A DNA stretch of 42,518 bases from Patescibacteria group bacterium (GTDB lineage Bacteria; Patescibacteriota; Patescibacteriia; WFTA01; S139-112), in NCBI GenBank assembly GCA_015485695.1, contig WFTB01000047.1, positions 1-42,518 on the forward strand, given 5' to 3'. The translations under genes were made by a program, and so were the position numbers. This document shows, piece after piece, positions 1-42,518 of this stretch; the first letter of the stretch is position 1; each line of letters begins with the position of its first letter. Below the pieces are notes generated by a model. The model had not been told where the DNA came from. It worked only from the letters and a program-made list of their open reading frames with translations, and did not search any database.

Positions 1-2
1 AG

Positions 3-2594
3 TCACTGGCAAACCTTGATGATGCGCAAACATTCAGTTCTCTCCAGACATTCACATCAGGCATATATTCAAACGCTTCAACAACAATCACCGCAAACGC
101 AACCACAACCGGAAACTTTACCGCGCAAGACACTTTGTTTGTGAAAGATGGTAAGGTGGGGGTTGCCACCGAAGCTCCTGAGACTGAATTGAACGTAAAA
201 GGAACCATTAGAATAGTTGATACAAGCGGAAATTCCGATAGCAGATGGGACTTGTATACATTGGCGAACAAGGACACGGCAAACTCATGCGATACCGGAA
301 CTTCGGGCCTTGTTGACGCGTTCTGTATCAGCAATGTTGATACTGCCGGCGCCCAATTCAGACTGCAACAGAACGGAGACATTACTTTGGCGGGCACGGC
401 AAACACAAACGGCGATCCGGATGTTGCCGAGTATGTTCCCGTTGCTGACGAAAGCATAGAGCCGGGAGATATTGTGGTGGTTACCGATCTTGTGAAACAG
501 GGAGAAGACAGCGATTCGTTTAATAATTTTATAGCCGACACATCAAGCACCCCGTACGACAAATCCATAATCGGCGTTATATCGGAAGATCCGGGATTGC
601 TTTTGTCGGGCGGAAAAGCTTTTGAGACGGATTCGGGAGAACGGTGGAAGCTTGGAGACTTGAGGGCGCTCGCCATAGCCGGACGTGTGTTTACCAAGGT
701 TTCAACCGAAAACGGCCCAATCAAGTCCGGAGACAAGATTACCACCTCAAGCATAAAAGGAGTCGGCATGAAAGCGACGGAGAGCGGTGCTGTCGTCGGT
801 GTCGCGTTGCAGGGATTTGACGAATCTTCGTCAACCTCAACGGCTAGCCTGATTGACGGCACGACGGTTAGTGTCGGAAAAATACTGGTCTTGATAAGCC
901 CGAGCTATAACGATGTTGAAGAAGAAGAAATAGAAGGTGATGCGGAAGAAGAAGATATTGACACCGCAACACTGTCGGTTGAATACGGTCAGGTAAACGC
1001 CGATATCGTTGTGGGGGGCACTGCGGCATTCTCCACCATTGACGTGACATCGGGAACCACGCTGTACGGAACATTGAACGTCAATGACGCGGCGTTGTTT
1101 ACCGGCACTCTTACGGTGCAGTCAGATGCTCGATTTGAACGGGACATTGAGGTAATCGGAAGCGTAACGGCCGGTGATTTGACGATCGGCAATTTGGCAA
1201 CCGCGCGCACCGTTCGCGTTTTGGAAGGATTTGAAGTGTTTGGCATTGACACGTCGTCAACAAGCACGGAGCCGATTGTGGAGATTCGTGACGCGTCCGC
1301 TTCGTCAACCGACGTGCTTATCGTTCGAGGAGACTCACGTTTTGACGGCAGTGTTTCAATCAACGGCGACGTGTATATAGACGGTACCATAATGGCAGAC
1401 GGTTTGGTCTTGGGTTTGTCCGACATGCGCTCAACATCTCATGAAACAGACGACGATATTGACGGCGTGCAGTCCGTAGAGCTGAAAGTTGTGAGCGGTC
1501 CGGAGGAAAATGCTGCCACGCTCGTTGTTACGTCAGGCGCTGACTTTGAAGGCGACATAACCGTGTCGGACGCGGTTGTTCGTGGCACGTTGACCGTTAC
1601 AGACGGCCTTACCGTTGCCGGAGATTTTGAACTTTCGGGGGCTCTGGTGCAAGAATTTAAAGAGGCTGATGGAGAATTTTTGAAGATAGGCGATGCCGTT
1701 GCAATCGTTGGAGAGAATGAAGTCGGGCTGACATGGGCGGACGCGCAGGAATTCAAACCCGCTATCGGGATTGTGGTGTCTGTTCGCGAAGCTGAGGATG
1801 AAGAGAATGGAGAAGAAGGAAGACGTTCAGTGAACGTTGCCATTGGCGGAACCATTGGCGGATTTGAAGGTTTGGCGACAGGGCAAAGATATTTCCTTGC
1901 GGATATTGTTTCATATGCGGAAGGCAGCTCCACCTCAACATTGCCCGCCTTGATTCCGAACGAGCCGACGGTTGTCGGGTCCGCCATACAAGTTATCGGA
2001 ATCGCGCGGTCTTCCGGAGAATTACTTGTGAATCCGAGCCTTGATTGGAGGGTGGTTGACGGTGACGGTTCGTCCGAGACCGATGATGCGATGATATATG
2101 TACAACAATACAATGTTGACAGTATAGTCATAGAGCAACAGGCGGAAGATAATGATTCGGGAACAAGCGCAGATTCCGCGGACATAACAAGTGAGTCGCA
2201 AGATAATGTTTCATCTGATGACAACATCTCAAATACTCAGAACAATAATGAATCAAATGATGGATTGTCAGGTGAATTTTCCGACGATATGACTCCGCCT
2301 TCGGATGTGTCAGATGAAGAATCGGGAAGCGAAACCGATGTAAATAACGTTGGTGATTCGATTGATTCAAGCGACTCAGCGGAAGTCTCTCCCGAAAACA
2401 TAACATCTGATGTAGATGATACTACGGAAGATGACACGAACGACGCATCTGACATTGATGTTTTAATAGAGGGTGACCCGACACCTGAGATTTTGGCGGA
2501 TGATGATTATAACGCAACCGACCAAGACGTTGTCGAAGTCGAATCCGCCACCACGGATTCTGATAGTGTTCAGACCGACCAACTCGGTGTATAA
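3..2594 (+). CDS. Secreted beta-strand-repeat surface protein, 5' truncated by window edge
   Basis: The reading frame is open from base 3, so the start lies outside the window and only the C-terminal part (about 863 residues) is seen. The early part reads like phage-tail/adhesin stalk sequence (FVKDGKVGVATEAPETELNVKG). It is followed by a domain with DVAEYVPV, a PGDIVVV segment and the GPIKSGDKITTSS / GVGMKATESG motifs, which I recognise from many large Patescibacteria surface proteins. Next come short Thr/Val/Gly-rich beta-repeats (GTLTVTDGLTVAGDF type), a second GDAVAIVGENEVGL-like module, and a long Asp/Ser/Glu-rich, probably disordered tail from about base 2130. No C-terminal anchor is visible. 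It is probably an exported fibre or adhesin; the ligand is unknown. Its last 40 codons are duplicated after the next gene. Confidence 0.75.
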   Translation, partial: SLANLDDAQTFSSLQTFTSGIYSNASTTITANATTTGNFTAQDTLFVKDGKVGVATEAPETELNVKGTIRIVDTSGNSDSRWDLYTLANKDTANSCDTGTSGLVDAFCISNVDTAGAQFRLQQNGDITLAGTANTNGDPDVAEYVPVADESIEPGDIVVVTDLVKQGEDSDSFNNFIADTSSTPYDKSIIGVISEDPGLLLSGGKAFETDSGERWKLGDLRALAIAGRVFTKVSTENGPIKSGDKITTSSIKGVGMKATESGAVVGVALQGFDESSSTSTASLIDGTTVSVGKILVLISPSYNDVEEEEIEGDAEEEDIDTATLSVEYGQVNADIVVGGTAAFSTIDVTSGTTLYGTLNVNDAALFTGTLTVQSDARFERDIEVIGSVTAGDLTIGNLATARTVRVLEGFEVFGIDTSSTSTEPIVEIRDASASSTDVLIVRGDSRFDGSVSINGDVYIDGTIMADGLVLGLSDMRSTSHETDDDIDGVQSVELKVVSGPEENAATLVVTSGADFEGDITVSDAVVRGTLTVTDGLTVAGDFELSGALVQEFKEADGEFLKIGDAVAIVGENEVGLTWADAQEFKPAIGIVVSVREAEDEENGEEGRRSVNVAIGGTIGGFEGLATGQRYFLADIVSYAEGSSTSTLPALIPNEPTVVGSAIQVIGIARSSGELLVNPSLDWRVVDGDGSSETDDAMIYVQQYNVDSIVIEQQAEDNDSGTSADSADITSESQDNVSSDDNISNTQNNNESNDGLSGEFSDDMTPPSDVSDEESGSETDVNNVGDSIDSSDSAEVSPENITSDVDDTTEDDTNDASDIDVLIEGDPTPEILADDDYNATDQDVVEVESATTDSDSVQTDQLGV

Positions 2595-2597
2595 TGT
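2474..2597 (+). repeat. 124-bp exact direct repeat, copy 1
   Basis: Identical base for base to 7900-8023. This copy encodes the C-terminal end and stop codon of the beta-repeat protein and carries a TATAAT box (2590-2595). Weaker homology continues to 2612: after five mostly different bases both copies share ATGGATGATA, the first codons of the gene at 8029. Here that start leads only to a 9-codon remnant ending at 2629. Confidence 0.97.
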
Positions 2598-2698
2598 TGG
2601 ATATGGATGATAAATATAAACGAATGTTTTAAAATCGGTTTTTAGTGTTATTTAAAATAACATTCGTTCTTCTGTATAAAAATTGTTTGCATAAGCGC

Positions 2699-5600
2699 AT
2701 GGGTTTTTTTTCTAAACGCAGTAAATATATTACCTTGTTCTCTGTTGTTTCTGTTGTTGTTATAGTTTTTGGGATATATTTTACAATCGGAAGCGAAGAC
2801 GTGGAGGCGTCTTGGTTCAGTGATTTATGGCAGTACAGAAAAGAAATAACCATTACAAATTCATCAGAATCTCCCGTATCAGATTATCAGGTCAAAGTAT
2901 TATTAGATACTGCAACGCTCATAGCCGATGGCAAGTTGCAATCTGATTGCAGTGATTTGCGTTTTACTCTAAAGAGTGGCAAGGTCCTTTCTCATTGGAT
3001 AGAAGAAAACAATCCTGGATGCAATAGCACATCCACAGGCATATGGGTCAATGTCGGAACTATGCCCAAAGGAGATTTGGGTATTTTGGTGTATTATGGC
3101 AACAGTCGAGCGGTCAACGTAGAAAACGGCAAAAAAGTTTTCCCAATATTTGATGATTTTAATGATGGAATTATAGATTCGATGTGGACGCAAAACGTAG
3201 GCGGAGGCACCATTTCAGAGTCTGGTGGCGCGTTGCGACTTCATTGCGATGCCGGTGGAGGGTGCGATTGGTGGAGCGGTGGAACCGAGAAAGGCGTGTA
3301 TATGAAAACACCAAGACCGGAATCCGGTGATTTTGTGGTGGAATCCTATCTTACTTCTTTTAACGGGGGCCTTAATTCACATGCCGGAATTACTCTTGTA
3401 ACCGATGATGATAACGCGTTTTGGTGGGGTCCTTATCGTTCATCTACGCGAGATGACAGATCAGAGGTTGAAGGAATAACGGCTGATGTCCCAAAAGCTT
3501 ATCTCGGGTATTCGATAAGCACCACTACAGATGTCGGTATTCTGTACGCGAAGGTGTCTCGAGGTGTGTCTGTTGATTTTGGGTTTAACGGTATTGAAGA
3601 TGGTACTGATACACTGTATTGGTCCGATGAGAAGAATGTTGGCGTGGTTCTAAAAACTTGGGGCGGATCCGCAGACGCGGAGGACGCTGATTTTGATTGG
3701 TTTTTTGTGCGAACATACGTGCCTTTAGGGCCTGAAGTAAGCATTGATGCGCTTGAGCAGTCACGAGAGAATAGAAGACCTATCGCGTATTGGTCGCTTG
3801 ACGAAGGTTTTGGTTCTGTTGCATACAACATGGAAACTGCAACAGGTACCGATGGAGTAATTACTGGAGCAACATGGCAAGATGAGAGTATGTGTATTTC
3901 TGGCAGGTGTCTTTACTTCGATGGAAACGGGGATTATGTAGACATGGGATCACCAAGAGCTTTGGAGGGCATGGACAGCATCAGTATAGGGGTATGGGTT
4001 AAGCCTACCGAAATCGGAACACGAAATGTTATCTTGGGAAAAAACCTTGGATATGAGCTGGTGTTGGACAATAGCGATGATTGCGTCGTTGGTGATTTGT
4101 GGTGGGCTGTTAATGGATCTGATTGGGGCGTTCAATGTGTTGATACCGATATTCCGTTAAACGAATGGACGTATTTGTATCTTGTGTCCGACAACACTTC
4201 TGATGCTGTGCATATTTACAAAAACGGAGAATTAATCGATACGAATTCAGGAACCGGTGCCATAGTCGCAAACTCCGAAACATTGCGTATCGGTTCAAGA
4301 GGAGACGGATTTGGCAGTGGGTTTGTGGGGTTTATTGATGAAGTAAAAATATACCCATATGCACGAACATTAGAACAGGTGAGAGCCGATTTTTCAGGAC
4401 GTGGAACCGTGCGAGGTTCGTCCGCTTCGGTTGGAAGCGGTCCGTCATCCGAATCCAGATCTTTGAGTGATGGTTTGATTGCTTATTGGAAGTTTGATGA
4501 ATCGTCCGCAAATTCGTGTTCCGGAGGTGTTAACGATTCATGCGATTCATCGGGACTTGGTAATGATGGCGCATGGGTTGGCGACGCAACTGCGACAACA
4601 GTATCAAAATTTGGATATGCACTGGGTCTTGACGGCGTGGGGGACAACATGAGCGCGACTGTCTCAGAGCTTACTTTTAATGCGGGTGACGAAACGACTA
4701 TCAGTGCTTGGTACAAAGCCGACCCCGCAAGCGATTGGCAATCTGTATTTGGAAAATCTCAAAGATTAAGTCATTACGATCAACGAGGAATGGTAGCGCT
4801 TCTTAACAGTTCCGCGACATATATGGATTTTTGGAGCGGGTCACAAAAAATCACCAAGAAGGGTCTTGTTCCCGGTAAGTGGTATTTGGTTACGGCGGTG
4901 CGCGATGTGAATTCAAAAACCTCGCTTTACTTTGACGGTGAATTGGTTGGCTCGGTGATTGTCCAAGAGGACTTATCCGTTGGAAATAATTCAAGTTTCT
5001 ATGTAGGACGTGAAGCGTATAATCATTTTTTGAACGGTTCGATAGATGAAGTTCGTGTGTATAACCGAGCTCTTTCACCTCGTGAGGTCCGCGCTTTGTA
5101 TAATTATGCGCCCGGTCCCGTCGCATATTGGAATTTAGATGAAAAACAAGGCGTATCGGTCCAAGATGTTAGCGGAAATAATAATTCCGGAACACTCACA
5201 AACGGTCCGACGTGGGTTCGCGGGAAATACGGCTCTGCTTTGAGTTTTGATGGAATGGATGATTATGTCGGCATAACCAACCTTCTCTCTGACATCGCTG
5301 ATGGCAGCATGTCAGTGAGCGCGTGGTTTTATTCAAATGACAAGCAACAGAATAATGCCGGAATTATAACAAAGCTCAAGACTGCAGGTAGTACAAATGA
5401 TGAATTTCATTTGCAGACTTATTATAACTCCCCGGATTATGTGCCAAAGGTGGGAGCTATGGCTGACGGAGTTGCGTCCGAGATATATGCTGAGTATAGT
5501 CCAGGTAAATGGAATCATGTGGAATACGTTGTCGATAGAAACGCAACCAAGGCAACTCTTTATATAAATGGCGTGGAAGCATCTTCCACCACATCATTTG

Positions 5601-7879
5601 ATTCGCTAACCGGATACGGTGATGGTGTCGGTATTTCTATCGGAGCGTTTAATTCCAATAATTTCGCCGGGGTTAGTCCGTCAGGTTTTTTTGATGGCAT
5701 GATAGACGATGTTCGTATTTACAATTACGCTCGCACTCAGAAGCAGATCATTGAGGACATGAATGCGGGTCGTCTGGCGGGAGGCCTGCCCGTTGGGTCT
5801 CAGGTCGGGTATTGGAAATTCGATGAGGGGTTTGGAGAGAGAGTGTATGATATAAGTCCGCATAAAAACCACGGTACCACCACCGCATCTTGGACAAATG
5901 ATGGCAGATTCGGCAAAGCGTTAAAAAATGGAGGAGCCAGCGACTCCGGAAGCGGTTTTACGGTTATTCCGGATGATGATTCTCTCGATTTTACGAATGC
6001 TATTACGGTTTCTGCGTGGGTAATGCCGACAGGAGCGCAACCCAATTATGGTTATGGTGGAATCTGGAACAGTAGGGGGTATAACGACTATAGGGACAGA
6101 TTTTTTGTGATGGACGATGGATCTCTGCTTGCCCAATTCAATATAGGTGGAGCAGAAACCAGCCTTTCGACTTCAGCTGGACTTATGCAGAATAATGTGT
6201 GGAAGCACATAGCGCTTACATATGATGGAAACGAACTTGCTTTTTGGGTTGATGGCGATAAGGTCGCAAGCAAATCCGTTTCCGGTAGTTTGAGCACAAG
6301 TACGAAAAGCAAGTACATAGGATTGGGACAGCCTAACGGATCATATAAATTTAATGGGTATATAGATGAATTTAAATTGTATAATTACGCGTTAAGCGAG
6401 GATGAAATGGAACTTGAGTATTCCTCCGGAAAAGGCTTGAAACTTGGCGTATCTGGTACCGGGTCGGACGGTATCACGCCTTCTGATTCTGCCGGGCGCG
6501 AATACTGCGTGCCTGGAGGTTCGGATACTTGCGATCCTCCTGTTGGTGAATGGAAATTTGAAGAGCGTGTGTCAGGAGATTCTCAGACTCTGTATGACAC
6601 TTCCGGAAACGAAAATCATGGAACTACAAACGATGCCGATTTATCGGGTATGGATTGTAATGCTCGAGGGAAAATAGGAAGAGCGTGTAAGTTTGATGGA
6701 ACAGATGATTATGTGAGTATTGCGTCAAATCCAACTTACCAGACTTTTTCATGGAGCGCTTGGGTGTACCCAACTGCCCCTGAAAACGCTTATGAACCCG
6801 TAATTACCAGGGGAACAGGAAGGGCCAGTTTGGAAGTGTACAACAATAAAGCCTATTTTCAATTTTATAACGGGTCTTCTTTCGTAGTAATAAACGGTGG
6901 TACTATAAACGCCAATAAATGGTATTATTTGGCGGTGACCAAAGATCAAGTTGATGGTGTTAAATTGTATTTGGACGGCAGGGAAGTTGCAAGTAGTAAT
7001 AACGTTGATGCCGTTTCCTACAATAACGGATATTATATAGGAACTGAAGCCGCGGTGTCCGGAAGATTTTTTAACGGCTTCATAGATCAGGTTCGCGTAT
7101 ATAACTATGTTCGCACCCCGGCTCAGATTGCTTGGGAATATAATCGCGGAAAGCCTGTGGGCTGGTGGAAATTCGATGAATGCAAGGGTACTGTTGCGTA
7201 TGATTCAAGCGGTAACGGGAATCATGGAGCATTGCAAGTTGGCGTGCTTGGCTCGCAGGCTTCGGCCGGTTTGTGCACTTCTGGAGACAGCACTCATGCC
7301 TGGTATAATGGAGCTACGGGTAAGAGAAATTATAGTTTGAACTTTGATGGAACAGACGATTACGTTGAGGTTGGTGATGACGGCTCTTCGTTGCAATCTG
7401 AAATATTTACAATTTCCGCGTGGATAAAAAATACAGATGCTTCTCCCAATTGGTCGTCTATTGTCGACAAGGAATTAAGCGTCACTGACAGAAATTATGG
7501 TTTTCTTGTCGGTAAATCATACGGAGCGTCACCTGATGATGTGTTGCAACTGTGGTATTCTTCCGGTGGTTCTAACAGCTTGCGCTTGTATGGAAGCACG
7601 CCCGTTCGCGATGGAAATTGGCATCATGTGGCGGTCACAAGAGATGATTCCAAAATAGTGATTTATGTTGATGGAATGGAGGACGCCATAACCACAACAA
7701 GTCCCGTGCCTGATATTCAGAACGGAGTTTTGAGGATAGGAATGGAGTCTGATGGAGATTATCCGTTTCAAGGTCAGATTGATGATGTAAGGGTTTATAA
7801 TTATGCGCTTACGTCAGCGCAAGTGAAAGACATTTTTAACGGTGGTGGCATGAGATTTGGTCCAAGTACCGGCGGGTAA
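2699..7879 (+). CDS. DUF2341 / LamG (concanavalin A-like) multi-repeat surface protein
   Basis: 1726 residues from ATG 2699. I prefer this to the upstream in-frame GTG at 2645 because it puts the basic FFSKRSK stretch and one hydrophobic segment (about residues 10-32) at the N-terminus as a signal peptide or signal anchor. A DUF2341-type domain follows (YRKEITITNSS..., WVNVG, VYYGN), then six LamG-like jelly-roll modules. Each opens with a YWxxDE/WKFDE motif (bases about 3778, 4477, 5120, 5800, 6540, 7155) and contains FDGxxDYV and IDEVRVYNYAR-type motifs. Spacing is about 205-245 residues. Such proteins are exported and usually bind glycans or proteins; adhesion to a host cell is a reasonable inference. 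No sortase or other C-terminal anchor is seen. The gene is bracketed by the 124-bp direct repeat. Confidence 0.85.
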   Translation: MGFFSKRSKYITLFSVVSVVVIVFGIYFTIGSEDVEASWFSDLWQYRKEITITNSSESPVSDYQVKVLLDTATLIADGKLQSDCSDLRFTLKSGKVLSHWIEENNPGCNSTSTGIWVNVGTMPKGDLGILVYYGNSRAVNVENGKKVFPIFDDFNDGIIDSMWTQNVGGGTISESGGALRLHCDAGGGCDWWSGGTEKGVYMKTPRPESGDFVVESYLTSFNGGLNSHAGITLVTDDDNAFWWGPYRSSTRDDRSEVEGITADVPKAYLGYSISTTTDVGILYAKVSRGVSVDFGFNGIEDGTDTLYWSDEKNVGVVLKTWGGSADAEDADFDWFFVRTYVPLGPEVSIDALEQSRENRRPIAYWSLDEGFGSVAYNMETATGTDGVITGATWQDESMCISGRCLYFDGNGDYVDMGSPRALEGMDSISIGVWVKPTEIGTRNVILGKNLGYELVLDNSDDCVVGDLWWAVNGSDWGVQCVDTDIPLNEWTYLYLVSDNTSDAVHIYKNGELIDTNSGTGAIVANSETLRIGSRGDGFGSGFVGFIDEVKIYPYARTLEQVRADFSGRGTVRGSSASVGSGPSSESRSLSDGLIAYWKFDESSANSCSGGVNDSCDSSGLGNDGAWVGDATATTVSKFGYALGLDGVGDNMSATVSELTFNAGDETTISAWYKADPASDWQSVFGKSQRLSHYDQRGMVALLNSSATYMDFWSGSQKITKKGLVPGKWYLVTAVRDVNSKTSLYFDGELVGSVIVQEDLSVGNNSSFYVGREAYNHFLNGSIDEVRVYNRALSPREVRALYNYAPGPVAYWNLDEKQGVSVQDVSGNNNSGTLTNGPTWVRGKYGSALSFDGMDDYVGITNLLSDIADGSMSVSAWFYSNDKQQNNAGIITKLKTAGSTNDEFHLQTYYNSPDYVPKVGAMADGVASEIYAEYSPGKWNHVEYVVDRNATKATLYINGVEASSTTSFDSLTGYGDGVGISIGAFNSNNFAGVSPSGFFDGMIDDVRIYNYARTQKQIIEDMNAGRLAGGLPVGSQVGYWKFDEGFGERVYDISPHKNHGTTTASWTNDGRFGKALKNGGASDSGSGFTVIPDDDSLDFTNAITVSAWVMPTGAQPNYGYGGIWNSRGYNDYRDRFFVMDDGSLLAQFNIGGAETSLSTSAGLMQNNVWKHIALTYDGNELAFWVDGDKVASKSVSGSLSTSTKSKYIGLGQPNGSYKFNGYIDEFKLYNYALSEDEMELEYSSGKGLKLGVSGTGSDGITPSDSAGREYCVPGGSDTCDPPVGEWKFEERVSGDSQTLYDTSGNENHGTTNDADLSGMDCNARGKIGRACKFDGTDDYVSIASNPTYQTFSWSAWVYPTAPENAYEPVITRGTGRASLEVYNNKAYFQFYNGSSFVVINGGTINANKWYYLAVTKDQVDGVKLYLDGREVASSNNVDAVSYNNGYYIGTEAAVSGRFFNGFIDQVRVYNYVRTPAQIAWEYNRGKPVGWWKFDECKGTVAYDSSGNGNHGALQVGVLGSQASAGLCTSGDSTHAWYNGATGKRNYSLNFDGTDDYVEVGDDGSSLQSEIFTISAWIKNTDASPNWSSIVDKELSVTDRNYGFLVGKSYGASPDDVLQLWYSSGGSNSLRLYGSTPVRDGNWHHVAVTRDDSKIVIYVDGMEDAITTTSPVPDIQNGVLRIGMESDGDYPFQGQIDDVRVYNYALTSAQVKDIFNGGGMRFGPSTGG

Positions 7880-7899
7880 TGAAGTTGGAGCTATGGTCT

Positions 7900-8023
7900 T
7901 GACCCGACACCTGAGATTTTGGCGGATGATGATTATAACGCAACCGACCAAGACGTTGTCGAAGTCGAATCCGCCACCACGGATTCTGATAGTGTTCAGA
8001 CCGACCAACTCGGTGTATAATGT
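7900..8023 (+). repeat. 124-bp exact direct repeat, copy 2 (stub of the beta-repeat gene)
   Basis: Perfect copy of 2474-2597. Here it has no start codon of its own in frame, so it is a stub of the upstream protein's C-terminus, stop codon included. It lies between the LamG stop and the gene at 8029 and supplies that gene's -10 box. Confidence 0.97.
7993..8021 (+). promoter_or_regulatory. Promoter of the 8029 gene, leaderless type
   Basis: A perfect TATAAT (8016-8021) ends 7 nt before ATG 8029, which would put the transcription start at or next to the start codon. The -35 (TGTTCA, 7993-7998, 17-nt spacing) is weak. The same box and spacing occur in repeat copy 1. Confidence 0.6.
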
Positions 8024-8028
8024 GAATT

Positions 8029-8721
8029 ATGGATGATATAAAGAAGAAAAAACAACGACAAATCGCGAATGACTCAAGAGTGTCCGGGGGCGGTCGTGAC
8101 TCTGTTATTGAATCTGTGTGGCAAGGCGAACACGGTTTAAATCAAGACAGAACTAGTTTTATACGAGCTCGAGCGTTGCCTTGGACCGCGGTGGCTCTGT
8201 TAGTCGGCGTGATTGTCATAGTCGGAGCGGGGTCTTATTTGTATGGACATATCGGTTCGTCCGTTATAACGGGTGAAAGTGACGGGAATTCGCAACAATC
8301 CGCCATGAAAAACAAAGACACTCTAAGGGGTAATGCGAATAAAGCTCTCGAGTTTGACCCGCTTGCGTATTATGGTGTTTCGACCGAAGATGGGTTGGTG
8401 TATTTTGCTCGCATAACCGATGTCAATGAACGGCATTATCGACTCGAGAGCGTGTTTTACGGCAAGGTTCCCGATCCTCAATCAATCTCCGAACGAACGA
8501 ACGATGATGGCGAAAGTTCCGGTGAATTGGATGAACCCAAATCTCCCGACGCTATTGAAGGGGGCATTGCCACCGCGACCATTGAATTGATAAAACTGGG
8601 TACAGAAAACTATCGCCCGGAAGATGTGTTAATCGTGCCCAGGGAGAATGTTAAGCAAGTTTTCGTATTGAGTGATTCGTCACCGGTTTTGAGAGCGATA
8701 AGGCAATACTATTCCGAATAG
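8029..8721 (+). CDS. Single-pass membrane protein of unknown function
   Basis: 230 residues. I do not recognise a named family. The N-terminus is short, cytosolic and basic (DDIKKKKQRQ), followed by one clear transmembrane helix at about residues 51-72 (ALPWTAVALLVGVIVIVGAG). A linker rich in Ser/Asn/Gln leads to an extracytoplasmic domain with the segment YYGVSTEDGLVYFARITD and a VLIVPRENVKQVFVL segment. The arrangement of a TM helix plus a small mixed beta domain resembles conserved hypothetical proteins of Patescibacteria. The start is fixed by the TATAAT box 7 nt upstream. There is no Shine-Dalgarno sequence, as expected for a leaderless message. Confidence 0.75.
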   Translation: MDDIKKKKQRQIANDSRVSGGGRDSVIESVWQGEHGLNQDRTSFIRARALPWTAVALLVGVIVIVGAGSYLYGHIGSSVITGESDGNSQQSAMKNKDTLRGNANKALEFDPLAYYGVSTEDGLVYFARITDVNERHYRLESVFYGKVPDPQSISERTNDDGESSGELDEPKSPDAIEGGIATATIELIKLGTENYRPEDVLIVPRENVKQVFVLSDSSPVLRAIRQYYSE

Positions 8722-8764
8722 GCTTTCGTGTCTTGTGCGATAGGTTTTTGCCGGTGTGTTTGTT

Positions 8765-8792
8765 TTGAGAATGCTTTGATCTGTGTTATAAT
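8765..8792 (+). promoter_or_regulatory. Promoter of the 8799 gene, leaderless type
   Basis: TTGAGA (8765-8770), 16 nt, TATAAT (8787-8792); the ATG begins 7 nt after the last base of the -10 box. Both hexamers are near consensus. Confidence 0.75.
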
Positions 8793-8798
8793 GCTCGC

Positions 8799-9131
8799 AT
8801 GCAGACTATTGAACGCAACAATAGAGAAGACGAGATTAAGAGATTGATGGAAGAAAATCAGCGATTATTGAAGCTCGTCCTCCAAACTTCGGAAAAAACC
8901 CGCAAATATATCTTGTGGGGGCGTATCATGTCCGCTATTTATCTTTTTATAATCATAGCCCCTATCGTTCTTGCTGTTATTTTTTTGCCTCCGTTTTTTC
9001 GGTCTACGCTCGCTCCGTATAAAGATTTATTGCAAAGTGGCGTTCCGGGAAAGACAGGGGAGGTGCAGGGAATGTTGGATAATGTGCAACAGTTCCTGGA
9101 CGAATACGGCAAAGAACGTTCTTTGCGCTAG
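8799..9131 (+). CDS. Small membrane protein with N-terminal coiled coil
   Basis: 110 residues, no named family recognised. Residues 1-35 are charged and heptad-like (EDEIKRLMEENQRLLKLVLQ), a likely short coiled coil. One long hydrophobic helix follows at about 43-68 (IMSAIYLFIIIAPIVLAVIF), then a polar tail with an amphipathic stretch (MLDNVQQFLDEYGKE). The strong promoter directly upstream and clean start support a real gene. It is probably monocistronic or co-transcribed with prfB, which starts 36 nt after its stop. Function unknown; an oligomeric membrane scaffold is only a guess. Confidence 0.75.
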   Translation: MQTIERNNREDEIKRLMEENQRLLKLVLQTSEKTRKYILWGRIMSAIYLFIIIAPIVLAVIFLPPFFRSTLAPYKDLLQSGVPGKTGEVQGMLDNVQQFLDEYGKERSLR

Positions 9132-9167
9132 ATTCGTGGTTTTCGGCGCGTAATTATCGCACAGTAT

Positions 9168-10281
9168 ATGAAAGAAGTCGTCCAACAACTTAAAGGTTTT
9201 CAGGCCAAGCTTGAGAATCTTAGGGAGTTTCTTTGACATTGAACAAAAGAAACAGAAAATCCTGGAGCTTGAAGACACAATGTCTGAATCTGACTTTTGG
9301 AATGACGGAGATAAGGCGCGTCAAATATCTCAAGATGTCGCTAATTTAAAGGATTTGGTCTCGAAATTTGATAAACTTCATAGAGAGGTATCAGACAGTA
9401 TTGACGTTGCGACAAGCGCGTATAATGACGGGGACTCGTCTTTGGAAAAAGACCTGAATGCGTCTATAAAACATATTGACGAAGAATTAAATCAATTTGA
9501 ATTGATTGTTTTTTTGTCGGAAAAATACGATAAAGCGTCGGCTCTTCTTACGTTTCACGCCGGAGCCGGAGGAGAAGACGCGCAGGATTGGTGCGAGATG
9601 TTGCTTTCGATGTATGTGAAATTCGCCGAAAAGCGAGGTTGGAAATCCGAAATCGTTCATGTGTCACGAGGAGACGGCGCCGGTATCAAATCCGCGACCT
9701 TGGAAGTTTCTGGAAGTTACGCGTATGGATATCTTAGGCATGAATCAGGAGTGCATCGATTGGTTAGATTATCTCCTTTTGACGCGGACCACGCGAGGCA
9801 CACTTCGTTTGCGTATGTCGAAGTTCTTCCGGAAATAGAACACCCAGAGACGGTGGTTAATGAAAAAGACGTTCGCATGGATACGTTTTTATCCGGAGGA
9901 CCGGGAGGTCAAAGTGTTCAGACGACGTATTCGGCGGTTCGTCTCGTGCACGAACCGACCGGAATCACCGTGTCGGTGCAAAGCGAAAGGTCGCAGTTGC
10001 AAAACCGAGAACGAGCGATGAAAATATTGATATCGCGTCTTGAACAGTATAATAACGCGGAGCTTGAAGAAGAAAAGAAAAGACTGCGCGGAGAGCTCAC
10101 TGAAAACGCGTGGGGTTCTCAAATTCGCTCATACGTCTTGCATCCGTATAAAATGGTCAAGGACCACAGAACAAAATACGAAGAGCAAGACGTTGAAGAG
10201 GTTTTGGACGGGAATTTGGACGGCTTTATCGAAAACAATTTGCGAGAGTTGGGGGAGATGGAAAGGGTGGAGAAAGGCTAG
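9168..10281 (+). CDS. prfB: Peptide chain release factor 2, with programmed +1 frameshift
   Basis: Class I release factor for UGA and UAA. Translation starts at ATG 9168 and reads 22 codons to CTT, then meets an in-frame TGA (9234-9236). A +1 slip joins it to the long frame from 9235 (DIEQKKQKILELE...), giving about 370 residues, normal for RF2. Hallmarks are the GGQ catalytic motif (in SGGPGGQSVQTTYS), the SPF anticodon-like tripeptide (RLSPFDADH) and the ESGVHRLVR core. Domain 1 carries the SESDFWND segment expected in RF2. The CDS should be read as 9168-9233 joined to 9235-10281. Its presence implies that UGA is a stop codon here, unlike in the CPR lineages that recode UGA to glycine. It converges with ung. 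Confidence 0.96.
9222..9237 (+). promoter_or_regulatory. prfB +1 programmed frameshift signal
   Basis: An internal SD-like AGGGAG (9222-9227), exactly 3 nt, then the slippery CTT (9231-9233), stop TGA and C at +4 (9237). This matches the bacterial prfB arrangement (SD-like stretch, 3-nt spacer, CUU UGA C). Low RF2 stalls the ribosome at UGA and favours the slip, so RF2 controls its own synthesis. Confidence 0.95.
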
Positions 10282-10319
10282 AGGTTTCATAGGTTGCTTC
10301 ACGTTTCGCGTTTTGCCTA

Positions 10320-10991
10320 TTATTTTGCGACCCATTCTATCGGAGCTTCCAACAAAGAGAGTAAGTAATCGTTGGTTTTGCTGAAATGGCGACAACCGAA
10401 GAAACCGTTGTTTGCCGACAGTGGCGACGGATGTGCGGCGCGCAGGACAAGATGTTTGTTCGTGTCGATAACCTCTCCCTTTTCTTGCGCGTAGCGCCCC
10501 CACAGCATGAACACCAAGTCTTCTTTTTGACTTGAAAGCGTTTTGATTACGGCGTCGGTAAACTCTTCCCAGCCTTTGTGTTGATGAGATCCGGCATTGC
10601 CGGCTTGTACGCTCAAAGTCGCGTTGAGTAGGAGGACCCCTTGTTTCGCCCAGTGTTCAAGATTTCCATGGTCTGGTATCTCAAGTCCCAAATCATCGTG
10701 TATTTCTTTGTAAATATTTTTCAATGAGGGGGGAGTTTGAACGCCGTGTTGCACGGAAAAACAAAGTCCGTGCGCTTGGTTAGGTCCGTGATACGGGTCT
10801 TGTCCGAGTATGACTGCGCGAACACGGTTGAACGGTGTTAAGTTGAACGCGTTGAAAATCAGTCCAGCCGGAGGGTAGATGGTCTTTGTTTTGTATTCAG
10901 CGCGAACGAAATCGGCAAGTTTTTTGAAATACGGTTTTTCAAATTCGCCTTTGAGCGCGTCTTTCCAGCTTTGTTCGATTTGTACGTCCAT
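10320..10991 (-). CDS. ung: Uracil-DNA glycosylase, family 1
   Basis: 223 residues, normal size. It removes uracil from DNA, the first step of base-excision repair. The water-activating motif GQDPYHGP has the catalytic Asp at residue 65. Uracil-binding LLLNATLSV (121-128) and the minor-groove HPSPLSA loop (His187) are all intact. It is the third minus-strand gene after the ZIP transporter and xthA, so the two repair enzymes are neighbours. A 131-nt spacer with alternative hairpins separates it from xthA, so it may have its own control. The start ATG at 10991 (MDVQIEQSWKDALK) fits the usual N-terminus. Confidence 0.97.
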   Translation of the reverse strand: MDVQIEQSWKDALKGEFEKPYFKKLADFVRAEYKTKTIYPPAGLIFNAFNLTPFNRVRAVILGQDPYHGPNQAHGLCFSVQHGVQTPPSLKNIYKEIHDDLGLEIPDHGNLEHWAKQGVLLLNATLSVQAGNAGSHQHKGWEEFTDAVIKTLSSQKEDLVFMLWGRYAQEKGEVIDTNKHLVLRAAHPSPLSANNGFFGCRHFSKTNDYLLSLLEAPIEWVAK

Positions 10992-11018
10992 AAACAGTTT
11001 TCAATTTATGAATCTTCG

Positions 11019-11123
11019 ATTTTCAATGAATTTTCAAACATGGTTTTCCGAAAATACATTCAATCTGGCTTTGTTACGTTATAAATTCATTGAAAATTGG
11101 TTTTTGAAAATTGAAAATTCATT
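11019..11123 (-). repeat. AT-rich overlapping inverted repeats between xthA and ung
   Basis: Left arm 11019-11032 is perfectly complementary to 11084-11097 (14 bp). The overlapping left arm 11025-11037 is perfectly complementary to 11111-11123 (13 bp). The two hairpins share the left segment and exclude each other. They lie in the minus-strand xthA-ung spacer. There is no U-tract that would make either a classic terminator. Confidence 0.7.
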
Positions 11124-11908
11124 CATAAGCTCAAATCTACCTCAAGCTCAATTGGGCAATGGTCGGACCCTGTAACTTCGCTCAGGATATTCGATTTTTT
11201 CACTTTCTTCATGAGCGAATTGTCTACGAAGAAATAATCTATTCGCCATCCGACATTACGCTCTCGCGCTCGCGTTTTCATATCCCAATATGTGTAAGCG
11301 TTTTTTGTTTTGGGGTGCAATTTCCGAAAAGTGTCCACGTAATTGTTGCTTATTAGCGAGTCAATCCATGCTCGTTCGATTGGAAGGAAACCGGTTTTTT
11401 GTTCGTTTTCTTTCGGTCTCGCAAGATCTATTTCGGTGTGAGCTGTGTTCACGTCTCCGCAAAATATAACGTTCAATCCTTCCTCGCGCAAAGTATTTAT
11501 GTGTTTGAGGAACGCATCATAGAACTCCATTTTATAGTCTATTCTGTGTTTTCCCATTCCTCCGTTCGGGAAATACACGTTAAGAAGGACAAACTCCTTA
11601 AAATATGCGGTTATTATTCTTCCTTCTTCGTCAAATTTTTTTATATTCATGCCGTATTCCGTTTTCTCGGGTTTCGTTTTTGTGTAAAGAGCCACGCCAC
11701 TGTATCCTTTTTTGGTTTGACATGAGGTGAAATAAGAAAAATATCCGTCCGGGTTCAAGATATCCTCGGTCAATTGCTCCGGATGAGACTTGGTTTCCTG
11801 CAAGCATAAAATATCCGGTTTTTTATTTTTAAGAAACGGCAAGAAAACGTTTTTTCTGTGAACTGCGCGCAATCCGTTTACATTCCAGGAATATATTAAT
11901 GTCGGCAT
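11123..11908 (-). CDS. xthA: Exodeoxyribonuclease III / AP endonuclease
   Basis: 261 residues, EEP nuclease fold. It cuts the backbone 5' of abasic sites, the step after uracil removal by the ung product encoded downstream. Signature segments are WNVNGLR (8-14), the metal-binding Glu in LQETK (E38), [15 protein letters not shown] (D152, N154), WRIDYFF and the terminal GSDHCPI (D249, H250), so the active site is complete. The start is one base after the stop of the ZIP gene, so the two are almost certainly one transcript. No Shine-Dalgarno is visible at this coupled start. Confidence 0.96.
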
Positions 11909-11909
11909 A

Positions 11910-12665
11910 TTATTTGTCTATTCTTGATATAAGCCAGAAAATCGCAACTCCGGCGAACAACCAAAGAGTGTGTTGCGCTATTTTCTTTTTTTCTTGTTCT
12001 CTATGTAGCTCCGGCACCAAGTCGGCGAGAGCCAGATATATGAAATTGCCGGCGGCTATGGCGATGAACATCGGCATTATGCTCTCGAATCTGCTTGTAT
12101 AGAAAAACGCCAGCAAAGCTCCGACTACGCTGGTCATCGCGAATATGAAATTATACAGTATTACTTTCGCCTTTGACATGCCGGCATGGAGCAAAATTCC
12201 GGCGTCCGATATTTCCTGAGGTATTTCATGCGCTATTATCGCTATCGTGGTTGCTATTCCTATTTCGGGTGATACGAGAAATGCCGTGGCTATCAGTATT
12301 CCGTCTATGAAATTGTGGATTCCGTCTCCCATTAGGTTTGTCACAGCGACATGCGTTTTGCTGTCAGACGGGCAATTCGCTCCGTGGCAATGATGCCAAT
12401 GTATAAGTCTTTCTATCAAGTAAAAGCCAAGTATCGACATTAGCATAATGGCAAAAAAATTCCCCGGGTCGATTGCCGGATTTTCAAACACCTCCGGTAG
12501 TAATTCGAGGAAAACGGACGCAAGCAAAACTCCGCTCGCTATTCCGATTACGTTTTTGAGATTTATGTCTATTTGTTTCTTGCTTTGCATTATAATTACA
12601 ATGCCGACAAGAGATATCGCTCCAACTATGGAAGAAGCTATGATTATTTGAGATAATATATTCAT
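11910..12665 (-). CDS. ZIP-family divalent metal transporter
   Basis: 251 residues with about eight hydrophobic helices. ZIP proteins move Zn(II) or other divalent metals into the cytoplasm. The binuclear metal site is clear: HNFIDG in helix 4 (H117) and HEIPQEISD in helix 5 (H146, E147). The loop before helix 4 is His/Cys-rich ([10 protein letters not shown]), typical of the variable metal-sensing loop. First gene of a minus-strand run with xthA and perhaps ung; xthA is itself a metal-dependent enzyme, but a functional link is only speculation. The substrate metal cannot be told from sequence alone. Confidence 0.93.
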
Positions 12666-12694
12666 GCGAGTTTTCGTAATGTGAAGCCGGTATC

Positions 12695-12723
12695 ATGATA
12701 ACAGATGGAGGTTTCTTGTTCAA
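12695..12723 (-). promoter_or_regulatory. Promoter of the ZIP-xthA transcript
   Basis: On the minus strand: TTGAAC (12718-12723), 17 nt, TATCAT (12695-12700). The predicted start lies about 23 nt before the ATG at 12665. Confidence 0.65.
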
Positions 12724-12760
12724 ACGAATTTATTTAGCCTGTTTTGTCCTCTTGATTATA

Positions 12761-12912
12761 ACCCCCCAAAAACCCCTCACCTCCCGAAAAATAATCTTTT
12801 CCCCGAAAATACTCTTTAGCTTTCATAAACGATATTCCTATATCGCTTCCTAAAGCTCCAGACTTTTGCGGAAAAAACTCTATTTTTTAACTTTCAAAAA
12901 CTTTTTAAATAA
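12761..12912 (+). repeat. Structured intergenic repeat, copy A (upstream of comEC)
   Basis: The 140 bases 12761-12900 align without gaps to 19833-19972 with only three differences that I can count. A shorter, diverged copy is at 16793-16918. The core can fold as AGCTTT...AAAGCT enclosing CGATAT-TCCT-ATATCG, followed by a conserved GACTTTTGCGGAA segment and an A/T-rich tail. It ends about 20 nt before the comEC start, in the same orientation as the gene. No ORF. Confidence 0.9.
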
Positions 12913-12934
12913 TCTCTAACGCAAATATCGCAAT

Positions 12935-15625
12935 ATGCGTCGAAGTCATGTCGGAATTTATGTGTTTTTGTGCTTTATAGCGGGTGTGTTGCTTCGTTCT
13001 TTGTTTGTTGTCGAATTCGAGATATTGTATTTTTTGGCTACGATAAGCTCAAGCGCCGCTTTTTTTATTTTGGTAAAACATAAAGATGATTTTAAAGAAA
13101 CCGTTCACAAATCATCTCGCGCTCGTTTGGCGATTGTTTTATTGGGCCCGCTTTTGGTGTTGCTTGGAGCGATTCGCGTCGAATCTGAACTTTTGCCGAA
13201 ATGTGATGAAGAATTGTCGTCCGAATTTATGCCCATAACCTGTATAAATGACCGCGCGAATATGACAACCGTAAACGGCACAATAGTCGCGGAACCGGAA
13301 ATTCGAGACAGTGGGGCTCGATACACGATATCCGCTCAAGAATACCGCGGACGAATATTGTTGTTTGCTTCGTCGTATCCGATGTATGAATACGGAGATG
13401 TGTTAAGCGTGCGTTGCCGGTATGAGAGTCCGGAAGAATTCGATGGATTTGATTATCCGGGGTTTCTTGCCAAGAGCGGTATATATTCTTTGTGCAGACG
13501 ACCGGCTCTGGTTGAAAAGGTGGGTTATGATGAATTTCCGATATTCACGATAAGCGGTATTCGTCAAAAACTGCTTAAAGCGAAATCTCGTTTTCAAGAT
13601 ATTTTGGACGAAAGATTGACAAGCAAAGAATCCGAATTGACAAGTTCTCTGGTTTTGGGCAACAGAGATGGTGTTTCAAAAGACATAAAGGAATGGTTTC
13701 GCATTACGGGAACATCTCATGTTATGGCGATATCCGGAATGCATATCATGATTTTGACGGTGTTGCTTTACAATATTTTTTATTGGCTCAAGGTACCTCG
13801 CCATAAATCGTTTTTCGTAGCAATAGCAATATTGTTGTCATTCGTCGCGATTGTGGGTTTTCGCGCGTCCGGAATCAGGGCGGTCATGTTCGCCATGACG
13901 GCAATGCTCGGAGAAGTGATACACAGACCGGTGAAACCTCTGAATTTATTGTTATTTGTCGCTGTGTTGATTTTGATGATAAATCCGTTGCTTCTTGTCT
14001 ATGACGTTGGATTTCAATTGTCTTTTTTGGCCGTTTTGGGATTGACGTACCTTTCGCCCATTCTTCAAAAATTGTTAGTAAAAATTCCAAATCCCTTTAG
14101 ACTCAAGGATGTATTGATAATGACGCTTTCCGCTCAGCTTTTTACCTTGCCTTGGCTTTTGTATCAATTCGGATTCGTGTCAATAATCGCTCCGATAGTG
14201 AATATATTGGTATTGCCGGTAGTTCCGTTTATTATGGGCGGAGGTCTTGCGACAATATTCTCGGGCATCGTATTTGGTCCCATGGCGTTTATTACCGGTC
14301 TTGTCACGTCTTTGTTCGCTTGGTATGTATTGTCTGTCGTCGAGTTGTTTGCTCGCGTGCCATTCGCGCAAACGGAAGGTTCTTTGACGTTTTGGCATGT
14401 CGTGTTGATATACGCCTTTGTATTGCCTCCGATTATGAGTGAGCGAGTACGCGAATATTTGACAAAACTTATGGATAGAAAGTTTCGTAGTTTTTGTATT
14501 CGGGACGCGATTTTTTTCAATAGGTTTGTTTTGTCGATGAAACGTCGAGTGACAACAAGAAACGTAAACCGCAAACACTCGGATTACGGTAAGATATCTG
14601 GCGATGATAGTGTATCCCATCATGTGTATTCGCTTGATGATTTGGATTCGGTTCAGCTCCCGACGATTGATGAGACCGAATCCCGTAGAGAAAATACGGG
14701 CTTTTTGGCAAGATTTTTTCGTTTTTTCAAAAAAACGAAAAAAAGCATTAAAAAGCGAAGGGTCGTCATATTTCTTGTCATAGCCGTTTTGTCGGCGGTT
14801 TTTATGTTTGTTTGGGCGTCGACGAGATACCCGAAAAACTTGGAGGTAGTGTTTTTTGACATAGGTCAGGGAGACGGATATCTGATACGTACGCCCGGAG
14901 GACAAAATATTCTGGTTGACGGAGGTCCGACGGACGCCATAGTCCGCAAGTTGGAAAATTATTTGCCAATCACTGAGCGTACCATAGATTTGGTGGTCTT
15001 GACTCATCCGCACGCCGACCATGTTTCCGGACTTGCGGAGGTGTTTGAGCGATATGATATAAAGAGAGTTTTGTTTTCGGATGCCGAATACGATACGGAC
15101 ACGTATTTTGAATTCAGGAACATGGTCGATATTGAGAACGGAATATATCTCGATGAAGCGACCGCGTCTTTGAGCTATACGTTTGAGACCGACGATGAGC
15201 CCGTTTTTCTCGAAATCAAATATCCGACCAATCGCATTGGCGCGTATTCGGACGATGAAGCGAACAATTCGTCAATCGTTATGAAGCTTAAATACTACGA
15301 AACGGTTTTTCTGCTTACCGGCGATATCGAGAAAGAGGCCGAATCGGATTTAATCAATATTAATGTCGATTTGAGCGCCGATGTTTTGAAGGTCGGGCAT
15401 CATGGATCTGACACTTCGTCTTCGGAAGAATTTATCAAAGCGGTTTCTCCGGAGTACGCTGTCATACAAGTAGGGGAAGGAAATCCCTATGGTCATCCTT
15501 CCGTGCGCACATTGAAAAGACTGGAAAGGTCGGGGGCGAAAGTTTTGAGAAATGACGAGCTTGGCGATATTGTTTTTGAAGTGGGCAAGGACGGAATAGT
15601 CGATATAAGGCAATATTCACGTTGA
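12935..15625 (+). CDS. comEC: ComEC/Rec2 DNA-uptake channel
   Basis: 896 residues. ComEC forms the inner-membrane channel that takes up single-stranded DNA in natural transformation. It has an N-terminal membrane part with an OB-like DUF4131 region (about 1-200), then the polytopic Competence domain (about 230-500) with the GTSHVMAISGMHI signature. The C-terminal metallo-beta-lactamase-like domain has FFDIGQGDG, the metal motif HPHADH (H691, H693, D695, H696) and HHGSD (H822, H823). The nuclease-like site is intact. Unusual is a polar linker of about 110 residues between membrane and lactamase parts, with a very basic patch (FFRFFKKTKKSIKKRR) just before an extra TM helix. Repeat copy A lies in its 5' region. 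Confidence 0.95.
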   Translation: MRRSHVGIYVFLCFIAGVLLRSLFVVEFEILYFLATISSSAAFFILVKHKDDFKETVHKSSRARLAIVLLGPLLVLLGAIRVESELLPKCDEELSSEFMPITCINDRANMTTVNGTIVAEPEIRDSGARYTISAQEYRGRILLFASSYPMYEYGDVLSVRCRYESPEEFDGFDYPGFLAKSGIYSLCRRPALVEKVGYDEFPIFTISGIRQKLLKAKSRFQDILDERLTSKESELTSSLVLGNRDGVSKDIKEWFRITGTSHVMAISGMHIMILTVLLYNIFYWLKVPRHKSFFVAIAILLSFVAIVGFRASGIRAVMFAMTAMLGEVIHRPVKPLNLLLFVAVLILMINPLLLVYDVGFQLSFLAVLGLTYLSPILQKLLVKIPNPFRLKDVLIMTLSAQLFTLPWLLYQFGFVSIIAPIVNILVLPVVPFIMGGGLATIFSGIVFGPMAFITGLVTSLFAWYVLSVVELFARVPFAQTEGSLTFWHVVLIYAFVLPPIMSERVREYLTKLMDRKFRSFCIRDAIFFNRFVLSMKRRVTTRNVNRKHSDYGKISGDDSVSHHVYSLDDLDSVQLPTIDETESRRENTGFLARFFRFFKKTKKSIKKRRVVIFLVIAVLSAVFMFVWASTRYPKNLEVVFFDIGQGDGYLIRTPGGQNILVDGGPTDAIVRKLENYLPITERTIDLVVLTHPHADHVSGLAEVFERYDIKRVLFSDAEYDTDTYFEFRNMVDIENGIYLDEATASLSYTFETDDEPVFLEIKYPTNRIGAYSDDEANNSSIVMKLKYYETVFLLTGDIEKEAESDLININVDLSADVLKVGHHGSDTSSSEEFIKAVSPEYAVIQVGEGNPYGHPSVRTLKRLERSGAKVLRNDELGDIVFEVGKDGIVDIRQYSR

Positions 15626-15650
15626 CTTTTACGCTAAATGCGAGTATTAT
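15622..15650 (+). promoter_or_regulatory. Promoter of the adenylate-kinase-like gene
   Basis: TTGACT (15622-15627), exactly 17 nt, TATTAT (15645-15650). The -35 box overlaps the comEC stop codon. The predicted leader is about 48 nt and includes the small GC hairpin at 15674-15685. Confidence 0.7.
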
Positions 15651-15673
15651 GTAACTCGTAATAAACTTTTTTC

Positions 15674-15690
15674 GCGCGATTGCGCTTTTT
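15674..15690 (+). terminator. Small GC hairpin with U-tract in the leader (attenuator-like)
   Basis: GCGC-GATT-GCGC (15674-15685) followed by five T. It lies downstream of the 15622 promoter, so it could end comEC transcripts or attenuate the next gene. The stem is only 4 bp. Confidence 0.4.
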
Positions 15691-15704
15691 ATTTAAATTT
15701 TTTT

Positions 15705-16748
15705 ATGTCAGACCAAAAGAATCAAAAATACGGTACCAAAGAGTTTTATGAAGAGCGGGTGGGTGAACACTTCGCAAAATTGCGCGAGCATATCGATGAT
15801 ACGGGATTTGTTTTGTTTTTTCTCGCGAAGAAAAGCGCGGGCAAGGGTACGTATTCCAAGATTTTGCAAAACATAACGGATGGCAAAATCATGCACCTGT
15901 CGGTGGGAGATCTTGTTAGGGCTTCTGAAAAGCGCGCTCTTGACCCGGAACAAAGAGAGGAATTTGTAAATGAACTTCGTGAGTTTTACAAAGGAAGCGA
16001 TGATATCGACGATGTAGTGGATAAGTTTATCAAAGAAGCGAGCGATTTGTCCGCTCTTCTTCCGACCGAAATGGTTATGGCCCTTATTGAAAAGGCGGTC
16101 AAGGACAATCAAGGAAAAGCGCTCGTCATAGACGGGTTTCCAAGGTCTCTTGATCAAGTTGAAATAGCAATGCGCATGCAAGATGATTTTGAGAAAAAGG
16201 GTCTTCCATCGGCTTTCGTGGAGCTTGATTGTCCGGATGACGTATTGGTTCAACGTCAATTACATCGAGTCGTGTGTCCAGAGTGTCAAACACCTAGAAA
16301 TGTGAAGGTATTGCTTACTGAACAAATAGAGTATGACGAGGATTCGGGAGAGTATCACTTGATATGCGATAACAAAGAGTGCGATAATGTCAGAATGAAG
16401 AAGAAATATGCGAACGTTACCGCCGACGATATCGATAAGATAAAGGCAGTGCAGGATCAGGTGAAAGAGCTGATTCATCACGTCAGGGAAAAAGCGGCTC
16501 ATTGTCACATAAAGGTAAGCAACCATGTGCACGTTGACGATGCCGGCAATCATGACCCGGATGATTTTACCTTGGAGGCGAGTTTTGATTGGGATCCGGA
16601 GTCAAAAAAAGTGATTAAAAATTTCAAACCTTGGATTATAAAAGACGACGAAGGTCGTGAAGCGTATTCGAGATGGCCGGATCCTGTGGTGGCCGAATTG
16701 GTAAAGGCGTTGAGCGAATGGCTTGATTTAAAAAAACAATCAAAATAG
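15705..16748 (+). CDS. Divergent, enlarged adenylate-kinase-family nucleotide kinase
   Basis: 347 residues, against about 215 for standard adenylate kinase. An extra N-terminal helix region (1-34) precedes a P-loop region LAKKSAGKGT (40-49), in which the first Gly of the Walker A motif is replaced by Ala/Lys. HLSVGDLVRA (64-73) and the NMP-binding DGFPRS (143-148) are recognisable. The LID region is long and holds C191-x2-C194 and C221-x4-C226, a likely zinc knuckle. A C-terminal extension (about 260-347) has no counterpart in ordinary Adk. Fold assignment to the Adk/P-loop NMP-kinase family is firm, but substrate is not. No ordinary adk is seen in this window, so whether this is the cell's adenylate kinase or a relative is open. 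Confidence 0.8.
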   Translation: MSDQKNQKYGTKEFYEERVGEHFAKLREHIDDTGFVLFFLAKKSAGKGTYSKILQNITDGKIMHLSVGDLVRASEKRALDPEQREEFVNELREFYKGSDDIDDVVDKFIKEASDLSALLPTEMVMALIEKAVKDNQGKALVIDGFPRSLDQVEIAMRMQDDFEKKGLPSAFVELDCPDDVLVQRQLHRVVCPECQTPRNVKVLLTEQIEYDEDSGEYHLICDNKECDNVRMKKKYANVTADDIDKIKAVQDQVKELIHHVREKAAHCHIKVSNHVHVDDAGNHDPDDFTLEASFDWDPESKKVIKNFKPWIIKDDEGREAYSRWPDPVVAELVKALSEWLDLKKQSK

Positions 16749-16792
16749 ACGGTAGTATTGTATTTTCTTTCTTTAATCAATCGCGCTACTCT

Positions 16793-16918
16793 ATTTTCTC
16801 CTAAAAACTCTTCGGCTTTCATAAACGATATGTATATATCGCTTCCTAAAGCTCCAGACTTTTGCGGAAGAAAATCTCTTTTTTCAGCTTGCAAAAATTT
16901 TTAGACAGTATCTTAGAG
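16793..16918 (+). repeat. Structured intergenic repeat, copy B (upstream of the M20 peptidase)
   Basis: Diverged copy sharing the core CTTTCATAAACGATAT and ATATCGCTTCCTAAAGCTCC with copies A and C. The stems are kept: outer GGCTTT/AAAGCT (an A-U pair changed to G-U), inner CGATAT-GTAT-ATATCG. Its end (AAAAATTTTTAGACAGT) matches copy C; a further partial AAAAATTTTTAGAC occurs at about 16968-16981. Confidence 0.85.
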
Positions 16919-17022
16919 TGGTGCTCGGTTTTGTGAAGGCTGTTCGCGTATATGTGTTTTGTCTCGTGAAAAATTTTTAGACGTCTTCAAAGTAACCGGA
17001 TCATTTGCGCGTTTCACGTTAT

Positions 17023-18336
17023 ATGGAATTTTATAAGAAATTATTGAAAGAGTTTGTCGCGTTCAAGAGTATTTCTGCCGATGGAGCGTTCAGAGATGAT
17101 TGTTATGATACGGCTCGGTGGCTTTCTGATTTGTGTCGTGAACGAGGATTTGACGTCGAATTGGTCGAAGGGTATGGCAATCCGATTGTGTTGGCGACGT
17201 TTGTTGTCAATCCCGTATTCGACACCTGTTTGATATACGGACATTATGATGTTCAGCCGGCGAGCTTGAGCGACGGATGGGATTCCGACCCGTTCGTTCT
17301 GAACGAACGTGACGGAAGATTATACGCGCGCGGGGTTATGGACAATAAGGGGCAATTTCTCATTCATCTTGTAACCCTGTTTGACTTGATTGAGAAAAAC
17401 CGATTGGGATTTAACGTGGTTATCATGATGGAAGGCAATGAAGAGACCGGTTCTACGGGTTTGGGTGATTTTGTTTCGGATTACGCCGATGTGTTGAAAT
17501 CCGATGTTGCCATGTTTTCAGATGGCGAAACGGGAGAGTGCCCGACAATAGATGCTGGGTTTCGAGGGGGTTTTAACGCCACTTTGACTTTGCGAACGTC
17601 TCACACCGATTTGCATTCCGGGCTTTATGGAAGCGCGGTTCCGAGCGCGACTTTTGAACTTTGCAAATTGGTGTCAAACTTTATCGATAGCGAAAATAGG
17701 GTAACGATTGCCGGGTTTTATGAAGATGTCGATTTGATGGAAGATGCCGTGAGCGAGACGGTTAGAGAAATTCCGTTTGATTACGAAGAATTTAAACGAA
17801 TTTCCGGTACCAAGAAAATAATAACCGAGCCTGGGCATAATTTTTATTCTCAAGTCGGTTTGCGTCCCGCCGTTCAGGTGACTGGTATTTCATCAGGATA
17901 TACCGGAGAAGGATATCGGAACAGTATTCCGGCGAAAGCCGAGGCCAAGATAAACGTACGTTTGGTCAAAAATCAAAATCCCGACAAGATTATCAAGTTG
18001 TTCGAAGAACACATAAGGAACGAACTTCCCGATTATGTTGATTACGCTTTCGATGCCCATGACCCTTATGAAGGAGTTGTTCTTGATTTTGACTCGTCTT
18101 ACGCCAAGCGCGCCGTGAAAATTCTCGAACATATCTCCGGGCACAAACCCATCTTCAAATACTGTGGAGGAGGTTTGCCCGTTGTTACATATTTTTATGA
18201 AATACTCGGCATTCCGACGCTTTCAATCGGTCTCGCCAACGAGGATAGCGGTATGCACGCGACGAATGAAAACTTTAGGATTGATTATATCGAACGAGGG
18301 TTAAAATTCAGCGAAAAATTTCTCAGCAAGCATTAG
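17023..18336 (+). CDS. M20-family metallopeptidase (dipeptidase-like)
   Basis: 437 residues from ATG 17023. An in-frame TTG lies upstream, but the family N-terminus (EFYKKLLKEFVAFKSIS) begins at this ATG. Co-catalytic zinc site: GHYDVQPA (H74), GVMDNKG (D107, the bridging Asp), EGNEETGS (catalytic E140 and ligand E141). The dimerisation/lid domain is in the middle (HTDLHSGLYG). M20 enzymes of this subgroup cleave dipeptides or N-acyl amino acids in the cytoplasm. It runs straight into the M24 peptidase gene, suggesting a small peptide-salvage operon, sensible for an organism that imports peptides from a host or community. Confidence 0.93.
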   Translation: MEFYKKLLKEFVAFKSISADGAFRDDCYDTARWLSDLCRERGFDVELVEGYGNPIVLATFVVNPVFDTCLIYGHYDVQPASLSDGWDSDPFVLNERDGRLYARGVMDNKGQFLIHLVTLFDLIEKNRLGFNVVIMMEGNEETGSTGLGDFVSDYADVLKSDVAMFSDGETGECPTIDAGFRGGFNATLTLRTSHTDLHSGLYGSAVPSATFELCKLVSNFIDSENRVTIAGFYEDVDLMEDAVSETVREIPFDYEEFKRISGTKKIITEPGHNFYSQVGLRPAVQVTGISSGYTGEGYRNSIPAKAEAKINVRLVKNQNPDKIIKLFEEHIRNELPDYVDYAFDAHDPYEGVVLDFDSSYAKRAVKILEHISGHKPIFKYCGGGLPVVTYFYEILGIPTLSIGLANEDSGMHATNENFRIDYIERGLKFSEKFLSKH

Positions 18337-18337
18337 A

Positions 18338-19468
18338 ATGCGGGGTTTTATGATAAAAGCACACTTTGCCAGCACTAAGGATTCGGACATGAGATATGCG
18401 ATTAAGACGCGCGTGTCTGATCCCGTATTTTATTTGCAGGTGCACGATAAGTTGTATGTTTTTCTAGATAGCAGAGAAATTGACGTGTTCAGAGAGGAAA
18501 ACCGAAATCCGTTCTTGCGCGCGGTGCCGGTTAATCCGTTTGTGCAGGAGGTCAAAAAAAGCTCAGACAATGCACGCTTTAATCATAAGCTCGTTTTTTG
18601 TTTGTTAAGCCGATATGATGTTATAAGCGAGCCGATTACAGTACCTCGAACATTTCCGCTAGATTTGGCGGATTATTTGCGTGAAAAAGGTGTTAATTTG
18701 AGAGTTGAGAATACGTTGTTTCCGGAACGTGCCCAAAAAACTTCGGAAGAGGTGAAGTATATTCAAAGCGCGTTGGAGCGCACGCAAAAAGCGTTTCAAA
18801 TTATTGAAAACATTCTGGCCGAATCGAATATAATAGGGGATAGTATTTTGTTTGAAGGAAAGCCCTTAACGGTAGAACGCGTTAAGCTGATTGTAGACGG
18901 AGTGTTGCTTGAGCATAGTTTATTTAGTGTCGAAGGAATGATAATGTCCTCCGGTAAGCATACCGCAATACCGCACCACGAAGGTTGTGGTGCAATCAGG
19001 CCACATGTACCGTTAATAGTCGACTTGTTCCCTCAAGATCGTTTGACAGGATACTTTGCCGATATGACTCGAACGTATGTAAAAGGGAAGCCGACGGATG
19101 CGTTCAAAAAAATGTATAATACTGTCATTGAAGCTCAGGAAAAAGCATTATCTGCCGTAGTTCCGGGCGCGGTCGTGAAAGAAATCCATAAACAAGTATC
19201 CGATACGTTTATTGAACACGGGTATCACGTTGGAGACTCGGGATTTATACATGGTACCGGACATGGTTTGGGACTTGACTTACATGAAGAACCATCACTC
19301 AGCCATGCTGGCGATGGAATTCTCGAAATCGGGAACGTTATTACCGTTGAGCCTGGGTTGTACTATGCTGAGCACGGAGGCGTGAGAGTGGAAGATGTTA
19401 TTGAAGTCACTGAAACTGGTTATAAAAATCTTACGTCTTATCCCAAGGATAATTATATTATCCCGTAG
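18338..19468 (+). CDS. M24-family Xaa-Pro aminopeptidase
   Basis: 376 residues if started at ATG 18338; ATG 18350 with CGGGG just upstream is an alternative start. An N-terminal creatinase-like domain (about 1-140) precedes the pita-bread catalytic domain. Metal ligands are visible in order: Asp in PLIVDLFPQ, Asp in FADMTRTY, His in HGTGHGLGLDLHEEP, Glu in TVEPGLYY and Glu in VRVEDVIEV. It removes N-terminal residues ahead of proline. It begins 1 nt after the M20 peptidase stop, so the two are co-transcribed and probably act in one peptide-degradation route. Confidence 0.92.
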   Translation: MRGFMIKAHFASTKDSDMRYAIKTRVSDPVFYLQVHDKLYVFLDSREIDVFREENRNPFLRAVPVNPFVQEVKKSSDNARFNHKLVFCLLSRYDVISEPITVPRTFPLDLADYLREKGVNLRVENTLFPERAQKTSEEVKYIQSALERTQKAFQIIENILAESNIIGDSILFEGKPLTVERVKLIVDGVLLEHSLFSVEGMIMSSGKHTAIPHHEGCGAIRPHVPLIVDLFPQDRLTGYFADMTRTYVKGKPTDAFKKMYNTVIEAQEKALSAVVPGAVVKEIHKQVSDTFIEHGYHVGDSGFIHGTGHGLGLDLHEEPSLSHAGDGILEIGNVITVEPGLYYAEHGGVRVEDVIEVTETGYKNLTSYPKDNYIIP

Positions 19469-19530
19469 TCATATATTTGTTTTATCTAATTTTAGATGAA
19501 ATATCTCTTATTTATTTCTAATGTGAATTG

Positions 19531-19539
19531 TGGTATAAT
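19531..19539 (+). promoter_or_regulatory. Extended -10 promoter of the structured ncRNA
   Basis: TGG-TATAAT (19531-19539) is a perfect extended -10. Seven bases on, at 19546, begins a GAAGTCC that pairs with the 3' end of the RNA, so start site and fold agree. No good -35 is seen. Confidence 0.7.
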
Positions 19540-19545
19540 TACCGT

Positions 19546-19806
19546 GAAGTCCGAATGACTTAACCAGGTTCTTCAAATCAGTTCTTTGAATGAACCTTAT
19601 ATGATAGTTATGCTCCTTCGCAGAGGTGATTATCATGCGGTTCTAGGGTTTTTTGTGATTTCGTCGTTGTATCTCGAGTGCGGATATCGTCTGAGTTCGA
19701 AGGTATGTGGCGGGATTGACCCATGTAATTCAAGGAACTCGGTTAAGTTTCATATAGGGCTTCAATTAAGCAACCTCGCCTCGAACAGGGGCGGGATTGT
19801 TTTTTG
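19546..19806 (+). ncRNA. Unassigned structured non-coding RNA with a long closing rod and three-way junction
   Basis: Between M24 peptidase and cca. The closing stem is built from GAAGTCC (19546-19552) with GGGCTTC (19757-19763), ACTTAACC (19558-19565) with GGTTAAGT (19741-19748), and TTCTTTGAAT (19582-19591) with ATTCAAGGAA (19728-19737). One arm then opens directly with GAACC (19592-19596)/GGTTC (19639-19643) and TGATA (19602-19606)/TATCA (19631-19635). A second, weaker arm fills 19644-19727. It is about 218 nt before its terminator and lacks the marks of tmRNA, SRP RNA, RNase P RNA or rRNA. The rod shape and size are reminiscent of 6S RNA, but I cannot align it to 6S. ORFs inside are not credible. 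Confidence 0.7.
19771..19806 (+). terminator. Intrinsic terminator of the ncRNA
   Basis: Left arm 19771-19782 pairs with 19788-19799 (11 of 12 positions, GC-rich, some G-U) around a GAACA loop, followed by six T. It gives the ncRNA a defined 3' end. Confidence 0.85.
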
Positions 19807-19832
19807 TCAAAAAATTAAGTACTCTGTAAGAA

Positions 19833-19990
19833 ACTCCCCAAAAACCCCTCACCTCCCGAAAAATAATCTTTTCCCCGAAAATACTCTTTAGCTTTCATAG
19901 ACGATATTCCTATATCGCTTCCTAAAGCTCCATACTTTTGCGGAAAAAACTCTATTTTTTAACTTTCAAAAATTTTTAGACAGTCTCTTA
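19833..19990 (+). repeat. Structured intergenic repeat, copy C (upstream of cca)
   Basis: Nearly identical to copy A over 140 bases; its end resembles copy B. It lies just after the ncRNA terminator and 43-200 nt ahead of the cca start, in the same orientation as that gene. Confidence 0.9.
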
Positions 19991-20032
19991 CAGGTAACAG
20001 CGCGCGGTTTATGGCCGTTTGAGCAAAGCAAT

Positions 20033-21550
20033 ATGAAATACTCAATTCCAAAAGAAGTTATACATATTATACTGACGCTTCAAAAAGACGGTTTTGAAGG
20101 GTTTATCGTCGGTGGGGCGGTGCGCGATATGTTGATGAACCGCGCTCCCAAAGATTGGGACGTCGCGACAAATGCGAAACCGGTCGATATACAATCGCTG
20201 TTTCCGGACAGTATATACGAAAATCGGTTTGGAACCGTTGCCGTAAAAACTCGCGGATTTTCGGGTAGTTTTGAATCTGATAACGGCAAAAAAACGAATA
20301 ACCCAGTCGACATTGTCGAAGTTACGACATATCGCGTGGAAAAAGAATATTCCGACTCGCGACGACCTGATAGCGTTGAATTTGTTTCGACATTGGACGA
20401 GGACTTGGCACGTCGCGATTTTACCGTCAATGCGATGGCTATGGAAATTAAGTCCGTGCGCGCAAATACCATGGACGAAGAAGGGATAACATACAATGTT
20501 CTTGACCCGTTTGGAGGACAGGATGACCTTGCGAACCGGCTTATCAGAGCGGTTGGAGAGCCCACCGAACGATTCGGAGAAGACGCGCTCAGGCTTATAA
20601 GAGCCATACGCTTCGGAGCTCAATTGGGATTCGGTATAGAACAGGCGACCTATGAGGCTATCGTGGCTCAAAGCAAGCTCCTTGAGAATATTTCCAATGA
20701 ACGCATTCGTGATGAATTCATAAAAATCATCGAATCACCGTATGCAGGAGACGGAGTTAGAGTGCTGGAAAAAACCGGATTATTGAGAGAGTTTTTGCCG
20801 GAGCTTACCGAGGGTGTTGGAGTCGGTCAAAATCATCATCACATTTACACGGTGTTTGAGCACAATGTAAAATCTCTCGAGTATGCGGTTAAGAAGAATT
20901 ATTCGTTGACGGTTCGTCTCGCCTCGCTGTTTCACGATATAGGAAAACCCCGCTCAAAGAGGGGAAAAGGCGATGGAGCGACATTCTATAATCACGAAAT
21001 GATAGGCGCTCGCATGACGGAGCAAATTATGAAACGAATGAAGTTTCCGAACGCTATATCGGAAAAAGTTTCTCGCTTGGTGCGCTGGCATCAATTTTAT
21101 TATCAAGCGGAAGAAGTCACCGCAAGCTCTGTGCGTCGTTTGGTAAAAAACGTCGGGAAAGAAAATGTCGATGATTTATTGAAAGTTCGCGAAGCTGATC
21201 GCATAGGATCCGGAGTGCCGAAGGCGGTGCCGTATAAGTTGCGTCATTTGAAATACATGATAGAAAAGGTGTCAACGGACCCGATATCTCCGAAGATGCT
21301 CGCTGTCAACGGCGACGATTTGATGAAAGAGCTTGGAATAAAGCCCGGCAAAAAACTCGGGCTTATAATATCATCTCTTCTATCGGAGGTTTTGGACAAT
21401 CCGGATAAAAATAAAAAAGATATTTTAATATCAACTGCAATGAAGTTGAACGGCTTAACCGAGGACAATCTTAGAAAAAATCTTGACAGAATTCATGAAG
21501 CGCAGAGAAAACAAGAAGAGGCTATCAAAAAAAAGCATTATGTGAAATAA
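20033..21550 (+). CDS. cca: CCA tRNA nucleotidyltransferase with HD domain
   Basis: 505 residues, class II nucleotidyltransferase. It adds or repairs the 3' CCA of tRNAs. Head: FIVGGAVRD (25-32) with the two catalytic Asp in DWDV (D41, D43), then the DLARRDFTVNAMA motif (124-136). RNA/nucleotide-binding neck: ERFGEDALRLIRAIRFGAQL. An HD hydrolase-like domain (LASLFHDIGKPRS, H301-D302) follows, as in the CCA/poly(A) polymerases that also carry phosphatase activity. Poly(A) polymerase cannot be ruled out from sequence alone. CCA addition is needed here, since the tRNA-Pro 17 nt downstream has no encoded CCA. Repeat copy C lies in the 5' region. Confidence 0.94.
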   Translation: MKYSIPKEVIHIILTLQKDGFEGFIVGGAVRDMLMNRAPKDWDVATNAKPVDIQSLFPDSIYENRFGTVAVKTRGFSGSFESDNGKKTNNPVDIVEVTTYRVEKEYSDSRRPDSVEFVSTLDEDLARRDFTVNAMAMEIKSVRANTMDEEGITYNVLDPFGGQDDLANRLIRAVGEPTERFGEDALRLIRAIRFGAQLGFGIEQATYEAIVAQSKLLENISNERIRDEFIKIIESPYAGDGVRVLEKTGLLREFLPELTEGVGVGQNHHHIYTVFEHNVKSLEYAVKKNYSLTVRLASLFHDIGKPRSKRGKGDGATFYNHEMIGARMTEQIMKRMKFPNAISEKVSRLVRWHQFYYQAEEVTASSVRRLVKNVGKENVDDLLKVREADRIGSGVPKAVPYKLRHLKYMIEKVSTDPISPKMLAVNGDDLMKELGIKPGKKLGLIISSLLSEVLDNPDKNKKDILISTAMKLNGLTEDNLRKNLDRIHEAQRKQEEAIKKKHYVK

Positions 21551-21551
21551 T

Positions 21552-21557
21552 TATAAT
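21552..21557 (+). promoter_or_regulatory. -10 box of tRNA-Pro
   Basis: Perfect TATAAT ending 10 nt before the mature tRNA 5' end, immediately after the cca stop. No good -35 is seen; co-transcription with cca is also possible. Confidence 0.5.
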
Positions 21558-21567
21558 TAAGCATTAT

Positions 21568-21638
21568 CGGGCTGTAGTATAATGGTAGTACGCGTGCCTG
21601 GGGGGCATGTAGCCGGAGTTCAATTCTCCGCAGCCCGA
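21568..21638 (+). tRNA. tRNA-Pro, anticodon GGG
   Basis: 71 nt, without an encoded CCA. Acceptor CGGGCTG pairs with CAGCCCG (7 bp). D stem GTAT/GTAC with loop AATGGTA, anticodon stem CGTGC/GCATG with loop CTGGGGG (anticodon GGG), variable TAGC, T stem CGGAG/CTCCG with loop TTCAATT, discriminator A. The base after the discriminator begins CAAG, so CCA must be added by the enzyme encoded just upstream. Confidence 0.96.
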
Positions 21639-21739
21639 CAAGTTGTCGTAAACTATACTTTAGTTTGCTTTATTTGCATATATAATCGAAATTGCGCGTT
21701 TTTCAAATGTGGTAATTTCGATAATTCACGAATCAGAAT

Positions 21740-22828
21740 ATGGGCTTTGAAACAAGACGCAATTATTCAACGCGAGAGACCGGAGGCGATAATCCGGAAA
21801 CGGGCGATTTTAACGCAGACAATAAGGATATTGTCGAAAAAACAAGCTTGCTGGAGAGATTTAGGAGAACGTCTTTACCAGTGAAGGCTTTGATTTTTAA
21901 TATTGCTGTCAATATAGGTTCTATAGGATATCATGCGAATGAGAAATTTAACGAATATAATGCGATAGAAAAAAAATTGGATGAAATTAGAAGTAGGTTG
22001 ACAAATTTGGAAAATTCTGAAAAAACTTTGAAAGATAAGTTGAATAAAATCAATAATTTATTTGGAAAAGGTGTTGTTTTTGATTTTGATGAAGAAAAAT
22101 CATTTTTAGAGAGGCTTGAAGATGATGCCACGTCAGAGCAAGAGGGATTCAGGTTTATGGGTGAAATTAGAGATATTGAAAATTTGGAAGAAACTGTTGA
22201 AGGAAAGTTCAGACTTGTGGTTAGTGATTTTGACATTGACAATGGAAAAACAAGGATTAGCGCAGAGGAGTTCGGCAATACTTTAAAAAACATGTTACCC
22301 GAACAATGGAAAAAAGGTCGTGTTGTTGTTGAGCAGATGGATAGAGGATTTGATTATAAGATGCCTGACATATACGATGTTTCTAAAGATAAACCGGGTA
22401 AAAAATCTGTTGTAATGGCAACATTTTCAATTCGCGAGAGTGCTGATGGGTCGGAATATGTTCACATAAGGTTTTTTGGTCCATCTTATTATATCGAAGA
22501 GGAAAAAACTGTTTTTGATTTTGCCATGCATGAGTTTACACATGCGAACGATTGGAGAAAAAAAAGTTCGGATTATGATTTAGAGCACAGGGTCGATTGG
22601 TTGTTGGATGTGCACAACAGGGTTATAAGCGAGGATAGACATAGGGTACATCAAGTAGAGATTGTAAGCACGGAAAACGAGAAAGATGGGTTGTATGCAA
22701 AATGTTTGGAATATTGGGCATCTATAGTATCCGTTTATTTCAAAGATCCATCTTCTTTGGGAGTTGAAGATTATGAGCTGGTTCGTAAATATGTTTTTAA
22801 TGACAATAAGGAATTAATGACTCATTGA
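21740..22828 (+). CDS. Predicted membrane-linked HExxH metallopeptidase-like protein, family unknown
   Basis: 362 residues; I do not recognise a named family. The N-terminus is polar (about 1-45), then there is a weakly hydrophobic segment (48-64, ALIFNIAVNIGSIGY) and a coiled coil (about 68-108, EKKLDEIRSRLTNLENSEK). A globular C-terminal domain contains MHEFTH (H264, E265, H268), the gluzincin-type HExxH motif. A later CLEYWASIVSVYF has a Glu (E324) that could be the third zinc ligand, giving HExxH-(55)-E. The DNA looks more A/T-rich and less codon-selective than the neighbours. It stands between tRNA-Pro and an orphan gene, a classic spot for acquired DNA. Substrate unknown; the active-site call is an inference from the motif. 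Confidence 0.7.
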   Translation: MGFETRRNYSTRETGGDNPETGDFNADNKDIVEKTSLLERFRRTSLPVKALIFNIAVNIGSIGYHANEKFNEYNAIEKKLDEIRSRLTNLENSEKTLKDKLNKINNLFGKGVVFDFDEEKSFLERLEDDATSEQEGFRFMGEIRDIENLEETVEGKFRLVVSDFDIDNGKTRISAEEFGNTLKNMLPEQWKKGRVVVEQMDRGFDYKMPDIYDVSKDKPGKKSVVMATFSIRESADGSEYVHIRFFGPSYYIEEEKTVFDFAMHEFTHANDWRKKSSDYDLEHRVDWLLDVHNRVISEDRHRVHQVEIVSTENEKDGLYAKCLEYWASIVSVYFKDPSSLGVEDYELVRKYVFNDNKELMTH

Positions 22829-22839
22829 AATTACAATTC

Positions 22840-22853
22840 ATACATGCATGTAT
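22840..22853 (+). repeat. Perfect 14-bp palindrome ATACATGCATGTAT
   Basis: Lies between the HExxH gene and the orphan gene. No T-tract follows, so it is more likely a protein-binding site or a chance palindrome than a terminator. Confidence 0.45.
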
Positions 22854-22889
22854 TATTAAATAATTCAAATTCCATTTTATTTTTAATAT

Positions 22890-23333
22890 ATGATTTTTGA
22901 CGTGTTCAAAAATAAAAAGCCGGTTGGCACATTGAATCTTTTTAAAGACCGTGGGGCTTGGGAATTTGTTGTTGAAACGTCGGATAAAAGTCTAAAAGAT
23001 TCTATTGGCGATGTACGCAAAAACGGAGTAGAGACGTTTGGGTGCAATCATGATAACAGAGGTGTAAGGGCTTTGGTTAAAAAGCGGGTGACGACCGATA
23101 ATCCGTATTTTAATTTGGCTTTTCGAGAGTGGCTGTCGAACAAAGGATATGAAACTCGAGAACGAGATTCAAAAACCGACACAGAGATACTCGGTCTGTT
23201 GAAAAGAATCCCCGAAGAAAAGGAGATTGTCGAGCAAGTTAAGTCGGAGCTTCCTAACATGACACATTTGGAAAAAACTTTAATTTTGCGACAGTTGAGA
23301 AAAGTTCCCGAGTCGAACAATCGGCATGATTGA
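22890..23333 (+). CDS. Orphan protein of unknown function
   Basis: 147 residues, soluble, strongly charged, with no family recognised. The N-terminal half looks like a small alpha/beta domain (IFDVFKNKKPVGTLNLFKDRGAWEFVVETSD) with a GVETFGCNHDNRGVRALVKK stretch; the C-terminal half is helical. The start ATG lies about 60 nt after the metallopeptidase gene on the same strand, so the two may form one unit. It is followed by a strong bidirectional terminator. It could be a partner of the metallopeptidase, but only position suggests that. Confidence 0.6.
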   Translation: MIFDVFKNKKPVGTLNLFKDRGAWEFVVETSDKSLKDSIGDVRKNGVETFGCNHDNRGVRALVKKRVTTDNPYFNLAFREWLSNKGYETRERDSKTDTEILGLLKRIPEEKEIVEQVKSELPNMTHLEKTLILRQLRKVPESNNRHD

Positions 23334-23409
23334 TAACCTTGAAATCTCGCAAGAGTGCAGACTGATTTTGTTTTGATTGATTTGAAGGACGCGAGTGGGT
23401 TTGCGCAAT

Positions 23410-23439
23410 AAAAGACACCAATCGGTATTGGTGTCTTTT
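23410..23439. terminator. Bidirectional intrinsic terminator
   Basis: A perfect 13-bp stem AAAAGACACCAAT / ATTGGTGTCTTTT with a 4-nt loop lies between two convergent genes. A-rich and T-rich flanks make it work in both directions. Confidence 0.93.
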
Positions 23440-23451
23440 GCTGTTATCGGG

Positions 23452-23730
23452 TCATTTGTCATCGGCGAGTTTCCATGATGGGGAATAAAGCTTGTTTCGT
23501 ATGCGCCATTGATTTACATATTGACCTATACCGTCACGGTCGCGTTTCATGAGTCTTGCTGGAGTTTTCTGCGACCACTCCACAAGACTTTCGAAGTGTA
23601 TTTTATAACGACCTTGAACGACAACATATTTTATTTCTTGTTTTTTGATTGCTTCTCGAATGCTTTTTGTTGATACTCCGAACAACTTGGCAGCTTCGGA
23701 AACCGATACTCGAATAACTTTCTTTGACAT
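23452..23730 (-). CDS. Small helix-turn-helix DNA-binding protein (excisionase/MerR-like)
   Basis: 92 residues. The N-terminal HTH_17-like domain has VSVSEAAKLFGVSTKSIREA (about 8-27), followed by a short wing (IKYVVVQGRYKIHFESLVEW). This is the usual layout of excisionase-type and other small transcriptional regulators. The C-terminal 35 residues are basic. Two direct repeats over its own promoter suggest that it represses itself. It is divergent from the sigma factor gene, 151 bp away, so it could also influence that promoter. Whether it is a cellular regulator or a mobile-element remnant cannot be decided; no integrase is nearby. Confidence 0.8.
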   Translation of the reverse strand: MSKKVIRVSVSEAAKLFGVSTKSIREAIKKQEIKYVVVQGRYKIHFESLVEWSQKTPARLMKRDRDGIGQYVNQWRIRNKLYSPSWKLADDK

Positions 23731-23732
23731 AA

Positions 23733-23773
23733 AAAGTGTAGAATAGTTTACACCTAAAGTGTAGAATAGTTTA
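23733..23773 (-). promoter_or_regulatory. Tandem operator-like repeats upstream of the HTH gene
   Basis: The 18-mer AAAGTGTAGAATAGTTTA occurs twice (23733-23750 and 23756-23773), 23 bp start to start, roughly two helical turns. The first copy reads on as GTGTA...TACAC, a partial dyad. One copy covers the -10 box of the minus-strand promoter, the other the predicted transcription start. Confidence 0.8.
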
Positions 23774-23786
23774 GAACTTTTGTCAA
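23758..23786 (-). promoter_or_regulatory. Promoter of the HTH gene
   Basis: Minus strand TTGACA (23781-23786), 17 nt, TACACT (23758-23763). The -10 box lies inside the upstream repeat, so occupancy of that repeat would block initiation. Confidence 0.65.
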
Positions 23787-23805
23787 TAAAGTCGAGTAAA
23801 GAGCA

Positions 23806-23834
23806 TTGACTTTTTGGCGATTTTTAGCGATAAT
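23806..23834 (+). promoter_or_regulatory. Promoter of the sigma factor gene
   Basis: TTGACT (23806-23811), 17 nt, GATAAT (23829-23834). A second TATAAT at 23842-23847 could serve as an alternative -10. Both are housekeeping-like boxes. Confidence 0.6.
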
Positions 23835-23881
23835 GAGCCGGTATAATTTGTAACAAATCTATATTTTTTGCGTTGTATTTA

Positions 23882-24418
23882 ATGAAAGTCTCAAACGACA
23901 AACATATTCTGGAACGGCTGAAGAGGGGAGATAAAGAGGCTTATACGGACCTTTATAATTCGCATGCCAACTCTATATACAGGTTTGTGTACTTTCGCGT
24001 TGGTTCCAAAGAGATAGCGGAAGATATAATGCAAGAAACCTTTTTGAAATTCATAGACTTGGTTGACTTGGTTCGCGTGACAAATATGCGAGCGTACCTG
24101 TATCGCATAGCCCGCAACCTGATTTCGGATTCGTATCGCTCCAAATCAAAACAAGAGGTGGTTGCCATCGAAGCGGCGTACGATGTGGAGAGCGTTCGGG
24201 GTCCCGAATCAATCGAAGCTAACGTCGACCTCCAGATGATAAGCAAAGCTCTGAAGGATGTCAGACCGGAATGGAGAGAGATTATAATCTTGCGTCATGT
24301 CGAATCGCTAAGTTACAAAGAGATAGCTCAAATCATGGGCAAGACTAGCGCGTATGTGCGCGTGAACCTGCATCGGGCGACAAAAGCCATCAATCAATAT
24401 TTTGACTCGCATGAATAA
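23882..24418 (+). CDS. ECF-type RNA polymerase sigma-70 factor
   Basis: 178 residues from ATG 23882 (a TTG 9 nt upstream is possible). Region 2 has the DLYNSHANSIYRFVYFRVG and AEDIMQETFLKF core; region 4 has LKDVRPEWREIIILRHVESL and the HTH YKEIAQIMGKTSAYVRVNLHRA. Regions 1 and 3 are absent, as in ECF factors. Its stop overlaps the start of the following membrane gene by 8 nt, the usual sigma/anti-sigma coupling. An S-layer-like gene follows, so envelope genes are plausible targets; the promoter motif it reads is unknown. Confidence 0.93.
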   Translation: MKVSNDKHILERLKRGDKEAYTDLYNSHANSIYRFVYFRVGSKEIAEDIMQETFLKFIDLVDLVRVTNMRAYLYRIARNLISDSYRSKSKQEVVAIEAAYDVESVRGPESIEANVDLQMISKALKDVRPEWREIIILRHVESLSYKEIAQIMGKTSAYVRVNLHRATKAINQYFDSHE

Positions 24419-25448
24419 TGTAACAAGAGAATTAAATAAACTTCGTTCAGTCTCTCCATCGAAAGAGGCTTTTGAGCGTGGGCATTATTTCTTGATGGCA
24501 AGGCTCGAGTCCTTTGACACGTCAAACGAGAAAATTCAAAACGAAAATCATTTGTTCGGATTCTTGCGAGGAGCCAAGTCAACGGTCAGAGCGTGCGCGG
24601 ACGCTTATGTCTCTCACATCGCCCTTTCTTTGGCGGTGGTGGTCATGGTATTCGCTTCCGTGGGAGCATTCTCCGCGTACCAGTCGCGAAACGCCGTAAG
24701 CGGACCGCAGTATGTATTGAAACGAGCTCTGGAAAACGCTCATGTCGCTCTCAGTTCATCCGGCAGGAAGACGGAGCTTAGGGTGGAGCAATTGGGTGAA
24801 CGAGTTCAAGAGACAAAGATTATAGCGGACAAGGCGATAGAGGATTCCAGAAACGGAGGCGACATGATAATAGAAGCAATCCAAAAAGTCCGCACTCAAG
24901 CGGTTGTCGTCAGAGAGGATATTGCGAATGTTTCCGCTGAAGGATCTGTTGATATAGATGTAGAGGGGATTCAAGAGCGAATCATCAGTTATCAAATCGC
25001 GCTTGACGGTTTCGAGAAAGGGTTGCCGGATGACATAAAGGAAAAGGTTAAGGATGAAGTGACACAGCTTAACCGGACTTTGGATGAGTTGAATAAACTG
25101 GTTTCCGTATCGGATGACGCGAGCACCTCGGAGCTTGAAACAGAATCCGCGGAATCGCCAGACGGTATGTCGGATGGAAGTTCCGGTGAATCGTTTGTCG
25201 GGTCTCCCGATGGTGAAGTTTCGAGTGAAGGTGAATTGGAAGGTGGCGGTAGCGAATCCGGAGATTCCACCACAAGCGACGCTTTGGTAGGTGACGGTGG
25301 GTTTGATGGCGAGCAATCCGGCGCGGAAGTCACAGCCGAGTCCGAGAGCGGTGTATCGGGTGAAACGGATGCGACAATCACGGAAGACGTGTTGCCGGAA
25401 GACGCGGAAACGGTGGACGATGGCGCGGATTCCGCAAATGGTTTTTAG
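24411..25448 (+). CDS. Membrane protein, DUF5667-like, probable anti-sigma partner
   Basis: 345 residues from ATG 24411, which overlaps the sigma factor stop; an upstream in-frame TTG is less likely. The cytosolic N-terminus (about 1-66) could bind the sigma factor. One TM helix follows (about 69-88, SLAVVVMVFASVGAFSAY), then a DUF5667-like helical domain (about 95-225, PQYVLKRALENAHVAL and coiled-coil-like helices). A long disordered Ser/Gly/Glu tail of about 110 residues ends the protein. No cysteines suggest a ZAS zinc anti-sigma fold. The anti-sigma role is inferred from the overlap and topology; the external helical domain would be the sensor. Confidence 0.8.
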   Translation: MNNVTRELNKLRSVSPSKEAFERGHYFLMARLESFDTSNEKIQNENHLFGFLRGAKSTVRACADAYVSHIALSLAVVVMVFASVGAFSAYQSRNAVSGPQYVLKRALENAHVALSSSGRKTELRVEQLGERVQETKIIADKAIEDSRNGGDMIIEAIQKVRTQAVVVREDIANVSAEGSVDIDVEGIQERIISYQIALDGFEKGLPDDIKEKVKDEVTQLNRTLDELNKLVSVSDDASTSELETESAESPDGMSDGSSGESFVGSPDGEVSSEGELEGGGSESGDSTTSDALVGDGGFDGEQSGAEVTAESESGVSGETDATITEDVLPEDAETVDDGADSANGF

Positions 25449-25729
25449 TAACAATCCGAGCCGACACAGGTTGGCTTTCGTGCGGGGTATATGATTGCAA
25501 GATTGATCGTGTATCGCGCGCGAAAGCAAAAACAAACACAAAACCCTGTCGGTAAGGAAGTTCTTAGACCTTAAAGGTCGGGGTCGCTCATGAGCGATCG
25601 GTGTAAGGACGTGTTATAACATTTTTAGTCGAATTACAGTTAATTAGGGATAAGGAAACACACAATCAAAAAATGTGGCTTATATGCTCATTGTGAGTGT
25701 GCGTACTTCTCTCTAACAGATATTAATAC
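25449..25729 (+). promoter_or_regulatory. 281-nt gap: structured leader of the S-layer-like gene
   Basis: No ORF. Three inverted repeats: GCTTTCGTGCG (25474-25484) with CGCGCGAAAGC (25517-25527), 11 bp with one G-U; GACCT-TTA-AGGTC (25567-25579); and the perfect palindrome TCGCTCATGAGCGA (25584-25597). The first could end the sigma operon, although no U-tract follows. A convincing promoter is not seen. Long structured leaders are usual for highly expressed surface-layer genes. Confidence 0.55.
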
Positions 25730-28700
25730 ATGTTAAAAGTTATTTCTTTTAGAAAAACTGTTGTGTATTCTCTGATCGCGGCTTTGCTTGCGTGGACTGC
25801 CGGTGCCGTTCTTATGGCCCTCGTTCCCACCGCTCAAGCCGCTGTGGCTGACGGTTCGCTTGTAAAAACCGCTGACCGTAGTGCTGTGTACTACGTCAAT
25901 GGTGGCAAACGATACGTCTTCCCGGATCAGAATACATACAAAACTTGGTTTGCCGACTTTAGCTCGGTTCAGACCATTTCTCAGAGTGAACTTGAGAACT
26001 ACCTAATCGGTGGTAATGTAACGTATCGTCCCGGTACTTACATGATTAAGATCACTTCTGATTCAAAAACATATGCGGTTGAACCCGGCGGAGTTCTTCG
26101 TTGGGTAACTTCCGAACAGGTCGCAAAAGACCTTTACGGAGACAACTGGAATATGATGATTCGGGACGTTTCTGACGCTTTCTTCGTCAATTACGCAATG
26201 GGCGCGGACATTACGTCCTCAACATACCCTACTGGTACATTGGTAAAGATGGCTAATGATTCAACCATTTACTACATCGATGGTTCAAGCAAACGCGCAT
26301 TCGCCGATCAAGCGGCGTTCGACGCAAACGGATTCCAGATGATGCACGTTATCACTACATCGATGGATCTTGGTTCTTACTCAAACGGCACCGCAATCAG
26401 CGGAGCTGAGAGTGACCTTATGACCGTAGCCGGTCCAGGAAGCAGTTCGCCCGTATCAGCGGGTAGCGGATTGACTGTTGCTTTGGCTTCAGACACTCCC
26501 GGAGCTTCCGTTCTTCCGTTCAACGCGACTCAGGTTAACGTATTGAATTTCAACGTAACCGCGTCGTCAGACGGTCCTGTCGATCTTGACAGTGTCACCA
26601 TAAAGAGAACCGGAGCTGGTAATGAAGTTGACTTTTCGAACGTATATATTTACGACGGTCCGACTCGTTTGACCACCGGTCGAAGTATAAACGATGATTC
26701 GCAAAGCGCTTCATTCAACAATCTGGATTTGACGATTCCGGCAGGTATGACCAAGAAGCTCTCAGTGCTCGTTGACGTGGCAAGTTCTTCAACGGCTACC
26801 GCCGGTGATGTTCACGTCTTCAGCATCGAAAGCGCTTCAGCGGTATCCGCAAGCGGAACCGTCAGCGGTTCATTCCCGGTATCCGGTAATGTAATGACCA
26901 TCGCCAGTGTTGCGGCGGGTACGGTTACAATCGCCAAGAACGGTTCGATTTCGAATCCGAAAGTTGGTGAAAAAGACGCCAAGCTCGCTGAATTCAAGAT
27001 TACAGCCGGTTCTGGCGAAGATGTTCTTTTTGAGCGAATCGCTTTGTTCTACGCGGGAAGCGTAAACAACGGTGATTTGAGCAATTTCGAACTTCGCCAA
27101 TCAGGCAACGTTCTTGCGACCGCATCAAGCATCAACAGCGACGATCTTGTCGTGCTTGATCTTGGTAACAACGCAATGTTGATTGAAAAGGGTCAGTCAA
27201 AAGTATTCGAACTTTACGGTGACGTATCGGGAGAAGCCAAGTCCGGCTCAAGTGAAACCATCTTGTTCTACCTTGACGAGGACGGCGACTTGCTCGCTAC
27301 CGGTCAAGTGTACGGATACGGCGCGGGTGTAACTCGAACCACTTATGACGGTGACAGTTGTACCGCATCAAGCGGTGACTGTTCCGGTAGTTCTGTAGAT
27401 GCCGGGCAAATCACCATAACATCAAACGGTCCGCAAGCGATGGATGTGTCAAACAACGCGGAAGATGTTGTATTGCTTGACTTTACGATTACGTCTCAAG
27501 TAGAAGCTGAATTCCGAAACTTCATCATCCGTATAGACGGTGGTTCCGGAACGGCTGATTTGACCAGTGGCGGTAACGCATTGGTAACGGACATCAAAGT
27601 TGTTCGAAAGTCTGACGGCTCGGTCGTAATCGGTCCCAATGACTTATCAGGAAGCGGTAACGATGGTGTACAGAGCGTGACTTCTTCGGAACGTTTCATA
27701 CAATCCTCGGGAACCTCTGTCGATTATCAAATCACCGCAGACCTTTCATCAAGCATGTCTAACGGCGCGAAGCTCCGGGCTTCCATCGTTGCGTTTGATT
27801 CGAATGACATCAAGAACTTGGACAACAATACATTCATAAGTAGCTCAGATATCGTCCCATCGGCGGATATCTTGGGTAACACCATGACTGTATTGACGCC
27901 TACCTTGGAACTTGGTCTCGCATCCGTTCCTGTAAGCGACACTTACATTAAGGGTACGAGCGCTGTTCCTGTAACGGCATTTACGTTCACGGCGGGTGAT
28001 GCTGACGATATCGAAATCACCAACATTAACCTTTCGGGTTATATCGATGAGGACGCTACCGGTGGTTATACCATAGGTACGGACAACAATGTCGATGTTC
28101 AGGATATCTTCACCACCGTATGGCTGGTTGACTCAAGCGGAAACCAGGTTGGTGACAAAGAGTCCTTCACCGGCGGTGGTGTTGCGGCATTCTCTAACTT
28201 CAGCTGGACGGTTCCTGCTGGAATGACAGAGACTTTGACCGTATACACCGATATCTCAAGCAACGCGTATCAGAACAGCGACAATGAAGCATTGTCAGTG
28301 GATTTGGCTTCCGCGTCTGATGTCACGGCTCGTGATTCGGACGGCAACTCGGTCACAGCGACCGGAGCCGCTCCAAACGGTACCACTTCACCTACGGTTG
28401 TGGCTACAGTGACCAACGCCGGTACCATTACCGTCGCGTCAGGTCCTATTGACAGCAATGTCGAATCGCAACTTATCGTTGCCGGCGCAAGCATGCAACC
28501 TCTCGCCAATTTGCGTTTCTCAGCTTCTAACGAGGCCCTTGAGATTACGCAACTTCAATTGAGAGTTGCGACCGACACCACCGATGAGATTAAGACACTT
28601 TATCTCTTCGATGGATCTACACAGCTTGGAAGTGGCGTGACAGTTAACGCGTCAACAGGTAAGGCTAAGTTCTCGTTCTCTGCCGGAAGCGGATTCCAGA

Positions 28701-29545
28701 TTGACAAGGACGACAGCAAGACCTTGACCGTTAAGGGAGACCTTAACACGACTTCGCTCGGCGCTGATTCGGGCGCTACGGTTGCCGTAGACTTTATGTA
28801 TGATACCAACTTTGAAGCGCGCGGTGTTGGTCAGAGTGATACTCTTATCACTTCCGTAGGCTCAGCCGACGTATCAAGTCAGGATCACTTTGTTTACAAG
28901 ACCGTTCCGACCGTAAGCTCCGTCAGCCTCGGTTCAAGCACGCTCTTGAACGGTGCTGAGAATGACATCTATGCATTCAAGGTAACCGCCGACGCTGCAG
29001 AAGACGTGTCTCTCAAACAGGTCAAGCTTGAGATTACATCAAGCACTACCGGATCCGGTTCTATCGGAACATTCCGCTTCTTCCGCGGTAACAACGATAT
29101 TACCGACAATGTATCCATTGTTGACGGTTCCGGACAAAGTCTGGAAAGTGGCGGTCAAGACCTCGGAGAGGGTGCGACTTCCGCGTATATCATCTTCTCT
29201 ACCGAAGAATTGATTACCGCAGGTAGCTCAACAACCTTCACTGTGAAAGCCACGCTTTCAGGATTTACGGCAGGCGCTGACTATATCAACACAAAGATTG
29301 GTGATGATACGACTACCGAAGAAGGTCACAAGTATCTTGATACCGACTCTAACGGGTTGATCAATTTGACCAGCGCGACCAGCTCCGGTACCGAGACTGT
29401 CGCACAAGACTTTATCTGGTCAGATAACTCAGCGACGCCTCACTACAGCAATACGTCAGGATCTAATCGATCAGCTGACTGGTTCAACGGATATCTCGTA
29501 GATAACCTTCCAACCACCAGTTTGACCGTTCAGGTTCCTAACTAA
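25730..29545 (+). CDS. S-layer-like surface protein
   Basis: 1271 residues. There is a Sec signal peptide (about 1-37, ending PTAQA). Two related N-terminal repeats follow: GSLVKTADRSAVYYVNGGKRYVFPD-type (about 42-70), and LVKMANDSTIYYIDGSSKRAFAD (about 170-192), a motif I know from Patescibacteria proteins thought to be S-layer or envelope-associated. The rest is a long series of beta-sandwich-like modules (about 250-1271) rich in Ser/Thr/Gly/Asp, with DVASSSTA-, VDISSNA-like stretches. No cysteine-rich region or C-terminal anchor. Codon use differs from all neighbours: AAC, TTC, GAC and ATC replace AAT, TTT, GAT and ATA, as for a very abundant protein. A strong terminator follows. Confidence 0.85.
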   Translation: MLKVISFRKTVVYSLIAALLAWTAGAVLMALVPTAQAAVADGSLVKTADRSAVYYVNGGKRYVFPDQNTYKTWFADFSSVQTISQSELENYLIGGNVTYRPGTYMIKITSDSKTYAVEPGGVLRWVTSEQVAKDLYGDNWNMMIRDVSDAFFVNYAMGADITSSTYPTGTLVKMANDSTIYYIDGSSKRAFADQAAFDANGFQMMHVITTSMDLGSYSNGTAISGAESDLMTVAGPGSSSPVSAGSGLTVALASDTPGASVLPFNATQVNVLNFNVTASSDGPVDLDSVTIKRTGAGNEVDFSNVYIYDGPTRLTTGRSINDDSQSASFNNLDLTIPAGMTKKLSVLVDVASSSTATAGDVHVFSIESASAVSASGTVSGSFPVSGNVMTIASVAAGTVTIAKNGSISNPKVGEKDAKLAEFKITAGSGEDVLFERIALFYAGSVNNGDLSNFELRQSGNVLATASSINSDDLVVLDLGNNAMLIEKGQSKVFELYGDVSGEAKSGSSETILFYLDEDGDLLATGQVYGYGAGVTRTTYDGDSCTASSGDCSGSSVDAGQITITSNGPQAMDVSNNAEDVVLLDFTITSQVEAEFRNFIIRIDGGSGTADLTSGGNALVTDIKVVRKSDGSVVIGPNDLSGSGNDGVQSVTSSERFIQSSGTSVDYQITADLSSSMSNGAKLRASIVAFDSNDIKNLDNNTFISSSDIVPSADILGNTMTVLTPTLELGLASVPVSDTYIKGTSAVPVTAFTFTAGDADDIEITNINLSGYIDEDATGGYTIGTDNNVDVQDIFTTVWLVDSSGNQVGDKESFTGGGVAAFSNFSWTVPAGMTETLTVYTDISSNAYQNSDNEALSVDLASASDVTARDSDGNSVTATGAAPNGTTSPTVVATVTNAGTITVASGPIDSNVESQLIVAGASMQPLANLRFSASNEALEITQLQLRVATDTTDEIKTLYLFDGSTQLGSGVTVNASTGKAKFSFSAGSGFQIDKDDSKTLTVKGDLNTTSLGADSGATVAVDFMYDTNFEARGVGQSDTLITSVGSADVSSQDHFVYKTVPTVSSVSLGSSTLLNGAENDIYAFKVTADAAEDVSLKQVKLEITSSTTGSGSIGTFRFFRGNNDITDNVSIVDGSGQSLESGGQDLGEGATSAYIIFSTEELITAGSSTTFTVKATLSGFTAGADYINTKIGDDTTTEEGHKYLDTDSNGLINLTSATSSGTETVAQDFIWSDNSATPHYSNTSGSNRSADWFNGYLVDNLPTTSLTVQVPN

Positions 29546-29596
29546 TGGCATATCGGATTTGCCTCATGGCAAAACCTAAGTCATAGCTGTAACACG

Positions 29597-29633
29597 CCCC
29601 CGCTCCGATTCGTCGGAGCGGGGGTTTTGTTTT
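29597..29633 (+). terminator. Strong intrinsic terminator after the S-layer-like gene
   Basis: Perfect 12-bp GC-rich stem (29597-29608 / 29613-29624) with a TTCG tetraloop and a T-rich tract. Among the strongest hairpins in the window. Confidence 0.97.
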
Positions 29634-29717
29634 CGTTTTAATAACTTTGGTGTTTCGCTTTGATTCTTGCGCAAATATGAAAAACATGTGACAATCATAC
29701 AGTATTGTAAATATTGT

Positions 29718-29723
29718 TATTTT
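29718..29723 (+). promoter_or_regulatory. Extended -10 of the O-antigen-ligase-like gene, leaderless type
   Basis: TGT-TATTTT (TG at 29715-29716, hexamer 29718-29723) ends 7 nt before ATG 29731. The -35 region is weak. Confidence 0.4.
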
Positions 29724-29730
29724 GAGCGCT

Positions 29731-31992
29731 ATGAAAAAGTTCTCCAAACTGTTGAGATATACGATAATTTCCTCGATTGTGTTTTCTCTTGTCACCACTT
29801 TGTTTCTGAATGCGAGCTATTTTTATCCTTTTATAAGTTCAAAAATATTCATATTTCGGTCAATGGTAGAGATTGGCTTTTTAGCGTATCTTTTGCTGGC
29901 CTGGATGGATTCGTCCGCGAGGCCGTCTCGATCGTTTCTGACGATGTCGGTCGCGGTTTATGTTTTGGCGATGCTTATATCCGTTTTTGCCGGAGTCAAT
30001 ACGGCAAAAAGTTTTTGGGGGACGATTGAGCGCGGGGAAGGCCTTTTTACGTTTTTGCATATTTTCGCCCTGTTTGTCATGGCTGTAGGAACTCTCAGGG
30101 AGCGAAAGCACTGGGCTACGTTGTGGGGAGTGTCGTTCGGCGTGAGTGTGATTACCGCCATTTACGGCATCGGGCAATTATTTGGAGCTTCGGGATTTAT
30201 CAACACCACCGGAGAGCGTCTTTCCAGCACGGTCGGTAATCCGAGCTTTTTTGCGGCGTATCTTATGATGAACGTGTTTATCGGTTTGTATTTGGCGAGC
30301 ACGTTCGCCAAAAAATATTGGATTAAAATTCTCATTTGGTCGGGTGTGATTGTTAATGCGTTTGTCATGTTTCAGACTCAGACAAGGGGAGCGGTCATCG
30401 GATTTGTCGCGGGATTTTTGTTGTTGGGTGTTGTCTCCATGTTTGTTGAGAGAAACGTTAGATTGAAAAAGATGTGGCTTGGAGTTGTTTTGTCGATAAT
30501 CATTCTGATTGGCGCGGTGTTTGCGTTTAGAGACGCGTCGATTGTTCAAGAAAGCAAAGTATTGCGTCGTTTTGCTAATATTTCTTTGAGCGATATTACG
30601 ACGCAATCTCGTTTGTTGACATGGCAAGCGAGCTTAAAAGCGTTTCAAGACAGACCGGTGTTCGGATGGGGATATGAAAATTACAACATAGCGTTTGATA
30701 AATATTTCCCGACGCCAATTTACAAGGACAGTGGCTCGCAGATTTGGTTTGACAGGGCACATAATATAGTTCTTGATCAATTGGTTATGTTCGGAATAGT
30801 CGGCCTCATCGCTTATTTGATAGTGTTTTTTACAGCGTTTTGGATGCTTGTAGGGAAGATTAAGAGCAAACGCAAGGATAACAAATCGGTGGCGTCTTAT
30901 TCGATATTGGTCGCTATGCTTGTGGCTTACGGAATTCAGAATCTGTTTGTATTTGATTCATTGCCGACTTATATGACTTTTTATTTGTTTTTGGGGTATG
31001 TTGTGTGGCTTTGCTCGACTGACAAGGCAAGTCCGGGTGATGGGTCCGTAAATCACGATTCGCGAATCGTCGGTTCTTTTGGCGGTTTGTTGTTGATTGT
31101 TTTGATTTTTGTTTTATTGCCGATTAACAAAAAAGCGTCATCCGCTAATTTGATTGGAGCGCAAAGTATTCGCGAGATTAACGGCATGGATATGACCGAT
31201 TCTTTTAATCTTATGGACCGGGCGTTGAGCATGAATACCAATCAGTCGAATGAGCTTAAATTCGCGTTCGCGAATAAGGTCGTGGAAGAAAAGGCGGTGT
31301 TCAGGAAAAATCCGGAAGTAGGTGAAAAAGCGTTCAAACGCGCGCAAGAATACGCGAGCGATCTTGTCGAAGACGAACCGCTTAACGCTCGTTATTATAT
31401 TCTGAGCATGGCGGTAAACAACGCGGCGAACGGAGTCATTGAAACACCTTTGGAGCAAATGAAGGATTTGGCTGAAAGAGCCATTGAACGATCTCCGACC
31501 AGGCCGCACATTTATTATGAATTGGCTCAAGCGTATATGAATAACGACAAGTTTGACGGAGCGGTTGACGCCATGAGCAAAGCGCAAGAATTAAGCCCCG
31601 ATGTCGGCACGGTATATCGAAATTTCATGCTCGTATATTCTCGTCAAGGAAAATGGGACGAGGTTGGAAAAGTATTGTCAAAAGCGATGGACGAAGAATC
31701 AAACGTGAACCTGACAAATTCCGATGTCAGCTTTATCATTGAATTATTGGGAGCCGGAGAGAGATACGACGAGCTGATTGTATTTTATGAGTGGCTTGCG
31801 ATAGGTGGTCGATTGGGAGGCGAGAATTACGCGCAACTTGCCGCCCTGTACGCAATGGTCGGCAGATACGACGATGCCAGAAAAGCGGTTAATCGTGCGG
31901 TTTCCATGGATCCCGGCTTGACGGAAGAGGCGGAAGCGTTTTTGGGCCTTATCGGCAAGCAAGAAAAAGAATCTCAATCGGTCGTTGAATAG
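29731..31992 (+). CDS. O-antigen ligase/Wzy-like membrane protein with C-terminal TPRs
   Basis: 753 residues from ATG 29731. There are about 11-12 TM helices in the first 450 residues. The Wzy_C/O-antigen ligase core is visible: ERLSSTVGNPSFFAAYLMMN, QTQTRGAVIGFVAG, and a periplasmic loop SRLLTWQASLKAFQDRPVFG followed by FDRAHNIVLDQLVMFG (the conserved His loop). The C-terminal ~210 residues (about 540-753) are tetratricopeptide-like (RPHIYYELAQAYMNNDKFDGAVDAMSKA type). Such enzymes polymerise lipid-linked glycans or transfer them to lipid or protein acceptors. Directly after the S-layer-like gene, a protein O-oligosaccharyltransferase role is attractive but unproven. Confidence 0.9.
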   Translation: MKKFSKLLRYTIISSIVFSLVTTLFLNASYFYPFISSKIFIFRSMVEIGFLAYLLLAWMDSSARPSRSFLTMSVAVYVLAMLISVFAGVNTAKSFWGTIERGEGLFTFLHIFALFVMAVGTLRERKHWATLWGVSFGVSVITAIYGIGQLFGASGFINTTGERLSSTVGNPSFFAAYLMMNVFIGLYLASTFAKKYWIKILIWSGVIVNAFVMFQTQTRGAVIGFVAGFLLLGVVSMFVERNVRLKKMWLGVVLSIIILIGAVFAFRDASIVQESKVLRRFANISLSDITTQSRLLTWQASLKAFQDRPVFGWGYENYNIAFDKYFPTPIYKDSGSQIWFDRAHNIVLDQLVMFGIVGLIAYLIVFFTAFWMLVGKIKSKRKDNKSVASYSILVAMLVAYGIQNLFVFDSLPTYMTFYLFLGYVVWLCSTDKASPGDGSVNHDSRIVGSFGGLLLIVLIFVLLPINKKASSANLIGAQSIREINGMDMTDSFNLMDRALSMNTNQSNELKFAFANKVVEEKAVFRKNPEVGEKAFKRAQEYASDLVEDEPLNARYYILSMAVNNAANGVIETPLEQMKDLAERAIERSPTRPHIYYELAQAYMNNDKFDGAVDAMSKAQELSPDVGTVYRNFMLVYSRQGKWDEVGKVLSKAMDEESNVNLTNSDVSFIIELLGAGERYDELIVFYEWLAIGGRLGGENYAQLAALYAMVGRYDDARKAVNRAVSMDPGLTEEAEAFLGLIGKQEKESQSVVE

Positions 31993-32006
31993 ATACGGGA
32001 GTTTGT

Positions 32007-32576
32007 ATGCTATCTTACGATTCTTCGAAAATCGGAAAACTAATCGCAATAGGCGCGGAACATGTTGTGTACAGGTATGATAATGACAAGGTTATAAAAT
32101 TCCCGAGAGGAATATGGTATTGGTTGAACCGTTCCAAGTTTGTCGATAACATGCGCCGTAATCAAGAAATCATAAAGACGCGTTTTAGAGAGTATTTAAT
32201 CGATAGAGACGTGCTTTTTTATGATAATTCTTATGTTATAATCGAGCCGTTTGTCGTCGGAAGACGCGTTCGAAGGAGTGATTTGTCGAATTGCGACATT
32301 AAAAATCAATTCAAAGAAATAATATCGATAAACGACAAGATGATGCGAGACGACAATATTTCATTGGAGTTTTTCGGTTTGTGGGGCATTCTTTTCAAGG
32401 GGCGTGAAGAGGTTGCCAACATCATGCTCGAAGAAAAAACCGGACGTTTAATAATAATCGATCCGGGAGCGTTGCATTTTGGAGTGCATCGAGACAGGAG
32501 CATACTGTCACGAACGATTATAAAATACGTCCTTTTTCAGCAGAGACACTTGCTGGACGGTTACCTATGCTCTTGA
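32007..32576 (+). CDS. Protein-kinase-like (APH/RIO-like) fold protein
   Basis: 189 residues, weakly conserved. IGAEHVVYRYDNDKVIKFPRG (15-35) resembles the N-lobe of kinase-like phosphotransferases, with a Lys in VIKF as the candidate beta-3 lysine. YVIIEPFVVGRRV looks like the hinge, and EEVANIMLEEKTGRLIIIDPG has the Asn and the DPG in place of N...DFG. A canonical HxD catalytic loop is missing. It starts 14 nt after the polymerase gene with a good Shine-Dalgarno (GGGAG, 6-nt spacing), so it is the second gene of that operon. Perhaps it phosphorylates a sugar or lipid, or is a pseudo-kinase. Its 3' end overlaps the convergent glycosyltransferase by 16 nt. Confidence 0.65.
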   Translation: MLSYDSSKIGKLIAIGAEHVVYRYDNDKVIKFPRGIWYWLNRSKFVDNMRRNQEIIKTRFREYLIDRDVLFYDNSYVIIEPFVVGRRVRRSDLSNCDIKNQFKEIISINDKMMRDDNISLEFFGLWGILFKGREEVANIMLEEKTGRLIIIDPGALHFGVHRDRSILSRTIIKYVLFQQRHLLDGYLCS

Positions 32577-33715
32577 TATAGACTAACTGTTTTGTCTATC
32601 ATCTCTTTTTCCGAAAACCTATTCATTGATTTGTGGGCGCGTTCCGCTAGTGACAGTCGTAGTGATTCGTTTTGCATCAGGTTTGTGATTGCGTCAGCGA
32701 GTGCGACATGGTTTTGAGGCGGGACTATGATTCCCGTTTTTTTGTTTTCTATTACCTCCGTATTTCCGCCGACATCTGTCGCGATTATCGGCAGTCCGGA
32801 AGCGACCGCCTCTATCAAAGTATAGCTGAGTCCTTCTTTTATAGACGACAGAACGAACAAATCAAAAGCCTTAAGGTATATTCTCGCATTGTCTTTCGCA
32901 CCGAGGAACGTGATTGTGTTCGCGAGATTGTGTCGTTTGACATAATCTTCCAAGCTATGTCTCTCGGGACCGTCTCCGATTATCACATAATGTATTTTCG
33001 CCCTTGTTTCTTCGTTCAGGATGCTTATTGATTTTATTGCATACATTATGCCTTTGGTTTTGTATATGCCGGCTATGGTAACAATAGTAAATCGGTCGTC
33101 AAGACCGAGTTTTGAGCGCGCTCCGTTTCGGTCCAGAAATTGATTTTGGTCCGTGTTTATTCCGTTGTGTATTACTAGTATTTTGTTTTTTGGCGCTATG
33201 GCGTATTTGATGGCGGTTTGCTTGTCGTGTTCGGATACAGCTATAATCGAGTCCTTGAACAATCCGCCAAACCATTCCGCGAATCTGTAATACGATTTGT
33301 GGATAAATGACCATGATTGGTCATTGAGAACCAGTCCGTGTATCGTGTATATTATTTTGGGATTCGCTTTTCGCGATATGAGCCTGTAAATCCATGCCGT
33401 GACCGCTCCGGTCGCTCCGATTTTTGAGCTGTTAAGATGTATTATGTCCGGCTTTGTTTTTCTGTACAGTTTGAGCAACTCGAATCCGGACAAAATATCG
33501 TGAACCGGCGAAAGATTGCGTTTGACGTGATTGAGTCGCAATACTGGTATGTTCGAGTCGGATAAATCATTCATCCAACTTTGATCGCGCCCTTCTCCAA
33601 CCGCTACGGTTACATCGAAGTTTTTTCGTTTTGACAGGTTGAGCGCGAGGTCGTGGACGTATTTTTGCGCTCCGCCATGGTGAGTTTGCGTGATTATGTA
33701 TAATACTCGTTTCAT
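32561..33715 (-). CDS. GT4-family glycosyltransferase
   Basis: 384 residues, GT-B fold. The N-terminal acceptor domain starts VLYIITQTHHGGAQKYVHDLA, a common GT4 opening. Donor domain: TIVTIAGIYKTKGIMYAIKS, then GAKDNARIYLKAFDLFVLSSIKEGLSYTLIEAVASGLPIIATDVGG, which holds the nucleotide-sugar binding E-x7-E motif (KEGLSYTLIE). It transfers a sugar from a nucleotide donor to a lipid-linked glycan on the cytosolic face. It runs on the opposite strand to its neighbours, from a leaderless-type promoter, divergent from the next glycosyltransferase. Donor and acceptor are unknown. Confidence 0.93.
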   Translation of the reverse strand: MKRVLYIITQTHHGGAQKYVHDLALNLSKRKNFDVTVAVGEGRDQSWMNDLSDSNIPVLRLNHVKRNLSPVHDILSGFELLKLYRKTKPDIIHLNSSKIGATGAVTAWIYRLISRKANPKIIYTIHGLVLNDQSWSFIHKSYYRFAEWFGGLFKDSIIAVSEHDKQTAIKYAIAPKNKILVIHNGINTDQNQFLDRNGARSKLGLDDRFTIVTIAGIYKTKGIMYAIKSISILNEETRAKIHYVIIGDGPERHSLEDYVKRHNLANTITFLGAKDNARIYLKAFDLFVLSSIKEGLSYTLIEAVASGLPIIATDVGGNTEVIENKKTGIIVPPQNHVALADAITNLMQNESLRLSLAERAHKSMNRFSEKEMIDKTVSLYQEHR

Positions 33716-33721
33716 ATATGC

Positions 33722-33750
33722 ATACTAACCGAAATGAGCTAACCTGTTAA
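33722..33750 (-). promoter_or_regulatory. Promoter of the minus-strand glycosyltransferase, leaderless type
   Basis: Minus strand TTAACA (33745-33750), 17 nt, TAGTAT (33722-33727). The -10 box ends 6 nt before the ATG at 33715. Confidence 0.65.
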
Positions 33751-33759
33751 GGGCAGTGT

Positions 33760-33788
33760 TTGATTGTTCGTCTATAGGGTGATATCAT
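33760..33788 (+). promoter_or_regulatory. Promoter of the 33795 glycosyltransferase, leaderless type
   Basis: TTGATT (33760-33765), 17 nt, TATCAT (33783-33788), ending 6 nt before ATG 33795. It stands back to back with the minus-strand promoter, 9 bp between the two -35 boxes. Confidence 0.7.
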
Positions 33789-33794
33789 GTGCGT

Positions 33795-34931
33795 ATGAAT
33801 AAAGGTAATTATGGTAAAACGCTGATAATACACGATAGATTCATGTTTCGAGGGGGAGCGGAGCGGTTGGTTTTGGATATGGCGCGCGGACTTCGCGCCG
33901 ATATAGCGACGGGGTTTTGGGATGATGATCGGTCATTTCCCAGAAGCGACGCGCCGGCTAATGTCTATGTTCTCGGTAAGCTCGTGGAGATTCCCGGGGT
34001 ACGATATCTTTATTTGCTTTTTTTGTTTCTGTTCAAGACGAGGTCGTTGGTAAAAAAATACGATACGATTGTTTTTTCGGGGAATAATTGTTTGATTGCC
34101 GGGCTTAATGTACCTAAAAACGTGCCAAAGATATTTTATTCGCATTCTCCCGTTCGTCACGCGTATGATTTGCGTGAGTATTATATCGCGCGCGCGTCGT
34201 GGTGGAAAAAGCCCATACTGGCTTTTCTTATCATGGGAAGCAGAATAGTATATGAATCGGAAATAAAACTGATGGACACCGTTGTAACCAATTCCGCGGT
34301 GACGAAAGATCGGTTCAGGCATTATTTGAACATGGATGTCGATGTGATTTATCCTCCGATTCAAACAAAAAAATTCAAATGGATAGGGCAGGGAGATTAT
34401 TATATGACCGTCGGGCGCGTGGATCGATTCAAACGAATTCCGGACATAGTGCGAGCGTTCCGGGAAATGCCGGATAAAAAGCTCATTATTCCTTCCGGTG
34501 GCGATGACTTGGAAAAAGTGCGCGAAATGTCGGAAGGTTATGATAATATCACGGTGCTCGGGTGGGTGTCTGATGAAAAATTATTTGAGTTGGTCGGGAA
34601 TTGTATCGCAACGATGTATATACCGATCAACGAAGACGCCGGAATGGCGCAACTTGAAGGAATGTCCGCCGGGAAGCCGTGTATCAGCGTTGATGAAGGA
34701 GGCATGAAGATATCGGTAATCCACGAAAAGACAGGAATACTTATACCGCCGGATTATTCCACGGAGCATATTATTGAAGCTGTCGGCTCAATGACTCGTG
34801 AGCGCGCATTGTCAATGAAAGATGATTGCGTGAATATGGCTCAAAAGTTCGGATATGACCGTTTCATTAACGAGATGGAGCATGTTATCGATGACACAAG
34901 AAAGAATAAACTAAACTTTAAAAAGAGATAA
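33795..34931 (+). CDS. GT4-family glycosyltransferase
   Basis: 378 residues from ATG 33795; a GTG two codons upstream lies between the -10 box and the ATG and is less likely. GT-B fold: the N-domain has LIIHDRFMFRGGAERLVLDMA and KIFYSHSPVRHAYDLREYY, the latter common in mannosyl/rhamnosyl-type enzymes. The donor domain has YMTVGRVDRFKRIPDIVRAF, ITVLGWVSDEKLFELVGNC and the E-x7-E motif in NEDAGMAQLEGMSAGKPCISVDEGG. Together with the flanking glycosyltransferases it should extend one lipid-linked oligosaccharide. Exact sugar unknown. Confidence 0.93.
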   Translation: MNKGNYGKTLIIHDRFMFRGGAERLVLDMARGLRADIATGFWDDDRSFPRSDAPANVYVLGKLVEIPGVRYLYLLFLFLFKTRSLVKKYDTIVFSGNNCLIAGLNVPKNVPKIFYSHSPVRHAYDLREYYIARASWWKKPILAFLIMGSRIVYESEIKLMDTVVTNSAVTKDRFRHYLNMDVDVIYPPIQTKKFKWIGQGDYYMTVGRVDRFKRIPDIVRAFREMPDKKLIIPSGGDDLEKVREMSEGYDNITVLGWVSDEKLFELVGNCIATMYIPINEDAGMAQLEGMSAGKPCISVDEGGMKISVIHEKTGILIPPDYSTEHIIEAVGSMTRERALSMKDDCVNMAQKFGYDRFINEMEHVIDDTRKNKLNFKKR

Positions 34932-34936
34932 ACTTT

Positions 34937-34965
34937 TTGATTGTTTGAATTAGCGCGCTTTTAAT
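34937..34965 (+). promoter_or_regulatory. Promoter of the 34977 glycosyltransferase, leaderless type
   Basis: TTGATT (34937-34942), 17 nt, TTTAAT (34960-34965), ending 11 nt before ATG 34977, for a leader of about 4 nt. Confidence 0.55.
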
Positions 34966-34976
34966 TAACCGATTTT

Positions 34977-36047
34977 ATGATTATCGGAGTAGACGCGTCA
35001 AGGTCTGTTGACGCAATACAAAAAACCGGTGTTGAAAAGGTGAGCGACGGGATTATACGAGCGTTGCTTGAGAAGAGTTTCAAATCGCAAGATTCGGATT
35101 TTGAATTTGTGTTCTACGCCCCGAGAGAAATTGATTGGATTCCGAAATGCAGTCAACGAATTTTCGGTCCGGGAATACTTTGGACAATTGTCGGGCTAAG
35201 CTGGAAAATGCTGACTGATAAGCCTGATGTATTGTTTGTCCCGGTTCACATATTGCCGTTTTTTTGTCCAAAAAGAACTTTTCGCATTATTCATGACATC
35301 GCGTCGATTAAGAATCCAAAGCTATATGACGTGTTTCAACGCGCGATTATGCGATTCGATGTTTGGCGGAGCGCTCGCATTTGCGAGAAAATATTCGTAT
35401 CGACTCAATCGGTTAAAGAAGATTTGTTGCGATTTACCAAAGTTCGGGACAAGCAGGTGATAGTGACAGGATTCGGGTATGTAAGAAACGGCAAACCGCA
35501 AACCGAAAACCGCAAAATCAAAAGAAAAAAACAATTGCTTTATATCGGGCGCGTTGAGGAGAAAAAGAACATAAGAAACCTCATCAATGGGTTTAAGCTC
35601 TTTTTAACAACGCATCCTGATTATACGCTCGTTCTTGTTGGAAAGCCGGGTAAGGGTTTCCAGAATTTTCAATTTTCAATTACAAATTCTCAAAATATTG
35701 AATATAAGGGTTTCGTTCGCAACGAAGAGAAATATACTTTACTTTCTGAATCTGCGGCACTGATTCATGTGCCTCTTGAGGAGGGGTTTAGCTTTCCCTT
35801 GCTTGAGGCGTTTGATTTCAATCTTCCCGTTATCGCATCAGATATTCCGGCTCTTCGCGACGTGGCGGGCAATGGAGCGGAATTCGTGAATGCGGATGAC
35901 GTAGAATCGATAGCGCGAGGAATCTCCAAAGTCATCGATAATCCGGTTTATTCGGAGGAATTGACTCAAAACGGTTATAATCGATTGAATGTTTATTCAT
36001 GGGATTCGGTTGCGAATATCGTTGTTTCGGAATTGACGGGCGATTGA
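34977..36047 (+). CDS. GT4-family glycosyltransferase
   Basis: 356 residues. Opens MIIGVDASRSVDAIQKTGVE, the usual start of GT4 enzymes that act after the first sugar of a surface glycan. KRTFRIIHDIASIKNP and EKIFVSTQSVKEDLLRF lie in the acceptor domain; LLYIGRVEEKKNIRNLINGF, VGKPGKG and GFVRNEEKYTLLSESAALIHVP mark the donor domain. E-x7-E in EEGFSFPLLEAFDFNLPVIASDIP. A linker at about 165-178 is unusually Lys/Asn/Arg-rich (KPQTENRKIKRKKQ). Third glycosyltransferase of the cluster. Confidence 0.92.
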   Translation: MIIGVDASRSVDAIQKTGVEKVSDGIIRALLEKSFKSQDSDFEFVFYAPREIDWIPKCSQRIFGPGILWTIVGLSWKMLTDKPDVLFVPVHILPFFCPKRTFRIIHDIASIKNPKLYDVFQRAIMRFDVWRSARICEKIFVSTQSVKEDLLRFTKVRDKQVIVTGFGYVRNGKPQTENRKIKRKKQLLYIGRVEEKKNIRNLINGFKLFLTTHPDYTLVLVGKPGKGFQNFQFSITNSQNIEYKGFVRNEEKYTLLSESAALIHVPLEEGFSFPLLEAFDFNLPVIASDIPALRDVAGNGAEFVNADDVESIARGISKVIDNPVYSEELTQNGYNRLNVYSWDSVANIVVSELTGD

Positions 36048-36072
36048 TTCTTCTAAGTCTCGTTTGCGCTTG

Positions 36073-36102
36073 TTGACGACACTTGATATACTGTGTTTAT
36101 AA
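36073..36102 (+). promoter_or_regulatory. Promoter of the receiver-domain gene
   Basis: TTGACG (36073-36078), 18 nt, extended -10 TGT-TTATAA (hexamer 36097-36102). The predicted start is about 7 nt before ATG 36116. Confidence 0.55.
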
Positions 36103-36115
36103 ACGGTTTATCGAG

Positions 36116-36526
36116 ATGAATATAATAATTAACTGTTCTATGCCTGAGAAAACGAAAAAAGTGTTTCTTGTGGAAGATGAAACGGCTTTGTTATACGCAT
36201 TGCAAGCAAAATTCAGAATGGAAGACTACGATGTGGAGGTCGCGAGTGACGGACAAACCGCTCTTGATAAGCTGAAATCATACACTCCGAATGTTATATT
36301 GCTTGATATAATGCTTCCGCGCATGGACGGATGGGAAGTGTTGCGACAGATTAGAGCGGATGAGCGACTTGTTGATATTCCGGTTATCGTGATTTCGAAT
36401 CTTACCGACAAACACAGCAAAGAAAAAGGCCTGGAGCTTGGTGTTAAGGATTTCCTCATAAAAAGCGAATATGATTTGGATGAACTTGTGGGCAAGATTC
36501 GCGACATACTGGAAAAGGTGGCTTGA
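36116..36526 (+). CDS. Stand-alone response regulator receiver protein
   Basis: 136 residues from ATG 36116, chosen because it follows the promoter closely; ATG 36140 (MPEKTKKVFLVEDE) is an equally good protein start and gives 128. It is a complete CheY-like receiver: the acidic pair in VEDE, the phosphorylated Asp in NVILLDIMLPRMDGW, Ser/Thr switch in VIVISNL and the Lys in DFLIKSEY. There is no output domain and no histidine kinase nearby. Single-domain receivers of this type are common in Patescibacteria and probably signal by protein-protein contact. It seems monocistronic; a short terminator follows. Confidence 0.92.
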   Translation: MNIIINCSMPEKTKKVFLVEDETALLYALQAKFRMEDYDVEVASDGQTALDKLKSYTPNVILLDIMLPRMDGWEVLRQIRADERLVDIPVIVISNLTDKHSKEKGLELGVKDFLIKSEYDLDELVGKIRDILEKVA

Positions 36527-36609
36527 ACGGAGCGACTTGATATATTTGAAACTGTGCGAGTAATCCATCGACAGTTTATCCTTCAAGGACTTTTCGAATC
36601 AGTATCTTG

Positions 36610-36635
36610 ACCGCGATTGGCATGCGCGGTTTTTG
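36610..36635 (+). terminator. Intrinsic terminator before recJ
   Basis: ACCGCG (36610-36615) pairs with CGCGGT (36625-36630), then a T-run. A short but GC-rich stem, about 85 nt after the receiver gene. Confidence 0.7.
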
Positions 36636-36707
36636 TATTTATGATAGTATTGTTTTGTCGTATCTGCGATTCCTCTGCCGGAATCGGAGTGTTTTTGATA
36701 AGAATTT

Positions 36708-38468
36708 ATGAAAAAGCGATGGGAAATTCACCCGAAAGTGTCCGATGATATCAAGAGAGGATTCTCAGGGATAGACGATGTTTCGATTCAACTTCTTGTT
36801 AACAGAGGATTGTCAACTCAAGAAGAATTCGATGAGTTTTTTCGTTCGGACTGGAAGCGTGATGTTCATGATCCGTTTCTCATGCCGAATATGAACAAAG
36901 CGGTCGGTCGAATATTCAAGGCCATAGAAGAAAAAGAAAGAATCGTCGTATTCGGCGATTATGACGCGGATGGAACATGCGGGGCAACCATCATACTGGA
37001 AACCCTCAATCGCTTGGGCGCCGATTATGCAGATTCATACATTCCTCATCGTGAGAGTGAGGGGTACGGTCTTAACATTGAGGCGCTTGAAAAAATAAAG
37101 AGTAAAAACACTTCGCTTATTATTACGGTTGATTTGGGTATTGGCAACATAGAAGAGATAGAATGGGCGAACGACAACGGTCTTGATGTTATAGTCGTCG
37201 ATCATCACGAATTCCGTGAAACCGAAGAAGGTATAATATTGCCCGACGCTTACGCGATTGTTCACGCGAATTTGCCGAATAGCGAGTATCCTTGCAAGCA
37301 TTTGAGCGGGGGCGGAGTCGCGTTTAAACTTGCCCAAGCTTTGTTGGATAATTCGATGGAGGACCATGAGGCGTATGAAAAGTGGCTTCTTGATCTTGTC
37401 GCGATATCCACCATCGCAGATGTTGTTCCGATTATCGAAGAAAACCGAACATTGGTGAAATACGGTCTCATGGTATTGAACAAGACTCAAAGAGAGGGGC
37501 TGAAAAAACTGATAGAAGTGTCCAAAATAAACGGGAGAGGAAACGGAAGCATTTCTTCGAACAATAGGTTTAATCTTGATTCTTGGAATGTCGCTTTTCA
37601 ATTGGCACCCAGAATCAATTCCCCAGGTCGCATATCTCATGCCGACAATACTCTCGCTCTGTTGCGAGCTAAGACGGAAACTGACGCCGAAAAATACGCT
37701 CTGCTGTTGAATTCATTGAATTCGAAGCGCCAAAAGCTCGCTGAAAAAATATACAAAGAAGCGTCGGAGCAAATCGGTGAAGTCTCAAGTGGCAAGTATT
37801 TGCTGAGCGCGTACAAGCCGGATTGGCAAATCGGCATAGTCGGTCTTGTTGCCGGACGAATATCGAGCGAGTTTAATAGACCCGTTATTTTGTTGACGGA
37901 TTCGGGTGATAATGTTTCGGGCTCCGGCAGGTCCGTTGCCGGATATGATATGAAAAAGGGATTGGACGAGGTGAGAGAATATGTGGTTAGAGCGGGCGGA
38001 CATGCGATGGCGTGCGGTATGACGGTAAAAAAAGAAAAAATGTCAGAGTTTGTTTCGGCTTTCTCCGAAGTTACGAGAAAAATGATTGGAGAAACGAATC
38101 TGGAACCTCTGGTGCAAGTTGATATGATAATTCCTTACAAGGACATATCATGGGAGCTTGTGGAAACCGTAAACAAGTTTGCCCCGTTCGGCGAGGCAAA
38201 TCCCATGCCACTGTTCGCTTCCACCCGACTTATCGTGAAGCGAATTATGTTTATGGGTGGCAATAAGCAACATCTTAAACTTTCTTTGGCAGATGAATTC
38301 GAAGATGTTGAACATTCAGCGATAGGATTTTTCATGGCGGAAGAATGGCGCGACAAGTTGAGTGTTGGCGAAAAAGTTGATATGGTGTATGAGTTGGGAA
38401 CAAATGAATGGAACGGGAATCGAGAGATTCAAATCAAGATAAAAGATTTACGATTAACCAATGAATGA
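36708..38468 (+). CDS. recJ: Single-stranded-DNA-specific exonuclease RecJ
   Basis: 586 residues. 5'-3' exonuclease on single-stranded DNA for recombination, mismatch and base-excision repair. DHH superfamily motifs: VFGDYDADGTCG (D84, D86, D88), TVDLGIGNIEEI (D142), VVDHHEF (D165-H166-H167) and HLSGGGVAFKLAQAL. The DHHA1 domain has SGSGRSVAGYDM and AGGHAMACGMTV, and a C-terminal OB domain follows (PFGEANPMPLF onwards). All metal-binding residues are intact. Its last codons overlap the start of the RNase H-like gene by 8 nt, so the two are translated together; both process nucleic acid and may cooperate. Confidence 0.96.
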   Translation: MKKRWEIHPKVSDDIKRGFSGIDDVSIQLLVNRGLSTQEEFDEFFRSDWKRDVHDPFLMPNMNKAVGRIFKAIEEKERIVVFGDYDADGTCGATIILETLNRLGADYADSYIPHRESEGYGLNIEALEKIKSKNTSLIITVDLGIGNIEEIEWANDNGLDVIVVDHHEFRETEEGIILPDAYAIVHANLPNSEYPCKHLSGGGVAFKLAQALLDNSMEDHEAYEKWLLDLVAISTIADVVPIIEENRTLVKYGLMVLNKTQREGLKKLIEVSKINGRGNGSISSNNRFNLDSWNVAFQLAPRINSPGRISHADNTLALLRAKTETDAEKYALLLNSLNSKRQKLAEKIYKEASEQIGEVSSGKYLLSAYKPDWQIGIVGLVAGRISSEFNRPVILLTDSGDNVSGSGRSVAGYDMKKGLDEVREYVVRAGGHAMACGMTVKKEKMSEFVSAFSEVTRKMIGETNLEPLVQVDMIIPYKDISWELVETVNKFAPFGEANPMPLFASTRLIVKRIMFMGGNKQHLKLSLADEFEDVEHSAIGFFMAEEWRDKLSVGEKVDMVYELGTNEWNGNREIQIKIKDLRLTNE

Positions 38469-38919
38469 CATGAGTAAAATGATTATTTACACCGACGGAG
38501 GAGCGCGGGGGAATCCCGGTCCGGCCGGTATTGGGGTTGTTATTCTTAACGATAGCAATGATATCGTGAGAGAGTATTGCGAATATATAGGTCAAGCGAC
38601 AAACAATCAAGCCGAATATCTCGCTGTGGTCAAGGCGTTTGATTTGATTCGGGCATGTGAAATCGAAAATAACGTGTCCGTTGAGAGTCTTGAATTTTTT
38701 CTTGACTCTGAGCTTGTGGTAAAGCAACTCAACGGAGAATACAGGGTGAAGAACAAGGATTTGGGAGCATTGTTTGTTAAAATCCATAATGCGAGAGCCG
38801 GATATGAGAACGTGACATTCGAACATATACCGCGAGAAAAAAACAAAGAAGCCGACCTTCTTGTTAATAAAGCGATTGACGGCGCATTAAACCGTCACAA
38901 AAAACCATGCCTCATATAA
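38461..38919 (+). CDS. RNase HI-family protein
   Basis: 152 residues. Degrades the RNA strand of RNA-DNA hybrids. The four acidic residues are present in order: D12 in YTDGGARGNPGPAG, E52 in NNQAEYLAV, D82 in FFLDSELVVKQL and D132 in KNKEADLLVNKA. The sequence is of the short RnhA-like type often annotated as reverse-transcriptase-like RNase H; the basic handle of E. coli RNase HI is missing. The start ATG 38461 overlaps the recJ stop; ATG 38470 is an alternative. The 3' end carries an inverted repeat. Confidence 0.9.
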   Translation: MNDMSKMIIYTDGGARGNPGPAGIGVVILNDSNDIVREYCEYIGQATNNQAEYLAVVKAFDLIRACEIENNVSVESLEFFLDSELVVKQLNGEYRVKNKDLGALFVKIHNARAGYENVTFEHIPREKNKEADLLVNKAIDGALNRHKKPCLI

Positions 38920-38945
38920 CGTCGATTGTGCGTGGGTGAGGCATG
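38906..38945 (+). repeat. Inverted repeat spanning the RNase H stop codon
   Basis: CATGCCTCA (38906-38914) pairs with TGAGGCATG (38937-38945), a perfect 9-bp stem with a 22-nt loop. No T-tract follows. It could slow read-through into ddl or stabilise the 3' end. Confidence 0.55.
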
Positions 38946-38965
38946 AGAAAATAATTAAATTTGTT

Positions 38966-40066
38966 ATGTCACAAAAAATCCGAGTAGGAATACTGTTTGG
39001 GGGAAAATCGGCGGAGCATGAAGTGTCACTGCAATCAGCGAAGAATGTGATTGATGCTATTGATAAAGATAAGTATGAGGTGGTGTTGATCGGCATTGAT
39101 AAGCAGGGAAAGTGGTTTCTTGTCGATTCATCGACTTTTTTATTCAATGCTGACAATTCAAAACTTATCGCACTTAACAAATCAGGTTACGGTATAGTGT
39201 TTATTCCCGCAAGTGGTGGGGAGTTTTCGAATCTAACGACACATGAGGTTTGCAACAAAGTGGATGTTGTGTTTCCTGTACTTCACGGTCCGTTCGGCGA
39301 AGATGGTTCTGCGCAGGGGCTTTTGAATCTTGTCGGTGTTCCATTTGTAGGTTCCGGAGTACTTGGGTCATCTATCGGAATGGATAAAGATGTGATGAAA
39401 CGATTATTGAGGGACTCCGGAATTCCTATCGTTAAATATCGAGCGTTTAAGAAAGGGGATAACATTGATTTTGAAAATATTGTGGACAATCTTGGTTTGC
39501 CCGTGTTTGTGAAACCTGCCAATATGGGGTCATCGGTGGGTATACACAAGGTTGCATCTCGAGATGAATTTGAAAATGCAGTGGAAGAGGCATTTGGTTT
39601 TGATACCAAAATTATTATTGAAGAATATATCGAAGGTCGCGAAATAGAGTGCGCGGTACTCGGGAATCGTAGCCCAATCGCTTCCGTGACCGGAGAGGTA
39701 ATCTCCAATCATGAATTTTACTCATATAATGCCAAATATATCGATGAGAACGGCGCGACTTTTGAGATTCCCGCTCGTCTTTCCGAAGGTATGGCAAAAA
39801 GTATTCAAGATTTGGCAATCAAAACATTCACAACGCTTGAGTGCGCGGGATTGTCACGTGTTGATTTTTTCCTCACCAAAGATAATACGATAATCGTCAA
39901 TGAAATAAATACCATGCCGGGATTCACCACAATCAGTATGTATCCGTCGCTCTGGCAAGCAAGCGGGATTTCATATCCCGACCTGATTGACAGGCTCATT
40001 CATCTGGCCATGGAACGTTTTGAACAAGAAAGAAGTCTGACGTCAACGTATCTTGACGGTAAATAA
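38966..40066 (+). CDS. ddl: D-alanine--D-alanine ligase
   Basis: 366 residues from ATG 38966; an upstream in-frame GTG (38936) lies within the inverted repeat. ATP-grasp enzyme that makes D-Ala-D-Ala for peptidoglycan. N-terminal GGKSAEHEVSLQSA (with the substrate-binding Glu), VFPVLHGPFGEDGSAQGLL, the ATP-grasp P-loop FVKPANMGSSVGIHKV, EEYIEGREIECAVLG and the metal-site VNEINTMPGFTTISMYP. The long omega-loop segment (EFYSYNAKYIDENGATFEIPARL) fits a Ddl of the D-Ala-D-Ala or D-Ala-D-Lac type; I cannot tell the second substrate. It shows that the cell makes or remodels a peptidoglycan wall. Confidence 0.95.
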   Translation: MSQKIRVGILFGGKSAEHEVSLQSAKNVIDAIDKDKYEVVLIGIDKQGKWFLVDSSTFLFNADNSKLIALNKSGYGIVFIPASGGEFSNLTTHEVCNKVDVVFPVLHGPFGEDGSAQGLLNLVGVPFVGSGVLGSSIGMDKDVMKRLLRDSGIPIVKYRAFKKGDNIDFENIVDNLGLPVFVKPANMGSSVGIHKVASRDEFENAVEEAFGFDTKIIIEEYIEGREIECAVLGNRSPIASVTGEVISNHEFYSYNAKYIDENGATFEIPARLSEGMAKSIQDLAIKTFTTLECAGLSRVDFFLTKDNTIIVNEINTMPGFTTISMYPSLWQASGISYPDLIDRLIHLAMERFEQERSLTSTYLDGK

Positions 40067-40080
40067 TAGATTCATATTTG

Positions 40081-40108
40081 TTGACAAATACGAGTTTTTT
40101 GGTATAAT
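40081..40108 (+). promoter_or_regulatory. Promoter of rnpB
   Basis: Perfect TTGACA (40081-40086), 16 nt, perfect TATAAT (40103-40108). The predicted start, near 40113-40115, matches the P1 stem of RNase P RNA. The strongest promoter in the window. Confidence 0.92.
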
Positions 40109-40112
40109 TAGG

Positions 40113-40500
40113 TTGTCCAAGTGGATAGTTGCGGTTACTCCGACGCTCTTTTTTCGGGTGTTGGAGAGGAAAGTCCGGACACCGCGCCGATTTTTCGAAT
40201 CGGCAATTGGTTGTCGCTAACGGCGACCGGGTATAGGCGATGCAAAGACGGGGTCTCTCGAGAACCTATGTTTGCTCATTCGCTGAAGCCCAGGGAAAGT
40301 GCCACAGAGACTATACTACCCCGATGTTTACGTTGGGGGAAAGGTGAAAAGCTGACCTCAGGTCAGGCCCTCCCGGCGACGGGAGAATGCCGGTAAACCC
40401 AACCTGGTGCAAGCCTTTAAGGCGCATAGATAGATGACCGCATCCGCCTTATTTATATATAACGGCGGAACAGAATCCGGCTTATTCATTCGCTTGGACA
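40113..40500 (+). ncRNA. rnpB: RNase P RNA (class A-like, reduced P15 region)
   Basis: Ribozyme that trims tRNA 5' leaders. Conserved blocks in order: P1 GTCCAAG (40115-40121) with CTTGGAC (40493-40499); GAGGAAAGTCCGGAC (CR-I/P4); AGGGAAAGTGCCACAGA; CCGGTAAACCC; GGTGCAAGCC; TAGATGACCGC; and ACAGAATCCGGCTTA. Where E. coli has P15-P16-P17 with the GGU loop that pairs with tRNA CCA, this RNA has only GCC-UUUAA-GGC (40413-40423). An open frame inside this region is not a gene. Ends are within a few bases of those given. Confidence 0.96.
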
Positions 40501-40536
40501 CCATAGAACCCAGTCAATTGCTGGGTTTTATGGTGT
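40498..40536 (+). terminator. Long hairpin directly after rnpB
   Basis: ACACCATA-G-AACCCAG pairs with CTGGGTT-T-TATGGTGT (16 bp including one G-U, 7-nt loop). It begins within the P1 3' strand. The U-tract is poor, so it may work with the next hairpin. Confidence 0.75.
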
Positions 40537-40543
40537 GTATTTG

Positions 40544-40593
40544 AATACATTGCTTCAAAATAACACGATCGTATTATTTTGAAGCAATGTATT
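40544..40593. terminator. 50-bp near-perfect palindrome followed by T-tract
   Basis: A 20-bp perfect stem (40544-40563 / 40574-40593), one C-A mismatch, then ACGA/TCGT in the centre. TTTTGTTTTTT follows, so it can act as a second terminator for rnpB; the perfect symmetry would also suit a dimeric protein site. An overlapping TGTATT-TG-AATACA hairpin (40536-40549) competes with it. Confidence 0.75.
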
Positions 40594-40677
40594 TTGTTTT
40601 TTGGCGGTTTTTTCTTTGCCTAGATTTCAGTATTTGACAGCGAAATGAGTGGGTGGTAGTAGTAAGGAGATACATGA

Positions 40678-40757
40678 TATACTAACCTCACAGAAATCAA
40701 AGAAAACATAAAAACATTAGTAATACACAACGTCTGGTTGTTTCGTGATTTCTGTGA
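40678..40757 (+). promoter_or_regulatory. Promoter and hairpin leader of the glycosylphosphotransferase gene
   Basis: Extended -10 TGA-TATACT (hexamer 40678-40683) with no good -35. The leader begins at about 40690 with TCACAGAAATCA (40688-40699), which is perfectly complementary to TGATTTCTGTGA (40746-40757), 12 bp. Inside is a small ACAAC/GTTGT hairpin. The ATG follows 21 nt later. A further TTGACA at 40634-40639 has no partner -10. The rest of the gap 40594-40677 shows nothing. Confidence 0.55.
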
Positions 40758-40778
40758 TTTATTGATTTTTGTGTTCAT

Positions 40779-42173
40779 ATGAAGAAATCTGATCTTAAAT
40801 TTGGCGCGGTCTTGGTGCCGTTGGATTTGTTGATGCTTGTTGCCGCGGGAATCACTGCTTATGCGGTGCGCTTTTCCGATGTCTATGTTAGATATGTTCG
40901 TGAAGCGACGGTTATTATTCAGTTCCCTGACTATGTGCGGTTGGTAGTGCTTGTTTCGGTCGGCTGGCTGATCGTATTCGCTATTGCCGGTCTTTATAAC
41001 CTTAGCACCTACCGGAGTATTTGGGATGAAGTCGGCAAGGTAATATTGGCATGTTCTACGGGTATTTTGTCGGTGGTTATATTTATTTTTCTTAATCGAG
41101 AGTTATTCGCCTCTCGTTTTATAGTTCTTGCAGTGTGGATTTTGGCAATAGTGTTTGTAAGTGTTGCGAGATTTATCGCACGTTCCGTGCAACGTCATTA
41201 TTTGGAGAGGGGATACGGAACGCATAGAGTCGTAATTATCGGGTCAAACAGCACGGCAAGGCAACTGGTGAATTTGTTTTTGGAGCGTCCCGGTATGGGG
41301 TTCTCGGTTGCGTGTCGTTTCGGCGATTTTGCGGATGATAAGGTGTCTTTACTCAAGGATATAATGAAAAAAGACACCATAGACGAAGTTATTTTGTGCG
41401 ACCCTACGATTAAATCGGATGAAAAATACCGTCTTCTGGACGTGATTAATGAATATCACTTGGATTTTCGATACGCCGCGGATATTCTAGGATGGCTGAG
41501 CGGGAAATCGAATGTCAATACTTTAGCTGGAATACCGTTCGTCGAAGTGCGAAAGACTCCTTTGGAAGGATGGGGAAGGATTAATAAAAGAGTGTTTGAC
41601 ATAATAGCATCCGTATTCGGTCTTTTCGTTTTGAGCCCTTTGTTCGTCATAGTTGCCATTGCGATTAAATTGGAGTCGAATGGACCAGTGTTTTATTCGA
41701 ACAAACGCGTCGGTGGCAAGGGGAAAGAATTTGATTTGCTTAAATTCAGGTCAATGATAGAGAACGCGGACAAGCTCAAAGAAAAACTGCTTAAACAAAA
41801 CGAAAGAAGCGAGGGTCCGCTTTTTAAAATGAAAAATGATCCGCGCGTTACGAAAGTCGGAAAGTTTATTCGTCGTTGGAGTATTGATGAACTCCCTCAA
41901 CTGTGGAATGTGCTTGCGGGAGATATGAGTCTGGTTGGCCCGCGACCGCATGAGCCACACGAAGTCGCTCAATACCAAAAGCATCATAAGCGTTTGCTCG
42001 ATATTAAACCCGGTGTTACTGGAATGGCGCAAGTGTCCGGTCGATCTGACCTCACGTTTGAAGAGGAAGTGCGTCTTGATACATATTATATAGAAAACTG
42101 GTCTCTTTTATTGGACCTTAAAATCCTATTGCAAACACCAAGAGCCGTGCTTGCGACACGAAAGGCTGAATAG
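40779..42173 (+). CDS. Polyprenyl-phosphate glycosylphosphotransferase (WcaJ/WbaP-like)
   Basis: 464 residues. There are four N-terminal TM helices (about 10-135), a Rossmann-like CoA-binding-like region (HRVVIIGSNSTARQLVNLFL, about 148-168), a fifth membrane helix (about 272-300, FDIIASVFGLFVLSPLFVIVAIAI) and the bacterial sugar transferase domain. Its motifs are SNKRVGGKGKEFDLLKFRSM, KMKNDPRVTKVGKFIRRWSIDELPQL, DMSLVGPRPHEPHE and IKPGVTGMAQVSGRSDL. It puts the first sugar-1-phosphate onto undecaprenyl phosphate, starting a surface glycan. It probably primes the pathway whose glycosyltransferases lie at 32.5-36.0 kb. Confidence 0.95.
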   Translation: MKKSDLKFGAVLVPLDLLMLVAAGITAYAVRFSDVYVRYVREATVIIQFPDYVRLVVLVSVGWLIVFAIAGLYNLSTYRSIWDEVGKVILACSTGILSVVIFIFLNRELFASRFIVLAVWILAIVFVSVARFIARSVQRHYLERGYGTHRVVIIGSNSTARQLVNLFLERPGMGFSVACRFGDFADDKVSLLKDIMKKDTIDEVILCDPTIKSDEKYRLLDVINEYHLDFRYAADILGWLSGKSNVNTLAGIPFVEVRKTPLEGWGRINKRVFDIIASVFGLFVLSPLFVIVAIAIKLESNGPVFYSNKRVGGKGKEFDLLKFRSMIENADKLKEKLLKQNERSEGPLFKMKNDPRVTKVGKFIRRWSIDELPQLWNVLAGDMSLVGPRPHEPHEVAQYQKHHKRLLDIKPGVTGMAQVSGRSDLTFEEEVRLDTYYIENWSLLLDLKILLQTPRAVLATRKAE

Positions 42174-42518
42174 AACTTTGTAATCGATTATCGGGTCTAG
42201 TATTGGCGGGGAGTAGGAAAACGTAATTGTTCAGATGCGTATGCACACCTCGCGTTATTATCAAGTTTTTTGCCGAAGAAATCGTTATACTCAAGCCATG
42301 CTTAGGCAAAAATAACGTATAGTGGCTTCATGCTTTCCATCTCTGTCTACAGGTTCTTAGTAACTCTCGATTTGCAAGTCTGTGTATAACTTTAGCCGGT
42401 TTTTTATTTTTCGCTAACTGTAGTGAAGGGCGAGGCGTATTTGCCGGGCTTGTGATTTGTGCGCATAGCGAGTATACTATAAGTAATCTCGTTCTTTCCC
42501 ACCCCCCCCCAACCACAC
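42174..42518 (+). promoter_or_regulatory. 345-nt terminal gap with an outward promoter
   Basis: No credible gene. A good promoter, TTGTGA (42450-42455), 17 nt, TATACT (42473-42478), points out of the window, so a gene or RNA should begin close by. A run of nine C (42502-42510) lies 24-32 nt after the -10 box. No terminator is clear after the glycosylphosphotransferase gene. Confidence 0.55.

What the first reader, a model, noticed from the sequence alone, without database searches (positions are those of the whole stretch)
12761..19990. Three-copy structured leader repeat upstream of comEC, an M20 peptidase and cca
Seen: copies at 12761-12912, 16793-16918 and 19833-19990, always on the plus strand and always between 20 and about 110 nt before a plus-strand gene. 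A and C are about 98% identical over 140 ungapped bases; B is diverged but keeps the nested stems (outer AGCTTT/AAAGCT, inner CGATAT/ATATCG), with an A-U to G-U change and a variable 4-nt loop. The conserved GACTTTTGCGGAA that follows is not explained by the hairpin. Inference: either a cis-acting RNA (riboswitch or protein-binding leader linking DNA uptake, peptide use and tRNA maturation) or a non-autonomous mobile repeat that tolerates intergenic sites. I know of no named element with this sequence.
Basis: partly seen in the sequence, partly recalled or inferred. Interest (0 to 1): 0.78.

Follow-up and report, generated by a model that had tools for sequence, protein, structure and literature searches.

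The report
Palindromic intergenic mobile repeat (MITE-like)
A roughly 165-base, hairpin-forming repeat that has copied itself into at least a dozen gaps between genes of one tiny Patescibacteria genome; it looks like a small hitch-hiking mobile element rather than a switch that controls DNA uptake, peptide use and tRNA genes together.

Summary
The repeat is real: A 12753-12920, B ~16759-16916, C 19825-19991. A and C are 97% identical over 146 nt. It belongs to a dispersed, lineage-specific family in the window's 984-kb Patescibacteria genome. There are about nine full or near-full copies in three subfamilies, plus short and one-ended derivatives. No convincing copy was found in 56 relatives.

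The element is a full-length quasi-palindrome with imperfect terminal inverted repeats (AGARACYGYCTAAAAAG). Its central hairpin covaries between subfamilies: 8 of 21 pairs have compensatory changes, against 2.1 in shuffles.

Copies almost identical to each other sit in unrelated places. One lies in a convergent gap, and two run into the 3' ends of lgt and serS. In the only same-family genome (G001), comEC overlaps prfB and the M20-cca gap lacks the repeat. This is an ERIC/Correia-like MITE, not a leader regulating a comEC/M20/cca regulon. Two expected features are missing: no target duplication was detected and no partner transposase was found. The covariation suggests that the folded hairpin itself is selected, as RNA or single-stranded DNA; why is open. 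Novelty: new member of a known kind.

The parts
12753..12920 (+). Copy A, full length, divergent gap between a ZIP transporter gene (11910-12665, -) and comEC (12935, +)
   Evidence: R1 187 bits, R2 167 bits
12801..12871 (+). Central interrupted hairpin of copy A (inner stem 12830-12835/12840-12845, middle stem 12818-12823/12852-12857, basal arm includes GACTTTTGCGG)
   Evidence: Minimum-energy fold of the copy z -4.8; covariation with other subfamilies
12898..12917 (+). Right terminal inverted repeat of copy A (AAACTTTTTAAATAATCTCT, 3 mismatches to the consensus)
16759..16916 (+). Copy B, diverged, lacks the normal left end; between an adenylate-kinase-like gene (15705-16748) and the M20 peptidase gene
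   Evidence: R1 142 bits; R2 120.7 bits over 16773-16916
16798..16867 (+). Central hairpin of copy B
16894..16913 (+). Right terminal repeat of copy B (AAAATTTTTAGACAGTATCT, 2 mismatches)
19825..19991 (+). Copy C, full length, between an M24 peptidase gene (followed by a terminator-like hairpin at 19775-19795) and cca (20033)
   Evidence: R1 195 bits, R2 167 bits; terminator scan
19829..19844 (+). Left terminal inverted repeat of copy C (AGAAACTCCCCAAAAA)
19873..19943 (+). Central hairpin of copy C
19969..19988 (+). Right terminal inverted repeat of copy C (AAAATTTTTAGACAGTCTCT, 1 mismatch)

Best explanation
A lineage-specific, non-autonomous mobile repeat of the ERIC/Correia kind (a palindromic MITE). 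It is about 165 bp with imperfect terminal inverted repeats (AGARACYGYCTAAAAAG...) and a central interrupted hairpin, and it carries no gene. Shown: about nine full or near-full copies in three subfamilies, plus short and one-ended derivatives, dispersed in intergenic gaps of one 984-kb Patescibacteria genome; copies nearly identical within a subfamily but with unrelated flanks; the three window loci lack the repeat in the nearest relative held; the ends are conserved by sequence, the centre by compensatory pairing. Inferred: a transposase supplied in trans, now absent or not assembled, recognises the ends and moves the element. Copies persist mainly in non-coding gaps, often in what would be 5' untranslated regions, where the transcript would fold into a long hairpin that may affect RNA processing.
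For: 97-99% identity between copies at unrelated loci (A, C, C6:22357); no similarity beyond the ends is reported by the search, and the neighbouring genes differ. Terminal inverted repeat motif: 17 matches in the genome against 1 for the control pattern, while 37 relatives are at control level. The model matches the element's own opposite strand at up to 67 bits, so it is quasi-palindromic. Deletion derivatives: C44 lacks the whole central hairpin, the C18 copy is cut at its right end, B lacks its left end. Diverged subfamilies at C35 and C17/C39 and a 160-bp palindrome with 15/16 matching ends at C24. In same-family genome G001 comEC overlaps prfB, and M20-cca has a 336-bp gap without the repeat. 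No common pathway among neighbouring genes; one copy lies between convergent genes.
Against: No target-site duplication detected. No transposase with matching ends found: only an IS4-like gene, an IS30-like gene and an IS1595-like IS end, and no match for PF01797 or PF13586. Covariation of the inner hairpin is more than a plain MITE needs. G001 is another genus, so loss there cannot be separated from gain here for any single locus.
Confidence: 0.78

Rival explanations
1. A cis-acting leader RNA (riboswitch or protein-binding leader) that coordinates the downstream genes.
For: Most copies lie 5' of a gene, and in six of eight two-ended co-directional gaps the same end faces the gene (not significant). 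The central stems covary. C2:23037 and C15 have TATA-like boxes just before the element (by eye).
Against: Recent copies are 97-99% identical along their whole length including unpaired parts. The repeat is absent before comEC, M20 and cca in G001. A convergent copy has no leader role, and two copies run into the 3' ends of genes. Neighbouring genes have no shared function. No Rfam match. Gene-proximal copies have no consistent distance to the start codon (about 7 to 300 nt).
Confidence: 0.08
2. A mobile repeat whose folded single-stranded form (DNA or RNA) is what the mobilising enzyme or a host protein recognises, as for attC or REP-type sites, rather than a plain DDE-transposase MITE.
For: Compensatory changes in 8 of 21 pairs within the genome (11 of 24 with L191) while internal loops stay open. 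No target duplications. Full-length quasi-palindrome.
Against: No Y1/REP transposase in the genome. Ends do not match the attC core as I recall it. Neighbours are housekeeping genes, not cassettes. The ends are conserved by sequence rather than by pairing within a copy, as expected for double-strand DNA recognition.
Confidence: 0.12
3. Chance or assembly artefact, such as repeats joined wrongly in a draft genome.
For: Draft of 47 contigs; one copy spans two contig ends (C17/C39).
Against: Three copies sit inside one 42-kb contig with coherent gene order; seven copies with distinct flanks lie inside contigs; subfamilies differ by many substitutions.
Confidence: 0.02

Closest known systems
ERIC (enterobacterial repetitive intergenic consensus)
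   Same: Size class, imperfect palindrome over the full length, mostly intergenic, deletion and insertion variants, no gene, no known transposase (partly from my own knowledge; PMC10969869).
   Different: No sequence relation seen; different phylum; about 10-20 copies rather than tens to hundreds; inner hairpin covaries between subfamilies.
Correia / NEMIS elements of Neisseria
   Same: About 100-200 bp, terminal inverted repeats, often directly upstream of genes, transcript would fold into a long hairpin (PMC10969869).
   Different: Terminal sequence differs; no promoter signal found inside A, B or C; target duplication not seen.
REP/REPIN elements with RAYT (Y1) transposases
   Same: Short palindromic intergenic repeats.
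   Different: Longer element with true terminal inverted repeats; no Y1 transposase in the genome.
Element on Uhrbacteria contig JAUYIW010000040.1 (L191:2403-2720)
   Same: About 295 bp with 24-bp matching inverted ends; first hairpin fits model R1 (34.2 bits, next best 22.8 in 747 kb) with the same 6 bp / 6x6 loop / 6 bp / tetraloop plan.
   Different: Different terminal repeat sequence and a second hairpin; homology is only probable (E 0.007, rough calibration).

Membership tests
MITE (palindromic intergenic repeat, ERIC/Correia kind) | Small, no protein-coding capacity | tested here: met
   About 165 bp; no coding frame kept across copies (reverse-strand frame read by eye)
MITE (palindromic intergenic repeat, ERIC/Correia kind) | Terminal inverted repeats | tested here: met
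   9-15 of 16 matching in nine of ten two-ended copies (A is 6 of 16, its left boundary set by eye); motif 17 hits against 1 control
MITE (palindromic intergenic repeat, ERIC/Correia kind) | Multiple dispersed copies with unrelated flanks | tested here: met
MITE (palindromic intergenic repeat, ERIC/Correia kind) | Intergenic location, stable stem-loop transcript | tested here: met
   (fold tested, transcription not); description of MITEs in PMC10969869
MITE (palindromic intergenic repeat, ERIC/Correia kind) | Target-site duplication (in young copies) | tested here: not met
   No excess of flank duplications in 10 two-ended copies, including recent ones; PMC10969869 notes that duplications fade with age, and the exact ends are uncertain
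MITE (palindromic intergenic repeat, ERIC/Correia kind) | Autonomous partner with the same ends | tested here: inconclusive
   Three transposase families searched; no matching ends; draft genome, partner may be lost
MITE (palindromic intergenic repeat, ERIC/Correia kind) | Observed mobility (filled/empty sites in sister strains) | tested here: inconclusive
   Three loci without the repeat in a different genus; no sister strain held
Cis-regulatory leader RNA | Conserved position ahead of orthologous genes | tested here: not met
   Absent ahead of comEC, M20 and cca in G001
Cis-regulatory leader RNA | Covarying secondary structure | tested here: met
Known Rfam family | Score at or above gathering threshold | tested here: not met
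REP/RAYT element | Y1 transposase (PF01797) in the genome | tested here: not met
Integron attC site | GTTRRRY/RYYYAAC core and cassette array | tested here: not met
   By eye, against the core as I recall it: TTTRRRY instead of GTTRRRY in the conserved ends; neighbours are core genes with M20-cca synteny in G001

The most novel reading that the evidence does not exclude
A Patescibacteria-wide class of mobile intergenic elements (this genome, and an Uhrbacteria relative with different ends) whose folded hairpin with conserved internal loops is itself under selection, because it is the mobilisation substrate or is bound by a host or RNase partner, so that the element spreads through a folded nucleic acid.
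Probability: 0.2. Interest if true: 0.65.

Novelty: new member of a known kind. Interest (0 to 1): 0.38.

Why it matters
It adds an ERIC/Correia-like element to a phylum (Patescibacteria) with small genomes in which I found no described MITE in the library searched. Copies sit at the 5' ends of core genes such as comEC and cca, where a hairpin could change expression. The split between sequence-conserved ends and a structure-conserved centre gives a testable handle on what moves such elements.

Tried and rejected
Riboswitch or leader linking three pathways: rejected, see rivals. Protein-coding on the reverse strand (PQKSGALGSDIGISFMKA...): open in several copies, but copies carry frame-shifting indels and the C17 and C35 subfamilies do not keep the sequence (by eye). 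attC/integron cassette site: core motif and gene content do not fit. REP/RAYT: no Y1 transposase. IS1595 as partner: the IS at C41 appears to be inserted into a copy, and its end sequence differs. IS4-like transposase at C12: ends do not resemble the repeat. Exact core pattern in GTDB contigs and viral contigs: none. Phages and plasmids: none. Models R1/R2 over about 1.9 Mb of relatives: nothing convincing beyond L191. Palindrome density is not higher in this genome than in relatives by a simple arm search, so only the sequence-specific family stands out. Orientation bias toward downstream genes: 6 of 8 two-ended co-directional copies, not significant. A script comparing flank identities stopped half way and its global-alignment flank values are not informative; I do not rest on it.

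Full report
Observation. The repeat is present as described: A 12753-12920, B about 16759-16916, C 19825-19991, all on the + strand. A and C are 97% identical over 146 nt. B aligns over 109 nt at 86% and lacks the usual left end. The nested stems, the A-U to G-U change in B and the variable tetraloop are confirmed. The 'unexplained' GACTTTTGCGGAA is the 3' basal arm of the same interrupted hairpin, pairing with CCCCGCAAATA. Folding is stronger than in shuffles: z -4.8 for A, -2.9 for B, -5.3 for C.

Copy number and range. A BLAST-type search of the window's genome (984 kb, 47 contigs, 99.5% complete) gives seven clear copies and two fragments. A covariance model adds two diverged subfamilies, C35:392-561 and the copy spanning the ends of C17 and C39. 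That makes about nine full or near-full copies (one of the seven, C44, is a 96-bp deletion form). Shorter derivatives with the same ends are at C2:23037, C15 and C26, and one-ended remnants at C1, C41 and elsewhere. C24:3082-3241 is a 160-bp palindrome with 15 of 16 matching ends. There is no convincing match by DNA in 56 relatives. The same-family genome G001 has none by the model (best E 1.9). The exact core is absent from GTDB contigs and viral contigs (very near records may be left out by the tool), and nothing similar was found in phages or plasmids. Rfam has no match. prfB relatives place the organism in Patescibacteria.

Anatomy. Both ends carry AGARACYGYCTAAAAAG pointing inward. Used as a 20-nt end motif with up to 3 mismatches, this has 17 matches in the genome against 1 for the reversed control, and 37 relatives are at control level. 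The element matches its own opposite strand with up to 67 bits, so it is a quasi-palindrome. Left and right ends of one copy are no more alike than ends of different copies (11.1 against 10.7 of 16; the left boundary of A was set by eye). This suggests that the ends are kept as a sequence, as a protein-binding end would be. The centre behaves differently. Across own-genome subfamilies 8 of 21 pairs show compensatory changes (shuffle mean 2.1, 0 of 500 as high; slid controls 0-4). With the Uhrbacteria sequence it is 11 of 24. The internal loops stay unpaired. The alignments were made by MAFFT without structure, but only three or four independent lineages contribute and the structure was predicted on the same alignments.

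Context. Downstream genes include comEC, M20, cca, a kinase gene, pyrD, an ECF sigma gene (after uvrA) and others (several names are read from the protein starts, not tested). The C18 copy lies between the 3' ends of a histidine kinase gene and a methyltransferase-like gene, the C35 copy overlaps the 3' end of lgt, and the C26 copy the 3' end of serS. Two-ended copies in co-directional gaps face the next gene with the same end in 6 of 8 cases, which is not significant. In G001 comEC abuts prfB without a gap, and M20 and cca are neighbours with about 336 bp between them; neither place holds the repeat, nor do the 220 bp held upstream of M20 there.

Mechanism. Near-identical copies in unrelated flanks, defined ends, deletion derivatives and lineage restriction point to a non-autonomous mobile element (shown: dispersal; inferred: transposition in trans). 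No target duplication was found, and no transposase with these ends: one IS4-like gene, an IS30-like gene and an IS1595-like IS that appears inserted in a copy; PF01797 and PF13586 gave no match. A review describes MITEs as AT-rich, intergenic, stem-loop forming, with duplications that fade over time, and reports Correia transcripts cut by RNase III (PMC10969869). A similar fate for transcripts here is possible but untested. No promoter or terminator stands out inside A, B or C.

Possible wider family. Model R1, trained only on A-type copies, finds one outlier in 747 kb of relatives' DNA: Uhrbacteria contig JAUYIW010000040.1, 34.2 bits, E 0.007, next best 22.8. It is the first hairpin of a roughly 295-bp element with 24-bp matching inverted ends just downstream of prfB. 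About 1.75 Mb searched with model R2 gave no second case. This is suggestive only.

Verdict. It is a new ERIC/Correia-like element of a known kind. Its one unusual property is a hairpin that covaries between subfamilies.

Noticed in passing
L191:2403-2720 (Uhrbacteria, JAUYIW010000040.1): About 295-bp element with 24-bp matching inverted ends (AACCCTAGAGTACATTCTCGAACA) just downstream of prfB; its first hairpin fits model R1.
   Followed up: partly
window 2474-2619 and 7900-8045: A 146-bp, 95% identical direct repeat at the 3' ends of two large surface-protein-like genes; separate from the finding.
   Followed up: no
window ~19470-19810; L128 ~1560-1840: Gap between M24 and copy C holds a terminator hairpin and perhaps a small RNA; G001 has a closed stem AACTCTGGG...CCCAGAGTTTTTT at the matching place. 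No credible Rfam match.
   Followed up: partly
G000 contig C41, 22937-23351: An IS1595-like insertion sequence appears to be inserted into a copy of the repeat, and the contig ends inside it.
   Followed up: partly
G000 contig C12, 38500-43226 (L110, L111): Contig end with IS4-like and IS30-like transposase genes and an alanine-racemase-like gene, AT-rich; possibly foreign or mis-binned DNA.
   Followed up: no
G000 contigs C17 and C39, first ~151 bp: Two contigs begin in the same copy of a diverged subfamily, so the copy count of that subfamily is a lower bound.
   Followed up: no
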